Assembly: GCA_937969505.1 (NCBI GenBank)
Contig: CALBWA010000013.1
Location: 124,001-188,000, forward strand
Direction of reading: 5' to 3'
Source of the DNA: an uncultured Erythrobacter sp.
GTDB lineage: Bacteria > Pseudomonadota > Alphaproteobacteria > Sphingomonadales > Sphingomonadaceae
DNA: 64,000 nucleotides
Positions 1 to 64,000 of this stretch are shown here, in pieces; position 1 is the stretch's first letter; every line of letters starts with the position of its first letter. The notes beneath the pieces were generated by a model that was given only the letters and a program-made list of their open reading frames with translations, was not told the origin of the DNA and searched no databases. The translations under genes and the position numbers were made by a program.

Positions 1-336
1 GGGAGACAGGCGAATCGGGAAAAGTCCGCTAACTGTGCGGCCCCGTTCCAGCTCGGCAAAGGGAGCAAGCGCGGGCGGCGCATCCACCTCAACTGCAATC
101 TCCTCTCCTTGCAATTGCAAACCACCAGCGCTCAGCGGGTCGGGCTGGAATGCCACCCGCCATTCGCGAACAATCGTTATAAACGCCCCGTCGGCCAGTT
201 CGCGGGCAATGCTGCGTCTCAGCTTCCACTGTCCCGGCGGCGGTATCAGTTGGTGCATCGCCAATGCGGGCGAAGCAAAACCAATCCCGGTCGCCATCGA
301 CATGCCCAGCCAGGCGCGCCTCGTCATCGAAACCAT
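1..336 (-). CDS. hypothetical exported protein, partial (C-terminus beyond left edge)
   Basis: Reverse-strand open frame from ATG at 336 to the window edge: MVSMTRRAWLGMSMATGIGFASPALAMHQLIPPPGQWKLRRSIAREL...; signal-peptide-like N-terminus; directly upstream of cutA region on same strand. Confidence 0.55.
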   Translation of the reverse strand, partial: MVSMTRRAWLGMSMATGIGFASPALAMHQLIPPPGQWKLRRSIARELADGAFITIVREWRVAFQPDPLSAGGLQLQGEEIAVEVDAPPALAPFAELERGRTVSGLFPIRLSP

Positions 337-340
337 GATG

Positions 341-658
341 TTACCCCTTGCCACACAATGAGCCGAGCCAATCGCGCGCCGATGCATTCGCAGCATCGCA
401 GACCCAACCCATGACTGCAGGTGTATCATAGGGATGCAGAGCGCCCAAGCGGTCGACGGCCTCGATTAAAATCTTGTCATCGGTCTTGCAAATCAGGCCA
501 ACTTCGCTGGCGTTGCCGCGCTCGCCCTTCCATACAAACAGCGATTCCACCGCGGGCAGGATATTGGCACAGGCGATCAGCTTCTCATCCAGCAAGGTAT
601 TGGCCACCGTCCGGGCCGAGGCTGTGTCGGGGAAGGGGCACCAGATCATCGCCGCCAT
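341..658 (-). CDS. cutA: divalent cation tolerance protein CutA
   Basis: MIWCPFPDTASARTVANTLLDEKLIACANILPAVESLFVWKGE..., typical CutA1 motifs, ~105 aa. Confidence 0.9.
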   Translation of the reverse strand: MAAMIWCPFPDTASARTVANTLLDEKLIACANILPAVESLFVWKGERGNASEVGLICKTDDKILIEAVDRLGALHPYDTPAVMGWVCDAANASARDWLGSLCGKG

Positions 659-676
659 TGCGTGGCTCCCATTGCC

Positions 677-1744
677 CTATGCTGCATCCGGTGGGCCCGG
701 TCGCGCGTCCTTGCGGCCCGTCACATGCATCCCCCAGGCTGTTGCGACCACCAGCAAGGCGCCGACCAATTGGTGGGCAACCGCAATCCACAATGCGACG
801 CCGGTCACGACAGTCGCAATGCCGAGCAGGATTTGTGTGCCGAACGCGCTGTGAATGGCGATCGATGCAGCACGATTGTGCGGTTTCACCCGCCGGGCGA
901 GCCAGATCAGGGCGCCAACTGCAGCGAACGCCCACCAGCGATGCAGGAAATGCAGCAGGAAGGGGTCATGCGTCAGCGCCCAGCCCCAACCGCGTCTTAG
1001 GTCAAACTCCGGCACCAGCGTCCCTTGCATCAAGGGCCAATCGTAGGATGCATGACCTGCATTCAGCCCTGCCACCCAGGCCCCCAGCAACAATTGTATA
1101 AACAGGATGAGGGCAGTGACGAGTGTCCCCAGGGTTAGCCGCGACGGGACAGGATCACCCCCTGCGGCGACGGCGCGCGCATGGTCGCGCAGATCGAGCG
1201 CAGTCCAGATCAGTCCGCCCAGCGTGAACAGCGCGGTCAGCAAATGCACCGAAAGCCACAAATGGCTGACATCGGTCATCTCGCCAGACAGGCCCGACCG
1301 CACCATCAACCAGCCGAACACCCCCTGCAGGCCGCCCAGCGAAAGCAACGCCACCAGCCGCCATTTGTAACCGGCCGGAATCGCGCCGCGAATCCAGAAC
1401 CAGGCCAGCGGCAGGGCAAAGGCGACGCCGATTGCCCGGCCCATCAGCCGGTGAAACCATTCCCAGAAGAAGATGAATTTAAAGTCGGCCAGGGTCATGC
1501 CGGCGGGCCCCGCTTCAAAAATATACTCCGGCGTTGCGCGATATTCGTCGAATTCAGCCAGCCATTGCGCCTCGGAAAGTGGCGGCAGGATGCCTGAAAC
1601 CGGTTGCCACTGGGTAATCGACAATCCGCTTTCGGTCAGACGGGTAATCCCGCCGACCATGACAATCAGCACCACCATCAGCGCAATGGTATAAAGCCAA
1701 TTGGCCAATGCGTAGGGCCGGTGGAGTTGCGCAGCTTTGTGCAT
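677..1744 (-). CDS. ctaA: heme A synthase (COX15/CtaA family)
   Basis: MHKAAQLHRPYALANWLYTIALMVVLIVMVGGITRLTESGLSITQWQP...; multi-TM with conserved His motifs (WEWFHRLMGR, HLHRWWA-like). Longer ORF to 1885 exists. Confidence 0.9.
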   Translation of the reverse strand: MHKAAQLHRPYALANWLYTIALMVVLIVMVGGITRLTESGLSITQWQPVSGILPPLSEAQWLAEFDEYRATPEYIFEAGPAGMTLADFKFIFFWEWFHRLMGRAIGVAFALPLAWFWIRGAIPAGYKWRLVALLSLGGLQGVFGWLMVRSGLSGEMTDVSHLWLSVHLLTALFTLGGLIWTALDLRDHARAVAAGGDPVPSRLTLGTLVTALILFIQLLLGAWVAGLNAGHASYDWPLMQGTLVPEFDLRRGWGWALTHDPFLLHFLHRWWAFAAVGALIWLARRVKPHNRAASIAIHSAFGTQILLGIATVVTGVALWIAVAHQLVGALLVVATAWGMHVTGRKDARPGPPDAA

Positions 1745-1820
1745 AATGACGTGCCCCTGCGTGTCGCGATGCAAAAGTGCAAGTCGAAAGGCTGCAATTT
1801 GGCTTGCGCCCCTTGCAAGA

Positions 1821-1835
1821 TGATACACTATAACA
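1821..1835 (+). promoter_or_regulatory. candidate Zur-type operator upstream of MerC-like gene
   Basis: TGATACACTATAACA; 12 of 15 positions match TGTTATAATATAACA (Zur consensus recalled from knowledge). Confidence 0.35.
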
Positions 1836-1852
1836 TACATCGCTGCCTGAAG

Positions 1853-2236
1853 ATGAGCCAAGCACCCTCCTTGATTCGCCGGCAACTGGACCGGACGGGC
1901 CTGTTGTTATCGGGCCTGTGCGCGGTGCATTGCATTGCCAGCATCGTGGCAATTTCGCTGCTGGGGCTGGGCGGTCATGCTTTCTTTTCGCCCGACATTC
2001 ATCGCTACGGATTGGTTCTGGCTTTGATTGTGGCTGCTGTTGCGATTGGCTGGGGCGCATTGAAGCATCGCCAGGCAGCGCCCTTTGTCGTGGCAATGAC
2101 AGGCCTGTCCTTCATGGGCGGCGCGCTTGCCGTGCCCCACGGTTTGCAGGAAGTGGTTTTGACCATCATCGGCGTCAGTCTGGTGGCGCTTGGCCATATC
2201 CTCAACTTGCGCGGACACTTGTCTCGCTCGCATTGA
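1853..2236 (+). CDS. MerC domain-containing membrane protein
   Basis: [45 protein letters not shown]...; CAVHC metal-binding motif plus 4 TM. Confidence 0.75.
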
Positions 2237-2253
2237 AGGCTATGTCGCGCTGT

Positions 2254-3240
2254 ATGAGCGCTTCCAAATCCATCACTCTCAATGGCGATACCCGCCAGAC
2301 TTCTGCAACCACTGTGGCTGAGCTGGCCACGGAGCTGGGCCTCGACCCGGAAAAAATCGCGGTTGAGCGCAATGGCCTTATCGCGCCACGCTCTCAGCTG
2401 GCACAGACCGATCTGAATGATGGCGATGTGCTGGAAATTGTCCATTTCGTGGGCGGCGGTGCGCCAAAAGCTGATGACGGCTGGACGGTTGCGGGCCGGA
2501 CATTCCAGTCGCGCCTGATTGTTGGTACCGGCAAGTACAAGGATTTTGAACAGAACGCCGCCGCTCTTGAGGCCTCTGGCGCAGAGATCGTGACGGTGGC
2601 TGTGCGCCGGGTGAATGTCAGTGACCCCAAGGCGCCGATGCTGACCGATTACATCGACCCCAAAAAGACAACCTATCTTCCCAACACAGCCGGATGCTTC
2701 ACGGCAGACGAGGCCATCCGTACTCTGCGGCTGGCGCGCGAGGCGGGCGGCTGGGATCTCGTCAAGCTGGAAGTGTTGGGGGAAGCGCGCACGCTCTATC
2801 CTGACATGCGCGAAACGCTGAAGGCGACCGAAGTGCTGGCCAAGGAAGGATTCCACCCGATGGTCTATTGCGTCGATGATCCGATTGCCGCCAAGCAGCT
2901 GGAAGAGGCAGGCGCGGTTGCCATCATGCCGCTCGGCGCCCCGATCGGCTCGGGGCTGGGCATCCAGAATCAGGTCACCATCCGGTTGATTGTTGAAGGT
3001 GCCAACGTCCCTGTGCTGGTCGATGCCGGGGTCGGCACCGCATCTGACGCGGCGGTCGGCATGGAATTGGGTTGTGATGGTATCCTGATGAACACCGCGA
3101 TCGCCGAGGCAAAGGACCCCATCCGCATGGCCCACGCGATGAAGCTGGCGGTCGAAGCCGGACGCGAGGCTTATCTGTCAGGCCGGATGGGCCGGCGGAT
3201 GTATGCTGATCCCAGCTCGCCACTGGCCGGATTGATTTAA
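2254..3240 (+). CDS. thiG: fused sulfur carrier protein ThiS / thiazole synthase ThiG
   Basis: N-terminal ThiS-like ([33 protein letters not shown]...[12 protein letters not shown]) joined to ThiG ([58 protein letters not shown]). Confidence 0.92.
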
Positions 3241-3309
3241 CTCACGGGATTTTGGTGCTCACGGACGGGGATTGAAACGCGGCTTTGCATGCCGGTGAAA
3301 GGATACGCA

Positions 3310-3606
3310 ATGACTGACACCCCGAAGATCACGCTGGAAGAAAGCAATGGCAGGGGCCGCTATGTTCTGCTGCCCGAGGGCGGTCAGGAAGAGGCCAAGC
3401 TTACCTATACGCGCGAATCCGATGATCTGATAATCGTCGACCACACCGGCGTTCCTCCGGTTTACCGGGGCAAGGGATACGCCAAAATGCTGGCCGATCG
3501 GGTTGTTGCCGACGCGCGCGAAAAAGGGTTTCGGATCGTACCGGCTTGCCGTTTCATCAAGGTTATGGCTGAACGCAATGACTGGGCTGATGTTATCGCC
3601 GAATGA
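3310..3606 (+). CDS. GNAT family N-acetyltransferase (YjdJ-like)
   Basis: VDHTGVPPVYRGKGYAKMLADRVVADAREKGFRIVPACRFIK. Confidence 0.8.
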   Translation: MTDTPKITLEESNGRGRYVLLPEGGQEEAKLTYTRESDDLIIVDHTGVPPVYRGKGYAKMLADRVVADAREKGFRIVPACRFIKVMAERNDWADVIAE

Positions 3607-3704
3607 CCGCGGCGCCTGCCCGGAACAGGCTCCGGCAGAAACATGGCTAACCCAAAATTAACCATGTTGCGCGAAACAAGTCTCTCACAAGGGGGCTTGG
3701 AAAT

Positions 3705-4235
3705 ATGGCGACCACCGGAACTGCATCGCTGACGATCAACGAAATGCGCGAATTCGCAAATTTTGAAGCGGGCGAACAACGGTATATCAAGCGCAGTCTG
3801 GATATCGGTCTGGGTCGCCACGATGCGTTCAAGCTGTGGGCGCGCAATGCGGGCGAAAACTCTGCCATTCGTCGCCAGTATGTCGCCTATCAGGAACTCA
3901 AGACCCTGCGCGAGACGATCCCGAGCGAAAGCACACCGGGCCAGATCGAACAGTTTATCGGCAAGCTGACGCGGGTGGCTGCGTTTGATCTTGGTCAGGA
4001 CCGGATCACCAGCTTTTCCGCGTTTCGTTTCCTGTATGAGCGCCTGCTCGGCGCCGATGTGCGGCCGTGGCTGCCCAGCGCATTTTGTGCAGCAGCTGCC
4101 TTGCCGCAAATCCAGCCCCAGCGCCGCAAAATGTTGCTGCAATCGCTCAGCGAAGCGGCGGCGACTGCGCCCGGTTGGTCTGATCGCGAGCCGCATTTCT
4201 ATCCTGAATATGTCGAGGAAGCCGAAGCGGCCTGA
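3705..4235 (+). CDS. hypothetical protein
   Basis: 176-aa ORF with coding character; C-terminus repeated downstream at 4787-4876. Confidence 0.6.
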   Translation: MATTGTASLTINEMREFANFEAGEQRYIKRSLDIGLGRHDAFKLWARNAGENSAIRRQYVAYQELKTLRETIPSESTPGQIEQFIGKLTRVAAFDLGQDRITSFSAFRFLYERLLGADVRPWLPSAFCAAAALPQIQPQRRKMLLQSLSEAAATAPGWSDREPHFYPEYVEEAEAA

Positions 4236-4240
4236 ACCGT

Positions 4241-4735
4241 ATGGACATGGCGATCATCAACTCGGCGCAGACACAGGTGGATCGCTGCGAGCCCTACCAA
4301 TGGTTGGGAAGGGTCCTCACCAATTTTGCAAAGGCAGAGCAAGCTATCGGGAATTTGTGTGTTGAATTGAACCTTCCAGTTGAAAGGGGCCCGCTTTCAA
4401 ACCTGCAAGACCTTCGAATTAAACTGACCAAAATCGATGACAAACGCTGCAAAACATTGATCAGCAGGATTGATCGTTGGGCTTCTCTTCGCCCTTTTCG
4501 CCACTTGCTCGCTCACGCCACTATCCACCAATTGAGCGATACCAGCGGCGCGCCCATCATTGTAACCAGACACTTGCCGCGGGACAGAGATGATGTAACT
4601 CCTGACCGGATGTGGACCGCTGCAGAGAGGGAGGACTTGCTTGCTAAAACCCGAAAAGACAGCAGTTCAATCTCTGATCAGATTCGCAACTTGATGGCAG
4701 ATAAGGCTGTAATTTTGAAATTGCGCTCGCATTGA
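4241..4735 (+). CDS. hypothetical protein with HEPN-like RX4H motif
   Basis: 164 aa; LISRIDRWASLRPFRHLLAHATIH contains R-H-L-L-A-H in a helical context. Confidence 0.5.
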   Translation: MDMAIINSAQTQVDRCEPYQWLGRVLTNFAKAEQAIGNLCVELNLPVERGPLSNLQDLRIKLTKIDDKRCKTLISRIDRWASLRPFRHLLAHATIHQLSDTSGAPIIVTRHLPRDRDDVTPDRMWTAAEREDLLAKTRKDSSSISDQIRNLMADKAVILKLRSH

Positions 4736-4786
4736 TACCGAGCCATCTCTGATGAATTTACCAGCCTAGCAATTGGGCCGGGAATG

Positions 4787-4876
4787 CTGGGGTTGGCTGC
4801 CGCAACTGCGCCAGGCTGGTCAGACCGCCAGCCCTGCTTCTATCCTGAATATGTCGAGGAAGCAGAAGCGGCCTGA
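4787..4876 (+). pseudogene. remnant/duplicate of the 3' end of the 3705-4235 gene
   Basis: LGLAAATAPGWSDRQPCFYPEYVEEAEAA* versus ...AAATAPGWSDREPHFYPEYVEEAEAA* at the end of the 3705-4235 ORF; no start codon or upstream portion. Confidence 0.8.
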
Positions 4877-5102
4877 CCGCAAGTTTCCTACAGACCGCTT
4901 TTGCCATAATCACGCAAGGTGGCTCTTTGACTGTGTGAGAACCCTGTTTGACCCTGTCGCGGCAGAACCTGCGCCATCGCGCGCATGACTTTGATCTGCG
5001 AAGTGTCAACTTTGCGGATGGGAAACAAGTCGTTGAATTTGCGCCGATAAAGATTGTTTTTCGGACCTGACACAGTGTCAACTTCGTCATCCGGGCGAGC
5101 TT

Positions 5103-5138
5103 CCAGTTTGATCCCCGGTTTGGTCCCCAGTTTGACCT
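5103..5138. repeat. three imperfect 12-bp tandem units
   Basis: ccagtttgatcc / ccggtttggtcc / ccagtttgacct, overlapping the stop codon of the acyl-CoA synthetase gene. Confidence 0.7.
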
Positions 5139-6948
5139 AAGCCCGATACATACTGTCGATGCGGGTCTGATACCTGTCCCGGATCTTGTGCCGCCGGATC
5201 TTCATGCTCGGCGTCATTTCTTCGTTCTCGATAGTGAAGGCCTCGTCCGCAAATTCGAACTTGCGCACTTTCTCGATCACGGAGAGATCGCCATTCACCC
5301 GGTCGACCGCTGCGCGAACCGCCTGCTTGAACGCGGGCAGATCCTGGAGCTTGGCCAGATCGAACTTTTCGTCATTGGCCCGGGCCCATTCCAGCGCCCA
5401 CTCGGCATCGGGCACGATCAGCCCCGCGATATAGGGGCGCTTGTCCCCGCTCACCATGGCCTGGGCAATTTCGGGCTGTAGCGTCAGCATGCCTTCAATT
5501 TTTTGCGGGGCGACATTGTCGCCCTTGTCATTGACGATCATGTCCTTCTTGCGATCGGTGATCACGATCCGCCCACGATCATCGAGATGGCCAATATCGC
5601 CTGTGTGGAGCCATCCGTCCTGGATCGTCCGGTCGGTTTCCGCCCGGTTCTGCCAATACCCATGCATGACCAGTTCGCCGCGGACCAGCAGTTCGCCATC
5701 CTCGGCAATATTGACTTCGACCCCGCGCATCGGCGGGCCCACAGTGTCCATCTTCAGCCCGGCTGCCGGGCGATTGCAGCTGATCACTGGCCCCGCCTCG
5801 GTCTGGCCGTATCCTTGCAGCATGGTCAGGCCCATTGCCTGAAAGAAATAGCCGACATCGGGGTTGAGCGGCGCCCCGCCGCTGACCATGGCCTTCATCC
5901 GGCCGCCGAACCGCTGTCTGATCTTGGGTCGCAATGTGCGTTCCAGCACGGCATCCATCGGCGTATCGCGTTTGCGTTTTTTGCCGCGGGCGGCCTCGTG
6001 CTCGGCGATATTGAGTGCGCGATCGAGCAGGTAATTGGCAAATTTGCCCTGTTTCTCGACCTGTTTGAGGATTCGTGTGCGCAAAACTTCGAACAGGCGC
6101 GGGACCACCACCATAATGGTTGGACGGACCTCTTCGATATTGCTCGCGAGCTTCTCCAGCCCCTCGGAGTAAAAGATTTCTGCGCCTACGCTGATCGGCA
6201 GATATTGCCCGCCAGTATGCTCATAGGCGTGGCTCAAGGGCAGGAAGGACAAAAACCGTTCGTCCTGAATGCCGAAATCATTGATCAGGATTTCCGCTGC
6301 ACCGGCTGCATTGCACAGGATCGCGCCGTGATGCTGCAGCACACCCCGCGGGGCCCCGCCCGTACCGCTGGTGTAAATGATGCAGGCGGTCGTTTCGCGG
6401 GTTATTCCGGCCAGTCTCGCCTCAACCGCCTGGCGCGCCTGCACCGCATCGCCGGACGTCACGACATTCCAGTCGTGATAGGTAAAGCCGCTCGACTGTT
6501 TGCGGTGCAGATCCTCGATCCCGATGACATGTTCGGCAATGCCGGTTGATTGCAAGGCACCATGCAGCGGCTGGAGCAGCTTTTCCGTCGAGACGATCAC
6601 TGCGCGAGCGCCTGAATTGTCGAGAATATGCGCGTGATCGCGTTCGGTATTGGTAATGTATGTCGGTACGGTCACGCAGCCCGCCGCCATGATGGCCAAG
6701 TCAGCTATGCACCATTCGGGCCTGTTTTCGGACACCAGCGCAACCCGGTCGCCATCATCCAGACCCAATGCGCGCAAGCCTTCTGCCAACAGGCAGACCT
6801 GCTGTGCAACTTCCGACCAGCTTTGCGTCGTCCATTCCCCGTTCTCGCGGCGGCCAAGGAAGGGCGCATCGCCCTTTTCATCGGCGCGTTTCAGGAAAAG
6901 CTCGACCAGATTGCTGGCGTTATCAATATCCGATAGCAAGGCGCTGCT
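5137..6948 (-). CDS. AMP-dependent long-chain fatty-acid--CoA ligase
   Basis: AMP-binding motif IIYTSGTGGAPRGV; YGQTEAGPVI; TGDIGHLDDRGRIVITDRKKDMIV; GTG start proposed at 6948 (open frame extends to 7038). Confidence 0.9.
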   Translation of the reverse strand, partial: SSALLSDIDNASNLVELFLKRADEKGDAPFLGRRENGEWTTQSWSEVAQQVCLLAEGLRALGLDDGDRVALVSENRPEWCIADLAIMAAGCVTVPTYITNTERDHAHILDNSGARAVIVSTEKLLQPLHGALQSTGIAEHVIGIEDLHRKQSSGFTYHDWNVVTSGDAVQARQAVEARLAGITRETTACIIYTSGTGGAPRGVLQHHGAILCNAAGAAEILINDFGIQDERFLSFLPLSHAYEHTGGQYLPISVGAEIFYSEGLEKLASNIEEVRPTIMVVVPRLFEVLRTRILKQVEKQGKFANYLLDRALNIAEHEAARGKKRKRDTPMDAVLERTLRPKIRQRFGGRMKAMVSGGAPLNPDVGYFFQAMGLTMLQGYGQTEAGPVISCNRPAAGLKMDTVGPPMRGVEVNIAEDGELLVRGELVMHGYWQNRAETDRTIQDGWLHTGDIGHLDDRGRIVITDRKKDMIVNDKGDNVAPQKIEGMLTLQPEIAQAMVSGDKRPYIAGLIVPDAEWALEWARANDEKFDLAKLQDLPAFKQAVRAAVDRVNGDLSVIEKVRKFEFADEAFTIENEEMTPSMKIRRHKIRDRYQTRIDSMYRA

Positions 6949-7065
6949 CACTCGATCATTCTCCCTCGGCCGAGATGCTCTGGCGGCACCCGTTACAATG
7001 TGTCGACGGGTTCTAGGGTTCCCCGGCTGGGGCGGCAAGCTTTAGCGTGCAGCGGGCCCGGCACT

Positions 7066-8832
7066 CTATTGCGTTGCCAGCAAAGGTTCGATGCGCGGAT
7101 CGGTGGCGACTTCCCAGCCATTTTTGGTGCGTAACAAGGCGTTGGCCTTCAGCGGCGGGCTGACCCCTCGCAGAGAGGAGTGACCAAGAGCCTGCAGTTC
7201 GGCTTCCATCTTCTCAAGCGCGGAACCTTTTTCAATCACCGTGGTGGTGCCGAAACTCATGATCAGGGGCAGGGCAAGCGCTTCGGAGGCGGTCAGACCG
7301 AAGTCGAGCACGCCGATGATCGACCGCGCGGTCTGAACCGGGATGGTTGGCCCACCCGCCGCTCCGATGACCAGAACCGGTTCACCATCCGGTCCGAACA
7401 CAATGGTCGGCGCCATGGAAGAGCGTGGCCGTTTGCCCGGCTCCACCCGATTGGCGACCGGCTTGCCGTCAACTGCGGGTGTGGCGCTGAAATCGGTCAA
7501 TTCATTGTTGAGGTAGAACCCGCGATAAAACAGACCCGAGCCAAACGCCCCCTCGATCGTCGAAGTGTAGCTGATCGCGTTGCCATCGCCGTCCACTACG
7601 GAGAAGTGCGAAGTGCCGCTTTCGACCGGCTCGTCCCCATCGGCCAGTGTCAGCGGTGCGCCGCGCGGTGTCCCTGCCTCGACGGTTTCCAGTGTGGCTG
7701 TTTCGCTGATCAAGGCGCTGCGCTGAGCGAGATAGGCCGGATCGATCAGCCCTTCGACGGGTACGGTCACAAAATCGCTATCGGCGACATACAGCTCGCG
7801 ATCGGCATAGGCGATCCGCTGCGATTCGAGGAACAGATGCCAGAACACAGCGCTGTCCGGGCCGAGCGTGGCAAGGTCAAATCGCTCCAGTTGGCCGAGC
7901 ATCTGCAATACGGCGATACCACCGGACGAGGGGGGACCCATGCCGCACACCATATAGGCCCGGTAGCGTCCACACACCGGATCGCGCAGCTTGGCCTCAT
8001 AGGTGGAGATATCCAGCGTCGTCAGCTTGCCGTCCTGCGGGGTTTCGGTGGCGACATAGGTGGCAAGGGGTTGGGCCTCTGCATCGTAGAAATATTCCGG
8101 CCCGGTCCGGGCAACATCGGACAGAAACTCCGCCAAATCCGGAACCATTATGGTTTCTCCGACTGGCAACGGTTCACCATTTTGGCCAAAATATATCGCG
8201 CGAGCCTCTGCCGTCTTCCCGGCGCGTTCCTTGCGGCTGGAGAGCGAGCCATGCAAGCGCTTGTTCATGACAAAACCGTCCCGAGCGAGCGCAATCGCCG
8301 GCTCAAACAATGCTGCCCAAGGCAGTTTTCCGAATTGGGCATGGGCCTTGGCCGCCAGGGCGAGATTGCCTGGCACGCCAACGCTCAGCCCGCTGGTTAC
8401 CCGCTGATCGCGCGGCAGCCGCTCACCATTTTCATCGAGAAAGCGCGTTGGAGTTGCAGCCGTCGGCGCAGTCTCGCGACCATCAAAGCTGTCCACCTGG
8501 CCGAAGGAATCGGCGCGCAACATGAAGCCGCCCCCGCCGATGCCTGAACTTTGCGGTTCGACCACGGTCAGTGCCAGCATCACGGCGATGGCTGCATCGG
8601 TGGCAGAGCCACCCTGCGCCAGGATCGCCTCACCCGCTGCGCTTGCCCGAGGATCAGCAGAACTAACCGCACCTGTTGGCACAATGCGCTGTGCTGACGT
8701 TGAATGGACGACGCTAGCCGTATCGCCGCCGTATCCCAGGCTGGTGCAGCCAGCATTGCATGCCATCGCGGCGGCCAGCGCCATGGCTTTGATGGAAAAT
8801 GTGATCGAGCGTGAGCGTTTATGGAGCAGCAT
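7066..8832 (-). CDS. ggt: gamma-glutamyltransferase (lipoprotein-type signal)
   Basis: SGIGGGGFML, ESGTSHFSVVDGDGNAISYTSTIEGAFGSG, PGKRPRSSMAPTIV: Ggt catalytic Thr region. Confidence 0.92.
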   Translation of the reverse strand: MLLHKRSRSITFSIKAMALAAAMACNAGCTSLGYGGDTASVVHSTSAQRIVPTGAVSSADPRASAAGEAILAQGGSATDAAIAVMLALTVVEPQSSGIGGGGFMLRADSFGQVDSFDGRETAPTAATPTRFLDENGERLPRDQRVTSGLSVGVPGNLALAAKAHAQFGKLPWAALFEPAIALARDGFVMNKRLHGSLSSRKERAGKTAEARAIYFGQNGEPLPVGETIMVPDLAEFLSDVARTGPEYFYDAEAQPLATYVATETPQDGKLTTLDISTYEAKLRDPVCGRYRAYMVCGMGPPSSGGIAVLQMLGQLERFDLATLGPDSAVFWHLFLESQRIAYADRELYVADSDFVTVPVEGLIDPAYLAQRSALISETATLETVEAGTPRGAPLTLADGDEPVESGTSHFSVVDGDGNAISYTSTIEGAFGSGLFYRGFYLNNELTDFSATPAVDGKPVANRVEPGKRPRSSMAPTIVFGPDGEPVLVIGAAGGPTIPVQTARSIIGVLDFGLTASEALALPLIMSFGTTTVIEKGSALEKMEAELQALGHSSLRGVSPPLKANALLRTKNGWEVATDPRIEPLLATQ

Positions 8833-8842
8833 GGCGACAGCG

Positions 8843-9895
8843 CTATTCGCTTCCGATTGCCTCTGCAATGCTGGAAAAGCCATCGCGCTTCATCAGGCGT
8901 GCGACACCGCGCACGATGCGGCCGCCCAGTGTGGGACCTTCATAAACCATTGCGCTGTACAATTGGATCAGGCTGGCCCCGGCGCGAATGCGCTCCCAGG
9001 CATGTTCGGCATTGGCGATGCCGCCGACGCCGATCAATGGCATGGCCCCTCCAGTGGCCGTGCGGAAATCCCGGACCCGCTGCAATGCCATCTGGCGCAG
9101 CGGCGCACCGGACAGTCCGCCTGCCTCTGCGGCATGTCGGCTGCGAAGGGCGGGCCGTGCAATGGTGGTGTTCGACACGATCAACGCACCCAGATCATTG
9201 TCCAATGCAATGCGGGCAATCGCATCGATATCCGCAGGCTCCAGATCAGGGGCGACCTTCAGAAAGATGGGCGGGCAATGCGTGCCAGCATGTTCGGCGC
9301 GAGCATCAATGACAGCCTGCAGCAGATCCGTCAGGGCGCCTTCATCCTGCAGCGCGCGCAGGCCTGGAGTGTTAGGGCTGGAAATATTGACGGCGAGATA
9401 GGTGGCGTGCGGGGTCATCAGCCTGGTCATTTCAGCGTAATCGGCTATGCGATCCGCCGAATCCTTATTGGCGCCGATATTGATACCGACAATGCCCGGC
9501 CTTCCTGCCCGATGGCTCAGCTTTTCCAGCGCAACCTCGGCGCCGCCATTGTTGAACCCCATCCGGTTGATGACTGCACGGTCTTCGACGAGGCGGAACA
9601 GGCGGGGTTTCGGGTTGCCAGCCTGAGGGCGCGGGGTAATCGAGCCGGCTTCGGTAAAACCGAACCCCAGACCCAGCAGCGCATCGGGCACTTCGGCGTC
9701 CTTGTCGAAGCCGGCAGCAACACCAACCGGATTTGGGAATGGAATGCCGGCGACCGCGATCGGCAATTGGCCTGCGTAAGAGGCCGACTCGCCCCTGGAA
9801 CGCAATGGAGACCATTTGAGCGACTCGATCGCGAGTCGATGCGCCTTTTCGGAGTCGAGAGCGAAGAGGGCAGGCCGGATAAGCCGGAAAACCAT
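8843..9895 (-). CDS. pyrD: dihydroorotate dehydrogenase (quinone)
   Basis: NPVGVAAGFDKDAEVPDALLGLGFGFTEAGSITPRPQ, INRMGFNN, VNISSPNTPGLR, GVGGI. Confidence 0.93.
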   Translation of the reverse strand: MVFRLIRPALFALDSEKAHRLAIESLKWSPLRSRGESASYAGQLPIAVAGIPFPNPVGVAAGFDKDAEVPDALLGLGFGFTEAGSITPRPQAGNPKPRLFRLVEDRAVINRMGFNNGGAEVALEKLSHRAGRPGIVGINIGANKDSADRIADYAEMTRLMTPHATYLAVNISSPNTPGLRALQDEGALTDLLQAVIDARAEHAGTHCPPIFLKVAPDLEPADIDAIARIALDNDLGALIVSNTTIARPALRSRHAAEAGGLSGAPLRQMALQRVRDFRTATGGAMPLIGVGGIANAEHAWERIRAGASLIQLYSAMVYEGPTLGGRIVRGVARLMKRDGFSSIAEAIGSE

Positions 9896-10121
9896 AATTG
9901 TTACACTGTATCCTGCTTCGTTAGTCAATTGTAAACTAACTCTGAAAAACAACGACTTAAATGTCAAAATCGACGATTTTACGCTGAAAATCCAATCGAT
10001 TTGTCACTCCCAATGCACCACTTGTCGTTTGCATACAATTACGCAGATGATGATTCGGTTATTGAGTTTTTGCGACCCGAAGGGCTCGGAGCAGCAATGC
10101 AAAGAGTTCCTCAACTTCAAA

Positions 10122-10158
10122 GGGCGGTTTCTCCAAGCGAGAGGCCGCCCATTTTTTT
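10122..10158 (+). terminator. Rho-independent terminator not attached to a recognised upstream CDS
   Basis: gggcggtttctc-caagc-gagaggccgccc stem (two G-U pairs) followed by aTTTTTTT. Confidence 0.85.
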
Positions 10159-10323
10159 GCCCCGGGTCGTTCGGCCCTTAGCCCCTCTCTACATTCGCAA
10201 TACCCGCTGAATCTTGAGGCATTCATCGTGCCCGATGTTCTCATCCCTGTGGCATTGTGTTAGCGATCGCGCCACAAGGTCGGTAACTATGATCGATCTG
10301 ATTTTCGTTTCATCAAATGGCTA

Positions 10324-11349
10324 GTGTTCAAGGCTGGTCAATTGCATGATGCGTACGGGTCAATGGTCGCGAAAACAGGGGACGCAATGTCGACAACAGA
10401 CGATGCGGAGGGGCGGCCTTCACGCGCCCAGGATAATTCGCTGACAAATGATGATCTGCCCGTGCCGGTCACATTGACCTCTGCTGACCGGGTCGAGATT
10501 GATTATATAGCGCCACCAACGGCCCTCAGTTCCTATATCACCACGGTCTACCATTTTCGCTGCGAAGAAAATGTCATACGTGACATCCAGCCAGCCGCAA
10601 TCGGGCAGCTGAACCTGTTTCCCTATGGCCAGGGCGAAATGCATTTTCCCGATGGCAAGCGCGATCCCAGCAACGCAGTCAATTTGCTTACCCCCCTGTC
10701 CTTTGCCGCTCCGTTCGTTGTCGATGGACCTTTTCATGCGATCGGCGCTGTTTTGTCACCACTGGGATGGGCCGCACTTACGGGTCTGCACGCCGCAGAA
10801 CATACCAATCGCCTCTATCGCGCATCCGATTGGCTCGGCCCAGAAATCGAACGGATCGGCCTTACGGCTTGTGAGAACTACCGCACCGGAGACAAAACGG
10901 CCGCTGAATGCGGAGCGATCCTGTGCGATTACATCGGCGAAAATCTCGGGCGAGTGCCACCTCGGCATGAAGAGTTGATTCAGCAGACCGTGAAATGGCT
11001 GGGTGGCGCGCTCAATCCCGATCTTGACGACCTGTATGCCACAGTCGGCTATTCCGAACGGCAGGCCCAACGACTGGTGGAGCGGTACTTCGGGCTGAGC
11101 CCGTTGGCCTTGCGGCGCAAATATCGGGCTCTGCGCTCCGTTGCTTTGCTATCCCTGCCGAACCTGACGCCTGAGTTCGAGGCCAATGTTCGCGATGCCT
11201 TCTATGATCAATCGCACATGATCCGTGAATTCCGTCTGTTTGCCGGGCGCACGCCGGCGCGGTTGAATGATGATGAATCACCCTTTCTGATGGAAGTGCT
11301 TGATCAGAAGAACTTCCGCGAGATTGATCCGCTGATGCCGGAAGAATGA
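10324..11349 (+). CDS. AraC-family helix-turn-helix transcriptional regulator
   Basis: C-terminal DLYATVGYSERQAQRLVERYFGLSPLALRRKYRALR..., AraC/HTH_18 pattern; start codon uncertain (alternative Met at 10387). Confidence 0.75.
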   Translation: MFKAGQLHDAYGSMVAKTGDAMSTTDDAEGRPSRAQDNSLTNDDLPVPVTLTSADRVEIDYIAPPTALSSYITTVYHFRCEENVIRDIQPAAIGQLNLFPYGQGEMHFPDGKRDPSNAVNLLTPLSFAAPFVVDGPFHAIGAVLSPLGWAALTGLHAAEHTNRLYRASDWLGPEIERIGLTACENYRTGDKTAAECGAILCDYIGENLGRVPPRHEELIQQTVKWLGGALNPDLDDLYATVGYSERQAQRLVERYFGLSPLALRRKYRALRSVALLSLPNLTPEFEANVRDAFYDQSHMIREFRLFAGRTPARLNDDESPFLMEVLDQKNFREIDPLMPEE

Positions 11350-11502
11350 TTGACACCTGCAGAGCGCCAGTTCCACATCGACCGAGCTTGAATTGCTAAC
11401 GACTCGCAACTAGCGGAAAAGCGTTGAAACCGCGGATTTGCGACCCTAACTGCAAATCGGAACGAATCAGTCCGATTAAGGTCTAAGGTCAACAAACCCG
11501 CA

Positions 11503-11909
11503 ATGCGATTGTCCAATCTTGCCGATTATGCCGTGGTCACCATGAGCGCTGCGTCACGCCACTGTGGTGGCGGCAGGGTCAGTGCAGCCGAATTGGCGCA
11601 GGAAATCGGGCTGCCAGCACCCACAGTCCAGAAGGTTGTCAGCAAGCTGACGGCGGCCGGGCTGTTGCGATCGGTCCGCGGGGCAGGTGGCGGCTTGCAG
11701 CTGGCCCGACCCGCTGCAGCGATCAGCGTGGCCGACATCGTAGAGGCCGTGGAAGGGCCGATTGCCTTGACCGCATGTGTCGATGGGCATGACTGCGCCG
11801 TGGAGCACAATTGTACGGTCAAACCCCATTGGCCGATGATCAATCAGGCCTTGCGCGGCGCCTTGGCGGATATTTCGCTGACGCAGTTGGCGCAGGTGAA
11901 GGAAATAGC

Positions 11910-11913
<4 letters not shown>
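11503..11913 (+). CDS. Rrf2-family SUF system Fe-S regulator
   Basis: [20 protein letters not shown]...[23 protein letters not shown]...[19 protein letters not shown]; upstream of sufB. Confidence 0.88.
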
Positions 11914-13402
<1,489 letters not shown>

Positions 13403-13406
<4 letters not shown>

Positions 13407-13933
13407 CCGAACGCAAGAAACTCGCGCTCAAACCAGCGGACGAGCGCACCGAGGCTCCTGCGCTCAAGAAGAAGGGGCGCGGCTGGGAAATCTCGGACAA
13501 GCGGCTTGATGTGCTGCACGATCAGGCGCGCGATATGCGCCGTCATGCTAGCCCAGCGCATAAGGCTCTCGCCGCCAAATTCGCAAAGGCGGACTTCGGC
13601 CGATATTCGTTCAAGCGCTTTGCCGTGGTCGGCAGCGCGATCGTCGATTTCAATTGCCACCAATTGGGTATGGCGATCGTGATTGACGAGGAAGACACAC
13701 CAGAGGCGCTGATCAACCGGCGCGACAAGAGCCTGGAATCGGTCGGCATCAAGGTCATGCATTTGCGCGCGCAAGATGTGCTCGACAATATGGATGCTGT
13801 GCTGGAGCGGATCACCATGGGCATGCGCATGCGCATTGGCGACAAGCGCGAAGGCCAGCGTGAACATCGCGCTCGCTCACAGCCCAAATCATCCACCGGT
13901 CGCTCCACTGCGTATGAAGGAGAACAGTCATGA
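13403..13933 (+). CDS. DUF559-like (Vsr-fold) protein within suf operon
   Basis: [17 protein letters not shown]...[28 protein letters not shown] resembles DUF559 (lR...TpaE..LW...FrRQ.pig.yivDF.c...LviEvDG). Confidence 0.6.
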
Positions 13934-14124
13934 TTCCCGGACTTAACGATGTGATTGCCCCCGACATGCAGAAGATCCTGCTGTTCCTTATTCCGGCAAT
14001 GATTTCGCTCGCCGCCCTGACGCTGACCTTGAGCCGCGGTTCCTCCATCCCCGGCATCGTCACCACCATAGTTTTTGCCTTGCTCGCGATCTATTTCGCG
14101 CCCGGCTTTATCGAGTTGTTCTAA
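13930..14124 (+). CDS. small hypothetical membrane protein
   Basis: 64 aa, two hydrophobic segments; ATGA-type overlap with preceding gene. Confidence 0.6.
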   Translation: MIPGLNDVIAPDMQKILLFLIPAMISLAALTLTLSRGSSIPGIVTTIVFALLAIYFAPGFIELF

Positions 14125-14127
14125 GCC

Positions 14128-14877
14128 ATGCTGAAAATTGAAAATCTCCACACCGAAATTGATGGCAAAGCCATTTTGAAAGGCCTGTCGCTCGAAGTGA
14201 AAGCGGGCGAAGTGCACGCCATCATGGGCCCCAATGGGGCGGGTAAATCGACCCTCTCCTATGCCTTGGGCGGACGTCCCAATTATGATGTGACAGCCGG
14301 TTCGGTGACCTTCCGCGATCAGGATTTGCTGGCGCTGGACCCGCACGAACGCGCTTCTGCCGGGCTGTTTCTTGGCTTCCAGTACCCTGTCGAGATCCCA
14401 GGCGTTTCCAATGTCCAGTTCCTGCGCGAGGCGCTCAATGCCCAACGCGCGGCACGCGGTGAAGACCCGCTCACCGGCGGCGAGTTTCTCAAACTGGCCA
14501 AGGCGAAGGCAGGACTGCTCAAGCTCGACATGGAAATGCTCAAGCGGCAGGTGAATGTCGGATTTTCCGGCGGCGAGAAGAAGCGCGCCGAGATGGTCCA
14601 GATGGGCATTCTCGACCCCAAATTTGCCGTGCTGGACGAAACGGACAGCGGTCTCGATATCGACGCGCTGCGTGTGGTGGGCGAGGGTATCAACTCGATC
14701 ATGCGGGCACCGGACAAGGGCGTGCTGTTGATAACCCACTATCAACGCTTGCTCGACGTCGTGAAGCCTGACCGGGTCAGCATTCTGGCCGGTGGCCGGA
14801 TTGTCGAGACAGGCGGGCCGGAACTGGCCTTGCGCCTGGAAGACGAGGGTTATGACGCGGTGATGGCTGATGCCTGA
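14128..14877 (+). CDS. sufC: Fe-S cluster assembly ATPase SufC
   Basis: Walker A GPNGAGKSTLSYALGG; NVGFSGGEKKRAEMVQM; DETDSGLDIDAL. Confidence 0.96.
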   Translation: MLKIENLHTEIDGKAILKGLSLEVKAGEVHAIMGPNGAGKSTLSYALGGRPNYDVTAGSVTFRDQDLLALDPHERASAGLFLGFQYPVEIPGVSNVQFLREALNAQRAARGEDPLTGGEFLKLAKAKAGLLKLDMEMLKRQVNVGFSGGEKKRAEMVQMGILDPKFAVLDETDSGLDIDALRVVGEGINSIMRAPDKGVLLITHYQRLLDVVKPDRVSILAGGRIVETGGPELALRLEDEGYDAVMADA

Positions 14878-15643
14878 GGCCGCTGAACTCGAACGACCAA
14901 CCATCCGGGATGAGGCTTGGCGCTATGCCGACAGCGATTTCATCGCTTCGGCGGATGTTGCGCTGCTCAATGATTGGCGCACGATCAGCGTGCCGGCTGG
15001 CGAAACCGTTCGCGAGGTGCAAAGCCATCTGACGGACGATGGCGCGTCCGGCATGGTTGATCGGTTGCGTGTGCATGTCGGTGCAGGCGGGCGGTTCGAA
15101 GCGTTCGTGACGCTGGGTGGCGGCAAATACCAGCGCGCCGAAATTGAAGTTACGCTGGAAGAAGGCGCGCATTTCGAATTTGGCGGCGTGACCGTTGGCG
15201 GCGGGGATCGACGGCAGGAGTTTGTTACGCGGACCATTCATGCGCACCCCAACGCCACCAGCAACCAGGTGGTGCGGGCGGTGCATTGGGGCCAGGCGAC
15301 CGGCAATTATCTTGGCCGGATCGAGGTCGCTCGCGATGCCCAGAAAACCGATGCGGCGCAGAATTTCAGAGCTTTGCTGCTGGAGAAAGGCGCCACAGCA
15401 AATGCCAAGCCCGAACTTGAAATCTTCGCTGACGATGTCCTGTGCGCCCATGGCGCAGCGATCGGTCAGCTGGATGAGCAGGCCGCTTATTACATGGCCG
15501 CGCGCGGCATTCCTCCCCATCTGGCGAAGAAATTGCTGGTGCAAGCTTTCATTGGCGATGCCTTTGTTGCGCTGAGCGATGCAGCGGACCGGGAAATGAT
15601 GCTGGAACGCGCGCTCGAACAGCTGGAGGGTACAGCGCTTTGA
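14870..15643 (+). CDS. sufD: Fe-S cluster assembly protein SufD
   Basis: SufBD-type repeats; AAYYMAARGIPPHLAKKLLVQAFIGD. Confidence 0.9.
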   Translation: MPEAAELERPTIRDEAWRYADSDFIASADVALLNDWRTISVPAGETVREVQSHLTDDGASGMVDRLRVHVGAGGRFEAFVTLGGGKYQRAEIEVTLEEGAHFEFGGVTVGGGDRRQEFVTRTIHAHPNATSNQVVRAVHWGQATGNYLGRIEVARDAQKTDAAQNFRALLLEKGATANAKPELEIFADDVLCAHGAAIGQLDEQAAYYMAARGIPPHLAKKLLVQAFIGDAFVALSDAADREMMLERALEQLEGTAL

Positions 15644-16860
15644 ACGCACCTGCGGCCTTTAAACGCGATCTGCGCAACGATTTCCCCGGCCTGCTCACGG
15701 CTGAGGGCAAGCCGTGGCACTATCTTGATACCGGCGCCACTTCGCAAAAGCCGCGCGCCGTAATCGATGCCATGGCAAAGGCATTGGGCGAAGATTACGC
15801 CACGGTCCATCGCGGTGTCTATGCTCGCTCCGCCAATATGACGCAGGCTTATGAAGCCGCGCGGCGGACGGTTGCCGACTTTATCGGTGCGAACGAGGCT
15901 GAGATCGTCTTCACACGCGGTGCGACAGAGGCCATTAATCTTCTCGCCAACAGCTGGGGCAATGCCAATATTGGCGCTGGTGACCGCATTTTGCTGTCCA
16001 CGCTGGAGCATCATTCCAACATCGTGCCTTGGCAAATGCTGGCCGAGCGTGTCGGTGCGCATATTGATGTGTGCCCGCTGACAGATGATGGCCGGATTGA
16101 TCTGGATGCAGCCGAGGCGATGCTGACAGAGCAGCATAAGCTGGTGGCTTTCGGTCATGTTTCCAACGTATTGGGGTCAGTTCTGGATGCCCGGCGTGCG
16201 GCTGATCTGGCGCATAAGGTGGGCGCAAAGCTTCTGCTCGATGGCTGTCAGGCGGCTCCGCGACTGGTTCTCGACATGGCGGCGCTCGATTGCGATTTTT
16301 ACGTGTTCAGCGCGCATAAGCTTTACGGCCCGACCGGTATCGGCGTGCTGTGGGCCCGGCCTGAAATTCTGGACGCGATGCCTCCATGGGAAGGCGGCGG
16401 CGCGATGATCGACCGCGTGACCTTTGAAAAAACCACCTATGCCCCCGCACCTCAGCGCTTTGAAGCGGGCACGCCCGCCATCGCCGAGGCGATCGGGCTG
16501 GCCGCTGCGGTCGACTATGTCAAAGATGTCGGCCTTGATCTGATACACGCCCGCGAAACCGCACTGGTCGCAAAGCTGCGCGAAGCGCTGGGCGCTATGA
16601 ACGATGTCACCATCTATGGGCCAGCTGACAGCGCCGGCATCGTCAGTTTTGCGATGGACGGGGTTCACCCGCACGATTTGGGCACCATATTGGACGAGGA
16701 CAATGTGGCTATCCGCGCTGGCCACCACTGCGCTCAGCCCTTGATGGACCATCTGGGTGTTCCGGCGACCGCTCGCGCCAGTTTTGGCCTTTATTCCGAT
16801 GATAGCGACGTCGCGGCTCTGCTCGATGGCATAGACCGCACCAAAAGGATTTTTGGCTAG
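15640..16860 (+). CDS. sufS: cysteine desulfurase SufS
   Basis: LDTGATSQKPRAVIDAM, TRGATEAINLLANSWG, EHHSNIVPWQ, FSAHKLYGPTGIGVLW, RAGHHCAQPLMDHLGV. Confidence 0.96.
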   Translation: MNAPAAFKRDLRNDFPGLLTAEGKPWHYLDTGATSQKPRAVIDAMAKALGEDYATVHRGVYARSANMTQAYEAARRTVADFIGANEAEIVFTRGATEAINLLANSWGNANIGAGDRILLSTLEHHSNIVPWQMLAERVGAHIDVCPLTDDGRIDLDAAEAMLTEQHKLVAFGHVSNVLGSVLDARRAADLAHKVGAKLLLDGCQAAPRLVLDMAALDCDFYVFSAHKLYGPTGIGVLWARPEILDAMPPWEGGGAMIDRVTFEKTTYAPAPQRFEAGTPAIAEAIGLAAAVDYVKDVGLDLIHARETALVAKLREALGAMNDVTIYGPADSAGIVSFAMDGVHPHDLGTILDEDNVAIRAGHHCAQPLMDHLGVPATARASFGLYSDDSDVAALLDGIDRTKRIFG

Positions 16861-16866
16861 GAAAAG

Positions 16867-17382
16867 ATGATGAACAAGCCAACCGAAGACAAAGAATTTG
16901 TGGCAGCTCCTGCTCCGAACGAGGATGTGATCGCGCCGCCCAAGCCTCCGCGCGCACGGGTGGAAGATGCAATTGATCCGGACGAGGAAAGCGCCAGCGC
17001 CAAGCTGGAGCGCAAGCGTGATTATCTCGAAGGGTTTCTGCAGAAAAAGCCGGAAAATGTCGCTCCGGGTGAACCCGGCGGCGAATTGCATGACGCAGTA
17101 ATCGCGGCTCTTAAAGAAATTTATGACCCGGAAATCCCGGTGAATATCTATGATCTGGGCCTGATTTACGGTGTCGAGATTACCGACGAAAGCGATGCGT
17201 TGGTGACCATGACGCTGACCACGCCGCATTGTCCGGTGGCTGAAAGCATGCCGGGCGAAGTCGAACTGCGCGCTGCCAGCGTACCGGGTGTACGCGATGC
17301 CGAAGTCAATCTCGTATGGGATCCGCCTTGGGCGCCTGACAAAATGAGCGATGAGGCTCGCCTCGAATTGGGGATGCTGTAA
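16867..17382 (+). CDS. SUF system Fe-S assembly protein (DUF59/SufT-like)
   Basis: AALKEIYDPEIPVNIYDLGLIYGVEI...TLTTPHCPVAESMP. Confidence 0.88.
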   Translation: MMNKPTEDKEFVAAPAPNEDVIAPPKPPRARVEDAIDPDEESASAKLERKRDYLEGFLQKKPENVAPGEPGGELHDAVIAALKEIYDPEIPVNIYDLGLIYGVEITDESDALVTMTLTTPHCPVAESMPGEVELRAASVPGVRDAEVNLVWDPPWAPDKMSDEARLELGML

Positions 17383-17383
17383 G

Positions 17384-17740
17384 ATGACCGAGACCAAAAT
17401 CCGCCAGATTCCTGCCGCCGTCACTTTGACCAAAGGCGCTGAAGCGCGCGTTGCAGAACTTATGAGCAAGGCCCCCGCTGATGCTATTGGGGTCAAGTTG
17501 TCGACCCCGCGTCGGGGGTGTTCCGGCCTTGCCTATTCTGTCGATTACGTCACCGAAGAAGCCAAGTTCGACGAAAAGATCGAAACGCCGGGCGGCATTT
17601 TTTACATAGATGGTGCCAGCGTTCTTTACCTGGTCGGGTCAGTCATGGATTGGGTCGAGGACGATTTCACTGCCGGTTTCGTGTTCGAAAACCCCAATGC
17701 CAAGGGGGCTTGCGGCTGCGGCGAAAGCTTCATGGTCTAA
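17384..17740 (+). CDS. sufA: HesB/IscA-family iron-sulfur assembly accessory protein
   Basis: GVKLSTPRRGCSGLAYSVDYV...FENPNAKGACGCGESF: conserved Cys motifs. Confidence 0.9.
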   Translation: MTETKIRQIPAAVTLTKGAEARVAELMSKAPADAIGVKLSTPRRGCSGLAYSVDYVTEEAKFDEKIETPGGIFYIDGASVLYLVGSVMDWVEDDFTAGFVFENPNAKGACGCGESFMV

Positions 17741-17749
17741 TTTGCGGGC

Positions 17750-18190
17750 TCAACGCCTTCGCAGAGCTGAAACGCAAGAAGCCCGGTCAACGTTACGACC
17801 ATCGCTTGCTCGCCTTGCCTCGATATGGGTGGCGCTTGGGGTGGCTCCCGGTCGCAGCGGATACAAAAAGACATCCAGCACGCAGGCCTCCCCAACGAAT
17901 TGCAGCTTGCGTGCGTCCCCTTCCCATACATTCAGGCGAGCGGCTCCGAACTGGCGCTCCAGCTGGGCCTCGCTCTGCCCAATAACGCCCTCAAGCCCAC
18001 GGCCCTGCATAATCTGTGGCGCAATGAAGCCGCCGGTGGATGCCGTGTCGCGAGGGGTCGGGGCGGGTGACTGCGGCGGAGGGGCAACCACCTGAGGGGC
18101 TGGCCGGTTTTGTGCAGGTGCAGGCCGGGAGCTCGACACACAACCAGCCATAAGCATCGCGATAGCCAACACAGCTGTCTCGCGGATCAT
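17750..18190 (-). CDS. hypothetical lipoprotein
   Basis: MIRETAVLAIAMLMAGCVSSSRPAPAQ lipobox. Confidence 0.65.
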   Translation of the reverse strand: MIRETAVLAIAMLMAGCVSSSRPAPAQNRPAPQVVAPPPQSPAPTPRDTASTGGFIAPQIMQGRGLEGVIGQSEAQLERQFGAARLNVWEGDARKLQFVGEACVLDVFLYPLRPGATPSATHIEARRASDGRNVDRASCVSALRRR

Positions 18191-18897
18191 GCGCGGCTAT
18201 CCCTGTGCCGCAAGTGAACCAAATGGGTGCCGGCTGCCGCTCCTATCACCGGAGCGAGCAGATTGAGGAAGGGGATAAGCATCATTCCAGCCACGCTGGC
18301 TCCTAACAACAGGCGCTGAAACCCGCCCACACGGCCTGTTTCGCCTTTATCGGCTGTATGACCATCGCCGTGATGCCGGTGGCGCAGCCACGCCATATCG
18401 GTCAACTCCCTGCCCAATAGCACTGCATTCACCAGCAGGAAGACTATCGCCGGGCCAATCGCGGTGAACAGCAGGATGATTGCGACCGGCAGGGCCAGCG
18501 CATTGAAAAGCAGGGCGCGGCCTGCACCTTTCAAACTGTTGGCCAGATCTTCTTTTAGCGGAAGATCGCGTGCCAATTGCGCAGCCTCCGGATAATGTTT
18601 GCGCTCCACTGCGCGCACAATCTCGTCGGCAAAGAATTGGAGGACGGCCAGCGCCACGATCCGGAACAGGAACCAGATCGCCAGCACCATCAGCACGATG
18701 GTCGCCAGCCAGATCACGCCGCCGCCGGTCTGCGCCCCATATTGCGCCGCCGCTGCCGCGATGACCTGATACAGCGCCGCAGCCAATCCGAGAAAAATCA
18801 CCAGCGTAATTGCCAGGCTCTTGCCCAACACACGCAAGATCGCAGGATCGCCCAATTGGCGAAGAGAAAGCAGCAGTGACTGGATAATGTGCGACAT
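18187..18897 (-). CDS. EI24/CysZ-like domain membrane protein
   Basis: MSHIIQSLLLSLRQLGDPAILRVLGKSLAITLVIF..., multi-TM with EI24-like C-terminus. Confidence 0.7.
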   Translation of the reverse strand: MSHIIQSLLLSLRQLGDPAILRVLGKSLAITLVIFLGLAAALYQVIAAAAAQYGAQTGGGVIWLATIVLMVLAIWFLFRIVALAVLQFFADEIVRAVERKHYPEAAQLARDLPLKEDLANSLKGAGRALLFNALALPVAIILLFTAIGPAIVFLLVNAVLLGRELTDMAWLRHRHHGDGHTADKGETGRVGGFQRLLLGASVAGMMLIPFLNLLAPVIGAAAGTHLVHLRHRDSRA

Positions 18898-19046
18898 CGC
18901 CCCTTGTCTCACTGTCAATGCTCCACCTGTCAATCGCAATGAGCGGGCAGGGCTGGCAAGCCCGGCGACTTTCGCATCTACGCTTGGCCAAATTGACTCA
19001 AACCGCTAGGCGCAGCGGCAACAGTTTCAACAGTGCAGGAATTATT

Positions 19047-20042
19047 GTGACCCAACCCCGCTATGACGTCGTCGCCATCGGAAACGCCGTTGTCGATGTA
19101 ATTGCCTCGTGTGGCGAGGACTTGATCGAAGAGCTTGAATTGAACCGCGGCGGGATGACGCTGATCGACGAAGCGCGTGCGGACGAGCTTTATTCAGCCA
19201 TGCCGCCAGCGCGCGAATTATCGGGCGGCTCTGCGGCAAATACGCTGGCCGGACTGTCAACGCTCGGTTTGCAATGCGCCTTTATCGGGCAAGTGGCTGA
19301 CGACCAATTGGGCGGCGTGTTTGCACACGATATGCGCGCCACCGGGATCGATTTCGATACGCCTGCACGCGACGGTGAGCCGGCCACCGGACGAGTCCTG
19401 ATTTTTGTCACTCCGGATGGCGAGCGAACGATGAACACGTTCCTTGGCGCGGGCCAGTTCCTGCCAGCAGCGGCCTTGGACGAGGCACTGATCGCTGATG
19501 CCGGGATCCTGTATCTCGAAGGTTATCTGTGGGATCCGGAAGAACCGCGCAAGGCAATGCGCCGGGCCATTGAAGTGGCGCGCAAGGCTGGTCGCAAGAT
19601 TGCCTTTACTGCATCGGAAAGCTTCGTGATTGATCGCCATGGCGACGACTTCCGCGCCATGATTGAAGAGGGCGTGATCGACATTCTGTTCGTCAACGAA
19701 GGTGAGCTGGCAACGCTGACCGGCGAGGATGATTTCGAAGCCGGTGTGGCCGCTGTTGCGGGCAAGGTGCCGGTTCTGGTTGCAACGCGCGGGGAACATG
19801 GTGCCATTGCTGTGGCCAATGGCGAGCGCGCTGAAGTGGCGGCTGAACAGATCGACAAGGTGGTCGACACAACAGGAGCAGGCGACCAGTTTGCCGCTGG
19901 TTTCCTGTCGGGCTACGCCCGCGATGCCTCACTGGAGACCTGCCTGAAGCGCGGCGCCATCGCTGCTGCAGAAGTCATCGTCCATTATGGCCCACGGCCA
20001 GAGGCAGACATGCGGGCGCTTATGGCAGAAAAACTGGGCTGA
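19047..20042 (+). CDS. adenosine kinase / PfkB-family sugar kinase
   Basis: GNAVVDVIASC, GGSAANTLAGLSTLG, DTTGAGDQFAAGFLSG; GTG start. Confidence 0.9.
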   Translation: MTQPRYDVVAIGNAVVDVIASCGEDLIEELELNRGGMTLIDEARADELYSAMPPARELSGGSAANTLAGLSTLGLQCAFIGQVADDQLGGVFAHDMRATGIDFDTPARDGEPATGRVLIFVTPDGERTMNTFLGAGQFLPAAALDEALIADAGILYLEGYLWDPEEPRKAMRRAIEVARKAGRKIAFTASESFVIDRHGDDFRAMIEEGVIDILFVNEGELATLTGEDDFEAGVAAVAGKVPVLVATRGEHGAIAVANGERAEVAAEQIDKVVDTTGAGDQFAAGFLSGYARDASLETCLKRGAIAAAEVIVHYGPRPEADMRALMAEKLG

Positions 20043-20101
20043 GCTGATCCAGCGCCCCGCGTTATCGGGCGATGTTGGTTACACATGTTACACAGTCCAG
20101 A

Positions 20102-20243
20102 GACGCAAAATCTACGCCCTTGGCAGGCCTTGATGCGTCGCTAAGGTTTCGCCGGTTTTTACGGCGAATGCTGGGGTTTCAACAGTGGGAAAGAACGGGC
20201 CGCGGGTTAACCTCTGCGAAGTGAGTAGGAAAGCGGCTCCTAC
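20102..20243. repeat. cluster of three inverted repeats in convergent intergenic region
   Basis: gacgca..tgcgtc (20102-20139), TTCGCCG-gttttta-CGGCGAA (20148-20168), GTAGGA-aagcggc-TCCTAC (20225-20243). Confidence 0.6.
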
Positions 20244-20261
20244 CCCCACACGCCAAACCCC

Positions 20262-21542
20262 TCAGGCTTCGCGCTCGACCTCTCGCCAGCCGATGTCGCG
20301 GCGGCAGAACCCGGTGGGGAAACGCACAGCGTCGAGCGCGGCATAGGCAGCCTTCTGCGCCTGCGTGACATTACCCCCCATGGCAGTGACGTTGAGAACC
20401 CGCCCGCCATTGGCGATCAGCTTGCCATCTTTCAGTGCAGTTCCTGCGTGAAAGATCTTGGTCTTGCCTGATCCTTCCGCTGTATTGGTTTCGCTGAGGA
20501 CAATCTCGCCACCCTTGTCGGGAGCATCGGGATAACCGCGTGCTGCCATCACAACGGTCAGAGCGGTTTGATCGGCAAACACGGCGCTGGTATCGGCCAG
20601 CTCTCCCTTGGCGCAAGCGAGCATGATTGCGGCCAGATCGCTGTCCAATCGCATCATCAAAACCTGGCATTCCGGATCGCCAAAACGGCAATTGTATTCG
20701 ATCAGCTTGGGGCCCTGCTCGGTCAGCATCAGTCCGGCATACAGAACGCCGGAATAGGGTGTGCCCTCCTGACGCAGCGCCATGACCGTGGGCTCGATAA
20801 TCTCGCGCAGGACCTGCGCTTCCAGCTCGGCTGTCAGAACTGGCGCCGGGGAATAGGCACCCATGCCGCCAGTGTTGGGGCCAGTGTCCCGCTCGCCCAC
20901 GCGTTTATGATCCTGGGCAGATCCGAAAGGCAGGATGGCATGCCCATCGGTAAGGGCAAAGAAGCTGGCCTCCTCGCCCTGCATGAACTCTTCAATCACC
21001 ACTTCTGCGCCCGCTTCACCGAATTTGCCGCCGAACATTTCCAGCAGAGCGCTTTCGGCCTCCTCGCGGGTTTCGGCAATCACCACGCCTTTACCGGCAG
21101 CAAGTCCGTCGGCTTTCAGAACATAAGGGGCGCCAAAGCCCAGCAGCGCATCCTTGGCCTCGTCCAGCGAGCGCGTGCGAACATAACCGGCGGTAGGGAT
21201 CTGGGCGCGCTGGCACAAATCCTTGGTAAAGCCCTTGCTGCCTTCCAATTGGGCGGCGGCTTGGGAAGGACCGAAAACCGGGATGTCGGCGATGCGCAGG
21301 CTGTCGCCCAGCCCGTCAACCAGCGGCGCTTCGGGGCCAATCACCACCAGGCTGATGGCGTTCTCCCGGCAGAAGGCAATGATTGCATCATGGTTGGTTG
21401 CATCCAGCGGCACGCAATCGGCATGTTCGGCAATGCCGGGATTGCCGGGGGATGCGAAAAGTTTGTCGCAAGTGGGGGATTGCGCCAGTTTCCACGCTAG
21501 AGCATGCTCGCGCCCGCCAGACCCCAAGACAAGGATGTTCAT
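20262..21542 (-). CDS. purD: phosphoribosylamine--glycine ligase
   Basis: [23 protein letters not shown]...[14 protein letters not shown]. Confidence 0.96.
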
Positions 21543-23031
21543 GCCTGCTGCACCTTCCGATGATGATCGTTCCAACGCGCTGGTAGCGCGGGTGAGCCAA
21601 GGCGACAACGCCGAGCCGCTTACGATCACCCAGATTTCTGGCCTGCTGAAGCGCACGGTTGAGGACCGGTTCGGCTATGTCCGGTTGCGCGGTGAATTGT
21701 CTGGCGTGAAGCGGGCCGCTTCGGGGCATCTCTATTGCGCGCTCAAGGATGAAAAGTCGGTCATCGATGGCGTGATGTGGCGCGGTAATGCCGGCCGCCT
21801 GGCCTTTGTGCCGGAAGACGGGCTGGAAGTTATCGCTAGCGGCAAGCTTACAACCTATGCGGGCCGCTCAAAGTATCAGATCGTGATCGACAGTCTGGAA
21901 ATTGCAGGTGAGGGTGCTTTGCTGGCGCTGCTGGAGAAGACGCGCCAGCGGCTGGAGGCCGAGGGGCTGTTCGCCCAGGCACGGAAAAAACCGCTTCCCT
22001 ATCTTCCAAAGACCATTGGCGTTGTCACTTCACCAACCGGATCGGTCATTCGCGACATTTTGCACAGACTGGCGGACCGCTTCCCGAGCCATGTGCTCGT
22101 CTGGCCGGTTCTGGTCCAGGGGCAGGGCGCGGCAGACCAGATCAGTGCTGCAATTCAAGGGTTTTCCGACATGCCTGCCGATGGCAGCGCGCCTCGGCCT
22201 GATCTTGTGATCGTGGCAAGAGGCGGCGGATCGATCGAGGATTTGTGGAGCTTTAACGAGGAAAGTGTTGTCCGGGCTATCGCCGATTGTACCATTCCGG
22301 TTATTTCTGCTGTAGGACACGAAACCGATACCACGATGGCGGATTATGCTGCGGACCAGCGCGCACCGACGCCGACGGCTGCTGCTGAAATGGCGGTGCC
22401 GGTGCGAGCGGACCTGGCGGCAACGCTGGCCGATTTCGCCACCCGCCAAGCGCGCGCGGTGCATCGGCCGGTTGAGCTTGGGCGCGAGCGGCTGGAGGCG
22501 CGCCTGCGCCGTCTGCCCCAGCCCCAGCACTTGATGCAGCCCCATACGCAAGGCCTTGATGATCTGACAGACCGGCTGCGCCGCGGGCTGATGGACCGTG
22601 CCGGTGCCGGGCGAGAACGCTTTGCCGCGATTTCCGCGCGCCTGTCCCCTCGCGCTTTGTCACGTTCCTTGGCCGAGGCGCGCCAGGCGCTTGCCCATGC
22701 CCGGCTCGCCCCTGCTCTTGTCGAGCGGCCTTTGGCCCACAAACGGGAAAATCTGGCTGCGCTTGCTCGTCTTGCTGGGCAGTTTCACCCGCGCAAGCCT
22801 TTGGAACGCGGTTACGCCATCGTCCGCTCGGCTAGCGGCGCTGTGCTGACGTCGAAAGCGGCGGCGCAGGATCAGCCTGCCATGTCAGTCGAATTTGCCG
22901 ATGGTGCGCTCAATGTCGCACAAGGAAGCGCGGAACGGCCGGAGCAGCCGGTCCCGACGCCAAAGATCAAACCGCGCAAGAAAACAAAGAAGGCTGGATT
23001 AAACCCGGCCCAGGACGATCTGTTTGGTTAA
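21541..23031 (+). CDS. xseA: exodeoxyribonuclease VII large subunit
   Basis: [92 protein letters not shown]. Confidence 0.95.
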
Positions 23032-23136
23032 GCTAGGCCAAGCGGAAACCATCAGAGCGGGTAAGGCGTTCAAAGCGATAATCTGCGCGCACACCGTTCA
23101 TTGAATCGCCAGCGACCGCTTGCTAGGAAACAAACC

Positions 23137-23355
23137 ATGTTGATGTCATCAAAAGATCAGGGGGCCAAGCTCCAATACGGCCCCAACGGCTTCAAGGTTC
23201 TTCGCACCGGACAGCATGTCTATTGCGCGGTCTCTGGTGAGGCAGTGCCGCTGGAAGAACTGCGCTATTGGAGCGTCGAGCATCAGGAGCCTTATGCCTC
23301 GTGTGAACTTGCGACGCAGCGCTTGTCCGGACAAAGCCCTCAAGATCCATCGTGA
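23137..23355 (+). CDS. DUF2093 domain-containing protein
   Basis: AKLQYGPNGFKVLRTGQHVYCAVSGEAVPLEELRYWSVEHQEPYAS. Confidence 0.82.
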   Translation: MLMSSKDQGAKLQYGPNGFKVLRTGQHVYCAVSGEAVPLEELRYWSVEHQEPYASCELATQRLSGQSPQDPS

Positions 23356-24278
23356 CGTCACGCCTGCAGTTTTTCGTACCGATCCTGCTCGCTGCCTCGG
23401 CTTGCGCAGCAGCAGGCGCGGGATCGGACGGCACAGGCAATGCAGGGGCAACGGTGCAGCCCAATGCCGAGGCGACCCCCACACCTGTCGAGGCCCCTAA
23501 TCCGGAAACAGTCTCTGCCAGGCCTGACCAGCTTCAGATCGAAGGCCAATTGACCCAAGGTGGATGGGTTCGCGCGGTTGCGCCCGCCAATGTGACGGCA
23601 GTGGAGCTGAATGGGCAGCCTGTCGCTCTTGATGATGAAGGGCGATTCTTTGCCGCATTTGACCGCGACGCTGAAGCCCGCGCAGAACTGGGGCTTACAT
23701 TGGCCGATGGCACGACGCGCACGCAAACGCTCGACATCTCGCCGCGCAAATGGAACATTGAACACGTCAATGTCGCCCGGCGGAGTGGTGGGACAAGCGA
23801 GGCGTGGTGGGCCAAGCGCGAACCGGAATGGAACGCAATTGTTGCCGCAAGGGCTCAGGAAACCGGGGCAACCGGCTGGCAACAGGATTTTATCTGGCCG
23901 GTCAAGGGGCGCATTTCGGGTCGCTTCGGATCGCAGCGGATTTATCGCGGCGAGCCGGGCAGCTATCATTCAGGCCTGGATATTGCCCCCGGGGCTGGCG
24001 TTCCTTTTGTGGCGCCGGCCGATGGCACGGTGGTGCTGGCGGTTACGGGCTTCAGCATGGAAGGCAATCTGATCATTCTTGATCATGGCAATGGGCTAAA
24101 CAGCGCATTTTTGCATGCCCAGACGATCGCCGTGAGCCAGGGCGACAAGGTGCGGCAAGGCCAGCTTCTGGGCCGGGTCGGGGCGACGGGGCGCGCCACC
24201 GGGCCCCATCTGCATTGGAGCCTGAAGTGGCGCGATAACCGGCTTGATCCACTTCTCTTCCTGCCAGACGCGGACTAG
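23352..24278 (+). CDS. M23 family peptidoglycan metallopeptidase
   Basis: GRISGRFGSQRIYRGEPGSYHSGLDIAPGAGVPFVAPADGTV...GPHLHWSLKW. Confidence 0.92.
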   Translation: MTSRLQFFVPILLAASACAAAGAGSDGTGNAGATVQPNAEATPTPVEAPNPETVSARPDQLQIEGQLTQGGWVRAVAPANVTAVELNGQPVALDDEGRFFAAFDRDAEARAELGLTLADGTTRTQTLDISPRKWNIEHVNVARRSGGTSEAWWAKREPEWNAIVAARAQETGATGWQQDFIWPVKGRISGRFGSQRIYRGEPGSYHSGLDIAPGAGVPFVAPADGTVVLAVTGFSMEGNLIILDHGNGLNSAFLHAQTIAVSQGDKVRQGQLLGRVGATGRATGPHLHWSLKWRDNRLDPLLFLPDAD

Positions 24279-24311
24279 GCGACCCTCCATGCGCAGCATG
24301 GTTCACATCCA

Positions 24312-25289
24312 ATGAAGCGCCTGATTGTGCTGGCAATGATTGCCTTGGCGCTGGCACCGGGCACCTGGTTGCGAACGCAGGATAGCGGTCGGCTTGCTCC
24401 CTTTGCGTTACAGGCAGAGCGGCTTGCGACCGATCCGTGGACTGCTGCCCCCTTCACTCTGAAGTCAGTCTGGCAGCTTGACAGCCCCCACCCTGATTTT
24501 GGCGGGTTTTCGGCATTGGCGCACTTGGGTAATGGCCAGTTCATGGCGGGCAGTGATCGCGGGTACCTGCTGCGATTTGCGATGACAGATGATGGCCCGG
24601 CGGCAGGACAATTGGAGCGGATCGGAGGCAAAAGCGCACGACGCAAGCGTGATGTCGATCTTGAAGCGATGATGGTTGATGACGTCGCCGGGCAATATTG
24701 GGCGGCTTACGAACGGAGCAATTCGATCGCGCTCTATTCGGCTGACGGAAGAGAACTGCAGCGTATTCAACCAGCTGCAATGCGCGACTGGCTGAACAAT
24801 TCCGGGCCCGAGGCGATGGCAAAGTTGCCGGACGGGCGCACCCTGATCATTGCCGAACGCAAGCAGAGCCCGGGCGGCGGGCACACTGCGCTGCTGCTGC
24901 CACCCAATCTGAGTGCCGGCCATGCCGAAGCAGCAAGCTTCAGCCTTGGGCCGACTGCGGGTTATTCGCCAACAGATATCGCTATTGCCCCCAATGGACA
25001 GGCGCTAGCAGTCCTGCGCAAATTCGATCCATTTTTCAGCCGTGGATTCGTCGCCAAGATTGCCCGGCTCGATTCGGACGAAATTCAGCCCAACCGGCAG
25101 TGGAAGGCAGAGGCCGTGGTCTCTTTGGGGGGCGGCGTTCCACTCGACAATTACGAAGGTATTGCCATTGTGCCAAACGACAGCACTGATGCCGGCGATT
25201 GCGATGTTTGGCTGATCTCGGATGACAATTTCAGTGCTCTTCAGGCAACTTACCTGGTCCAACTGAACTGGGCAGGCTGCGGCCGCTAA
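24312..25289 (+). CDS. esterase-like activity of phytase family protein
   Basis: DFGGFSALAHLGNGQFMAGSDRG...DNYEGIAIVPNDS..CDVWLISDDNFS. Confidence 0.78.
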   Translation: MKRLIVLAMIALALAPGTWLRTQDSGRLAPFALQAERLATDPWTAAPFTLKSVWQLDSPHPDFGGFSALAHLGNGQFMAGSDRGYLLRFAMTDDGPAAGQLERIGGKSARRKRDVDLEAMMVDDVAGQYWAAYERSNSIALYSADGRELQRIQPAAMRDWLNNSGPEAMAKLPDGRTLIIAERKQSPGGGHTALLLPPNLSAGHAEAASFSLGPTAGYSPTDIAIAPNGQALAVLRKFDPFFSRGFVAKIARLDSDEIQPNRQWKAEAVVSLGGGVPLDNYEGIAIVPNDSTDAGDCDVWLISDDNFSALQATYLVQLNWAGCGR

Positions 25290-25301
25290 GGCGTAAAGCA
25301 C

Positions 25302-25321
25302 GCGCGCCAAAAAGGGCGCGC
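25302..25321. terminator. stem-loop between convergent genes
   Basis: gcgcgcc-aaaaag-ggcgcgc, 7-bp stem between stop of 24312-25289 and end of rpmB; no clear U-tract. Confidence 0.4.
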
Positions 25322-25387
25322 AGAATGCTCTACCCGCCCTTCACAGTTCCCAAGTGATATGTGGTACGCCCGTGAGGGCGGAGCCAA

Positions 25388-25690
25388 TCAGGCTGCGTCG
25401 GCCTCTGCCGTAGCAGCAGCCTTCTTCAGCTCGCGCTTTACCTTCAGCGCATTGGCCGAAAGCTTGTCATCGCTGGTCTTGAGCAGCCAGTTGTCGAGGC
25501 CGCCATTGTGTTCAACCGAACGCAGACCTGCGGTCGACACACGAAAGCGGAAGCTGCGCTCAAGCGCCTCGCTCATCAAAGTGACCTTCTGCAAATTGGG
25601 CAGAAACACCCGCTTGGTGCGGTTGTTGGCGTGGCTAACATTGTTGCCGGTCATACGGCCTTTGCCGGTCAGTTCGCAAATGCGCGACAT
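25388..25690 (-). CDS. rpmB: 50S ribosomal protein L28
   Basis: [34 protein letters not shown]. Confidence 0.96.
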
Positions 25691-25925
25691 CGTATATCTC
25701 ACTCGTTCAAAAATCGGGACCGACCGGACAGTGCCATCGGTCACAAACTATCGGGGTTTCCCGGAAAGGCGCGCGCTTAGCCCGCCCGTAGCGAATCGTC
25801 AAGAAAAGTTGGCCTCTGCGGACCCTTTCGACCTTTAACGGGAACCATTGGGGGCGCTGATCCATTGTAAGCCCATCTGACGCAAGGCATTTTGCCTGCA
25901 TTTTGCTTCAGACAGGAGGCCTAGA

Positions 25926-26171
25926 ATGAAAAAGTTTACCACAATCGCTCTCACTGCAGTCGCAACGCTCGGCCTGGCCGCGTGCGATATTGATCAGACC
26001 GAAGAAGGCGCACTGCCTGACGTCGACGTAGAAGGTGGCAATCTGCCTGAATTCGACGTTGAAACGGCTGATGTTGATGTTGGCACCGAAGAAGCCACTA
26101 TCGAAGTCCCTACGCTGGATGTAGATATGCCTGATGATGCCGATGGCGAGCCTGTTACGGGCAACGAATAA
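25926..26171 (+). CDS. small acidic lipoprotein
   Basis: MKKFTTIALTAVATLGLAACDIDQ lipobox followed by Asp/Glu-rich tail. Confidence 0.65.
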   Translation: MKKFTTIALTAVATLGLAACDIDQTEEGALPDVDVEGGNLPEFDVETADVDVGTEEATIEVPTLDVDMPDDADGEPVTGNE

Positions 26172-26222
26172 AGACATTCACCGGTGACGGGGACTGGTCC
26201 ACGCTGGCCGGTTCCCGCGCCT

Positions 26223-26651
26223 ATGATGCGGGCCCTTGAGGCTGCGCGCAAAGCGGCGGCGGCAGGAGAAGTTCCTGTCGGCGCCGTTATTGTTTTGTCA
26301 GGGGAAATCGTGGCGGTGGCGGCCAATGCTACGCGCCATCCCGCTGACCCAACCGGCCATGCCGAGATCCGTGCGTTGCGCGCTGCTGCTGAAAAGCTGG
26401 GGCGGGATCGGCTGACCGATTGCGATCTCTATGTCACACTGGAACCCTGCGCCATGTGCGCAGGGGCGATCAGCCATGCGCGCATCGCCCGGTTGTATTA
26501 CGCCGCGAGTGATCCCAAAGGCGGCGCGGTGGAGCATGGGGCGCGCGTGTTCGAGCACGCGCAATGTTTTCACAAGCCGGAGGTTTACTCAGGCATGGGA
26601 GAGGCGGAGGCGGCAGAAATGCTGCGGGAATTCTTCAGGGAGCGGCGGTAA
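26223..26651 (+). CDS. tadA: nucleoside / tRNA-adenosine deaminase
   Basis: GHAEIRALR...TLEPCAMCAGAISHARI zinc-deaminase motif. Confidence 0.88.
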   Translation: MMRALEAARKAAAAGEVPVGAVIVLSGEIVAVAANATRHPADPTGHAEIRALRAAAEKLGRDRLTDCDLYVTLEPCAMCAGAISHARIARLYYAASDPKGGAVEHGARVFEHAQCFHKPEVYSGMGEAEAAEMLREFFRERR

Positions 26652-26736
26652 GGGGCGACAGTCGGTTAACGACCCAATTGCGGACGATCGATTACGGCTT
26701 CGATTGATCCAGAAGAGAGACGGCATTGGTTACTGA

Positions 26737-27306
26737 TCAAAGATCAAACGCATCGCAGATCTGTTTGGCCAACTGACTGGGAGAGGCACTAGCTGTATCG
26801 AGTTCAAGATCGTAGCTGCGTCCGCTGTGAACGCGCTCGAACTGACCCTTTGCTAGTCCGATATCGCGATCTCCTCTCGCTCTTTCGCGATCCTGCACCA
26901 CCGTTAGCGGGGCGAACAAACCAATCACACGCAGCATATATGGTTTAAGCAATCGCCGATACTCGATGTCCTCATCGCCGAAGAACACATCGTCCACGAC
27001 CAAATTATTGCCACACTCGGCCATCGAAGCGATGGCATTGCGCATGCCTGCTAATGCCAGTTCGACAATGTGTCCGGTCTTTACATCAATGGTTTGACCG
27101 TCAATGCGATCAAATAGCAGCCCATTTGGGTGATCCAGCGCGCGGCGAGGAAGCATCTCAAGAAAAGCATCCATTTGGACATGCAGAAATGGCCTCCGGG
27201 CGATGTCCTGTATCGCCTTGGCAACCGAGGTTTTGCCAACACTGCTCACCCCATTCAGCACAATGATTTGAGGCCGGTCATTTGTCTCGCTATTGGTATC
27301 GCCCAT
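26737..27306 (-). CDS. chloramphenicol phosphotransferase-like (CPT) family kinase
   Basis: IIVLNGVSSVGKTSVAKAIQ P-loop; RARGDRDIGLAKGQFERVHSG. Confidence 0.75.
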   Translation of the reverse strand: MGDTNSETNDRPQIIVLNGVSSVGKTSVAKAIQDIARRPFLHVQMDAFLEMLPRRALDHPNGLLFDRIDGQTIDVKTGHIVELALAGMRNAIASMAECGNNLVVDDVFFGDEDIEYRRLLKPYMLRVIGLFAPLTVVQDRERARGDRDIGLAKGQFERVHSGRSYDLELDTASASPSQLAKQICDAFDL

Positions 27307-27390
27307 TCGAAGAGGATTGCCGCGCCAATCGAAAATAGCAATGCACTTCGGCCTAACACGTGGGTCCGCTTTCCATCCCACCTTCAGACC

Positions 27391-28089
27391 CTACAAACCG
27401 CGCCAGATTTTTGCTGACTCATCGTCATCAGCGCCAAACCGGCGCGCATCGCAGCGAATGGGTCTGAACCGCTTGGAATAGCAGATCCGCATTTCCTGCA
27501 GCCAGCCACCGCCCGTCAGGCGCACACCCACACTTTCCGGTCCGATCCCCCTGTTGGCATCGGCAAAGGCCTTGCGGATATCGCCTGCGGTCAAATCATC
27601 CTTGCGCGACAGACGATCATAATCGGGTATGCGATAAGAGTTCCACAGGATCCGCGTGACCTTGAAATAGGTCTCCGGCCTGCGTGTCATGCAGCTGCCA
27701 TGTTTCAGCCATTGCCGCGCGATCAGCCGAGCTGAGGGCATCATGCACATGTTGCGGCGCAATTCTGCCGGGCTGAGACGGTTCTCTACTTTGCAATATT
27801 GCGGCCAGCTGCGCCCCCCGTCGGGCCAGAAGCCGTGCACAATCAGCCCGAAATTGCCGTTGCGCCGGGAACATTGCGCTGCATGAGCGGACTGGCCTTC
27901 CTTCCCCCGGCAGAAGCCCGGAGACCAGCTGAGCGCCATAGTGTAGCCGGTAATCGGCATGGTGCGGCTTGGCGCGTCCTGCGTCACGCGGGGGACATTT
28001 TGAGCAGCGGGCAAGCGGCATTGATAGGCTTGCGCTGCAGCATTCGCCGGCACAACCATTGCCGCCAGCGCCATGAAGACGCGCCACAT
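27391..28089 (-). CDS. ribonuclease T2 family protein (secreted)
   Basis: signal peptide; CAS-like YTMALSWSPGFC and FGLIVHGFWPD, QWLKHGSC motifs. Confidence 0.88.
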   Translation of the reverse strand: MWRVFMALAAMVVPANAAAQAYQCRLPAAQNVPRVTQDAPSRTMPITGYTMALSWSPGFCRGKEGQSAHAAQCSRRNGNFGLIVHGFWPDGGRSWPQYCKVENRLSPAELRRNMCMMPSARLIARQWLKHGSCMTRRPETYFKVTRILWNSYRIPDYDRLSRKDDLTAGDIRKAFADANRGIGPESVGVRLTGGGWLQEMRICYSKRFRPIRCDARRFGADDDESAKIWRGL

Positions 28090-29003
28090 CACAATGGCGT
28101 AAAGTCCAGACCGATGTCGGCGGCTGGGGCGCTTTGCGTCAGTCGCCCGACAGAGACGTAATTTACCCCCGTCGCGGCCTTGGCCTTGATCGTGTCGAGG
28201 TTGATGCCGCCCGATGCTTCGGTCGGCACACGGCCAGCCACGATGGCAACCGCTTCGCGCAAGGTGTCGGGCTCCATATTGTCGAGCAAAAGCCGCGTTG
28301 CTCCAGCTTGCAGGGCGGGTTCGATCTGATCGATCCGGTCGACCTCGCAAATGATTTCCTTGACCCCGGCGTCAACTGCCCGGCGCACCGCTTCACCGAC
28401 ATTGCCGGCCACCAGAACGTGATTGTCCTTGATCATGGCCGCGTCCCACAGACCCATGCGGTGATTGCTGCCCCCGCCCATGGTGACGGCATATTTCTCC
28501 AGAAATCGCAGGCCGGGAATGGTTTTGCGGGTGTCAAGCAGGGTGCAATCGGGATTGTCCATCGTGTCGACATAGTGCCGCACCATGGTGGCAATGCCGG
28601 ACAGATGCTGCACCGTGTTAAGCGCGCAGCGTTCCGCCGTCAGCATGGCCCGGGCATTGCCCGATAGCCGCATCAGGTCTGTCCCGGCCGGGGCAGCGTC
28701 TCCATCCTGGACCAGCAAGTCTATCTCCATCTCGGGATCAAGTGCGCGGAAGAAAGCTTCTGCCACTTCCAGCCCTGCCACGCGGATCGGATCGCGGGTA
28801 TCCATCACGCCGGAAAACCTAGCATCGGCGGGAATAACGCTTTGCGAGGTCACATCTTTTCCGCCGCCGGGAAAGCCTATGCCCAAATCTTCCGCGAGTG
28901 TTTCGCGGACAAATGTATCAAGGTCAAAGCCGGGGAGAGTGAAAGCCAAATCTAACTCCGTTCGCCCTGATTGTGTCGAAGGGCTGTTCTTTTTCTTGGA
29001 CAA
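28089..29003 (-). CDS. nadC: nicotinate-nucleotide diphosphorylase (carboxylating)
   Basis: LDTRKTIPGLRFLEKYAVTMGGGSNHRMGLWDAAMIKDNH; EASGGINLDTI. Confidence 0.95.
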   Translation of the reverse strand: MSKKKNSPSTQSGRTELDLAFTLPGFDLDTFVRETLAEDLGIGFPGGGKDVTSQSVIPADARFSGVMDTRDPIRVAGLEVAEAFFRALDPEMEIDLLVQDGDAAPAGTDLMRLSGNARAMLTAERCALNTVQHLSGIATMVRHYVDTMDNPDCTLLDTRKTIPGLRFLEKYAVTMGGGSNHRMGLWDAAMIKDNHVLVAGNVGEAVRRAVDAGVKEIICEVDRIDQIEPALQAGATRLLLDNMEPDTLREAVAIVAGRVPTEASGGINLDTIKAKAATGVNYVSVGRLTQSAPAADIGLDFTPL

Positions 29004-29068
29004 GTCACCGAAAGTGAAGTGCCAGGTTTCGACAGGTTCAGTCCTAACGAAGCCCTATGATGCGATTC

Positions 29069-29866
29069 TCAATGAACAAATCTCGCGACCACATCGCGAT
29101 AGGACCGGCTAACCTTCACTTCGGCCCCGCTGTCGAGAACAAGGAAACACTCGCCATTGGTGTGCGGTTTGACCTGCCGGACTTGGTTGAGGTTCACAAT
29201 AGTCGAGCGGTGGACGCGCTGGAATGTACGCGGATCAAGGCGTCGCTCTAGATCCTTCATCGTTTCGCGCAGGATCAGCGAATTGTCGCCCGTATAAATG
29301 CACATATAGTCACCGGCAGCTTCGATATGTTCTATCGAATCGACCTCGACCCGGAAAATCTGCCCGCGATCCTTGATGTTGATCAGCTTTTCGAAGCGAT
29401 CACCGCTTTCCAGATCGCCTTCGGTTAGCTGTTCGGCGCGGTCGGGCGCAACCTCTGACAATACGCCCATCAGCTTATCCGCCTCGTCAGCCGATTTCTT
29501 CTCGGCCAGTCGGATCCGCACCCGCTCGACCGTGTCGGCCAGCTTGTCATCATCAACCGGTTTCATCAGATAATTCACCGCATTGGCCTCGAAAGCGCGG
29601 ATCGCATGCTCTTCATAGGCGGTGACAAAAACAATCAGCGGGGGTTCGATTTCCATGATTCCCTTGACCACGCTGAACCCGTCGAACCCCGGCATCTGAA
29701 TGTCGAGGAAAACCAGATCGGGCTTTTCGGTCTTGATCTTGCGGATCGCCTCGCGCCCATTCGAGCACGTATCGATAATTTCGACATCTTCAAATTGCTG
29801 CAATCGCAATTGTAGACCCTGTATGGCCAGCTTTTCATCATCGACGAGAATGGTGCGAATAGTCAT
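29069..29866 (-). CDS. LytTR-family response regulator
   Basis: REC (ILVDDEKLA...DLVFLDIQMPGFDG...FVTAY) plus LytTR DNA-binding domain. Confidence 0.92.
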   Translation of the reverse strand: MTIRTILVDDEKLAIQGLQLRLQQFEDVEIIDTCSNGREAIRKIKTEKPDLVFLDIQMPGFDGFSVVKGIMEIEPPLIVFVTAYEEHAIRAFEANAVNYLMKPVDDDKLADTVERVRIRLAEKKSADEADKLMGVLSEVAPDRAEQLTEGDLESGDRFEKLINIKDRGQIFRVEVDSIEHIEAAGDYMCIYTGDNSLILRETMKDLERRLDPRTFQRVHRSTIVNLNQVRQVKPHTNGECFLVLDSGAEVKVSRSYRDVVARFVH

Positions 29867-31128
29867 GCGTTTGATCCAATTGCAGTTCCGGGGGCAGTAC
29901 CGGGTTCAGGGGGTGTAACGGACATTGCGCCCGCTGGTTTCATCGCGGTGCCGCTTTGGTGGTCGGCGCGGGTGGCGGCATTCTCTGCCGCATCGAGGGA
30001 TTGCACGGCAGAAGGCGCATCCGGCTCAAAAGGAATTTCGATCAGGACGGAGAAACCTCCGGCCGGATTGCTGTGTGTTTCAAACCTGTGATCCTGGCCA
30101 TAGGCCTGAGCCAGACGGTTGCGAATATTGGCCAGACCCACTTGGGTGGACATTGTTCCGCCCGGTTTTCCCGTGTTGAAATCAGCCATATCGTCGGGGA
30201 TTGCTCGATCTGTACCCGGCCCTGTGTCCTCGACCGAAATTTTCAGCCGACCCCCAACGACCCGCGCGCTCAGCGTTATGCTGGCCCCTTCTTCTTGAGG
30301 CGAGACAGCATATTTGATCGAATTTTCGATCAGCGGTTGCAACAGCATGGATGGCAACCGTGCTTTCAGTGCCTCGTCCTCGATGGCAAAGTGGGTCCGC
30401 AACCGCTCCTCGAAGCGCATCCGTTCAATGTCGAGATAGAGGTAAAGCGTTTCCACCTCCTGCTTCAGCGTGACCTGACTGCCCGGATCGACCACCAGCG
30501 TATGGCGCAGAAAACCGCTAAGCCGGGTCAACATGGCATTGGCCGGCTCGGTCTGCTTTAGGAGCACCAGCGTGCTGATCGAATTCAGCGTGTTGAACAG
30601 GAAATGCGGATTGAGTTGGTATCGCAGCATCGCCAGTTGCGCGCTGGTGGCCTGCGCCTCCAGCCGCTCGAGCCGATCCGCCTGCTGCTCGACGGTCAGG
30701 AAGTAATTGATCGCGTAATACAGCGCGCTCCACCCTCCGAGCAGAGTGAGGGGCAGGTAACTGAGGCCGATAAAGCGTTGGGCGAAGGTCGTCTCGCTCG
30801 TGCCGGCATAATAAATCCCCTGGACCCAGGCATCAATCGAGCCATGCAGGATTACCGCGCCGACCAGGACCACGCCGGTCATCCCCCAGGTCACCAGCGG
30901 CTGCTTGCTGATCAGCTGGCGGTAAATGACCGACAGAACCAGGCTGATGGAAAAGCCGGTGATCGTCGTCACCAGAATGACTGCCAGCAGGTCGAGCGGC
31001 AGTCCATTGGCCAGCGTCGACATAGCACGCAGCAGGAATGCGCCACCCCAGCCCGCCAGTTGCAGGTTCCAGAACGCCCTGTTCTTATTGTCGAAGAACG
31101 GCGTGGGACGAATTCTCAAAACGGCCAT
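29863..31128 (-). CDS. LytS/YehU-type sensor histidine kinase
   Basis: LRYQLNPHFLFNTLNSISTLVL, PSMLLQPLIENSIKYAVSP. Confidence 0.92.
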   Translation of the reverse strand: MAVLRIRPTPFFDNKNRAFWNLQLAGWGGAFLLRAMSTLANGLPLDLLAVILVTTITGFSISLVLSVIYRQLISKQPLVTWGMTGVVLVGAVILHGSIDAWVQGIYYAGTSETTFAQRFIGLSYLPLTLLGGWSALYYAINYFLTVEQQADRLERLEAQATSAQLAMLRYQLNPHFLFNTLNSISTLVLLKQTEPANAMLTRLSGFLRHTLVVDPGSQVTLKQEVETLYLYLDIERMRFEERLRTHFAIEDEALKARLPSMLLQPLIENSIKYAVSPQEEGASITLSARVVGGRLKISVEDTGPGTDRAIPDDMADFNTGKPGGTMSTQVGLANIRNRLAQAYGQDHRFETHSNPAGGFSVLIEIPFEPDAPSAVQSLDAAENAATRADHQSGTAMKPAGAMSVTPPEPGTAPGTAIGSNA

Positions 31129-31218
31129 TGCTACCCTGCTTAGCCGATTTGCGCGGCTCGTGCAGTTTGTTTTGCCGCATGCCGTCTTGCGCGCTACACT
31201 GGTGAACTGAGGAGAGAC

Positions 31219-31833
31219 ATGATGGGATCACCCACCGGCACCAAACACGCCCCGCACGAACGGGCTCAATTTTCTGCAATGATCGACGGAACGGCCGAAG
31301 ACTGGGCCATCATCGGGACGGAATACCGCGGCTTTGCCAAAGGAGTGGCCGACCGGGTGCTCGATCATTTGCGGCTGCTGGACGGTGATTTTGGTGGCTT
31401 CCCGGTCGATCGGCTGGAGCATTCGTTGCAGACCGCGACTCGCGCGCACCGTGACGGGCGCGATGAACGTTATGTCGTCATGGCTCTGCTGCATGACATT
31501 GGCGATACGCTGGGCACCTACAACCATCCAGATGTGGCTGCTGCCATTCTGAAGCCGTTCATTTCGGAAGAAGAGCACTGGATCTGCGAAAAGCACGGCG
31601 CGTTTCAGGGCTATTTCTATTTCCACCATGTGGGAATGGATCGCAATGTGCGCGAGCAATATCGCGGACATCCTTCATTCGAGGCCTGCGCCCATTTTTG
31701 CGAGAAGTATGATCAGGCTGCGTTCGATCCGACCTATGACAGCGCCCCGCTGAGCTTTTTTGAACCCATGGTGCAGCGGGTCATGCAAAAGCCGATCAAT
31801 TCGATGTATGCCAAGGTCACTGCCGAAAGCTGA
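31219..31833 (+). CDS. HD-domain protein (possible di-iron oxygenase-type HD)
   Basis: DRLEHSLQTATRAHRDGRDERYVVMALLHDIGDTLG..H..F.FHHVGMD. Confidence 0.7.
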   Translation: MMGSPTGTKHAPHERAQFSAMIDGTAEDWAIIGTEYRGFAKGVADRVLDHLRLLDGDFGGFPVDRLEHSLQTATRAHRDGRDERYVVMALLHDIGDTLGTYNHPDVAAAILKPFISEEEHWICEKHGAFQGYFYFHHVGMDRNVREQYRGHPSFEACAHFCEKYDQAAFDPTYDSAPLSFFEPMVQRVMQKPINSMYAKVTAES

Positions 31834-31836
31834 CGG

Positions 31837-32868
31837 TCAAGGCTCGACTTCGCGACGGAAATGAATGGACCAGTCTGCAGGCAGCCCCTGCTCTGCCAGG
31901 CTTTCGATCATTTCGATTTCTCCGGCAATGAACTCGACCCGCTCGTCCCAACCGTCATGTGTGCGTTTGCGGAATAGCCAGCCGCCGTGGCGCGGGCCCC
32001 ATTTTTCCATGAAGCGAATTGCAGCGGTCGGATCATAGCCAGCGTTTGCCAGCAGCCACGGGATCATCCGGTCTGCTTCGCGCTCGGTCAGCCTTATATT
32101 CTTCCGGCCACGCCCATTGGTATCGAGCCAGTTACGGTGGAACAGAACGTTGTGCGCCATTTCATGCGCGATTGCCGTGGCAAATTCCTCGTCAACATAG
32201 TCAAAACCTACGAACTTGCGGCCAATAATAACCCGCGATCCCTCGGCCACCGCACGGCTGTTATTTCCGCCCAGTTCAAACCGTGTGCGGCACAGCGGAA
32301 CCCCTTTAACCAATTTCGCATTACCACCTCCAAGCAGAAGCTTCACCTGGCCGTTGTCTTCCAGAGACTGGCGAATCATATCATGCGCCTGGGCCAACCG
32401 TTGCCAGTCAGAGCGATCTTTTGCCGGGAGATCGTCAAGCGCAATTCCGTCGATCTGCACAAGCGGATCAAGGTCATTGATGCGGGCAGCCTGAGCCGGG
32501 GAGCCATCGGCGATTGTATAGGTTGCGATTGAGGAGGGCAGGTCGAATGCAGCCTGAACCTTGGCCGGGTCGCGATAGCCGGCGACATCGACCAGCTGCA
32601 GTCCGATACCCTGTGTCGGCTTGGTGCAGAAGGGTGCGTTGGTGCTGCTTAGCCGCCAGCCAATGTTCTGAAGTCTCTGATCCAGCTGGCGGATCGATTC
32701 CAGCTTCCGGGCCAGCGCGCTATCGCTGCGGGCATCCGCAGGAGCGCCCGTTGCAATGAGGGACAGCGCGGCCAAGGCGGCACCAAGACCCCGACAGCAT
32801 TTCCATGCCAGTGCTTGCCTGGATTGCCGGGCCGCCGTTCCAGCGGTTGCCCGCTGACTTGCGTTCAC
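31837..32868 (-). CDS. M48-like metallopeptidase with PDZ-like region
   Basis: ATAIAHEMAHNVLFHR; EREADRMIPWLLANAGYD; PDZ-like GSPAQAARINDLDPLVQIDG. Confidence 0.75.
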   Translation of the reverse strand: MNASQRATAGTAARQSRQALAWKCCRGLGAALAALSLIATGAPADARSDSALARKLESIRQLDQRLQNIGWRLSSTNAPFCTKPTQGIGLQLVDVAGYRDPAKVQAAFDLPSSIATYTIADGSPAQAARINDLDPLVQIDGIALDDLPAKDRSDWQRLAQAHDMIRQSLEDNGQVKLLLGGGNAKLVKGVPLCRTRFELGGNNSRAVAEGSRVIIGRKFVGFDYVDEEFATAIAHEMAHNVLFHRNWLDTNGRGRKNIRLTEREADRMIPWLLANAGYDPTAAIRFMEKWGPRHGGWLFRKRTHDGWDERVEFIAGEIEMIESLAEQGLPADWSIHFRREVEP

Positions 32869-33566
32869 CCTTCGTCGTCCTCGATTGCCGCCTTCAGACC
32901 GGCGTAGCCGATGGCGCCTTCGAACGCCGTGCTTCCGGCTACCCAGCTGGGTGTTCCGCCAAAGCCCAATTGCTGGGCCAGCGCCTGTGTTCGGGCAATC
33001 TCCAGATCAACCTCGGGAGACAGGCCATCAATCTGGGCCTGGTCCATGTCCAGCCCCACCGCCTGGGCAGCAGCATTGACGTTTTCCGGTGTTGCCGGCG
33101 TGCGCTCGAACATGGCGCGATGGAATTCTGCGAATTTGCCCTGCTTTGCCGCGGCCAGGGCCATGCGCGATGCTATCTCGCTGCCGTTGAATATCGGAAA
33201 TTCGCGCACCACGACTTTCAATTCGGGGTCCTCGGCAATCAGCCGTTCGACATCGGCCACGCTTTGGCGACAATAGCCGCAATTGTAGTCGGAAAATTCG
33301 ACCAACACGCGGCTTCCCTCCGGATTGCCCAGCACCGCTCCGGGAAATGGCTGGGTGACCTCGTCGGCGACACCGGCAACGCGCAAGGTTGCCTCATTAC
33401 GTTGATATGCTTCGGCCATCTCGGGCAGGATTTGTGGATTGGAAAGAAGGTAATCCTTGGTTCTGGCATCGGCCAACCCGCTGAACGACCAAGCCGCTGC
33501 GCCCAGAAAGCCGAAGGTCAGCGCAATAAATGCGCCCAGAATATGGGTCTTGAATGTGCTCTGCAT
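32865..33566 (-). CDS. DsbA-family thioredoxin-fold protein
   Basis: LVEFSDYNCGYCRQSVADVERLI (CGYC), GGTPSWVAG cis-Pro loop. Confidence 0.88.
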   Translation of the reverse strand: MQSTFKTHILGAFIALTFGFLGAAAWSFSGLADARTKDYLLSNPQILPEMAEAYQRNEATLRVAGVADEVTQPFPGAVLGNPEGSRVLVEFSDYNCGYCRQSVADVERLIAEDPELKVVVREFPIFNGSEIASRMALAAAKQGKFAEFHRAMFERTPATPENVNAAAQAVGLDMDQAQIDGLSPEVDLEIARTQALAQQLGFGGTPSWVAGSTAFEGAIGYAGLKAAIEDDEG

Positions 33567-33625
33567 GATGTCCCCGTTCAATCCCGAATGCCTTGGCCAG
33601 TGAATACCGGCGCTGGGCAATTGGC

Positions 33626-35014
33626 TCAATTGTTATCCCTGATTTGCTCCAGCGCGGCGCGAGCCTGAAGCGCGATATCCTGCGCCCTGATCCAGTCCGG
33701 CGTGCCTGGTTCCAACCCGGCTTCGGCAACCTGTGCGCTGCGGATCGCATCGGGATAGCGCCGTGTCATTACCTGCTGTTCGGCACTGGCCAGCCGCGCC
33801 CGTGGCTGATCACCCTTGGCGGCATAGACCACGCCCAGCTGATACCATGCGAAGGGATTCAGCCTATCGCGGGCCACCGCTGCTCGCAGGACCTGCTCAG
33901 CTTCGGCAAAATTGCTCTCATCCTCTGTTGCAATCAACGCATGGCCAAACATGGATGCGATCAGTGGCTGGTTCCGGCTTAGCAGGGTGGCCTGGCGCAA
34001 CGGAGCCAGGGCATCGGCGGGACGCCCCGATTCCAGCAAAATCTGACCTTTCAGCTCCAGAAAATAGGGATCGTCAGGATCAACCGCCAGCAAAGCGTCG
34101 GCCTCGACCAGCGCAGCGTCGACCAGGGCATTTTTGTGATAGGCGTAAGCGCGGGCATAGCGGGCAGGCACGCTGGTATCGCTTTGCGGATATTTGCGCA
34201 GTGTCTGTTCAGGCTTCGACTGATAACCGTAAAGCTTGGCCTTCACCCGGACAAAACGGGCCTGAAGGTCGGGGTCGACCGGCGTATCCCATGCCGGATC
34301 GATGATATAGCTTTCCCGAAGGGTCGCAATCCGGTCACCGGAAAGCGGGTGCGTCCGGGTAAATGCGGTGTCATCATCCTGGCTGTAGCCATATCGAAAT
34401 TCCTGATTGCGCAACTTCCCAAAGAAATCGAGCGAACCGCGACCGGAGATGCCTGCATCTGACAGATATTTTGCCCCGGCTGCGTCAGCCGAGGATTCCT
34501 GCGCGCGATTGAAGGCCAGAAACTTGCCCAGCGCTGCGCGTTGTCCGGCCTGGATCACGCCTATGGCAGCTTCCCCCGCCCCCGCCAGCGCTGCGCCAAC
34601 GCCCAGCAGCAAGGACAGGATCGAGATATTGCTGGCAGCGCTTGCGCCTTCGCTGAACCGGACGACATGGCCGCCGGTGATATGTCCCAGCTCGTGCGCG
34701 ATCACACCTTGCACTTCCAGCGCGCTGTCAGCTGCATCCAGCAGGCCGCTGTGCATGTACACCGCTTGTCCGCCAGCAACGAAGGCATTGATTGAGGGAT
34801 CGTTGATCAGAACCATGTCGACATTGCCGGGTTCCAGGTCGGCGGCCTCAACCAAAGGTGCCGCCATATCGGTCAGCAGGGCCTCGGTCTCGGCATCACG
34901 CAGAATGGATTGTGCGCTGGCCGTGTGCAGCGGCAGCGAAAAAGCAGCCAGCGCCATGGCGGCATAGGCAATGGCCTTATGGCCCAAGTGTCGCGCGCGT
35001 GAGTGCATTGGCAT
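33626..35014 (-). CDS. M48 family metalloprotease with TPR domain (BepA-like)
   Basis: QGVIAHELGHITGGHVVR; ESSADAAGAKYL; C-terminal TPRs. Confidence 0.88.
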   Translation of the reverse strand: MPMHSRARHLGHKAIAYAAMALAAFSLPLHTASAQSILRDAETEALLTDMAAPLVEAADLEPGNVDMVLINDPSINAFVAGGQAVYMHSGLLDAADSALEVQGVIAHELGHITGGHVVRFSEGASAASNISILSLLLGVGAALAGAGEAAIGVIQAGQRAALGKFLAFNRAQESSADAAGAKYLSDAGISGRGSLDFFGKLRNQEFRYGYSQDDDTAFTRTHPLSGDRIATLRESYIIDPAWDTPVDPDLQARFVRVKAKLYGYQSKPEQTLRKYPQSDTSVPARYARAYAYHKNALVDAALVEADALLAVDPDDPYFLELKGQILLESGRPADALAPLRQATLLSRNQPLIASMFGHALIATEDESNFAEAEQVLRAAVARDRLNPFAWYQLGVVYAAKGDQPRARLASAEQQVMTRRYPDAIRSAQVAEAGLEPGTPDWIRAQDIALQARAALEQIRDNN

Positions 35015-35017
35015 GTC

Positions 35018-35968
35018 CTAATGCGATTGCGGCTGAACAGGCAATGAAGAAGTGTCGTTCTGGTCCGGGTTGAGAGCAAAGCGAATTGCGGCATGATAGG
35101 GGGGTGGCGGCGCAGCCTGACCGGCTGTGTTTCGCCTGCGCCAGGGGCTGGCCAGCGCTTTGAGCGGATCGTAATGGTCCATATTCTGGTGGTAATGCGC
35201 TGTTACCGGGACACCAGCGCCCCTCAGCAACGCAGCCAGCTTGCGCGTATTGCGTGGATAGACCAGCGCGTCTTTCTCTCCATGGATCAAGAGCATGGGA
35301 GGAGATGCAGAGCTCACGAAATTAACCGGTTGGGTGCTGTCGGGGTCGGGATGCGAGTCAAATGAGTTAATTGTCGACTCACTGTCAAAGGGTAGGAAGT
35401 CATAGGGCCCGGCAAGGCCGATAACGCCCTTCACATCCGTGCTGCTCAAACCTTCACTCTCCAGCCATTGACTGTCGAGCGCGGTCATCACGACATTATA
35501 AGCTCCGGCAGAATGCCCGGCCAATATGATGTGATCGGGATCGCCTCCGAATTTTGAAATGTTGTCTTTGGTCCAGGCAACTGCGGCAGCTGTATCTTCC
35601 AGCATTGCCGGGAACACAACGTCGGGGTGCAGGCGGTAACCCGCCAAGACCACGACGAAACCTTCTTCGCCAAATGCGCGTGCGATAAAATCGTAGTCAT
35701 CCGGATCGCCATTGCGCCAGCTTCCGCCATACTGAAAAATCAGTACGGGCCGCAGCCTTACCGACGGTTTTTCTGGCTGGCCGATCAGCAATCTTTGCTG
35801 CGGAGAGGTGCCGTAAGATTCCAGGCTCAGCTCAGCCAGGCCGCCATTACCACCGGTCAGCCGGTCGACAGAGTTCAGAACGGCTGCGCCATTGCGGTAA
35901 ATTGCCAGCTGCAAAAGTGCAGCCGCCAGTATGGCAAGCAAGATGATTGTACCCAGGACCCACGCCAT
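35018..35968 (-). CDS. alpha/beta hydrolase (carboxylesterase-like)
   Basis: LIFQYGGSWRNGD, ILAGHSAGAYNV, HGEKDALV. Confidence 0.82.
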   Translation of the reverse strand: MAWVLGTIILLAILAAALLQLAIYRNGAAVLNSVDRLTGGNGGLAELSLESYGTSPQQRLLIGQPEKPSVRLRPVLIFQYGGSWRNGDPDDYDFIARAFGEEGFVVVLAGYRLHPDVVFPAMLEDTAAAVAWTKDNISKFGGDPDHIILAGHSAGAYNVVMTALDSQWLESEGLSSTDVKGVIGLAGPYDFLPFDSESTINSFDSHPDPDSTQPVNFVSSASPPMLLIHGEKDALVYPRNTRKLAALLRGAGVPVTAHYHQNMDHYDPLKALASPWRRRNTAGQAAPPPPYHAAIRFALNPDQNDTSSLPVQPQSH

Positions 35969-36121
35969 GGTGCGCCACCTTCCAGCCTTTTTCAAAATTC
36001 CATCTCGCTCCGGTTCAATAGCAGGGGTCAGTTCCGGTAAGAGATGCACACCTAACCTTGCGACCGCTTGCAAAGCAACCGGAGGCGAATAGGAAATTTG
36101 ATAGAGCGCGTACAGCGGGAA

Positions 36122-38023
36122 TTAGGCGACCAGTTTGCGGGCCGCGCGTTCGATTAGCGGAATATCCCGTTCGATCTCGCCCAGCACAACCACTTCACCT
36201 TCTGGGGTTCGTCGGATCATGACGAGTGCGAATTCCTCACCCTCTGCATCAATATCTTCAAATCCCAGCGGGGCGATGGCGCGCAGCTTTTTGGCCAGAG
36301 CCTCGCGCGGGCCATCAACGGTTTCGACCGGCTTGCCTGCATCTTCCCGGCGCAGGCGACGCTCGGCTGTTACGACACCTTTGAGCCCACCCTCTGCCTC
36401 GGCAAGGAACCTGGCCAGCGTCCCGCGTTCAATGCCGACGCGATGGGCGTGGCCCAGCACTGCGGCGTATTCGGTCAGCCGGGTCTTGTCGTAATCGGCA
36501 CCGAAGACCAGTTTGACGATCGGCGTCATCGGTGCGCGTTCCTGAACCGTCAGACCGCTTTCGGCGACCAGTTCTTCGAATTCCTCGGGCTCTTCCTGAG
36601 CCGCAAGAGAGAAGTCATATGCCTGGCTGACCGCAGCATACAGAGCACTGCGACTGCGATCTTCGCAACTGCGCGCGTTTTGCGCCAGTTCGCGTGCTGC
36701 GGCCAGACAGTCGTGCAAGCCAGCATCATCATCGAGTTCAAATGCGTCTGCAATTTGATCTTCCGCAGCGTCGACTGAGGCATCATCAGTATCGCCCGAA
36801 TGACCGACAATCTCGTCAGCTTCCTCAAATGTGCGCGGCTGGGCGGATGCATCAGCGGGGGTTGCTGCAGCACTGCCCCCCTCATCATCAGCACCAGTGC
36901 CCTGGTCTCCATCAAATGGAGCCGCGGCATCCAGATTGAGACCCACATCTTTATTCCAGTTCACCTGATAATGACCGAATGCATCCGTATCGTCGCTGGC
37001 GGAATGGTCGGCAATAGCATCGCCATCCTCGGCGTCCTCTGGTGTCGCGAAGGGTTCTACGCCCTCCAGATCGATTGGCTGCGTTTTCTTGTTTGGCACA
37101 GAGACATGATCAGTGAGCGAGGCGAAATCGTAATTGGCCTCATCCTCTTCCTCGTCTTCATCTCCATGCTCCAGCGCAAACTGGCCGAAGTCGGGAAGGG
37201 GGAGGTCATGTTCGTCTTCTTCGTCAGGCAAGCGTCCTGGTCCAAGATCAAGCGATGTCAGGCTTGAAAGGTTGGTATCGTTACCGAAACCGTCACTATG
37301 GCCGCCTTCATCTTCTGTCGGCTGTGCACCATCTTCGCTCGCAGGACCATCCGCCCAATCCTTGATCGGCTCGGGGTCGCGCTGGACAAATTCCTCACCC
37401 GGCTCTTCCTCCAGGTGATCCTGCCCGGCATCGAGCGCCTGATCAATTTCCAGCAACAGTTCGTCGGCAGTTACCTGGTCGGCAATCTCTTTCCAGTTGA
37501 TCACACCATAGATGAAGTCGATCGTGTCATCATCGCTGGAATATGGCAGCAGGATCCCGCGATACAGTATCGTGAGGCCGCGCTGATTGACGAATTCAGC
37601 TTCAAAACCAATCGGAGCCTGATTGGCCAGAATTTGCATGTAGTGATCAGTGATCCGGCTCAGCAATGAACGGCTGGGTACGTCGGACAGCTGGACGATG
37701 GAATCGTCAGTGCCACATTCCTCGGCCAGCTTCTCGCCGACAAATTGCACCGCAGGGTCTTCGATCCCATGGGAAAAGTCGAGCAGCACCCCATAAGGGC
37801 CAAAGTCTTCGAGCTTTTCAGGCTCCAATTCGTCGATCGAGGGAAAATTGCGGTCACCCAGCGCGCCGGCCCAATGGTTGTAGGCGCGCACCTGCATGCG
37901 GCGTTCATCCTGACCAATGGCAGCTGGCGGCAGATCGCGGCCGGCATCCTCGTCGCCGAGGTCATAGTCGACGGCATCGTCACTTATGTCAGACGGATCA
38001 AAATTTCCGCGAAGCGTATCCAT
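36122..38023 (-). CDS. PAS-like domain protein with long acidic linker and conserved C-terminus
   Basis: N-terminal RMQVRAYNHWAGALGDRNFPSIDELEPEKLEDFGPYGVLLDFS PAS-type; Asp/Glu-rich middle. Confidence 0.65.
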   Translation of the reverse strand: MDTLRGNFDPSDISDDAVDYDLGDEDAGRDLPPAAIGQDERRMQVRAYNHWAGALGDRNFPSIDELEPEKLEDFGPYGVLLDFSHGIEDPAVQFVGEKLAEECGTDDSIVQLSDVPSRSLLSRITDHYMQILANQAPIGFEAEFVNQRGLTILYRGILLPYSSDDDTIDFIYGVINWKEIADQVTADELLLEIDQALDAGQDHLEEEPGEEFVQRDPEPIKDWADGPASEDGAQPTEDEGGHSDGFGNDTNLSSLTSLDLGPGRLPDEEDEHDLPLPDFGQFALEHGDEDEEEDEANYDFASLTDHVSVPNKKTQPIDLEGVEPFATPEDAEDGDAIADHSASDDTDAFGHYQVNWNKDVGLNLDAAAPFDGDQGTGADDEGGSAAATPADASAQPRTFEEADEIVGHSGDTDDASVDAAEDQIADAFELDDDAGLHDCLAAARELAQNARSCEDRSRSALYAAVSQAYDFSLAAQEEPEEFEELVAESGLTVQERAPMTPIVKLVFGADYDKTRLTEYAAVLGHAHRVGIERGTLARFLAEAEGGLKGVVTAERRLRREDAGKPVETVDGPREALAKKLRAIAPLGFEDIDAEGEEFALVMIRRTPEGEVVVLGEIERDIPLIERAARKLVA

Positions 38024-38160
38024 GACTGTAAAAGCCCCCGCATTAATGTGTGCGAAGTCAGTTCTGGCGCGACATGGTAAACATAGTGTTAAGTTGTGCC
38101 CAAAATCTGCACCGCTATCGAGGCAGGTGGCGTGACGTCATTGCTTTGCCCTGTTGGGTT

Positions 38161-38652
38161 TTACAGCAGGTAACGCATCTTGATGGCGAGTTTCTGATCG
38201 CCGCCAGAATAACTGAACACAGCATCGGCAAATTTGGGCGGCCCCATACGCACCTTGGCGTCACGCGAAAAGCCAAACCCTTCCTTGGGCATCATCCCGA
38301 GCGCACGATCCGCTTTCCCATTGTCATTCTCGTCATGCAACAGGGCAATGGCGTATCGCCCGGGAACAACGTCGGCAAATGTCAGCGTCAAGGTGCCATC
38401 TGCCGATACCACGGTGTGATGGGATGCAGGATCTTTGCGGCAGCGCGGAAAAGTGTCTTCATTGCCTGTCATGCAGGCGCGGATCACACCTTTGTCGGAG
38501 CGGATTCCCGTAATCGAGATAGTGATTGCACCCTTTGCCGCTTTGGCTTGCCTGGCCTGCGCCTCGTTCGCGGCCGCTGAAACTTGCGTTGTCGCCGCCA
38601 CAGCCATCAGCGCTGCTGTGGCTCCAATCAATACTGCCCCAATCGCTTTCAT
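38161..38652 (-). CDS. DUF2141 domain-containing protein
   Basis: ITISITGIRSDKGVIRACMTG...VVPGRYAIALLHDENDNGKADRALGMMPKEGFGFS. Confidence 0.82.
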   Translation of the reverse strand: MKAIGAVLIGATAALMAVAATTQVSAAANEAQARQAKAAKGAITISITGIRSDKGVIRACMTGNEDTFPRCRKDPASHHTVVSADGTLTLTFADVVPGRYAIALLHDENDNGKADRALGMMPKEGFGFSRDAKVRMGPPKFADAVFSYSGGDQKLAIKMRYLL

Positions 38653-39392
38653 GCAGTCCCTCCGCTTTCATACCTCAAGAGCTTGTCAGACAATCCCCGG
38701 TCGGTCCCGCAAACCTTATCCCAGAACCGGAAATACAGGCCGAAATTGCATTGATATTGCTCGTGATGCTTTTCGTGATGGCTGGCAGTTATCACCCAAT
38801 TGCCGAACCTGGAGTTAACAAGGTGCCGCGGAAACATCTCCCAACCCATGTGGTTGGTAATTCCCATGACAGTCATGATGGCCAGCACCAGGCCCAGCAT
38901 CGCGACATGAATCGGGATTGCAAAAACCAGTATTGGCAGAACAACCGCACCTGTAATCGCCTCGATCGGGTGGAAGCTCATCGCTGTCCAGGCGGTGGGC
39001 GGTTTGCTGGCGTGATGCACGCCGTGCGCCAGCCGGAACCAGCGGGGCTTATGCATCCAGCGGTGAGTCCAGTAAAACCATGTGTCGTGCAAAATAAGAT
39101 AAATCGCCACTGATACAGGCAGATACCACAATGCGAAGTCGCTCCAGTCGGTATAGATCTGGGTCCAGCCCAGATTGCGCCATGCCCACACAACGAGACC
39201 TGCCGGTATGCCGTAAATGGCAGCGGACAGGATCGACCAGGCGATTTCCATCCTGATCTGCGCGCCCTTGCCAGCATAAAGCCCTGGCCGAACCTTGCTG
39301 GTCAGCAAAGCGAAAAGGCCGCTGGTCATCAGATATCTGATGGCAACGATTGCGGTCATCGCGCAGGTGGAAAGAATGATCGCCCCAAGCAT
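38649..39392 (-). CDS. sterol desaturase / fatty acid hydroxylase family protein
   Basis: His boxes HDTWFYWTHRWMH, HGVHHASKPPTAWTAMSFHP, SHHEKHHEQ. Confidence 0.9.
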   Translation of the reverse strand: MLGAIILSTCAMTAIVAIRYLMTSGLFALLTSKVRPGLYAGKGAQIRMEIAWSILSAAIYGIPAGLVVWAWRNLGWTQIYTDWSDFALWYLPVSVAIYLILHDTWFYWTHRWMHKPRWFRLAHGVHHASKPPTAWTAMSFHPIEAITGAVVLPILVFAIPIHVAMLGLVLAIMTVMGITNHMGWEMFPRHLVNSRFGNWVITASHHEKHHEQYQCNFGLYFRFWDKVCGTDRGLSDKLLRYESGGTA

Positions 39393-39444
39393 ATCGCCCT
39401 TATGCCGCAGGCTGCTGGGAAACGACAAAGCAAATCGCGGCTAT

Positions 39445-39963
39445 TTACCCGATTTCCTCTCCAAACAAGGCGCCTGACAGCCCTGAGTGACGGCGCATGG
39501 CGGCGCGTGCCATTCGCTCCACTTCAACCTTGCGTCGTGCACTGGCCAGCGGTGCAAGCGGAGCCGGGCGCACGATCTCGGCATCATAGCCATCAGCCAC
39601 GATCACGCCACAGCAGTCAGGCTTGTACCCCTCGCTTTCAAGGGGAGATCTGTCCAGATCGGGCGGAACTGCCCAGAAAAAACGATCACAACAGTCGAGA
39701 TAGTCAGGCCATTTTCCGTCACCCAATAGATCGCCCCGAGCAACCTTGACTTCGACGATGACAATGTGCCCCTTGGGGTCAATTCCCATCAGATCGGCGC
39801 GGCGATGATTGCGCAATGGCATTTCAGCGAGGCACCAGATGTCGTTGCGTGCAAACATACGTGTCACACCTCGCACGACATCCGCCGCGCGATGCGAATC
39901 AGGCGTATCCTTCACGAGCAGGTTGTCAGCCGCAGCTGTATGTTCCGCGTCAGTGCTTATCAT
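39445..39963 (-). CDS. mmcB: MmcB family DNA repair protein
   Basis: DIWCLAEMPLRNHRRADLMGIDPKGHIVIVEVKVARGDLLGDGKWPDYLDCCDRFFWAVP. Confidence 0.88.
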   Translation of the reverse strand: MISTDAEHTAAADNLLVKDTPDSHRAADVVRGVTRMFARNDIWCLAEMPLRNHRRADLMGIDPKGHIVIVEVKVARGDLLGDGKWPDYLDCCDRFFWAVPPDLDRSPLESEGYKPDCCGVIVADGYDAEIVRPAPLAPLASARRKVEVERMARAAMRRHSGLSGALFGEEIG

Positions 39964-39975
39964 GCTCCATAGCTG

Positions 39976-39990
39976 GAACAGATGGCGAAC
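39976..39990 (-). promoter_or_regulatory. LexA/SOS box (alphaproteobacterial type) upstream of mmcB
   Basis: minus strand GTTC-GCCATCT-GTTC (GTTCN7GTTC), 12 bp upstream of mmcB ATG. Confidence 0.75.
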
Positions 39991-40022
39991 ACAGTCAAGT
40001 CCTGGAATTCAACAGTGACGGG

Positions 40023-40412
40023 TCAGGCTGATTGAGCCCAATACCACTTCATCAGCGATTGGCGGGCGGAATGCACTTCCCGCCAAAGGGCGAGCGCAGG
40101 CGCGGTGGTGTCCTGCCCGCGCGCCTCGATTGCCAGCAACGCAGTCAGACCGGGCTGGATCAATGCATCGAGGTCCTCCAGGCCCTGTTCTGCGATTTCC
40201 TGCTGTTTCTGAGGCGATTTCAAAACAATGCTTGGGAATAGGGCAATCCTGCCGCGATATTCCTCCCGCGCGAGATGCGCCATCGCTCCAATGATCTGAG
40301 CCGATTCGTGCAGACTTTCCCAGCGCTGGCGCAGGGTTAAAGGGCGCGATCGCGCGTCTTCACACGTCTGGCGCATTGCGCGGATCTGTTGCGGGTTGAG
40401 CATGGCGAACAT
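40023..40412 (-). CDS. hypothetical protein
   Basis: 129-aa ORF, helical, coding-like composition. Confidence 0.55.
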   Translation of the reverse strand: MFAMLNPQQIRAMRQTCEDARSRPLTLRQRWESLHESAQIIGAMAHLAREEYRGRIALFPSIVLKSPQKQQEIAEQGLEDLDALIQPGLTALLAIEARGQDTTAPALALWREVHSARQSLMKWYWAQSA

Positions 40413-40560
40413 TGTGAAGCTGAGACTAGCGCTAGAGGGATTGCCAAATTCCTAATTTCCCGGTGAAGGCCAGTCAGCCCATTTTTAATTGGCATGGCCA
40501 AGGCGGCTTTGCTAAGCGCCCGCCGAAAGCATTGGCGCCTGCAGTTTTAGCGGGCGTGCG

Positions 40561-40637
<77 letters not shown>

Positions 40638-40979
40638 GCCTTTTCAAGCACTTGCCGCGCTGCACAATTTCGCCGAGGAGGCCCGTAAGTGAAATATAAG
40701 TGCAAACCGTGATTTTTCCCCAGAAAATCAGCGGGTTTTGCGAGCTCGTACGTCCATAAAGGTTCGCAACTGTCCAAAATTGTTCGGATCGGCTCTTCTC
40801 TGGACAGTGCGATGACTTCCAGACCTTCGGCAAGCGGCTCAGTTTCAGTCGTTTCGGGCTCGTCCATCGACTTGGCTTCAGATGGCAACTTCTGGGCCGA
40901 TAGGCGACAGTCCGGTCTTAGCCAAAGGACGCAGAAAAGCGGACATTCGCCTCACGACCCAGGAGCAGACATTCTCGCT

Positions 40980-41414
40980 TTACGTCGGATTTCCTTGCTG
41001 AGCTTCGCGCAGCTGTCTCATGAACTCAATGAAGAATGCGGTCGCTAAGCTGAAAAGCACCAAGCCATTCGCAGCGATCAGGCCAGAGAGTATTCTCCAA
41101 TCAGCCTCAAGAACAAGGTCGCCATAGCCCAGCGTCGTTATCGAGACGGCGGCGAAATACAGCGCTTCTTCCATATGCTGGAACTGGTCCAGCACCACGA
41201 AGGCACCTGCCCAAATCCAAACACCTATGCTGATCGCTGCCAGCATCCAAAGAACCACCGCAAGTAGGGTGATCATGAATTTGATCGCCTGATGCCCTGC
41301 CGTCAGCCAGCTCCCCATTCGGGTGAGGGCAGCGGAGGCGATGCCGATGAATACGACCTCTACAATAAGCGTCATGCAAATAAGCGCGGAGCCCAGAAGC
41401 AATTGTGTTATCAT
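40980..41414 (-). CDS. two-TM potassium-channel-like protein
   Basis: FAAVSITTLGYGDLVL selectivity filter between TM segments. Confidence 0.85.
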   Translation of the reverse strand: MITQLLLGSALICMTLIVEVVFIGIASAALTRMGSWLTAGHQAIKFMITLLAVVLWMLAAISIGVWIWAGAFVVLDQFQHMEEALYFAAVSITTLGYGDLVLEADWRILSGLIAANGLVLFSLATAFFIEFMRQLREAQQGNPT

Positions 41415-41528
41415 TTGTCGTAGGCCTCTAGGACATGGTTTGAGGTGGGTTACGGTTATTACCTGAAACGTATCTTCGATAGCTGTTCAATGACAGGCCG
41501 AAGAACAGAATTTAGGGATTATCTGCGG

Positions 41529-42599
41529 ATGGTGGGAAGAGTGCGTAAAAGGGCCTGGCACGGCATCGTGATAGCTGCGAGCGTGTTATTAGCCGGTTGC
41601 GGGGCCTCGGAAGTCGAAGAGCCAGAATTGGTCCGGCCTGCAAAATTGCTGGTCATTGAAGCTTCAAGCGATCGACTGGATGTAAGTTTCCCGGCGATTG
41701 TCGAGGCGCGTAACTCCTCGACGCTGACCTTCCAAGTTGGTGGATTGCTGGAAGAGTTTCCCGTCGCCGAAGGACAATTCGTTCGCAAGGGTCAGCCTAT
41801 CGCTCGGCTCGCACAGAGGCGTTATCAAAACGCCGTCAACTCAGCCCAGGCGCAATTCGCTACGGCGCAAGGCGAATACGACAGCGCCAACGCATTGCTT
41901 CAGGAAGATGCGATTGCCCGCATTGTGGTGCAGCAAAGGCAGGCGCAGAGAGATGTCGCAGCGGCTTCGCTAGACAGCGCCAAAAAAGATCTGGCGGATA
42001 CGGTTCTTCGTGCGCCCTTCAGTGGCATCGTCGCTGAAAAACTAATCGCGAGGTTTGAGAATGTTCAACCTCAGCAAGACATTATCACTCTGCAGTCCAC
42101 TGGGGCAGCAGAAGCAGTTGTGAGCATTCCTGCGAGTCTAGTGCCGCGCTTTGCCAATCGCCCCGCTACGAACGAGTATGTTGTCTTGTCCGGCGCGCCC
42201 GATGTTCAGATACCCGGCCGGTTTTTATCGGCCCGAACTCAAGCCGACACCCAATCTCAAACTTTCACCGTGAAGTTCGCCTTTGACCCTCCACCCGGCG
42301 TTACCGTGCTTCCCGGAATGACTGGCACCGTCTTTGTTAGTCGAGATCTGCTTGAGGAGGAGCTCCAAGGCGACGGAATTAGCATCCCGGTCGGCGCAAT
42401 ATTGTCAGACGGCAAAGCGCGCTTCGTCTGGGTCGTGGACCGCAAGTCCATGACGGTCGCCAAGCGGCAAGTAACCGTTGGCTCTGGCGCAGGCGGCGAG
42501 GTGCCGATTACCGATGGTCTAAAGGCTGGCGAGACCATCGTCTCAGCAGGCGCCGCCTACCTTCATGAGGGGATGAAAGTTCGTCCTCACGAAGGCTGA
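41529..42599 (+). CDS. RND efflux periplasmic adaptor (lipoprotein)
   Basis: LLAGCGAS lipobox; AKLLVIEASSDRLDVSFPAIVEARNSSTLTFQVGG...GQFVRKGQPIARL. Confidence 0.92.
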   Translation: MVGRVRKRAWHGIVIAASVLLAGCGASEVEEPELVRPAKLLVIEASSDRLDVSFPAIVEARNSSTLTFQVGGLLEEFPVAEGQFVRKGQPIARLAQRRYQNAVNSAQAQFATAQGEYDSANALLQEDAIARIVVQQRQAQRDVAAASLDSAKKDLADTVLRAPFSGIVAEKLIARFENVQPQQDIITLQSTGAAEAVVSIPASLVPRFANRPATNEYVVLSGAPDVQIPGRFLSARTQADTQSQTFTVKFAFDPPPGVTVLPGMTGTVFVSRDLLEEELQGDGISIPVGAILSDGKARFVWVVDRKSMTVAKRQVTVGSGAGGEVPITDGLKAGETIVSAGAAYLHEGMKVRPHEG

Positions 42600-42610
42600 G
42601 GGGCCGCAAA

Positions 42611-45600
42611 ATGGACGCTGCTGAGTTCTCAATCAAGAACCGTCTGATCATGTTCATTATCATCACGCTGGTGATGGTGGGCGGCTGGTATAGCTATCAA
42701 AACATCGCTCGGTTTGAAGACCCTGAGTTCACAATCCGCACTGCTCAGGTCGTCACGCAATATCCTGGCGCGACACCGGAGGAGGTCGCCAACGAGGTAA
42801 CCGAGACACTCGAAAGCGCCATCCAGCAATTGGGCGAAGTAGACGAGGTGCGCTCGGTTTCATCAGCGGGTCGTTCTGAAATCAGTGTCGATATTCTCTA
42901 TAGCGCGTCGCCTACCAAGGGCGATCTCCAGCTCATCTGGACCAAGCTGCGTAACAAGGTGAATGACGCCACTGGACAATTGCCGCCCGGTGCCAGTCCG
43001 CCTTATGTCGCGGACGACTTTGGGGATGTTTACGGCCTTTCCTATCTGGTGACTGGAGATGGATATTCGCCAGCGGAAGTCCACGAATATGTGCGCGGCC
43101 TCAGAACGGAGCTGCTTGAGGTGGACGACGTCGCGAAGGTCCAGCTGTTCGGTGCGCAGCAAGAGGCGATCTATGTTGAGGTCTCTCGCGAACGAGCCAA
43201 CGCGCTTGGGCTGTCGGTTGAGCAAATCTATTCCGATCTCTCGCAGCAAAACTCGGTAGCATCCGCCGGTGATGTGAAGTTCGGCGATCTGCGCACACGC
43301 TTGCAGATTACTGGCGACATCGGGTCCGTCGAGGCAATCCGTAACCTTGTGATTTCAACCGCGACATCTGGGCAGATCGTGACCTTGCGCGACGTTGCGA
43401 CCGTAACGCGAGACTACATTGATCCGCCCGCCAATCTGGTCCGTTGGAATGGCAAGCCTGCCATCGCTATTGGCGTGTCCAATGTTTCCGGCGCTAACGT
43501 CTCGAAAATGGGGGAGGCGATTGACGCCAAGCTCGAAGAGACAAAAGCGCTTAGACCGCTCGGCATTGAGGTCCACGAGTTCTATCACCAAGGCAAAATA
43601 ACGACCGAAGCAGTGTCGAACTTTGCGGTGAATGTGGTCGCCGCGCTGGTGATCGTCCTCGTCACGCTATTCTTCTTCATGGGCTTGCGATCAGCGATCA
43701 TCATCGGGGCAACGCTGGTTGTGACCATCGCCGCGACGCTCGCCGTCATGTTTGTCTGGGGCATTCCGATGCACCGGATCTCGTTGGGCGCGTTGATCAT
43801 CGCGCTGGGCATGCTGGTCGACAATGCGATTGTCGTGACCGAGGGGATCCTCGTTGGCACGCAGCAGGGCCGCAAGAAGCTCGAGATCGCGAAAGAGATC
43901 GTCCAGCGCACCAAATGGCCGCTGCTGGGCGGAACACTCGTTGGCATCATCGCCTTTGCCCCGATTGGCTTTGCCCCCGGATCGACCGCTGAGTTTACCG
44001 GCGATCTGTTCTGGGTGGTGATGATCTCGCTTTTGTTCAGCTGGGTGTTTGCGATCACGGCGGTGCCGATGTTTGCCGACATGCTCTTTAAGGAAAGCGT
44101 AGGCCCGGTTGAGGAGAAGCCGGAGCACCCGTTCTTCACACGCTATCGCAATATGATGAAGCAGGTTTTGGCGCGATCAAACCTCGCGATTCTAGCCGTG
44201 GTCGGCATGTTCGTTCTGGCTATATTCGGCTTCAATTTCGTCAAATCGGGCTTCTTCCCGCCGTCAACCAGCCCGCAAATCGTAGTCGATTTCTCGATGC
44301 CGGAAGGCACCGATATTTCTGTGACAGACGCCAATATGCGCGCGCTCGAAGGCTATCTCGACGAGCTTGAAGGCATTGAAGGTGTGCAGACCCTCGTGGG
44401 GCAAGGCACGCTGCGATACATGCTCGTCTACGCGCCTGAATCGCCAAGCACCGCTTACGGCCAGTTCCTGATTAAGACGGAAAGTTATGACGCCATTGCG
44501 GGTCTACTCCCGCAAATCCAGCAGCATATCGACGGCAATTTCCCCAACGCGCAGGCGAAGGTCTGGCAGTTCCAATTGGGGCCCGGCGGCGGCTCGAAAA
44601 TTGAGGCTGAGTTCTCTGGTCCGAACCCAGTCGTTCTGCGTGAGCTGGCCGACAAAGCAAAAGCGATCATGGCGAGCGATGGGCGCGCCATCTCTATTAA
44701 GGATGACTGGCGTCAGCCGGTCAGCATCGTCGAGGTGGTTTACGATGCGGACAGCGGTAGGCGGCTGGGCATATCGCGTGAAGACCTTGCGAATGCGCTG
44801 CGGACCAATTTCTCTGGCCGCGATGTTGGCGTCTACCGCGAAGGCGATCAACTGATACGCATTATCTCGCGCGCACCGGCCCGAGAACGGTTGGACGAGT
44901 CTTCTCTGCGAGGAGTGCAAATCCTCAGCCAGTCGACCGGTCGCTCAGTCCCCATTCTTGAGGTTGTTGATGGGTTTGAGACCGTTTGGCAGAATGCAAA
45001 ACTGCGCCGGATTGATCGGGTTTTGACCATCAATGCACAAGCAGACCCTCTGCCGGGTGAGCTGGCCTCAAGTCTGTTCGAGCGACTACGTCCACCGATC
45101 GAAGACATCCCGCTGCCTGATGGATACCAGCTGAAATGGAATGGCGAATTTGGCGATAGCGCAGAGGCCAACGAGAGCTTGGCCAGCACCTTGCCGCTGG
45201 GTTTCCTCGCGATGGTTCTGGTCGTGGTGGTGCTATTCAATGCGTTGAAGCAGCCATTGGTCATCTGGCTGATTGTGCCGCTGGCGCTGATCGGCGTGGT
45301 GATTGGACTACTTGTGACTGACACCGCGATGGAGTTTATGGCAATCCTAGGGCTGCTTTCTCTTTCGGGCCTGCTGATCAAAAACGCGATTGTTCTGGTC
45401 GATCAAATGGATCTCGAAATCCGCGAAGGAAAGCCACGCTTCGATGCGGTGCTCGATTCCGCGGCCAGCCGCGTCAGGCCTGTTATGATGGGCTCGCTCA
45501 CGACTGTTCTTGGCGTTATTCCACTCTTCCTCGATGCGTTCTTCAAGTCGATGGCGGTGGTGCTGGTGTTTGGCCTCACCTTCGCGACACTGCTGACATT

Positions 45601-45721
45601 GGTGATCCTCCCGGTCTTTTACGCCAAGCTCTTCGGCATCACTGCGGGCGAGACGGCACATGCTGATGAACTACCGGAAGAGCTGCCCGGCGAGTTGCCT
45701 GAAGAAGGAGCGGTCACATGA
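42611..45721 (+). CDS. RND efflux inner-membrane permease
   Basis: 1036 aa; ARFEDPEFTIRTAQVVTQYPGATPEEVANEVTETLE; GALIIALGMLVDNAIVVTEGI; repeated AcrB-like halves. Confidence 0.95.
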   Translation: MDAAEFSIKNRLIMFIIITLVMVGGWYSYQNIARFEDPEFTIRTAQVVTQYPGATPEEVANEVTETLESAIQQLGEVDEVRSVSSAGRSEISVDILYSASPTKGDLQLIWTKLRNKVNDATGQLPPGASPPYVADDFGDVYGLSYLVTGDGYSPAEVHEYVRGLRTELLEVDDVAKVQLFGAQQEAIYVEVSRERANALGLSVEQIYSDLSQQNSVASAGDVKFGDLRTRLQITGDIGSVEAIRNLVISTATSGQIVTLRDVATVTRDYIDPPANLVRWNGKPAIAIGVSNVSGANVSKMGEAIDAKLEETKALRPLGIEVHEFYHQGKITTEAVSNFAVNVVAALVIVLVTLFFFMGLRSAIIIGATLVVTIAATLAVMFVWGIPMHRISLGALIIALGMLVDNAIVVTEGILVGTQQGRKKLEIAKEIVQRTKWPLLGGTLVGIIAFAPIGFAPGSTAEFTGDLFWVVMISLLFSWVFAITAVPMFADMLFKESVGPVEEKPEHPFFTRYRNMMKQVLARSNLAILAVVGMFVLAIFGFNFVKSGFFPPSTSPQIVVDFSMPEGTDISVTDANMRALEGYLDELEGIEGVQTLVGQGTLRYMLVYAPESPSTAYGQFLIKTESYDAIAGLLPQIQQHIDGNFPNAQAKVWQFQLGPGGGSKIEAEFSGPNPVVLRELADKAKAIMASDGRAISIKDDWRQPVSIVEVVYDADSGRRLGISREDLANALRTNFSGRDVGVYREGDQLIRIISRAPARERLDESSLRGVQILSQSTGRSVPILEVVDGFETVWQNAKLRRIDRVLTINAQADPLPGELASSLFERLRPPIEDIPLPDGYQLKWNGEFGDSAEANESLASTLPLGFLAMVLVVVVLFNALKQPLVIWLIVPLALIGVVIGLLVTDTAMEFMAILGLLSLSGLLIKNAIVLVDQMDLEIREGKPRFDAVLDSAASRVRPVMMGSLTTVLGVIPLFLDAFFKSMAVVLVFGLTFATLLTLVILPVFYAKLFGITAGETAHADELPEELPGELPEEGAVT

Positions 45722-47142
45722 GCCAATCGGTGACGAAAATTGCTCTAATCGCAGCGTCGACCGCGCTCCTGGCCTCATGCGTATCTGTCAGTGCCGTCAA
45801 TGACGATGTGGCTGTGCAGCGTGCCAGCGAGAGCATTCCGACCTTCCCCCCTGAGTGGACATCGGCTCGCGAAAAACTGGGTGATGTTCAAGTCGGCTGG
45901 ATCGCAGCCTTTGAAGACCCAGCCCTTGAGCAGCTTGTCGAAGAAGCTCAACGCAACAACCGCAATCTGCTGGCAGCAGCAGCCAATGTTCGCCGCTCAT
46001 GGGCGCTTGCGCGACAGGCAGGTGCGCCGCTTCTCCCCGCCGTTGGAGCGAGCGCTGGTGCATCGCGGCAAGGCCCCCTTGAAGGACCGGGTGATTTCTC
46101 AAGCTTTGATGCTGGCATTCAAGTTTCTTACGAGGTCGATCTGTGGAACCGGATTGCTGCGGGGCAAGCTGCTGCTGTCGCAGGCGCAGAGGCCGCCGAG
46201 GCGGATTACCGTTTCACTCAATACTCCATCGCCGCAGCGGTAGCCCGTAGCTACTTTCTCGCCATTGAAGCGCAGGAACAAGTGGCCGTTGCCCGCAGCG
46301 TCACCGATGCACTCTCCGAGATTTTCCGCATTGTAGAGCTGCGGTATCGTTATGGCTTTGCTTCGGCTTTTGACGTGTCTCTTGCCCGCGCTGATCTGGA
46401 AACCGCCAAGGATAGTCTGGCAGCAGCCAAGAATGGCGAGATAGAAGCTTTGCGCGCTCTTGAAGCATTGGTTGGCCGCTACCCAAGCGGGCTGGTCGAC
46501 ACGGCGCAGCAGCTGCCGCAACAACCGGCGCCTCCAGGTGCAGGACTGCCGTCTGAATTGCTGGAGCGTCGACCCGATTTGATCGCTGCAGAGCGGGACA
46601 TTGCCGCTGCGCTAAATGCTAGGTCACAAGCTCGCGCCGCCCGCCTGCCCAGCCTTTCTCTTTCCGGCAGCATTGGCGGTGCTTCAAACCAGCTTGAGAA
46701 CGTGCTCGATCCGTCCAATGTGGCATGGGCGCTCGCCAGCAATATCCTCGCGCCGATCTTTCAGGGCGGCGCGCTCGATGCTGCGGTCGACGTGAGCGAG
46801 GCTGATGTTGATGCGGTCGTGGCGATTTACGCTGATACGGCGATTACTGCCTTTAACGAGGTTGAAGCAGCCTTGGATCGCGGTGTTTATCTGCGTGACC
46901 GGCGTGAGGCTCTTGAGCAATCGGCGGAAGAATCGCGCAACGCCCTGCGCCTGTCGAACCTGCAGTATCGCGAGGGTGAGATTGACCTGATTGACGTGCT
47001 GAGCATTCAGCAAAGAGTCTTCGGCGCAGAAAGCAGTCTGCTTGCGATCAAGCGTGCGCAGCTCAACCAGTATATCGAGCTGAGCCTCGCGCTAGGTGGT
47101 GACTGGCAAACCGCACCATTGGCGGAACAGGCAGGCGAATAG
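45718..47142 (+). CDS. outer-membrane efflux factor (NodT/OprM family lipoprotein)
   Basis: LLASCVSVSA lipobox; VSYEVDLWNRI; LPSELLERRPDLIAAERDIAAALN. Confidence 0.93.
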   Translation: MSQSVTKIALIAASTALLASCVSVSAVNDDVAVQRASESIPTFPPEWTSAREKLGDVQVGWIAAFEDPALEQLVEEAQRNNRNLLAAAANVRRSWALARQAGAPLLPAVGASAGASRQGPLEGPGDFSSFDAGIQVSYEVDLWNRIAAGQAAAVAGAEAAEADYRFTQYSIAAAVARSYFLAIEAQEQVAVARSVTDALSEIFRIVELRYRYGFASAFDVSLARADLETAKDSLAAAKNGEIEALRALEALVGRYPSGLVDTAQQLPQQPAPPGAGLPSELLERRPDLIAAERDIAAALNARSQARAARLPSLSLSGSIGGASNQLENVLDPSNVAWALASNILAPIFQGGALDAAVDVSEADVDAVVAIYADTAITAFNEVEAALDRGVYLRDRREALEQSAEESRNALRLSNLQYREGEIDLIDVLSIQQRVFGAESSLLAIKRAQLNQYIELSLALGGDWQTAPLAEQAGE

Positions 47143-47148
47143 CACGCC

Positions 47149-48366
47149 ATGGAGATCGTCGGAGGCAATACACTTCAGCTCGACGATTTCGTCACACTAA
47201 CGCTTGGCATCATCGTTTTGTTCGCCGGGATCACCGTGACAAACCGGATCGCGTTCCTGCAGAAATACAACATCCCGGAGCCTGTGACCGGCGGGATTGT
47301 CGCCTCGGTGCTTGGCCTACTCGCATATCTCATATTCGACTTTGAGATAGAGTTCAGCCTCTATGCTCGCGATATTTTCCTGATCTATTTCTTCACTGCT
47401 ATCGGTATCAATGCCCGCCTTGCCCAACTGCTTGCCGGCGGCAAGCCGCTCCTCATCCTGCTGGGTTTGACGCTTGCCTATTTGGCGCTGCAAGACGGGG
47501 TTGGGTATGCCGCTGCCTCGGCTATGGGTCAGCCTAGCGGTGTTGGCGTATTGGTGGGCTCAGCCTCGCTAGCGGGCGGGCACGGGACAGCGATTGCATG
47601 GGCCCCTACCATTGCCGAGCAGCAGAACGTGACAAATGCGCTAGAGATTGGTGTTGCGGCAGCCACGATCGGGCTGGTGATCGCCAGTCTGCTGGGCGGG
47701 CCAATCGCGAAGTTCCTGCTGACGCGCTATCACCTCAAGACTGAAGACGAAGGCGATTTGCTTGTTGGGATCGAGCGCGACAAGCAGGACGCAACATCTA
47801 TCACCCACCTCAATTTGATGGGCGCGATCCTTGTCATCCATATCGCCATGATACTTGGCTTTGTGCTCAATGAGATTATCGCAGAGCTCGGGCTCAAACT
47901 GCCGTTGTTTGTCTCATGCATGATCGCCGCGATCCTGATGACCAATACCATTCCCATGATTTTCAAACGTATCGCTTGGCCAACGGGATCGAAGGCGCTG
48001 GCTCTGATCTCGGATTTCTCGCTCGGCCTGTTTATCGCCATGTCCTTGATGGGCATGAAGCTATGGGAAGTCGCCGGGCTGGCCGGGCCGCTCTTTGGCA
48101 TTCTCGCCGCGCAAGTGGTCGTCGCGGTTTTGTTCATCCTGTTCGTCGTCTTCCCGCTCATGGGAAGAAACTATTTTGCCGCAGTCCTATCAGCAGGCTT
48201 TGCGGGCTTCTGCCTTGGCGCAACGCCGACCGCGATCGCCAACATGTCCGCTGTCACCAAGACGCACGGCCCCGCACCGACCGCGTTCATCATCGTCCCA
48301 TTGGTTGGCGCATTTTTTGTCGATGTCGCCAACGCCTTCCTCATCCAGTTCTTTCTTTCGCTTTGA
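47149..48366 (+). CDS. gltS: sodium/glutamate symporter (GltS family)
   Basis: IPEPVTGGIVASVLG; FFTAIGINARLAQL; GSASLAGGHGTAIAWAP; GATPTAIANMSAVTKTHGPAPTAFIIVPLVGAFFVD. Confidence 0.92.
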   Translation: MEIVGGNTLQLDDFVTLTLGIIVLFAGITVTNRIAFLQKYNIPEPVTGGIVASVLGLLAYLIFDFEIEFSLYARDIFLIYFFTAIGINARLAQLLAGGKPLLILLGLTLAYLALQDGVGYAAASAMGQPSGVGVLVGSASLAGGHGTAIAWAPTIAEQQNVTNALEIGVAAATIGLVIASLLGGPIAKFLLTRYHLKTEDEGDLLVGIERDKQDATSITHLNLMGAILVIHIAMILGFVLNEIIAELGLKLPLFVSCMIAAILMTNTIPMIFKRIAWPTGSKALALISDFSLGLFIAMSLMGMKLWEVAGLAGPLFGILAAQVVVAVLFILFVVFPLMGRNYFAAVLSAGFAGFCLGATPTAIANMSAVTKTHGPAPTAFIIVPLVGAFFVDVANAFLIQFFLSL

Positions 48367-48393
48367 CTTTCAAACTTCGACCAGGAGATACCC

Positions 48394-48975
48394 ATGCGTA
48401 GACTTATGATTGCAATCGCCGCTTCGAGCTTAGCTTTGGCAGGGTGCGCCACGACAGGGTCGCCGATCACTACTGACTTCGATCAGGCGCAGGATTTCTC
48501 CAGCTACAAGACTTTCGCGTGGGCTGGTGAGCGGCCTATGTTGGCATTTGGTGACCGCCTCATTCCCGCAGCTATCCAATCTGAGGTCGCGGATTCGATC
48601 AAAGAAGATCTTGCGGCAAAAGGCTATAGTTTCACTGAGGATCTGGCTGAAGCAGACTTTGCGGTCTCCTTCACAATTGGAACGAGGGACAGCATCGAGT
48701 TTCGCGAACCGCTTGGGGCCTTTTGGGAGAATAGCGCGAGCTGGCGCTGGGGTGGCCGCTTCTGGCCCTCTGTTCGCACACCGACGATTTCTCGCATGGA
48801 GTTTCGCGAGTATACGGAAGGAACGCTTTCGGTTGACGTCTACGATGTGAGCCGCAAGTCGCCCGTTTGGCATGGCGTTGGTAGCCGCAATCTGTCACGC
48901 TCTGAAATCCGTGGACGAACCAACACCGCCGCCGAGGATGTGAAAACGATCCTGGCAGGATTTCCACCCAGCTGA
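48394..48975 (+). CDS. DUF4136 domain lipoprotein
   Basis: LALAGCATTGSPITTDFDQAQDFSSYKTFAW... Confidence 0.85.
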   Translation: MRRLMIAIAASSLALAGCATTGSPITTDFDQAQDFSSYKTFAWAGERPMLAFGDRLIPAAIQSEVADSIKEDLAAKGYSFTEDLAEADFAVSFTIGTRDSIEFREPLGAFWENSASWRWGGRFWPSVRTPTISRMEFREYTEGTLSVDVYDVSRKSPVWHGVGSRNLSRSEIRGRTNTAAEDVKTILAGFPPS

Positions 48976-48988
48976 GGTTTGTAAGAAA

Positions 48989-49504
48989 ATGTCAGAAGCA
49001 AGCTCAAGAAATGAGACATTTGCCCTGCTCAAGGACAGCCTTGATGAGGCGCAAATTTCTGTGCGCGCATACGACACCAAGGCGCAAATTGTGGGTGTCG
49101 GCTATATCTTTGCGCTGAATGTAATCGGCGACATTGCGCGGCTTTCGCCAGACTCAAGCGCGGGCGGTTTCGCCACGATCATCGCCGCTTGGGTGCTCGT
49201 TATCGTCCCGATCGCTCTGTTCGGTTACGTTCTCTACCCCGTTCGCAAATCAGAGGCGGATGAGACTGATGACGGCCGCAAGCACATCTTCTTCCTGCAC
49301 CCAGGGCGGTATGGTTCGGCGGAGCAGCTCATCTCAGCAGCGCGCGACTGTGACCCAGTCGATGAGATCGCACATGAACTGATCGAAATTTCATTGCTAC
49401 GGGAAAGTAAACGCAAGCGTTTTGTCACTGCGCTTGCGTCAGCAGGGATTACATTTGCAGTGCTGTTCGCAAGCCAACTCTTGATGAGTGCGGGTTTGCT
49501 GTGA
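48989..49504 (+). CDS. Pycsar-effector-like (PycTM/DUF5706-type) transmembrane protein
   Basis: ISVRAYDTKAQIVGVGYIFALNVIG...(TM)...KHIFFLHPG...IAHELIEISLLRESKRKRFVTALASAGITFAVLFAS. Confidence 0.55.
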   Translation: MSEASSRNETFALLKDSLDEAQISVRAYDTKAQIVGVGYIFALNVIGDIARLSPDSSAGGFATIIAAWVLVIVPIALFGYVLYPVRKSEADETDDGRKHIFFLHPGRYGSAEQLISAARDCDPVDEIAHELIEISLLRESKRKRFVTALASAGITFAVLFASQLLMSAGLL

Positions 49505-49511
49505 GCCGCAC

Positions 49512-49862
49512 CTAAGACGAATGCATATGGGTCTTGAGAATATCCAAGGCCTTGGCATCAGGCTTATCAAGGCATTCCTGCATCGTGTTGATCACGGCCA
49601 CTTGCACCGCGCGGGGTGACATCGTGGCTTCGCCTTTTGCGCCGCTGGCATAGCCATACAGCAGAACTAGCGCGAAGGCTCGGTCATCTTCGCCCAGCGT
49701 CACAACATCCCAGCAGCGAAGCTCAGCAAGTGAGAGAGTTTCAGTCGATTCAAGGCCAGATGTTTGGCCTTCAGCTGCCTCGTCTTGTGCGGCTACCGGG
49801 GCAGCTACAATCGCGGCTGCAGCAATCGAAAGTCCGAGTGTTTGAAGTATTTTCATTGTCAC
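49512..49862 (-). CDS. HdeA/HdeB-like exported protein
   Basis: signal peptide; LSLAELRCWDVVTLGEDDRAFALVLLYGYASGAKGE...VINTMQECLDKPDAKALDIL. Confidence 0.65.
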   Translation of the reverse strand: MTMKILQTLGLSIAAAAIVAAPVAAQDEAAEGQTSGLESTETLSLAELRCWDVVTLGEDDRAFALVLLYGYASGAKGEATMSPRAVQVAVINTMQECLDKPDAKALDILKTHMHSS

Positions 49863-49867
49863 TGCTC

Positions 49868-50287
49868 CTACCGTGCCGAAGCCATACAGGCGTCTAGCTC
49901 AAGGCGATAAATGCGCGCCTTGCGTCGTTCTTCTTTGCGCGCTTCACCGCGTTTGATTGCGCCAACAATACCGCCAATGATCGCGCCGCGTCGTTCGGCA
50001 CGCTTGCGTTCGTTGCGACTGTCACCGGAAAGGATTGAACCAAGCGCTCCAAGGCCCGAACCTTTCGCCGCGCCTTCGAGCGCGCCACCCGGCAGGTAAC
50101 GATCTGGCACCCGGCCTCTATATCCTGAAAAGCCCACCGCTCGTTCGTGGCAATATCGGTAATTGTCTCGCTCATCGTAGCGGTCATATCGCCCCTGAGC
50201 GCTCGCTGACGAAGCCACAAGCGCGATCACCGCCGCAGTAGCTAATCCTATCGCGCGTGATTGGGAGCTTGTTTTCGCTTTCGGCAT
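49868..50287 (-). CDS. glycine-zipper exported protein
   Basis: signal peptide; GALEGAAKGSGLGALGSILSGDSRNERKRAERRGAIIGGIVGAIKRG. Confidence 0.65.
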   Translation of the reverse strand: MPKAKTSSQSRAIGLATAAVIALVASSASAQGRYDRYDERDNYRYCHERAVGFSGYRGRVPDRYLPGGALEGAAKGSGLGALGSILSGDSRNERKRAERRGAIIGGIVGAIKRGEARKEERRKARIYRLELDACMASAR

Positions 50288-50414
50288 TTCAATCCTCCCT
50301 GTGGCACAAGCAAAGAGCTTATCCTGATCTATGGAATTGTCTATCAGAAGCTGCCGAAACACCGTGTCCTGCAACTTTCCGACAAAAGCTCGCGAAAGTC
50401 CGTATAGTTGCCGA

Positions 50415-51173
50415 ATGCATGGCAATCGCTCAACTGTTTCAGACATCACAGACGATGTGACAACAGCCTTCCAAAGAGAAGTCGTCCGGTGTGAGCGGAT
50501 TGCCAGTCTCAATCAGCTTTGCTTGCGATTTGCCAGCCGCATAGGCGCAAAAGCGCTCGCTTATCATCACTTGCCAGCAATCGGTTCGCCAGATCCGATC
50601 GGCCTCAATGTCATATGCGTCGGTTTTCCAGCCGAACTTGTAAGCCACTTTGAAGACAATCGCTTGATACGGATCGAGCCGACCATCCACGAGATATTGT
50701 CAGGCGGGAAAGCGCGGTGGTGGGATGACACCGGGCCCCCGAAGAAAATGAGCAAAGCCGAACGCGAATACCTCGAGTATGCGGCAAGCAAGGTCGGTGT
50801 AGGGCTGCATCTTCCTGCTTACGGTCCGCGCGGGCGAGAAGGATACATATCAATTGGTTTTGGCGACCAAAAACCTGATTTCGATGATGAAGTGATGGGA
50901 GCTTTGCAGCTCTGCTGCCAACTCGCGCATCAGCACTATTGCCGGTTGTTGTATAAGCCCCTCGCGCCGCGTGTGCGCTTGTCACCGCGTGAGAGGGAAA
51001 TCCTCTCCTGGGTCGCGGAAGGCAAGAGCAATGGCGTGATCGCAGAGATCCTGCAGATCTCAGAAACCAGCGTGATAACCTATCTGGAGCGCGCCTTCAG
51101 AAAGCTCGAAGTCGGCAACCGTGTGACAGCCGCAATGCGCGCATCAACGCTCGGCGAGCTCCGGCATATGTGA
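50415..51173 (+). CDS. LuxR-family regulator with autoinducer-binding-like domain (LuxR solo)
   Basis: HTH: LSPREREILSWVAEGKSNGVIAEILQISETSVITYLERAFRKLEVGNRVTAAMRA; N-terminal autoinducer-binding-like domain; in-frame alternative start at 50331. Confidence 0.85.
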   Translation: MHGNRSTVSDITDDVTTAFQREVVRCERIASLNQLCLRFASRIGAKALAYHHLPAIGSPDPIGLNVICVGFPAELVSHFEDNRLIRIEPTIHEILSGGKARWWDDTGPPKKMSKAEREYLEYAASKVGVGLHLPAYGPRGREGYISIGFGDQKPDFDDEVMGALQLCCQLAHQHYCRLLYKPLAPRVRLSPREREILSWVAEGKSNGVIAEILQISETSVITYLERAFRKLEVGNRVTAAMRASTLGELRHM

Positions 51174-51424
51174 GGCTTCGCGGGTGGATTTGGTGTGCCT
51201 TGAACAGACGTCGGAATGGCCGCTTCCACTCCCAGAATGCGACGTTCGGCGATGGCTTGATGTGGGCCGATTGCTGTCAGGCTGCTTTTGGCCAATCACA
51301 GCTATAAACCAGACATTTTGCTTACGACCTATTTGCGGACACAAAAGGCCAATGAGCAGAATTACCCCCGCTTCTCGGTGTTGGCACCGAATCTAGCTCG
51401 CAATGAGCAATTTTCTTCCGCCCG

Positions 51425-51898
51425 TTAGGCATCGCCCAGATTGCTCTGCATTGCGGCCAAGGTGGACTTGAACGTTTCCAAGTCCTCGCCCTTTATTCCC
51501 GCAAGCAAGCGCGCATAGACCTGATCCGCTTCGACTCGCATCTGTGGGAGTAACTCGATTGCAGCGGGTCGCAGGTGCACCTGCCACACTCGGCGGTCGT
51601 TTTTGGCGCTGCGCCGTTCTACCAGGCCCAACTCTTCTAGTCGGTCAATAGCCTGTCCGATGCTTGCACGCTCCAGCTCCAGCTTCCCGGCCAGTTCGGT
51701 CTGGGTCATGCCGGGTGTGCGGTAGAGATAGGCCAATGCGCGCCACTGGGTGCGAGTGAGTCCAAACTGTTCGACTGAGGTATCGAAGGTTCGGCGCAAT
51801 CGTCTTGTCAGCTCTTCCAAGAGAAAAACCAACCGGTCTTGATCGGTCAGGAATGCCGCCGCTTTTTCATCGGGATCGTGGTCGAGCTTTGTTGCCAT
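51425..51898 (-). CDS. MarR-family transcriptional regulator
   Basis: LTRTQWRALAYLYRTPGMTQTELAGKLELERASIGQAIDRLEELGLVERR..KNDRRVWQVHLRP. Confidence 0.92.
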   Translation of the reverse strand: MATKLDHDPDEKAAAFLTDQDRLVFLLEELTRRLRRTFDTSVEQFGLTRTQWRALAYLYRTPGMTQTELAGKLELERASIGQAIDRLEELGLVERRSAKNDRRVWQVHLRPAAIELLPQMRVEADQVYARLLAGIKGEDLETFKSTLAAMQSNLGDA

Positions 51899-51937
51899 GC
51901 AAGGCACCTTAACACAGCATCGGTTTAGATAAAGTCA

Positions 51938-51957
51938 TTTACTGTAAAGCAATTTAC
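51938..51957. promoter_or_regulatory. candidate MarR operator between divergent marR and hydrolase genes
   Basis: perfect palindrome TTTAC-T-GTAAA (51938-51948) followed by a third TTTAC half-site (51953-51957). Confidence 0.55.
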
Positions 51958-51975
51958 AATATAGTGGCTTGCGAT

Positions 51976-52863
51976 ATGGAGATTTTGACCACCAGAATTG
52001 ATGGAGCGGGAGGACTCTCCCTTGCCGCAGAGGCGGTTGGTGACGAGGGTGCGATGCCCATCCTGCTGGCACATGGCGGCGGGCAGACGCGCCGTGCGTG
52101 GAAGCGCGTGACAGGTGATCTGGCCAAAGCTGGCTACCGCGCAATTGCGATCGATATGCGCGGTCATGGCGACAGCGATTGGGCTGCGAGCGGAGCATAC
52201 GATTTTCGAGACTTCGCTTCTGACCTCGTTGCAATCGCCTCGCAGATGGACCGCGCCCCAGCGCTAGTGGGTGCTTCTCTCGGTGGAATCGCCGGAATGA
52301 TCGCCGAAGGGCATCTTGCGCCAGACAGCTTTGCATCAATGACTCTTGTCGACATCGCGCCGCGTATGGAACCGGGCGGTGTGATGCGTGTGGTCGGTTT
52401 CATGGAAGAGCACGTCGAGACTGGTTTTTCTTCGCCTGAAGAAGCGGCAGAAGTCATCGCGAGCTACATGCCGCATCGCCGTAAGCGCAGGGCTGGAGAA
52501 GGTCTACGGCGCTATTTGCGGCAGAAGGAAGACGGTCGTTACTATTGGCACTGGGACCCAGCCTTTATCCGCAATATCATGACCGCGAAGCGAAGCGATC
52601 CGGCTCATCAGGATCGGCAATTCGATGCGCTAAGCGATGCGGCCAGTCGACTCTCGCTGCCGCTGCATCTCATTCGTGGAGGATCGAGCGATCTAGTTTC
52701 CGAAGAGGCGGTGGCGCATTTGCGCGACCTAGTCCCGCACACCGAATATTCCGACATCGCAGACGCAACGCATATGGTCGTGGGTGACGCCAACGATGCC
52801 TTTTCGGCAGCGATCCTCGATTTCCTAACCCGCCATCATCCACCCCAAGGTGCTACAGCATGA
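51976..52863 (+). CDS. alpha/beta fold hydrolase
   Basis: ILLAHGGGQTRRAWKRV, IDMRGHGDSDW, LVGASLGGIAGM. Confidence 0.88.
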   Translation: MEILTTRIDGAGGLSLAAEAVGDEGAMPILLAHGGGQTRRAWKRVTGDLAKAGYRAIAIDMRGHGDSDWAASGAYDFRDFASDLVAIASQMDRAPALVGASLGGIAGMIAEGHLAPDSFASMTLVDIAPRMEPGGVMRVVGFMEEHVETGFSSPEEAAEVIASYMPHRRKRRAGEGLRRYLRQKEDGRYYWHWDPAFIRNIMTAKRSDPAHQDRQFDALSDAASRLSLPLHLIRGGSSDLVSEEAVAHLRDLVPHTEYSDIADATHMVVGDANDAFSAAILDFLTRHHPPQGATA

Positions 52864-53273
52864 GCAAGGAGCAGGGTCCAATCGATCGCGAACGCCTTGA
52901 TGAGCTGTTGCGGATTGCTCCATTTCATCAATGGCTTGGCCTGACGGTAAAGTCGTGTTCGAGCGAGCAGATTGAGCTGGAAATGCCATGGCGCGAAGAG
53001 ATCATCTCGAACCCGATGATCGGTTCAGTTCATGGCGGGGTGCTTGCTTCGCTGATTGACCTCACCGGGCTTTACACTTTGCTCTCGCAAGGCGTGACAG
53101 CGAAAGCGACCGCCGATCTTAGAGTTGACTATCATCGCCCGGCGACTTCTGGGCCGCTCACTGTGACCGGCCAAGTGGTCAAGGTCGGAAGGCAAATCTC
53201 AGTTGCCGAAAGCCGGATAGTTGGACCGGAAGGCAAACTGATCGCCAGCGGCAGGGGGGCCTACATATGTTAG
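52860..53273 (+). CDS. PaaI-family hotdog thioesterase
   Basis: NPMIGSVHGGVLASLIDLTGLYTLLS...TADLRVDYHRPATSGPLTVTGQVVKVGR. Confidence 0.88.
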   Translation: MSKEQGPIDRERLDELLRIAPFHQWLGLTVKSCSSEQIELEMPWREEIISNPMIGSVHGGVLASLIDLTGLYTLLSQGVTAKATADLRVDYHRPATSGPLTVTGQVVKVGRQISVAESRIVGPEGKLIASGRGAYIC

Positions 53274-54370
53274 CGCGCGCCACTCTAGCTGCTTTCTGTT
53301 TGGCTCTTGCCGCATGCTCCGGTGATGTGGCCGAAATCGAGGCCGACCAAGAAACGCAGTCTGGTCCGCGCAAAGTTCAGACATTGGCCGTCGAAACCGA
53401 ATTGCTCGCCGACCCGGTGAAAGCATTCGGCACCATCGCGGCCAAGCAAAGCAGCTCGATCGGGGCGCTTGCAGAGGGGCCGGTTGAGCGCATTTTCGTG
53501 AAGGTCGGCGACAGGGTATCGCGCGGCCAACCGCTCTTTCGCATCCGTCAGGCTGACTACCAGCGGCGCGTGGCCGAAGCGCAGGCCGCCGTCGATCTCG
53601 CCAATGCCCAAGCGATCGAGGCAGAGCGGCGCTACGAACGGGTTATCGCGCTTGCACCTAAGGGTTTCGTATCAAAAGCGCAGGTCGATGCGGTCGAAAC
53701 GGAACTTGCCGTTGCGCGAGCGCAAAAAACACAAGCTTTGGCGGCGCTCGGCACCGCGCAGCAAGCGTTGTCCGATACCATCACGCGAGCGCCATACGAT
53801 GGCGTAGTTACAGCCAGGTTCGTCGATGAAGGGGTCTATCTCAACAACCGCTTTTCAATGGGAGGACAATCAGCGGCACTCCAATTGCAAGAACTCGGAA
53901 CGGTTGCCGCCATCGTGAACGCGCCGCAGGAATATGTTGACGTCTTCCGGCGAAATATGCCCGCTCGTGTCTACATCGAAGGGTTCGATGAGCCGCTCGA
54001 TAGCATTGTCTATATCATCAACGACCGGGTCGATCCCGAAAGCCGGATGGTCGAATTGCGGCTACCCATCGCCAATCCGAACTACCGCATAAGCTCCGGT
54101 CTGGCCGCGCGAGCCGAAATCGACGTGCCAACAGTGCAAGCTATCATTGTGCCACGCACTGCTATCCTCGGCGACAGCTCCGCTGCGCATGTCTTCGTGG
54201 TGGCCGATGGGAAAGCACAGCGCCAAGAAGTCACATTTGAGAGTCTCGATCTCGACCGCATTCGCATTCGAACGGGGCTGGAGCCGGGTGATGAGCTTGT
54301 CCTCGATCCGGGAGCTTCCTTACGAGACGGCGAGCTGGTAGAACCTCGCCAAACCGGCGACCTGAACTGA
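53267..54370 (+). CDS. RND efflux periplasmic adaptor (lipoprotein)
   Basis: LALAACSGD lipobox; VERIFVKVGDRVSRGQPLFRIRQADY. Confidence 0.92.
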   Translation: MLARATLAAFCLALAACSGDVAEIEADQETQSGPRKVQTLAVETELLADPVKAFGTIAAKQSSSIGALAEGPVERIFVKVGDRVSRGQPLFRIRQADYQRRVAEAQAAVDLANAQAIEAERRYERVIALAPKGFVSKAQVDAVETELAVARAQKTQALAALGTAQQALSDTITRAPYDGVVTARFVDEGVYLNNRFSMGGQSAALQLQELGTVAAIVNAPQEYVDVFRRNMPARVYIEGFDEPLDSIVYIINDRVDPESRMVELRLPIANPNYRISSGLAARAEIDVPTVQAIIVPRTAILGDSSAAHVFVVADGKAQRQEVTFESLDLDRIRIRTGLEPGDELVLDPGASLRDGELVEPRQTGDLN

Positions 54371-54371
54371 T

Positions 54372-57300
54372 ATGTGGCTCGCGGACGTATCGATCCGACG
54401 CCCGGTCTTTGCAACGATGCTTATCGCATCGCTCGTTGTGCTGGGGCTCGTCTCATTTAATCGGCTTGGCGTTGACCTTTTTCCAGAAGTTGAATTTCCC
54501 TATGTTTCTGTGACCACCACATTGCCCGGTGCATCACCCGGTACGGTAGAAACCGAAGTCACCGACATCGTTGAAGAACAGCTCAATACAATCGCTGGGC
54601 TTCGTCAGATGCGCTCGATCAGCGCCGACGGTGTCAGCATCGTCAATCTCGAATTCGAGCTGGAGGAAGATGCCGATCTAAAGGCACAGGAAGTGCGCGA
54701 CAAGATGTCGCGGCTGGGAGCCGATCTGCCCACAGATTCCGAGCCGTCCGTGATCGAGAAGGTCGATCCCGATGCCGCGCCAATCCTCTCGGTCCTTCTA
54801 TCGGGTGAAATGCCTATCCGCGACCTAACCACTTTCGCGGACGAAGAGGTGAAAGAACGTTTGCAGCGCGTTGCCGGGGTAGGCTCGGTTGAGCTCATCG
54901 GAGGGCGCGAGCGTGAAATGCGTATCTGGCTCGATGCGCCTGCGATGCGCGCACGCGGGGTCACAGCGGATGACGTGCTTGGCGCAATCCAGCGCGAGAA
55001 TGCCGAGCTGCCCGGAGGGCGCCTCGTCACGGAAGGACGCACGCGCCAATTCGGTATCCGGACCCTCGCCGAAGCGCAAAGCGCGGCAGAATTCGCGGCA
55101 ATTCCGATCGCTTATCGGCCCAATGGACAGACCGTACGGATCGGCGACGTCGGACGGGTTGAGGACTCGATTGAAGACGAGACCAGCTATGCACAACTCG
55201 ATGGTGAACCAGGCGTTGTCCTCGAAGTGCGTAAGCAGAGCGGCGAGAATACCGTTGCGGTAGCAGAGCAAATCCGTGCAGAGATCGAGACCCTTCGTGA
55301 GACGGCTCCCAAAGGCGTCAATTTCGTCATCGCGCGTGATACTTCGCGCTTCATCGAACAAGCCATCGGTGACGTGCTGTTCGACCTTTTCATTGCTGTG
55401 GTGCTCGTGGTCGCGGTGACCTTTCTTTTCCTTCTCAGCTGGCGCGCGACCATAATCGTGTTGCTGGCCATCCCCACCTCGATTATCGCAACTTTCGTAG
55501 CCTTTGCTGCATTCGACTTTACCATCAACATGGTCACTTTGTTGGCGCTTACGGTCGCCATCGGCCTGCTGGTGGATGACGCCATTGTCGTAGTCGAAGC
55601 GGTTCAAAACGATGTGGATGAAGGTGCAGAGGCAGCCGAAGCTGCCCATGCGGCTACCAAACGGGTGGCGTTGGCCGTGCTGGCAGGGACTTTTGCGACG
55701 CTGGCGGTGTTCGTGCCGATCGCCTTCATGGAAGGGATCGTGGGCCGTTTCTTCTTCCAGTATGGCTTGGCTATCGTATTCTCGGTCAGCGTTTCGATGC
55801 TGGTCGCCTTCACTCTCACGCCTGCTCTATCGGCACGGTTGCTGCGTCCCGAACATGCAGATAGTGGCAGGTTCGCACGTATTGAACAGTTTCATGTCGG
55901 GATGCGCAAACGCTATGAAAGGTTAGTGTCATGGGCGATCCGCCGCCATTACCTCGTGCTTGGCGGAGCGCTTGCTAGCGTGTTCTTGGGTGGTTTTTTC
56001 GCTGCGCTTGTCCCCAGCACATTCATGTCCACTACGGATCGGTCGGAATTTCTCGCGACGGTTAAGCTCCCGCTCGATACCGGGGTCGCTGCGGCGAGAG
56101 ATGCTGCGCAACAGGTCGATACGGCCTTGCGCGAAAATCCGGAGGTCGAGCTTGTTTTCGTAAGCGCAGGCAGCGGGACCAATCCAAAGGTCAATGAACT
56201 CGATGTCTATGTCGGCTTGACGCACAAGCGCACCCGGGAGGCAACGCAAAACGACGTGATGACTTTCGCGCGCGAGGCGATGCTCCACAATGTTCCGACA
56301 GCTCGGGAAGTGTCGGTGGCGGAAGTTCCCTGGGTATCAGGCGCCGGGGTTGGGCAGACAGCGATTGAACTGATCATTACCGGGGCGGATACCGCCCAAA
56401 TCAACGAATACGCGCAATTGATCGAAGGCGAATTGGCCGCGCGGTCCGATTTCGTCGACGTGCGTTCAACTTATGAGGGCGGCAGACCCGAGCTGCAAAT
56501 TGTGCTCGACCGAGAGCGCGCAGCAGATATTGGTATCTCGGCGCGCAGCTTGGCCGCCGCTTCGCTTACGCTTGTCGGTGGGAGCGATGCCGGAACCTTC
56601 GAGGCGGATGGGCGCCGCTATGACGTTCGTGTTCGAATGGAGGAAAGCGGGCGGCAAGAATTGAGCGATATCGAGGCCATACCGCTCAGAACTGGGCAGG
56701 GCACGCTGGTCGATCTGGCCGCGATTGCCGATATAGATGTTGCGCTGAGCGCTGCTGAAATCCAACGTATTGATCGCTCCCGCCAGATTTCAGTGCTCGC
56801 AAATACGGCACCGGGTGTGCCGTTGAGCGTTGCGGTATCCGATGCGGAAGACCTACTGGCCGCCAGACCAGCGCCAGCAGATCTAACAACGCAAATGGAA
56901 GGCACTGCTCGCAGGCTCGCCGAAACCAGCGAGGCGATTATCTTTGCCTTCGCATTGGCGATCGTCGCGCTCTACATTGTCCTTGCGAGCCAGTTCAACA
57001 GCTTCGGGCAACCCATTATCATCATGCTAACAGCGCCATTATCCTTTTCCGGCGCCTATTTCGTGATGTGGGCGGCGGGACAGGAGATGAGCCTGTTCGC
57101 CCAGATCGGCATGATCGCGCTTATGGGGATAGTCATGAAAAACGGCATTCTGCTTGTCGATCTTGCCAACCAATACCGACAGGCGGGTAAAGACGCGGCC
57201 ACGGCCATGCGCGATGCCGCGCCGGAACGCTTGCGACCTGTACTCATGACAGCATTGGCTGCCGTCTTCGGGCTGATGCCCGTTGCATTGGCCCAGTCAG

Positions 57301-57464
57301 ATGCAGCCGAGTGGAGAAACGCAATGGGTTTCATCATTATCGGCGGTCTCACAACGTCAACGTTCCTCACGCTATTGGTGATACCCGCAGCTTATGCGGC
57401 AGCCTCTGACTTACGAAGCGTCGTGAACAGTTTTCGATCCTCGTTCGTGCGTCGACCATCCTAA
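54372..57464 (+). CDS. RND efflux inner-membrane permease (HAE1-like)
   Basis: 1030 aa; MWLADVSIRRPVFATMLIASLVVLGLVSFNRLGVDLFPEVEFPYVSVTTTLPGASPGTVETEVTD; LTVAIGLLVDDAIVVVEAV. Confidence 0.95.
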   Translation: MWLADVSIRRPVFATMLIASLVVLGLVSFNRLGVDLFPEVEFPYVSVTTTLPGASPGTVETEVTDIVEEQLNTIAGLRQMRSISADGVSIVNLEFELEEDADLKAQEVRDKMSRLGADLPTDSEPSVIEKVDPDAAPILSVLLSGEMPIRDLTTFADEEVKERLQRVAGVGSVELIGGREREMRIWLDAPAMRARGVTADDVLGAIQRENAELPGGRLVTEGRTRQFGIRTLAEAQSAAEFAAIPIAYRPNGQTVRIGDVGRVEDSIEDETSYAQLDGEPGVVLEVRKQSGENTVAVAEQIRAEIETLRETAPKGVNFVIARDTSRFIEQAIGDVLFDLFIAVVLVVAVTFLFLLSWRATIIVLLAIPTSIIATFVAFAAFDFTINMVTLLALTVAIGLLVDDAIVVVEAVQNDVDEGAEAAEAAHAATKRVALAVLAGTFATLAVFVPIAFMEGIVGRFFFQYGLAIVFSVSVSMLVAFTLTPALSARLLRPEHADSGRFARIEQFHVGMRKRYERLVSWAIRRHYLVLGGALASVFLGGFFAALVPSTFMSTTDRSEFLATVKLPLDTGVAAARDAAQQVDTALRENPEVELVFVSAGSGTNPKVNELDVYVGLTHKRTREATQNDVMTFAREAMLHNVPTAREVSVAEVPWVSGAGVGQTAIELIITGADTAQINEYAQLIEGELAARSDFVDVRSTYEGGRPELQIVLDRERAADIGISARSLAAASLTLVGGSDAGTFEADGRRYDVRVRMEESGRQELSDIEAIPLRTGQGTLVDLAAIADIDVALSAAEIQRIDRSRQISVLANTAPGVPLSVAVSDAEDLLAARPAPADLTTQMEGTARRLAETSEAIIFAFALAIVALYIVLASQFNSFGQPIIIMLTAPLSFSGAYFVMWAAGQEMSLFAQIGMIALMGIVMKNGILLVDLANQYRQAGKDAATAMRDAAPERLRPVLMTALAAVFGLMPVALAQSDAAEWRNAMGFIIIGGLTTSTFLTLLVIPAAYAAASDLRSVVNSFRSSFVRRPS

Positions 57465-57839
57465 TACGGAGTGTTGGATTAGTAATTGCCAATTCTTGTC
57501 ATGAGCGCGCGGTCGAACAGGTTCTGTCCGCTTTCAGGGCGAGCAGAATGTCCATCAAATGGCCGACATTAGGGCGCAAAGCTGACCCGCTCTCTGGCGA
57601 TTGAAAGCAAGACGCAATTTCTTTCGCGTCTCATAGCATCCCAAAGCATCCGAAGTGGTCTCCATGCATAGATGGAACGACATTTGATCTCTTTTTGTTC
57701 TTTCCTACACCCTTGCGATTCGCATAGTTTGCCTCACGTCACCTAAGCCAAGGGTGGCGCTGAGTTGAATATCTGATCGCAAGGTCCGCAACAGCAATTT
57801 GAGAACCAACCCAACGTCGCAGGGGAGTGCGGCGACGGT

Positions 57840-57868
57840 GACAGACCCTTCAAGAAAAGGAATCTGTC
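57840..57868 (+). promoter_or_regulatory. SD-sequestering hairpin immediately upstream of AlpA-like start codon
   Basis: GACAGA-c-CCTT-caagaa-AAGG-aa-TCTGTC then ATG; AAGG is the likely Shine-Dalgarno. Confidence 0.6.
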
Positions 57869-58060
57869 ATGTCGAATATCGAACTACTAACTTGCCATGA
57901 GGTCATGCGCCTTACCGGTATCCGCAGCCGAACCACAATTTGGAGACGCATTCGCAAGGGTGCCTTTCCTCATCCGATAGACATTGGCGGTGGACGTATC
58001 CGCTGGCGGTCGACAGATATCGATGACTGGATCGAGGCCCTACCTCTGCGCCGCTATTGA
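57869..58060 (+). CDS. AlpA-family helix-turn-helix regulator
   Basis: LLTCHEVMRLTGIRSRTTIWRRIRKGAFPHPIDIGGGRIRWRSTDIDDWIEAL. Confidence 0.9.
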   Translation: MSNIELLTCHEVMRLTGIRSRTTIWRRIRKGAFPHPIDIGGGRIRWRSTDIDDWIEALPLRRY

Positions 58061-58102
58061 CCCCGCTAATGCGGGCAATGGTCCGCAGAAAGATACTCCC
58101 AA

Positions 58103-58618
58103 ATGTCTATCCGATCATGGATCAAAACGGCCTTGCTGAACCAGGGCTGGATTATCGCCCGCGTTCCCATTGATGACAAGGAGCGCACTGCCCAACTCGT
58201 CGAATTGCTTGTTGAAGACAATGCTGATGGGCGCTCCCGGCGGCATACACTAAGGCCTTGGCTCTGGTATGAGCGTCCCGTTCTAGATCGGTTTGAGGGC
58301 CACGAGTGCGGCCTCACAGTCGAAGGCCCAATCTACCAAAGCAGAGATGGAACCGGATATCCGCTTGGTAGCCAGCTTCGCACCGAATTCGGGTGGCTGG
58401 ACCTCACGCCAGAAGAAACCAACAAACTCGCAGATGACGTTCGATCAGCGATCGACTTGGTGTTGCATCGCTGGTTTGCACGGCCTGATATGGCAGAGCG
58501 CAGGTTGCCCTCGCGTCAATCCCGCCAGCGCTATTTTGATGATCATCTCGCCCGCAATCTGATCCAGTCTGCGACGCCTCCAACCGCAAGTCAGGAGGAT
58601 GAGCGTCATGGCCAATAA
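58103..58618 (+). CDS. hypothetical protein of mobilization module
   Basis: 171-aa ORF between AlpA-like and conjugation genes. Confidence 0.6.
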   Translation: MSIRSWIKTALLNQGWIIARVPIDDKERTAQLVELLVEDNADGRSRRHTLRPWLWYERPVLDRFEGHECGLTVEGPIYQSRDGTGYPLGSQLRTEFGWLDLTPEETNKLADDVRSAIDLVLHRWFARPDMAERRLPSRQSRQRYFDDHLARNLIQSATPPTASQEDERHGQ

Positions 58619-58826
58619 CCTCATAAAGACAGGAGAAGGAGGGGGCCATGATGCTACGCATCGAGCCCAGAAAGTGGATACACACCCCACGCACGGGTGC
58701 ATCGAGGATTTCTGCGGGTTTGGTGAGATGCTGATAGCATCTCGCGACGACAGCCTTTTGCAAATCTGCGCAATTCCGTCATTTTTTGCGATGGCGGATA
58801 GCATCGCCGCCGGAGCGAAGCGATGA
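58608..58826 (+). CDS. small hypothetical ORF (may instead be non-coding oriT-like DNA)
   Basis: 72-aa ORF MANNLIKTGEGGGHDATHRAQKVDTHPTHG...; overlaps preceding stop and following start, but overlies an inverted-repeat cluster. Confidence 0.3.
   Translation: MANNLIKTGEGGGHDATHRAQKVDTHPTHGCIEDFCGFGEMLIASRDDSLLQICAIPSFFAMADSIAAGAKR
58650..58807. repeat. GATGC/GCATC inverted-repeat cluster upstream of mobilization genes
   Basis: GATGC-TAC-GCATC (58650-58662), CACCC-n7-GGGTG (58683-58699), GATGCT-GAT-AGCATC (58727-58741), GCGATG-n8-CATCGC (58788-58807). Confidence 0.6.
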
Positions 58827-59194
58827 GCGCGCGGGCGCAAACGGTGCGCCTCAACCCGTCACAACACCGCTTGCTTGCTGACTTTGCAAAGCGGCGTGGC
58901 CTGTCCCAATATGCTATGCTCGCAAGAGTGGTGGAAGCGGGCTTGCTTTCGTTGCCGCACGGCACCGACAAAGAGACCGATCTGGCTGAGCTGGCAGGCG
59001 AGATCGGTTCAATATCGGAACGCCTCGCAGAAACCGAGAGGGTGCTTGACAGGGCTCTGTTCACCTCCTGCGCAGCCTATGCTTATGCGCGCAATGCAGC
59101 GCTTGGTAAGAAGCAGTCTGATGAGGCCATTGCCGCCGAAGCGCGGGCCGCTTTTGAGCGGCAACGCTCCCTTGCGCTGGAGCCAAAGCCATGA
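58823..59194 (+). CDS. mobilization accessory protein (ribbon-helix-helix-like)
   Basis: RAQTVRLNPSQHRLLADFAKRRGLSQYAMLARVVEAGLL; directly precedes coupling protein. Confidence 0.6.
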   Translation: MSARAQTVRLNPSQHRLLADFAKRRGLSQYAMLARVVEAGLLSLPHGTDKETDLAELAGEIGSISERLAETERVLDRALFTSCAAYAYARNAALGKKQSDEAIAAEARAAFERQRSLALEPKP

Positions 59195-61044
59195 GCTTTG
59201 GGACCGACTTCGTTACCCGCGCCCATGCCCTTTGGCGGGTGCGCATGGCGCAATGGCAACAGCGCTTTGGCTTCTTTGCAAAGCTAATTCTCATCTCATC
59301 TTTGGCCGGGGCAATAGTTGTGCCTCAGCTAAGTCTGATGCCCGAAGAGCTTACCGTTGCCGCCCAATATGTGGGAGCAAGCCTACTTGGCGTGATCGGC
59401 GATGTCGCCGGCAAAGACATGATGATGAAGGTGTCGATGGACGGCCAAAGCTGGATCGTGTCCGCATCGGCTTTCGCCAATGAGCCGCTGGTTGCTGCGA
59501 CCTTTAACAAGGCAATGAAACTGGTCATGGGCGGCGCGTTTGCGGGGCTCGGTATTGGGGTTCTGGCGTCCCACTTTATTAAGCGCACTATGTCCCAGCA
59601 AGGCGAGGATACGCTGGCCGACCGCGTGATCGGCGGAACCCGTCTGGCTGCACAAGAGGATGTCGCTGCGCAAACCACTTTGCTTAGTGGGAAAGACGCT
59701 TTGAGTGTGGGGCCAGTGCCCATACCGGGCCGCATGGAGACCCGCCACTTTGCCTTTCTGGGCACGACCGGAAGCGGGAAGACGACTGTCCTTCGCCAAA
59801 TGCTTGATGGGATCGAAGCGCGCGGTGAGGCAGCTCTTGTTTATGACACGAGTGGAGAGTTCATAGCGCATTATTACAATCCCGCGCGCGGCGACATTAT
59901 CCTCAATCCGTTCGATGCGCGCTGTACCTATTGGTCTCCTTTTGATGAGATCTCGCACCCGGCTGATGCAGACCGTATCGCGCGTCAGTTGGTCGCAGAA
60001 ACGGGCAGCGAGGATGATGATGTCTGGCTTGAGACGAGCCGTATTCTCGTCGCCAATATGATGCGCTCCTTGTGGGCGGAAAAGAACTGCAGCCTTGAAG
60101 CATTGCTCGAAGCCTTGCAGGTTAAAAGCAAAGAGCAGTTGAAGGAATGGCTCGGCCACACATCGTCAGCCCGCACCTTTGCTGACGACGCAGATCGGGC
60201 CACGGGCAGCGTGCTCTTTATGCTCGCTAAGGCTGCAAACCTTATCCAGTTTTTGAAGATCAAGCAGGACGAGGGCGATCCTTTTGCCTTCCGCGAATTC
60301 ATCGTCGATCTGGACAAATGCAAGGGCGCAAAGCCCTGGATCTTTGTGCCGCGCAAAGAGGATTACTTCGAGGCTTCCAAGCCGCTTATGGCCTGCTGGC
60401 TCGAATGCGCCGCCAGCGCGGTGCTCGGGCTTTCGCCCTCCTCTGAGCGGCGTATTTGGTTTGTGCTCGACGAGCTGGCTGATCTTCCACGCGTTGAGAA
60501 CTTGGCTCGGCTTCTACCCGAAGGGCGTAAGTTTGGTGCAGCCATCGTGCTCACATTTCAGGCCCTCGGACAAATGCGCAATCGCTACGGCGCGAACATC
60601 GCAGAGGCTATGCTCGCCTGCTGCAACACCAAGCTCTTCTTGCAAACGGTCGATCAGGAAACGCGCAAATGGGCAAGCGAAACCATCGGCCAGTGCGAGA
60701 TTGAAATGCGCGTTGCAACCGATACGCTGGCGATTAACACTCAGGGCCCGCGAACAACCATGGCAACGCAGCGCCAGTTTCGTGCAGCGGTGCTCGAAAG
60801 TGACCTGCGGCTTAGCCCCTACAAAGGCTATTTGCTGCTGCCAGACGGGCTTCCGGTTACCAAGATCAGTCTCACCGCTGACCACATCACGCAGCGCGGC
60901 GAAGCGCGCCAGCCTGCCTACATCCCTGGTGATCCTGCGGACACGCTTTGGAGCAAGGTGAGTGAGATCGCCAAAGGCTCTCAGCTCGGCGAGGGAGACG
61001 CTGAGAGCGAGAATGGGCGCACTAATCAGCAAGGGCCGGTTTAA
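59191..61044 (+). CDS. type IV secretion coupling protein (TraD/TrwB-like)
   Basis: FLGTTGSGKTTVLRQMLDGIEARGEAALVYDTSGEFIAHYYNPARGDIILNPFDARCTYWSPFDEI...WFVLDELADLPRVENLARLLPEGRKFGA. Confidence 0.93.
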   Translation: MSFGTDFVTRAHALWRVRMAQWQQRFGFFAKLILISSLAGAIVVPQLSLMPEELTVAAQYVGASLLGVIGDVAGKDMMMKVSMDGQSWIVSASAFANEPLVAATFNKAMKLVMGGAFAGLGIGVLASHFIKRTMSQQGEDTLADRVIGGTRLAAQEDVAAQTTLLSGKDALSVGPVPIPGRMETRHFAFLGTTGSGKTTVLRQMLDGIEARGEAALVYDTSGEFIAHYYNPARGDIILNPFDARCTYWSPFDEISHPADADRIARQLVAETGSEDDDVWLETSRILVANMMRSLWAEKNCSLEALLEALQVKSKEQLKEWLGHTSSARTFADDADRATGSVLFMLAKAANLIQFLKIKQDEGDPFAFREFIVDLDKCKGAKPWIFVPRKEDYFEASKPLMACWLECAASAVLGLSPSSERRIWFVLDELADLPRVENLARLLPEGRKFGAAIVLTFQALGQMRNRYGANIAEAMLACCNTKLFLQTVDQETRKWASETIGQCEIEMRVATDTLAINTQGPRTTMATQRQFRAAVLESDLRLSPYKGYLLLPDGLPVTKISLTADHITQRGEARQPAYIPGDPADTLWSKVSEIAKGSQLGEGDAESENGRTNQQGPV

Positions 61045-63791
61045 TGGTCGCCACTGTCTCTGCCCTGTCAAGCGCAGCTCAGGCTGCGAGCTATTATGAG
61101 GCCGACGACTACTATGCCGAAGGCGGCACGGCTCCCTCAGAGTGGTTTGGTGAGGCGGCTGAGAAACTTGGCCTGTCGGGAGAGGTGGATCGCGAGCACT
61201 TCGGCGAATTACTCGAGGGGCAGATCGCGGGCAAGCAGCTGGGCACTGTGCGCGAAGGCAAGGTCGAGCACCGGCCAGGCTGGGACATTACCTTTTCGGC
61301 TCCCAAGTCGGTTTCGATCATGGCTGAGGTTGCTGGAGACAAGCGGCTGATCAAAGCGCATGGGGAAGCGGTAAAGACGGCGCTTGCCCATGTTGAAAAA
61401 CACATGGCGGCAACGCGGGTCAGACAAGGCGGCGTGGTCGAGCGCGAGGCAACTGGCAATCTTGCAATCGCCACTTTCCGTCATGCGACGAGCCGGTCAC
61501 AAGACCCCCAGCTCCATACCCACGGGGTGATCCTCAACGCGGCCCAGGACAAGGATGACAATTGGCGCAGTCTTGAGCCGCGTGCCTTCTATCAGCTGCA
61601 AAAGGAGATCGGCGCGATTTACCGACAGGAGCTTGCGCATGGCGTTGCGGCGCTGGGTTATCGAATAGAGGCTGGGAAAGATGCGCTGTTCGAGATTGCT
61701 GATGTTCCGGAAAAGGCCATCGAAATGCTCAGTCAACGCACGGCAGCGATAGATGCCCGGCTTGCCGAGCGCGGCACGAGCCGTGAGGAAGCCAGCGCAG
61801 CCGAAAAGCAGATTGCCGCGCTCGATACGCGTGAGGCCAAGACCCATGCCGATCATAGCACCTTGCGCGCAGACTGGCGGGCGAGTGCGGATGCCAACGG
61901 GTTCGATAAGGCAGCACGAGACAGGCTGATCGGTGAAGCGAAAGAACTGGCCAAGGGCAACGAAGCTACCGTCAGTCCGGAATTGCTGGCGAGGCAGGCG
62001 GTAGCCTGGGCAGCGGCCAAGTTGGCTGAACGCGAAGCCGTGTTTTCAGCCAGCACGCTGGCTCGTGAGACCGGGGACTTTGCCTTTGGTAAAGTGGGGC
62101 ACGACGCAATCAGCGCAGCGATTGTCGAGGCCGGAGAACGCGGCGAGCTCGTCCCGCGCACCTTCCTCGATCGGCGCGGCGCGGAGTTTGCCGGGTTCAC
62201 GACGCCTCAGGCCATCGAGACAGAGCGTACGATGTTGCGGCTCGCAGAAGCAGGGCGCGGCATGGCGCCATCGCTGACCAGTCCGGTGGCAGCAGCGCGG
62301 ACCATCGAACGAGCCGCGCGCCAATCAGCGCGCTCCGGCTATGCCTGGACCGACGACCAGAAGCGGGCGACCACAGACCTGCTAACCTCGCGGGATCGCA
62401 TCACCGCTGTTCAAGGCTACGCCGGGACTGCCAAAACCACGACCGTGCTTGCGACCTATGCCCGTGAGGCCAAGAAGCACAAACTGGAGCTAACTGCACT
62501 TGCGCCGACTGCATCGGCAGCCACTGTGCTGGGTGACGCCCTAAGTCTGCGCGGTGACACCGTGGCGCGGCATTTACTCGCACCCGAACGAAAGGGCGCG
62601 GGTAAGGACGCTGTATGGATCGTCGATGAAGCCTCGATGCTATCGGCCAACGATATGGCGAAACTCATGACCCGCGCCGATAAAGCTGGAGCAAGGTTGG
62701 TTCTGGTCGGTGACGTCAAGCAGCTGGGATCGGTGGGTGCAGGTGCCGCCTTCGCTCAGTTGCAGCAGGCTGGCATGGCGACCGCGAAACTTGCAGAGGT
62801 CGTTAGGCAGACCAATACCGGGACCCGTGAAGCTGTCATGGCTTCAATTGAAGGCCATGCCGGTAAGGCTCTCGCGGCGCTGGAAAATGGCGGTGGGAAA
62901 GTCATTGAAGCCGCATCAGCAGATGAACGCCTTGGCATGATGGCCGAGCAGTATCTCACCTTATCGCCAGAAGAACGTGCGCGAACACTGATGATTGAGC
63001 CATCACGCGCAGGACGCGATAAGCTCACCGACCTGATCCGCGCTCAGCTTGCCAAGCGCGGTGAACTATCGCCAGATGCCGTCCGCTTTGACGCACTTCA
63101 GGCAAAAGGCTTTACCCGTGCCGAGGCCCGTGAGGCTGCAAGCTATGATGTCGGCGATGTCGTCCGGTTCACCCGCGATTATTCTGCCAAAGGTCTGCGT
63201 CGAGGCGAGAGCTTCACGATTGCATCTGTTGATCCTGAGCGCGGGCGGGTTGACTTGGAAGGCAGCGATGGACGCGCGATTGATTGGCGTCCTCGACAAT
63301 GGGGTGCTGGCAAAGCCGAGGTCTTCGAGCGCAAGTCTATGGAATTGCGCACTGGAGATCAGGTCCAATTCACTCGCAACGATCGCGAGGCTGGACGGGT
63401 CAATGGACTTAGCGGCACCGTTACCCGGATCGACCCGCAGCGAGGTCAGGCAACTTTGAAGCTGGCGAACGGACGTGAGCAAAAACTCGATCTCTCCGAT
63501 CCTCGCGACACCCATCTGCGCCATGCCTATGTCCAGACGGCCCACGCTGCCCAAGGCCAGACTGCAAGCCGCGTCCTGATCCATGCCGACAGCCGTTCCA
63601 CGAATTTGGTCGACCAGAAAATGCTCTATGTCGCGCTCTCGCGCGCCAAAACCCAGGCAGTGATTGTCACAGACGATAAGGCGAAGCTCGTCCGCGCGAT
63701 CTACGAACGTGCAGGTGAGAAGCAGATGGCGATGGCACCGAGCACTCCTGAGGCCAGCAAATCCAAGGCGATAGGAGCTGGTTTGGGGTGA
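61044..63791 (+). CDS. MobF family relaxase/helicase (TrwC-like)
   Basis: YYEADDYYAEGG; GWDITFSAPKSVSIMAEV; DPQLHTHGVILNAA; helicase VQGYAGTAKTTTVLATY, IVDEASMLS, LVGDVKQLGSVGAGAAFAQLQ. Confidence 0.95.
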   Translation: MVATVSALSSAAQAASYYEADDYYAEGGTAPSEWFGEAAEKLGLSGEVDREHFGELLEGQIAGKQLGTVREGKVEHRPGWDITFSAPKSVSIMAEVAGDKRLIKAHGEAVKTALAHVEKHMAATRVRQGGVVEREATGNLAIATFRHATSRSQDPQLHTHGVILNAAQDKDDNWRSLEPRAFYQLQKEIGAIYRQELAHGVAALGYRIEAGKDALFEIADVPEKAIEMLSQRTAAIDARLAERGTSREEASAAEKQIAALDTREAKTHADHSTLRADWRASADANGFDKAARDRLIGEAKELAKGNEATVSPELLARQAVAWAAAKLAEREAVFSASTLARETGDFAFGKVGHDAISAAIVEAGERGELVPRTFLDRRGAEFAGFTTPQAIETERTMLRLAEAGRGMAPSLTSPVAAARTIERAARQSARSGYAWTDDQKRATTDLLTSRDRITAVQGYAGTAKTTTVLATYAREAKKHKLELTALAPTASAATVLGDALSLRGDTVARHLLAPERKGAGKDAVWIVDEASMLSANDMAKLMTRADKAGARLVLVGDVKQLGSVGAGAAFAQLQQAGMATAKLAEVVRQTNTGTREAVMASIEGHAGKALAALENGGGKVIEAASADERLGMMAEQYLTLSPEERARTLMIEPSRAGRDKLTDLIRAQLAKRGELSPDAVRFDALQAKGFTRAEAREAASYDVGDVVRFTRDYSAKGLRRGESFTIASVDPERGRVDLEGSDGRAIDWRPRQWGAGKAEVFERKSMELRTGDQVQFTRNDREAGRVNGLSGTVTRIDPQRGQATLKLANGREQKLDLSDPRDTHLRHAYVQTAHAAQGQTASRVLIHADSRSTNLVDQKMLYVALSRAKTQAVIVTDDKAKLVRAIYERAGEKQMAMAPSTPEASKSKAIGAGLG

Positions 63792-64000
63792 CTAAATAGC
63801 TCTTGGCACTGCCAAGCCATGGCGTCCTTCGTCCTCCCGATGGAATGAACTGCTCCCTTTCGACAGGCCGAGCCTGATGGGATCAACAGCCTGCCCGCTC
63901 CATTCGGGCTGAAGCCCTCCCGTGTTGGCTGTGCCGCGTAACCGCTGACCCACCTGGCCAATCCGGCCCGTCCCTTTGTCCGCGTTCCTAACGATTGGAC

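Follow-up and report, generated by a model that had tools for sequence, protein, structure and literature searches.

An orphan gene 3' end in Erythrobacter: a probable recombination scar between versions of a variable slot

A repeated gene end at the locus

The window considered here is a stretch of 64,000 nucleotides from the genome of an uncultured Erythrobacter sp. (G000 in our numbering of genomes), which comprises 2.57 Mb in 43 contigs at 90% completeness and 2.2% contamination; named relatives place the genus as Erythrobacter/Porphyrobacter. The locus within it has the following components:

3705..4235, + strand: conserved gene, 176 aa, intact copy (genus and family matches)
4155..4235, + strand: first copy of the repeat, the 3' end of the intact gene (repeat search)
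4241..4735, + strand: slot ORF, 164 aa, with invariant W21, E33, W80, R87 and H92 (family comparison)
4796..4876, + strand: orphan 3' end of gene 3705-4235 (26 codons plus stop), the probable scar (repeat, profile, substitution and edge analyses)
4877..5136, no strand: spacer from the orphan tail to the ligase gene (scattered short genus matches only)
5137..7038, - strand: long-chain acyl-CoA ligase-like gene in convergent orientation, bounding the slot on the right (named from its sequence)

As an earlier sequence-only reading had described, both ORFs (3705-4235 and 4241-4735) are open, and a repeat search confirmed the duplicated gene 3' end that it had reported: an 81-nt direct repeat (4155-4235 and 4796-4876) with 84% identity and a spacing of 641 nt. 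That reading had placed the orphan tail at 4787-4876; the right end holds, but the left one was drawn about 9 nt too far out, as the edge is sharp and lies exactly at 4796, with the likeness further upstream being no better than that of shuffled sequence. A profile of the gene's 3' end, run against 186 kb of slot sequence, recovers the orphan copy with E = 6e-20, the best match in the reversed-sequence control having E = 2.8. When a parental arrangement was sought across the genus by DNA searches with the spacer 4736-5136, essentially the tail alone was matched: the part from ~4795/4796 to ~4876 is the only one that matches most genomes, and the rest gave a few short stray matches.

The conserved gene was matched in 97 of the 100 genus genomes searched, and across the family in 203 of 251 genomes and 78 of 96 genera. 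Its 176-aa product has no match above cut-off in Pfam, NCBIfam, PADLOC or PHROG, and its fold model is unreliable (pLDDT 54). Two full tandem copies, which the sequence-only reading had named as the finding that would overturn its proposal, were looked for, and a second full copy is absent from all 97 matching genomes of the genus. Six genomes of other genera (G131, G164, G262, G265, G340 and G349) do carry a second full-length copy, 40-57% identical, which is located far away or on a different contig. In about 35 genus genomes (e.g. G003, G031, G022) the gene and the ligase gene are on separate contigs or ~76-204 kb apart, and the displacement of the gene in several orientations suggests repeated rearrangements with a breakpoint in the slot.

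Divergence of the two tails

The tails differ at 13 of 81 nt, with 10 synonymous and 3 nonsynonymous changes (dN/dS ~0.05), and because of this preponderance of synonymous changes both are seen to have diverged as coding sequence. The earlier count of about 10 mismatches in 72 nt thus has to be revised, but their mostly synonymous character stands, and with it the arrangement of an intact gene, other sequence and a second, diverged coding 3' end. Under neutral decay of one duplicate, ~16 nonsynonymous changes would be predicted in G000, where 3 are seen (Poisson P 7e-5). A longer fragment of the same gene in the genome G113 differs from that genome's own gene by 30 synonymous and 9 nonsynonymous changes, where the same test predicts ~45 nonsynonymous ones (Poisson P 8e-11). 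Moreover, other species are as close to the orphan tail as its own gene is: identity is 84% to G006, 85% to G075, 84% to G103 and 84% to the gene upstream. The low dN/dS, the neutral-decay test and this equal closeness all point to an origin of the two copies in two lineages.

These results bear directly on the simplest account of the repeat, namely an in situ duplication of the gene, after which the second copy would have been truncated at its 5' side and separated from the first by the ORF or other genes. The geometry would suit such a decayed tandem duplicate, the 641-nt spacing being near the gene length plus a short spacer, and the second full copies in the six genomes of other genera speak in the same direction. 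Against it stand the coding-type divergence of the fragments, the absence of a second full copy from every genome of the genus, and an orphan tail that is no nearer to its own gene than to the tails of other species, so that we regard it as unlikely.

The mismatches between the G000 tails are unevenly spread, with 12 in the first 42 nt and one in the last 39. A 39-nt stretch with a single mismatch is found in 1% of comparable species pairs, and such a near-identical tract fits what an exchange tract would leave.

A turnover slot with an old resident

An ortholog of the ligase is present in 112 of 114 genus genomes, and in 69 genomes gene and ligase form an adjacent pair, taken as both lying within the fetched 4.5 kb. 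The gap between them is nearly empty (<=131 nt) in 17 of these pairs, measures 131-700 nt in 37 and is larger in 15; thus, other sequence fills it in 52 of the 69. Besides members of the ORF 4241-4735 family, the contents, named from sequence, include a cupin-like ORF, an S9-type peptidase and an Lrp/dioxygenase-like block, among others. With conserved flanks and variable content, the gene-to-ligase gap is a turnover slot. No integrase was seen among the slot ORFs in homology clusters and ORF lists, a survey narrower than an exhaustive domain search.

Members of the ORF 4241-4735 family occur as single copies in 41 of the 114 Erythrobacter genomes and, wherever contigs permit the check, always adjoin this convergent acyl-CoA ligase gene; the order gene, ORF, ligase also recurs in Parerythrobacter lacustris and Qipengyuania. 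On account of its single occurrence, its constant place beside the ligase and the order kept in these other genera, the ORF is, as judged by sequence comparison, an old neighbour of the gene and a resident of the slot. This does away with the earlier proposal that it is the cargo of an integrating element.

Leftover gene ends in other genomes

A DNA profile detects leftovers of the gene's 3' end before the ligase gene in six genomes: G113 (E 8e-46), G031, G000, G057, G094 and G024. Those of G024 and G094 are short (nhmmer E 0.13 and 0.002, respectively); that of G024 was also found by a 39-nt self match. Four of the genomes (G000, G113, G094 and G024) show the complete arrangement of an intact gene upstream, other sequence between, and the leftover; other sequence in the same slot, which the sequence-only reading had named as support, was thus found in G113, G094 and G024, there followed by a gene 3' fragment. 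In G113 the sequence between gene and fragment is a kinase-like 724-aa ORF, and in G024 the block common to it and G108 stops ~10 nt short of the gene fragment. The leftover of G031 precedes a member of the ORF family, with the intact gene ~116 kb away, and in the incomplete genome G057 the leftover was found and no intact gene. The ORF-family member behind the G031 leftover (L039 / L090) contains an in-frame TGA.

The leftovers begin 204, about 128, 109, 81, 70 and 56 nt before the stop codon, and therefore there is no shared attachment core. The six different starts, together with the lack of similarity upstream of 4796, denote a non-homologous junction of variable position. The sequence-only reading had favoured an element that integrates site-specifically at the 3' end of the gene and brings a substitute tail with it, as islands do at tRNA genes. 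The succession of intact gene, insert and second 3' end, with inserts that differ between species, is what such an element would produce. However, the leftovers begin at different codons instead of at one core, no integrase was seen in the survey of slot ORFs described above, and the ORF is a slot resident common to several genera; we accordingly consider an element of this kind very improbable. The comparison with tRNA-gene islands loses its support for the first two of these reasons, and a recombination between two versions of the locus, with homology on one flank and an illegitimate join on the other, fits better.

The leftover of G094, together with the S9-type peptidase gene that follows it, is collinear with the end of the gene and the peptidase gene in G100 (score 244, versus 52 against G094's own gene tail), and the gene-peptidase-ligase version of the locus is intact in G100 and G012. 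Because of this collinearity, the G094 leftover can be identified as the gene end of the gene-peptidase-ligase version, and its running into the neighbour gene of another version of the locus is a further point against a decayed tandem duplicate.

The recurrence also bears on whether two strains of a mixed sample were joined in assembly. The contig number, completeness and contamination of the window's genome would allow such an artefact. Yet the longest exact match between the two G000 tails is 26 nt, and a join on a repeat would collapse it, not duplicate it; furthermore, the same geometry is seen in G113 and G024, assembled in 10 and 5 contigs and 100% complete. An artefact is hence the least probable of the explanations weighed here.

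Recombination between slot versions

The repeat, its coding-type divergence, its recurrence, the differing fragment starts and the collinearity of G094 with an intact gene-peptidase version are observations that we would explain by a recombination scar: the orphan tail probably (at about two chances in three) marks the joining of two versions, or haplotypes, of one variable slot. Across the genus, the stretch between the conserved gene and the ligase is either empty or occupied by the 164-aa ORF family or other genes. DNA of another lineage might recombine with the resident version through homology on one flank, most likely within the gene that both have, and its other end might then join illegitimately, i.e. 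by homology-facilitated illegitimate recombination (HFIR); alternatively, a circularised fragment could integrate by one crossover. By either route, the 3' end of one version would stand complete before the ORF, and that of the other would lie beyond it, bereft of the gene body. The molecular route and the anchoring flank are inferred, and either tail, orphan or intact, may be the native one.

The gene may have been the homologous anchor, as suggested by the 39-nt tract of G000 and by a change of affinity along the intact gene of G113. This G113 gene shares 18 of 31 G101-specific sites in its 5' part and 5 of 22 in its 3' part (Fisher P 0.013, a single post-hoc test), and from this site pattern it looks chimeric; the G113 fragment has 8 of the 22 sites. 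A maximum-likelihood tree of the 3' region puts this fragment inside the G113/G101/G108/G024 clade, with no finer placement. For G000 itself, sliding identity of ThiG, the gene and the ligase against 20 relatives is ~75-80% to all, with no consistent nearest relative. As regards the machinery, a search for the end-joining protein Ku gave nothing in the window's genome, at its completeness of 90%, and ComEC was matched there by a search that also matches E. coli.

Within the recombination explanation, the polarity might also be the reverse: the ORF-bearing locus would be native and the stretch from orphan tail to ligase brought in, anchored in the ligase gene. The arrangement in the window is equally compatible with this, and the widespread gene-ORF-ligase order favours it; but the 3' end of the G113 gene appears chimeric, just as gene-side anchoring predicts (the same P 0.013). 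Counted as a share within the recombination explanation, the ligase-anchored polarity is thus a real but clearly less probable option. A mirror search for fossils of the ligase 3' end found none, which makes the anchoring appear one-sided in the small number of cases observed. The more far-reaching view that the gene's 3' end is a favoured, integrase-free docking point, at which slot versions have been swapped repeatedly, anchored always on the gene side and never on that of the ligase, strikes us as rather doubtful.

Parallels and implications

In competent bacteria HFIR is an established process, and it also takes place in E. coli, at a low frequency (PMC3240628); it has been credited for loci where one segment replaces another (PMC2884548); the original studies in Acinetobacter, Pseudomonas stutzeri and pneumococcus are taken here as cited in these two papers. 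Like the event proposed for the window, it combines homology at one end with an illegitimate join at the other and brings in short foreign segments independently of an integrase. The present case differs in that the process is deduced from comparative genomics across species and not from experiment, with fragments of a conserved gene as its trace. A close parallel is offered by the sequential displacement of effector-immunity modules in the type VI secretion clusters of Vibrio cholerae, where HFIR was proposed to insert modules and to shift the 3' end of the old effector downstream, as with Rhs orphan ends (PMC5361080). As in these effector-immunity modules or Rhs loci, entry in the window would be anchored in the upstream conserved part, with the old 3' end orphaned downstream; but those are polymorphic toxin loci under diversifying selection, whereas the window has a conserved single-copy gene whose tail is incidental. 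Hotspots that lack mobile elements and recombine at the core genes on either side are common (PMC5635113) and resemble the slot in having two conserved flanks, fast-varying content and no apparent integrase. The slot is distinguished from them in that many of its occupied instances hold one small gene and that scars are kept in four genomes.

Most likely, therefore, the window displays a known kind of scar, small and unusually well documented, and nothing suggests a new mobile element. The slot offers a readable record of content change in which no mobile element is obvious, because the two parental arrangements, like the hybrid, still exist in separate species: the peptidase version in G100 and G012, the version with the ORF in the gene-ORF-ligase species, and the hybrid in G094. 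Such scars could serve to date and polarise gene exchange. They also caution that a duplicated gene end is no proof of an integrative element, and that what looks like a cargo ORF may be a long-standing neighbour.

The slot ORF family

The ORF family (4241-4735 in the window; L162, L172, L175) is small and fast-evolving, with three sequence types at ~20-30% identity in one slot. An R-x4-H motif is invariant in it and recalls the HEPN proteins, for which the criterion is R-x4-6-H in an all-helical fold. The model of ORF 4241-4735 (pLDDT 84.5) has helices plus a short beta hairpin, and a PDB fold search with it gave no match at E<=0.001, the fold thus being unproven. In at least 11 genomes, e.g. 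at L114 (G110) and L096 (G022), genes of the ORF family have a palindromic repeat (CCCCGGATCAAGTCCGGGG-like) at their 3' end, which gives rise to a common C-terminal extension, PDPGSSPG.
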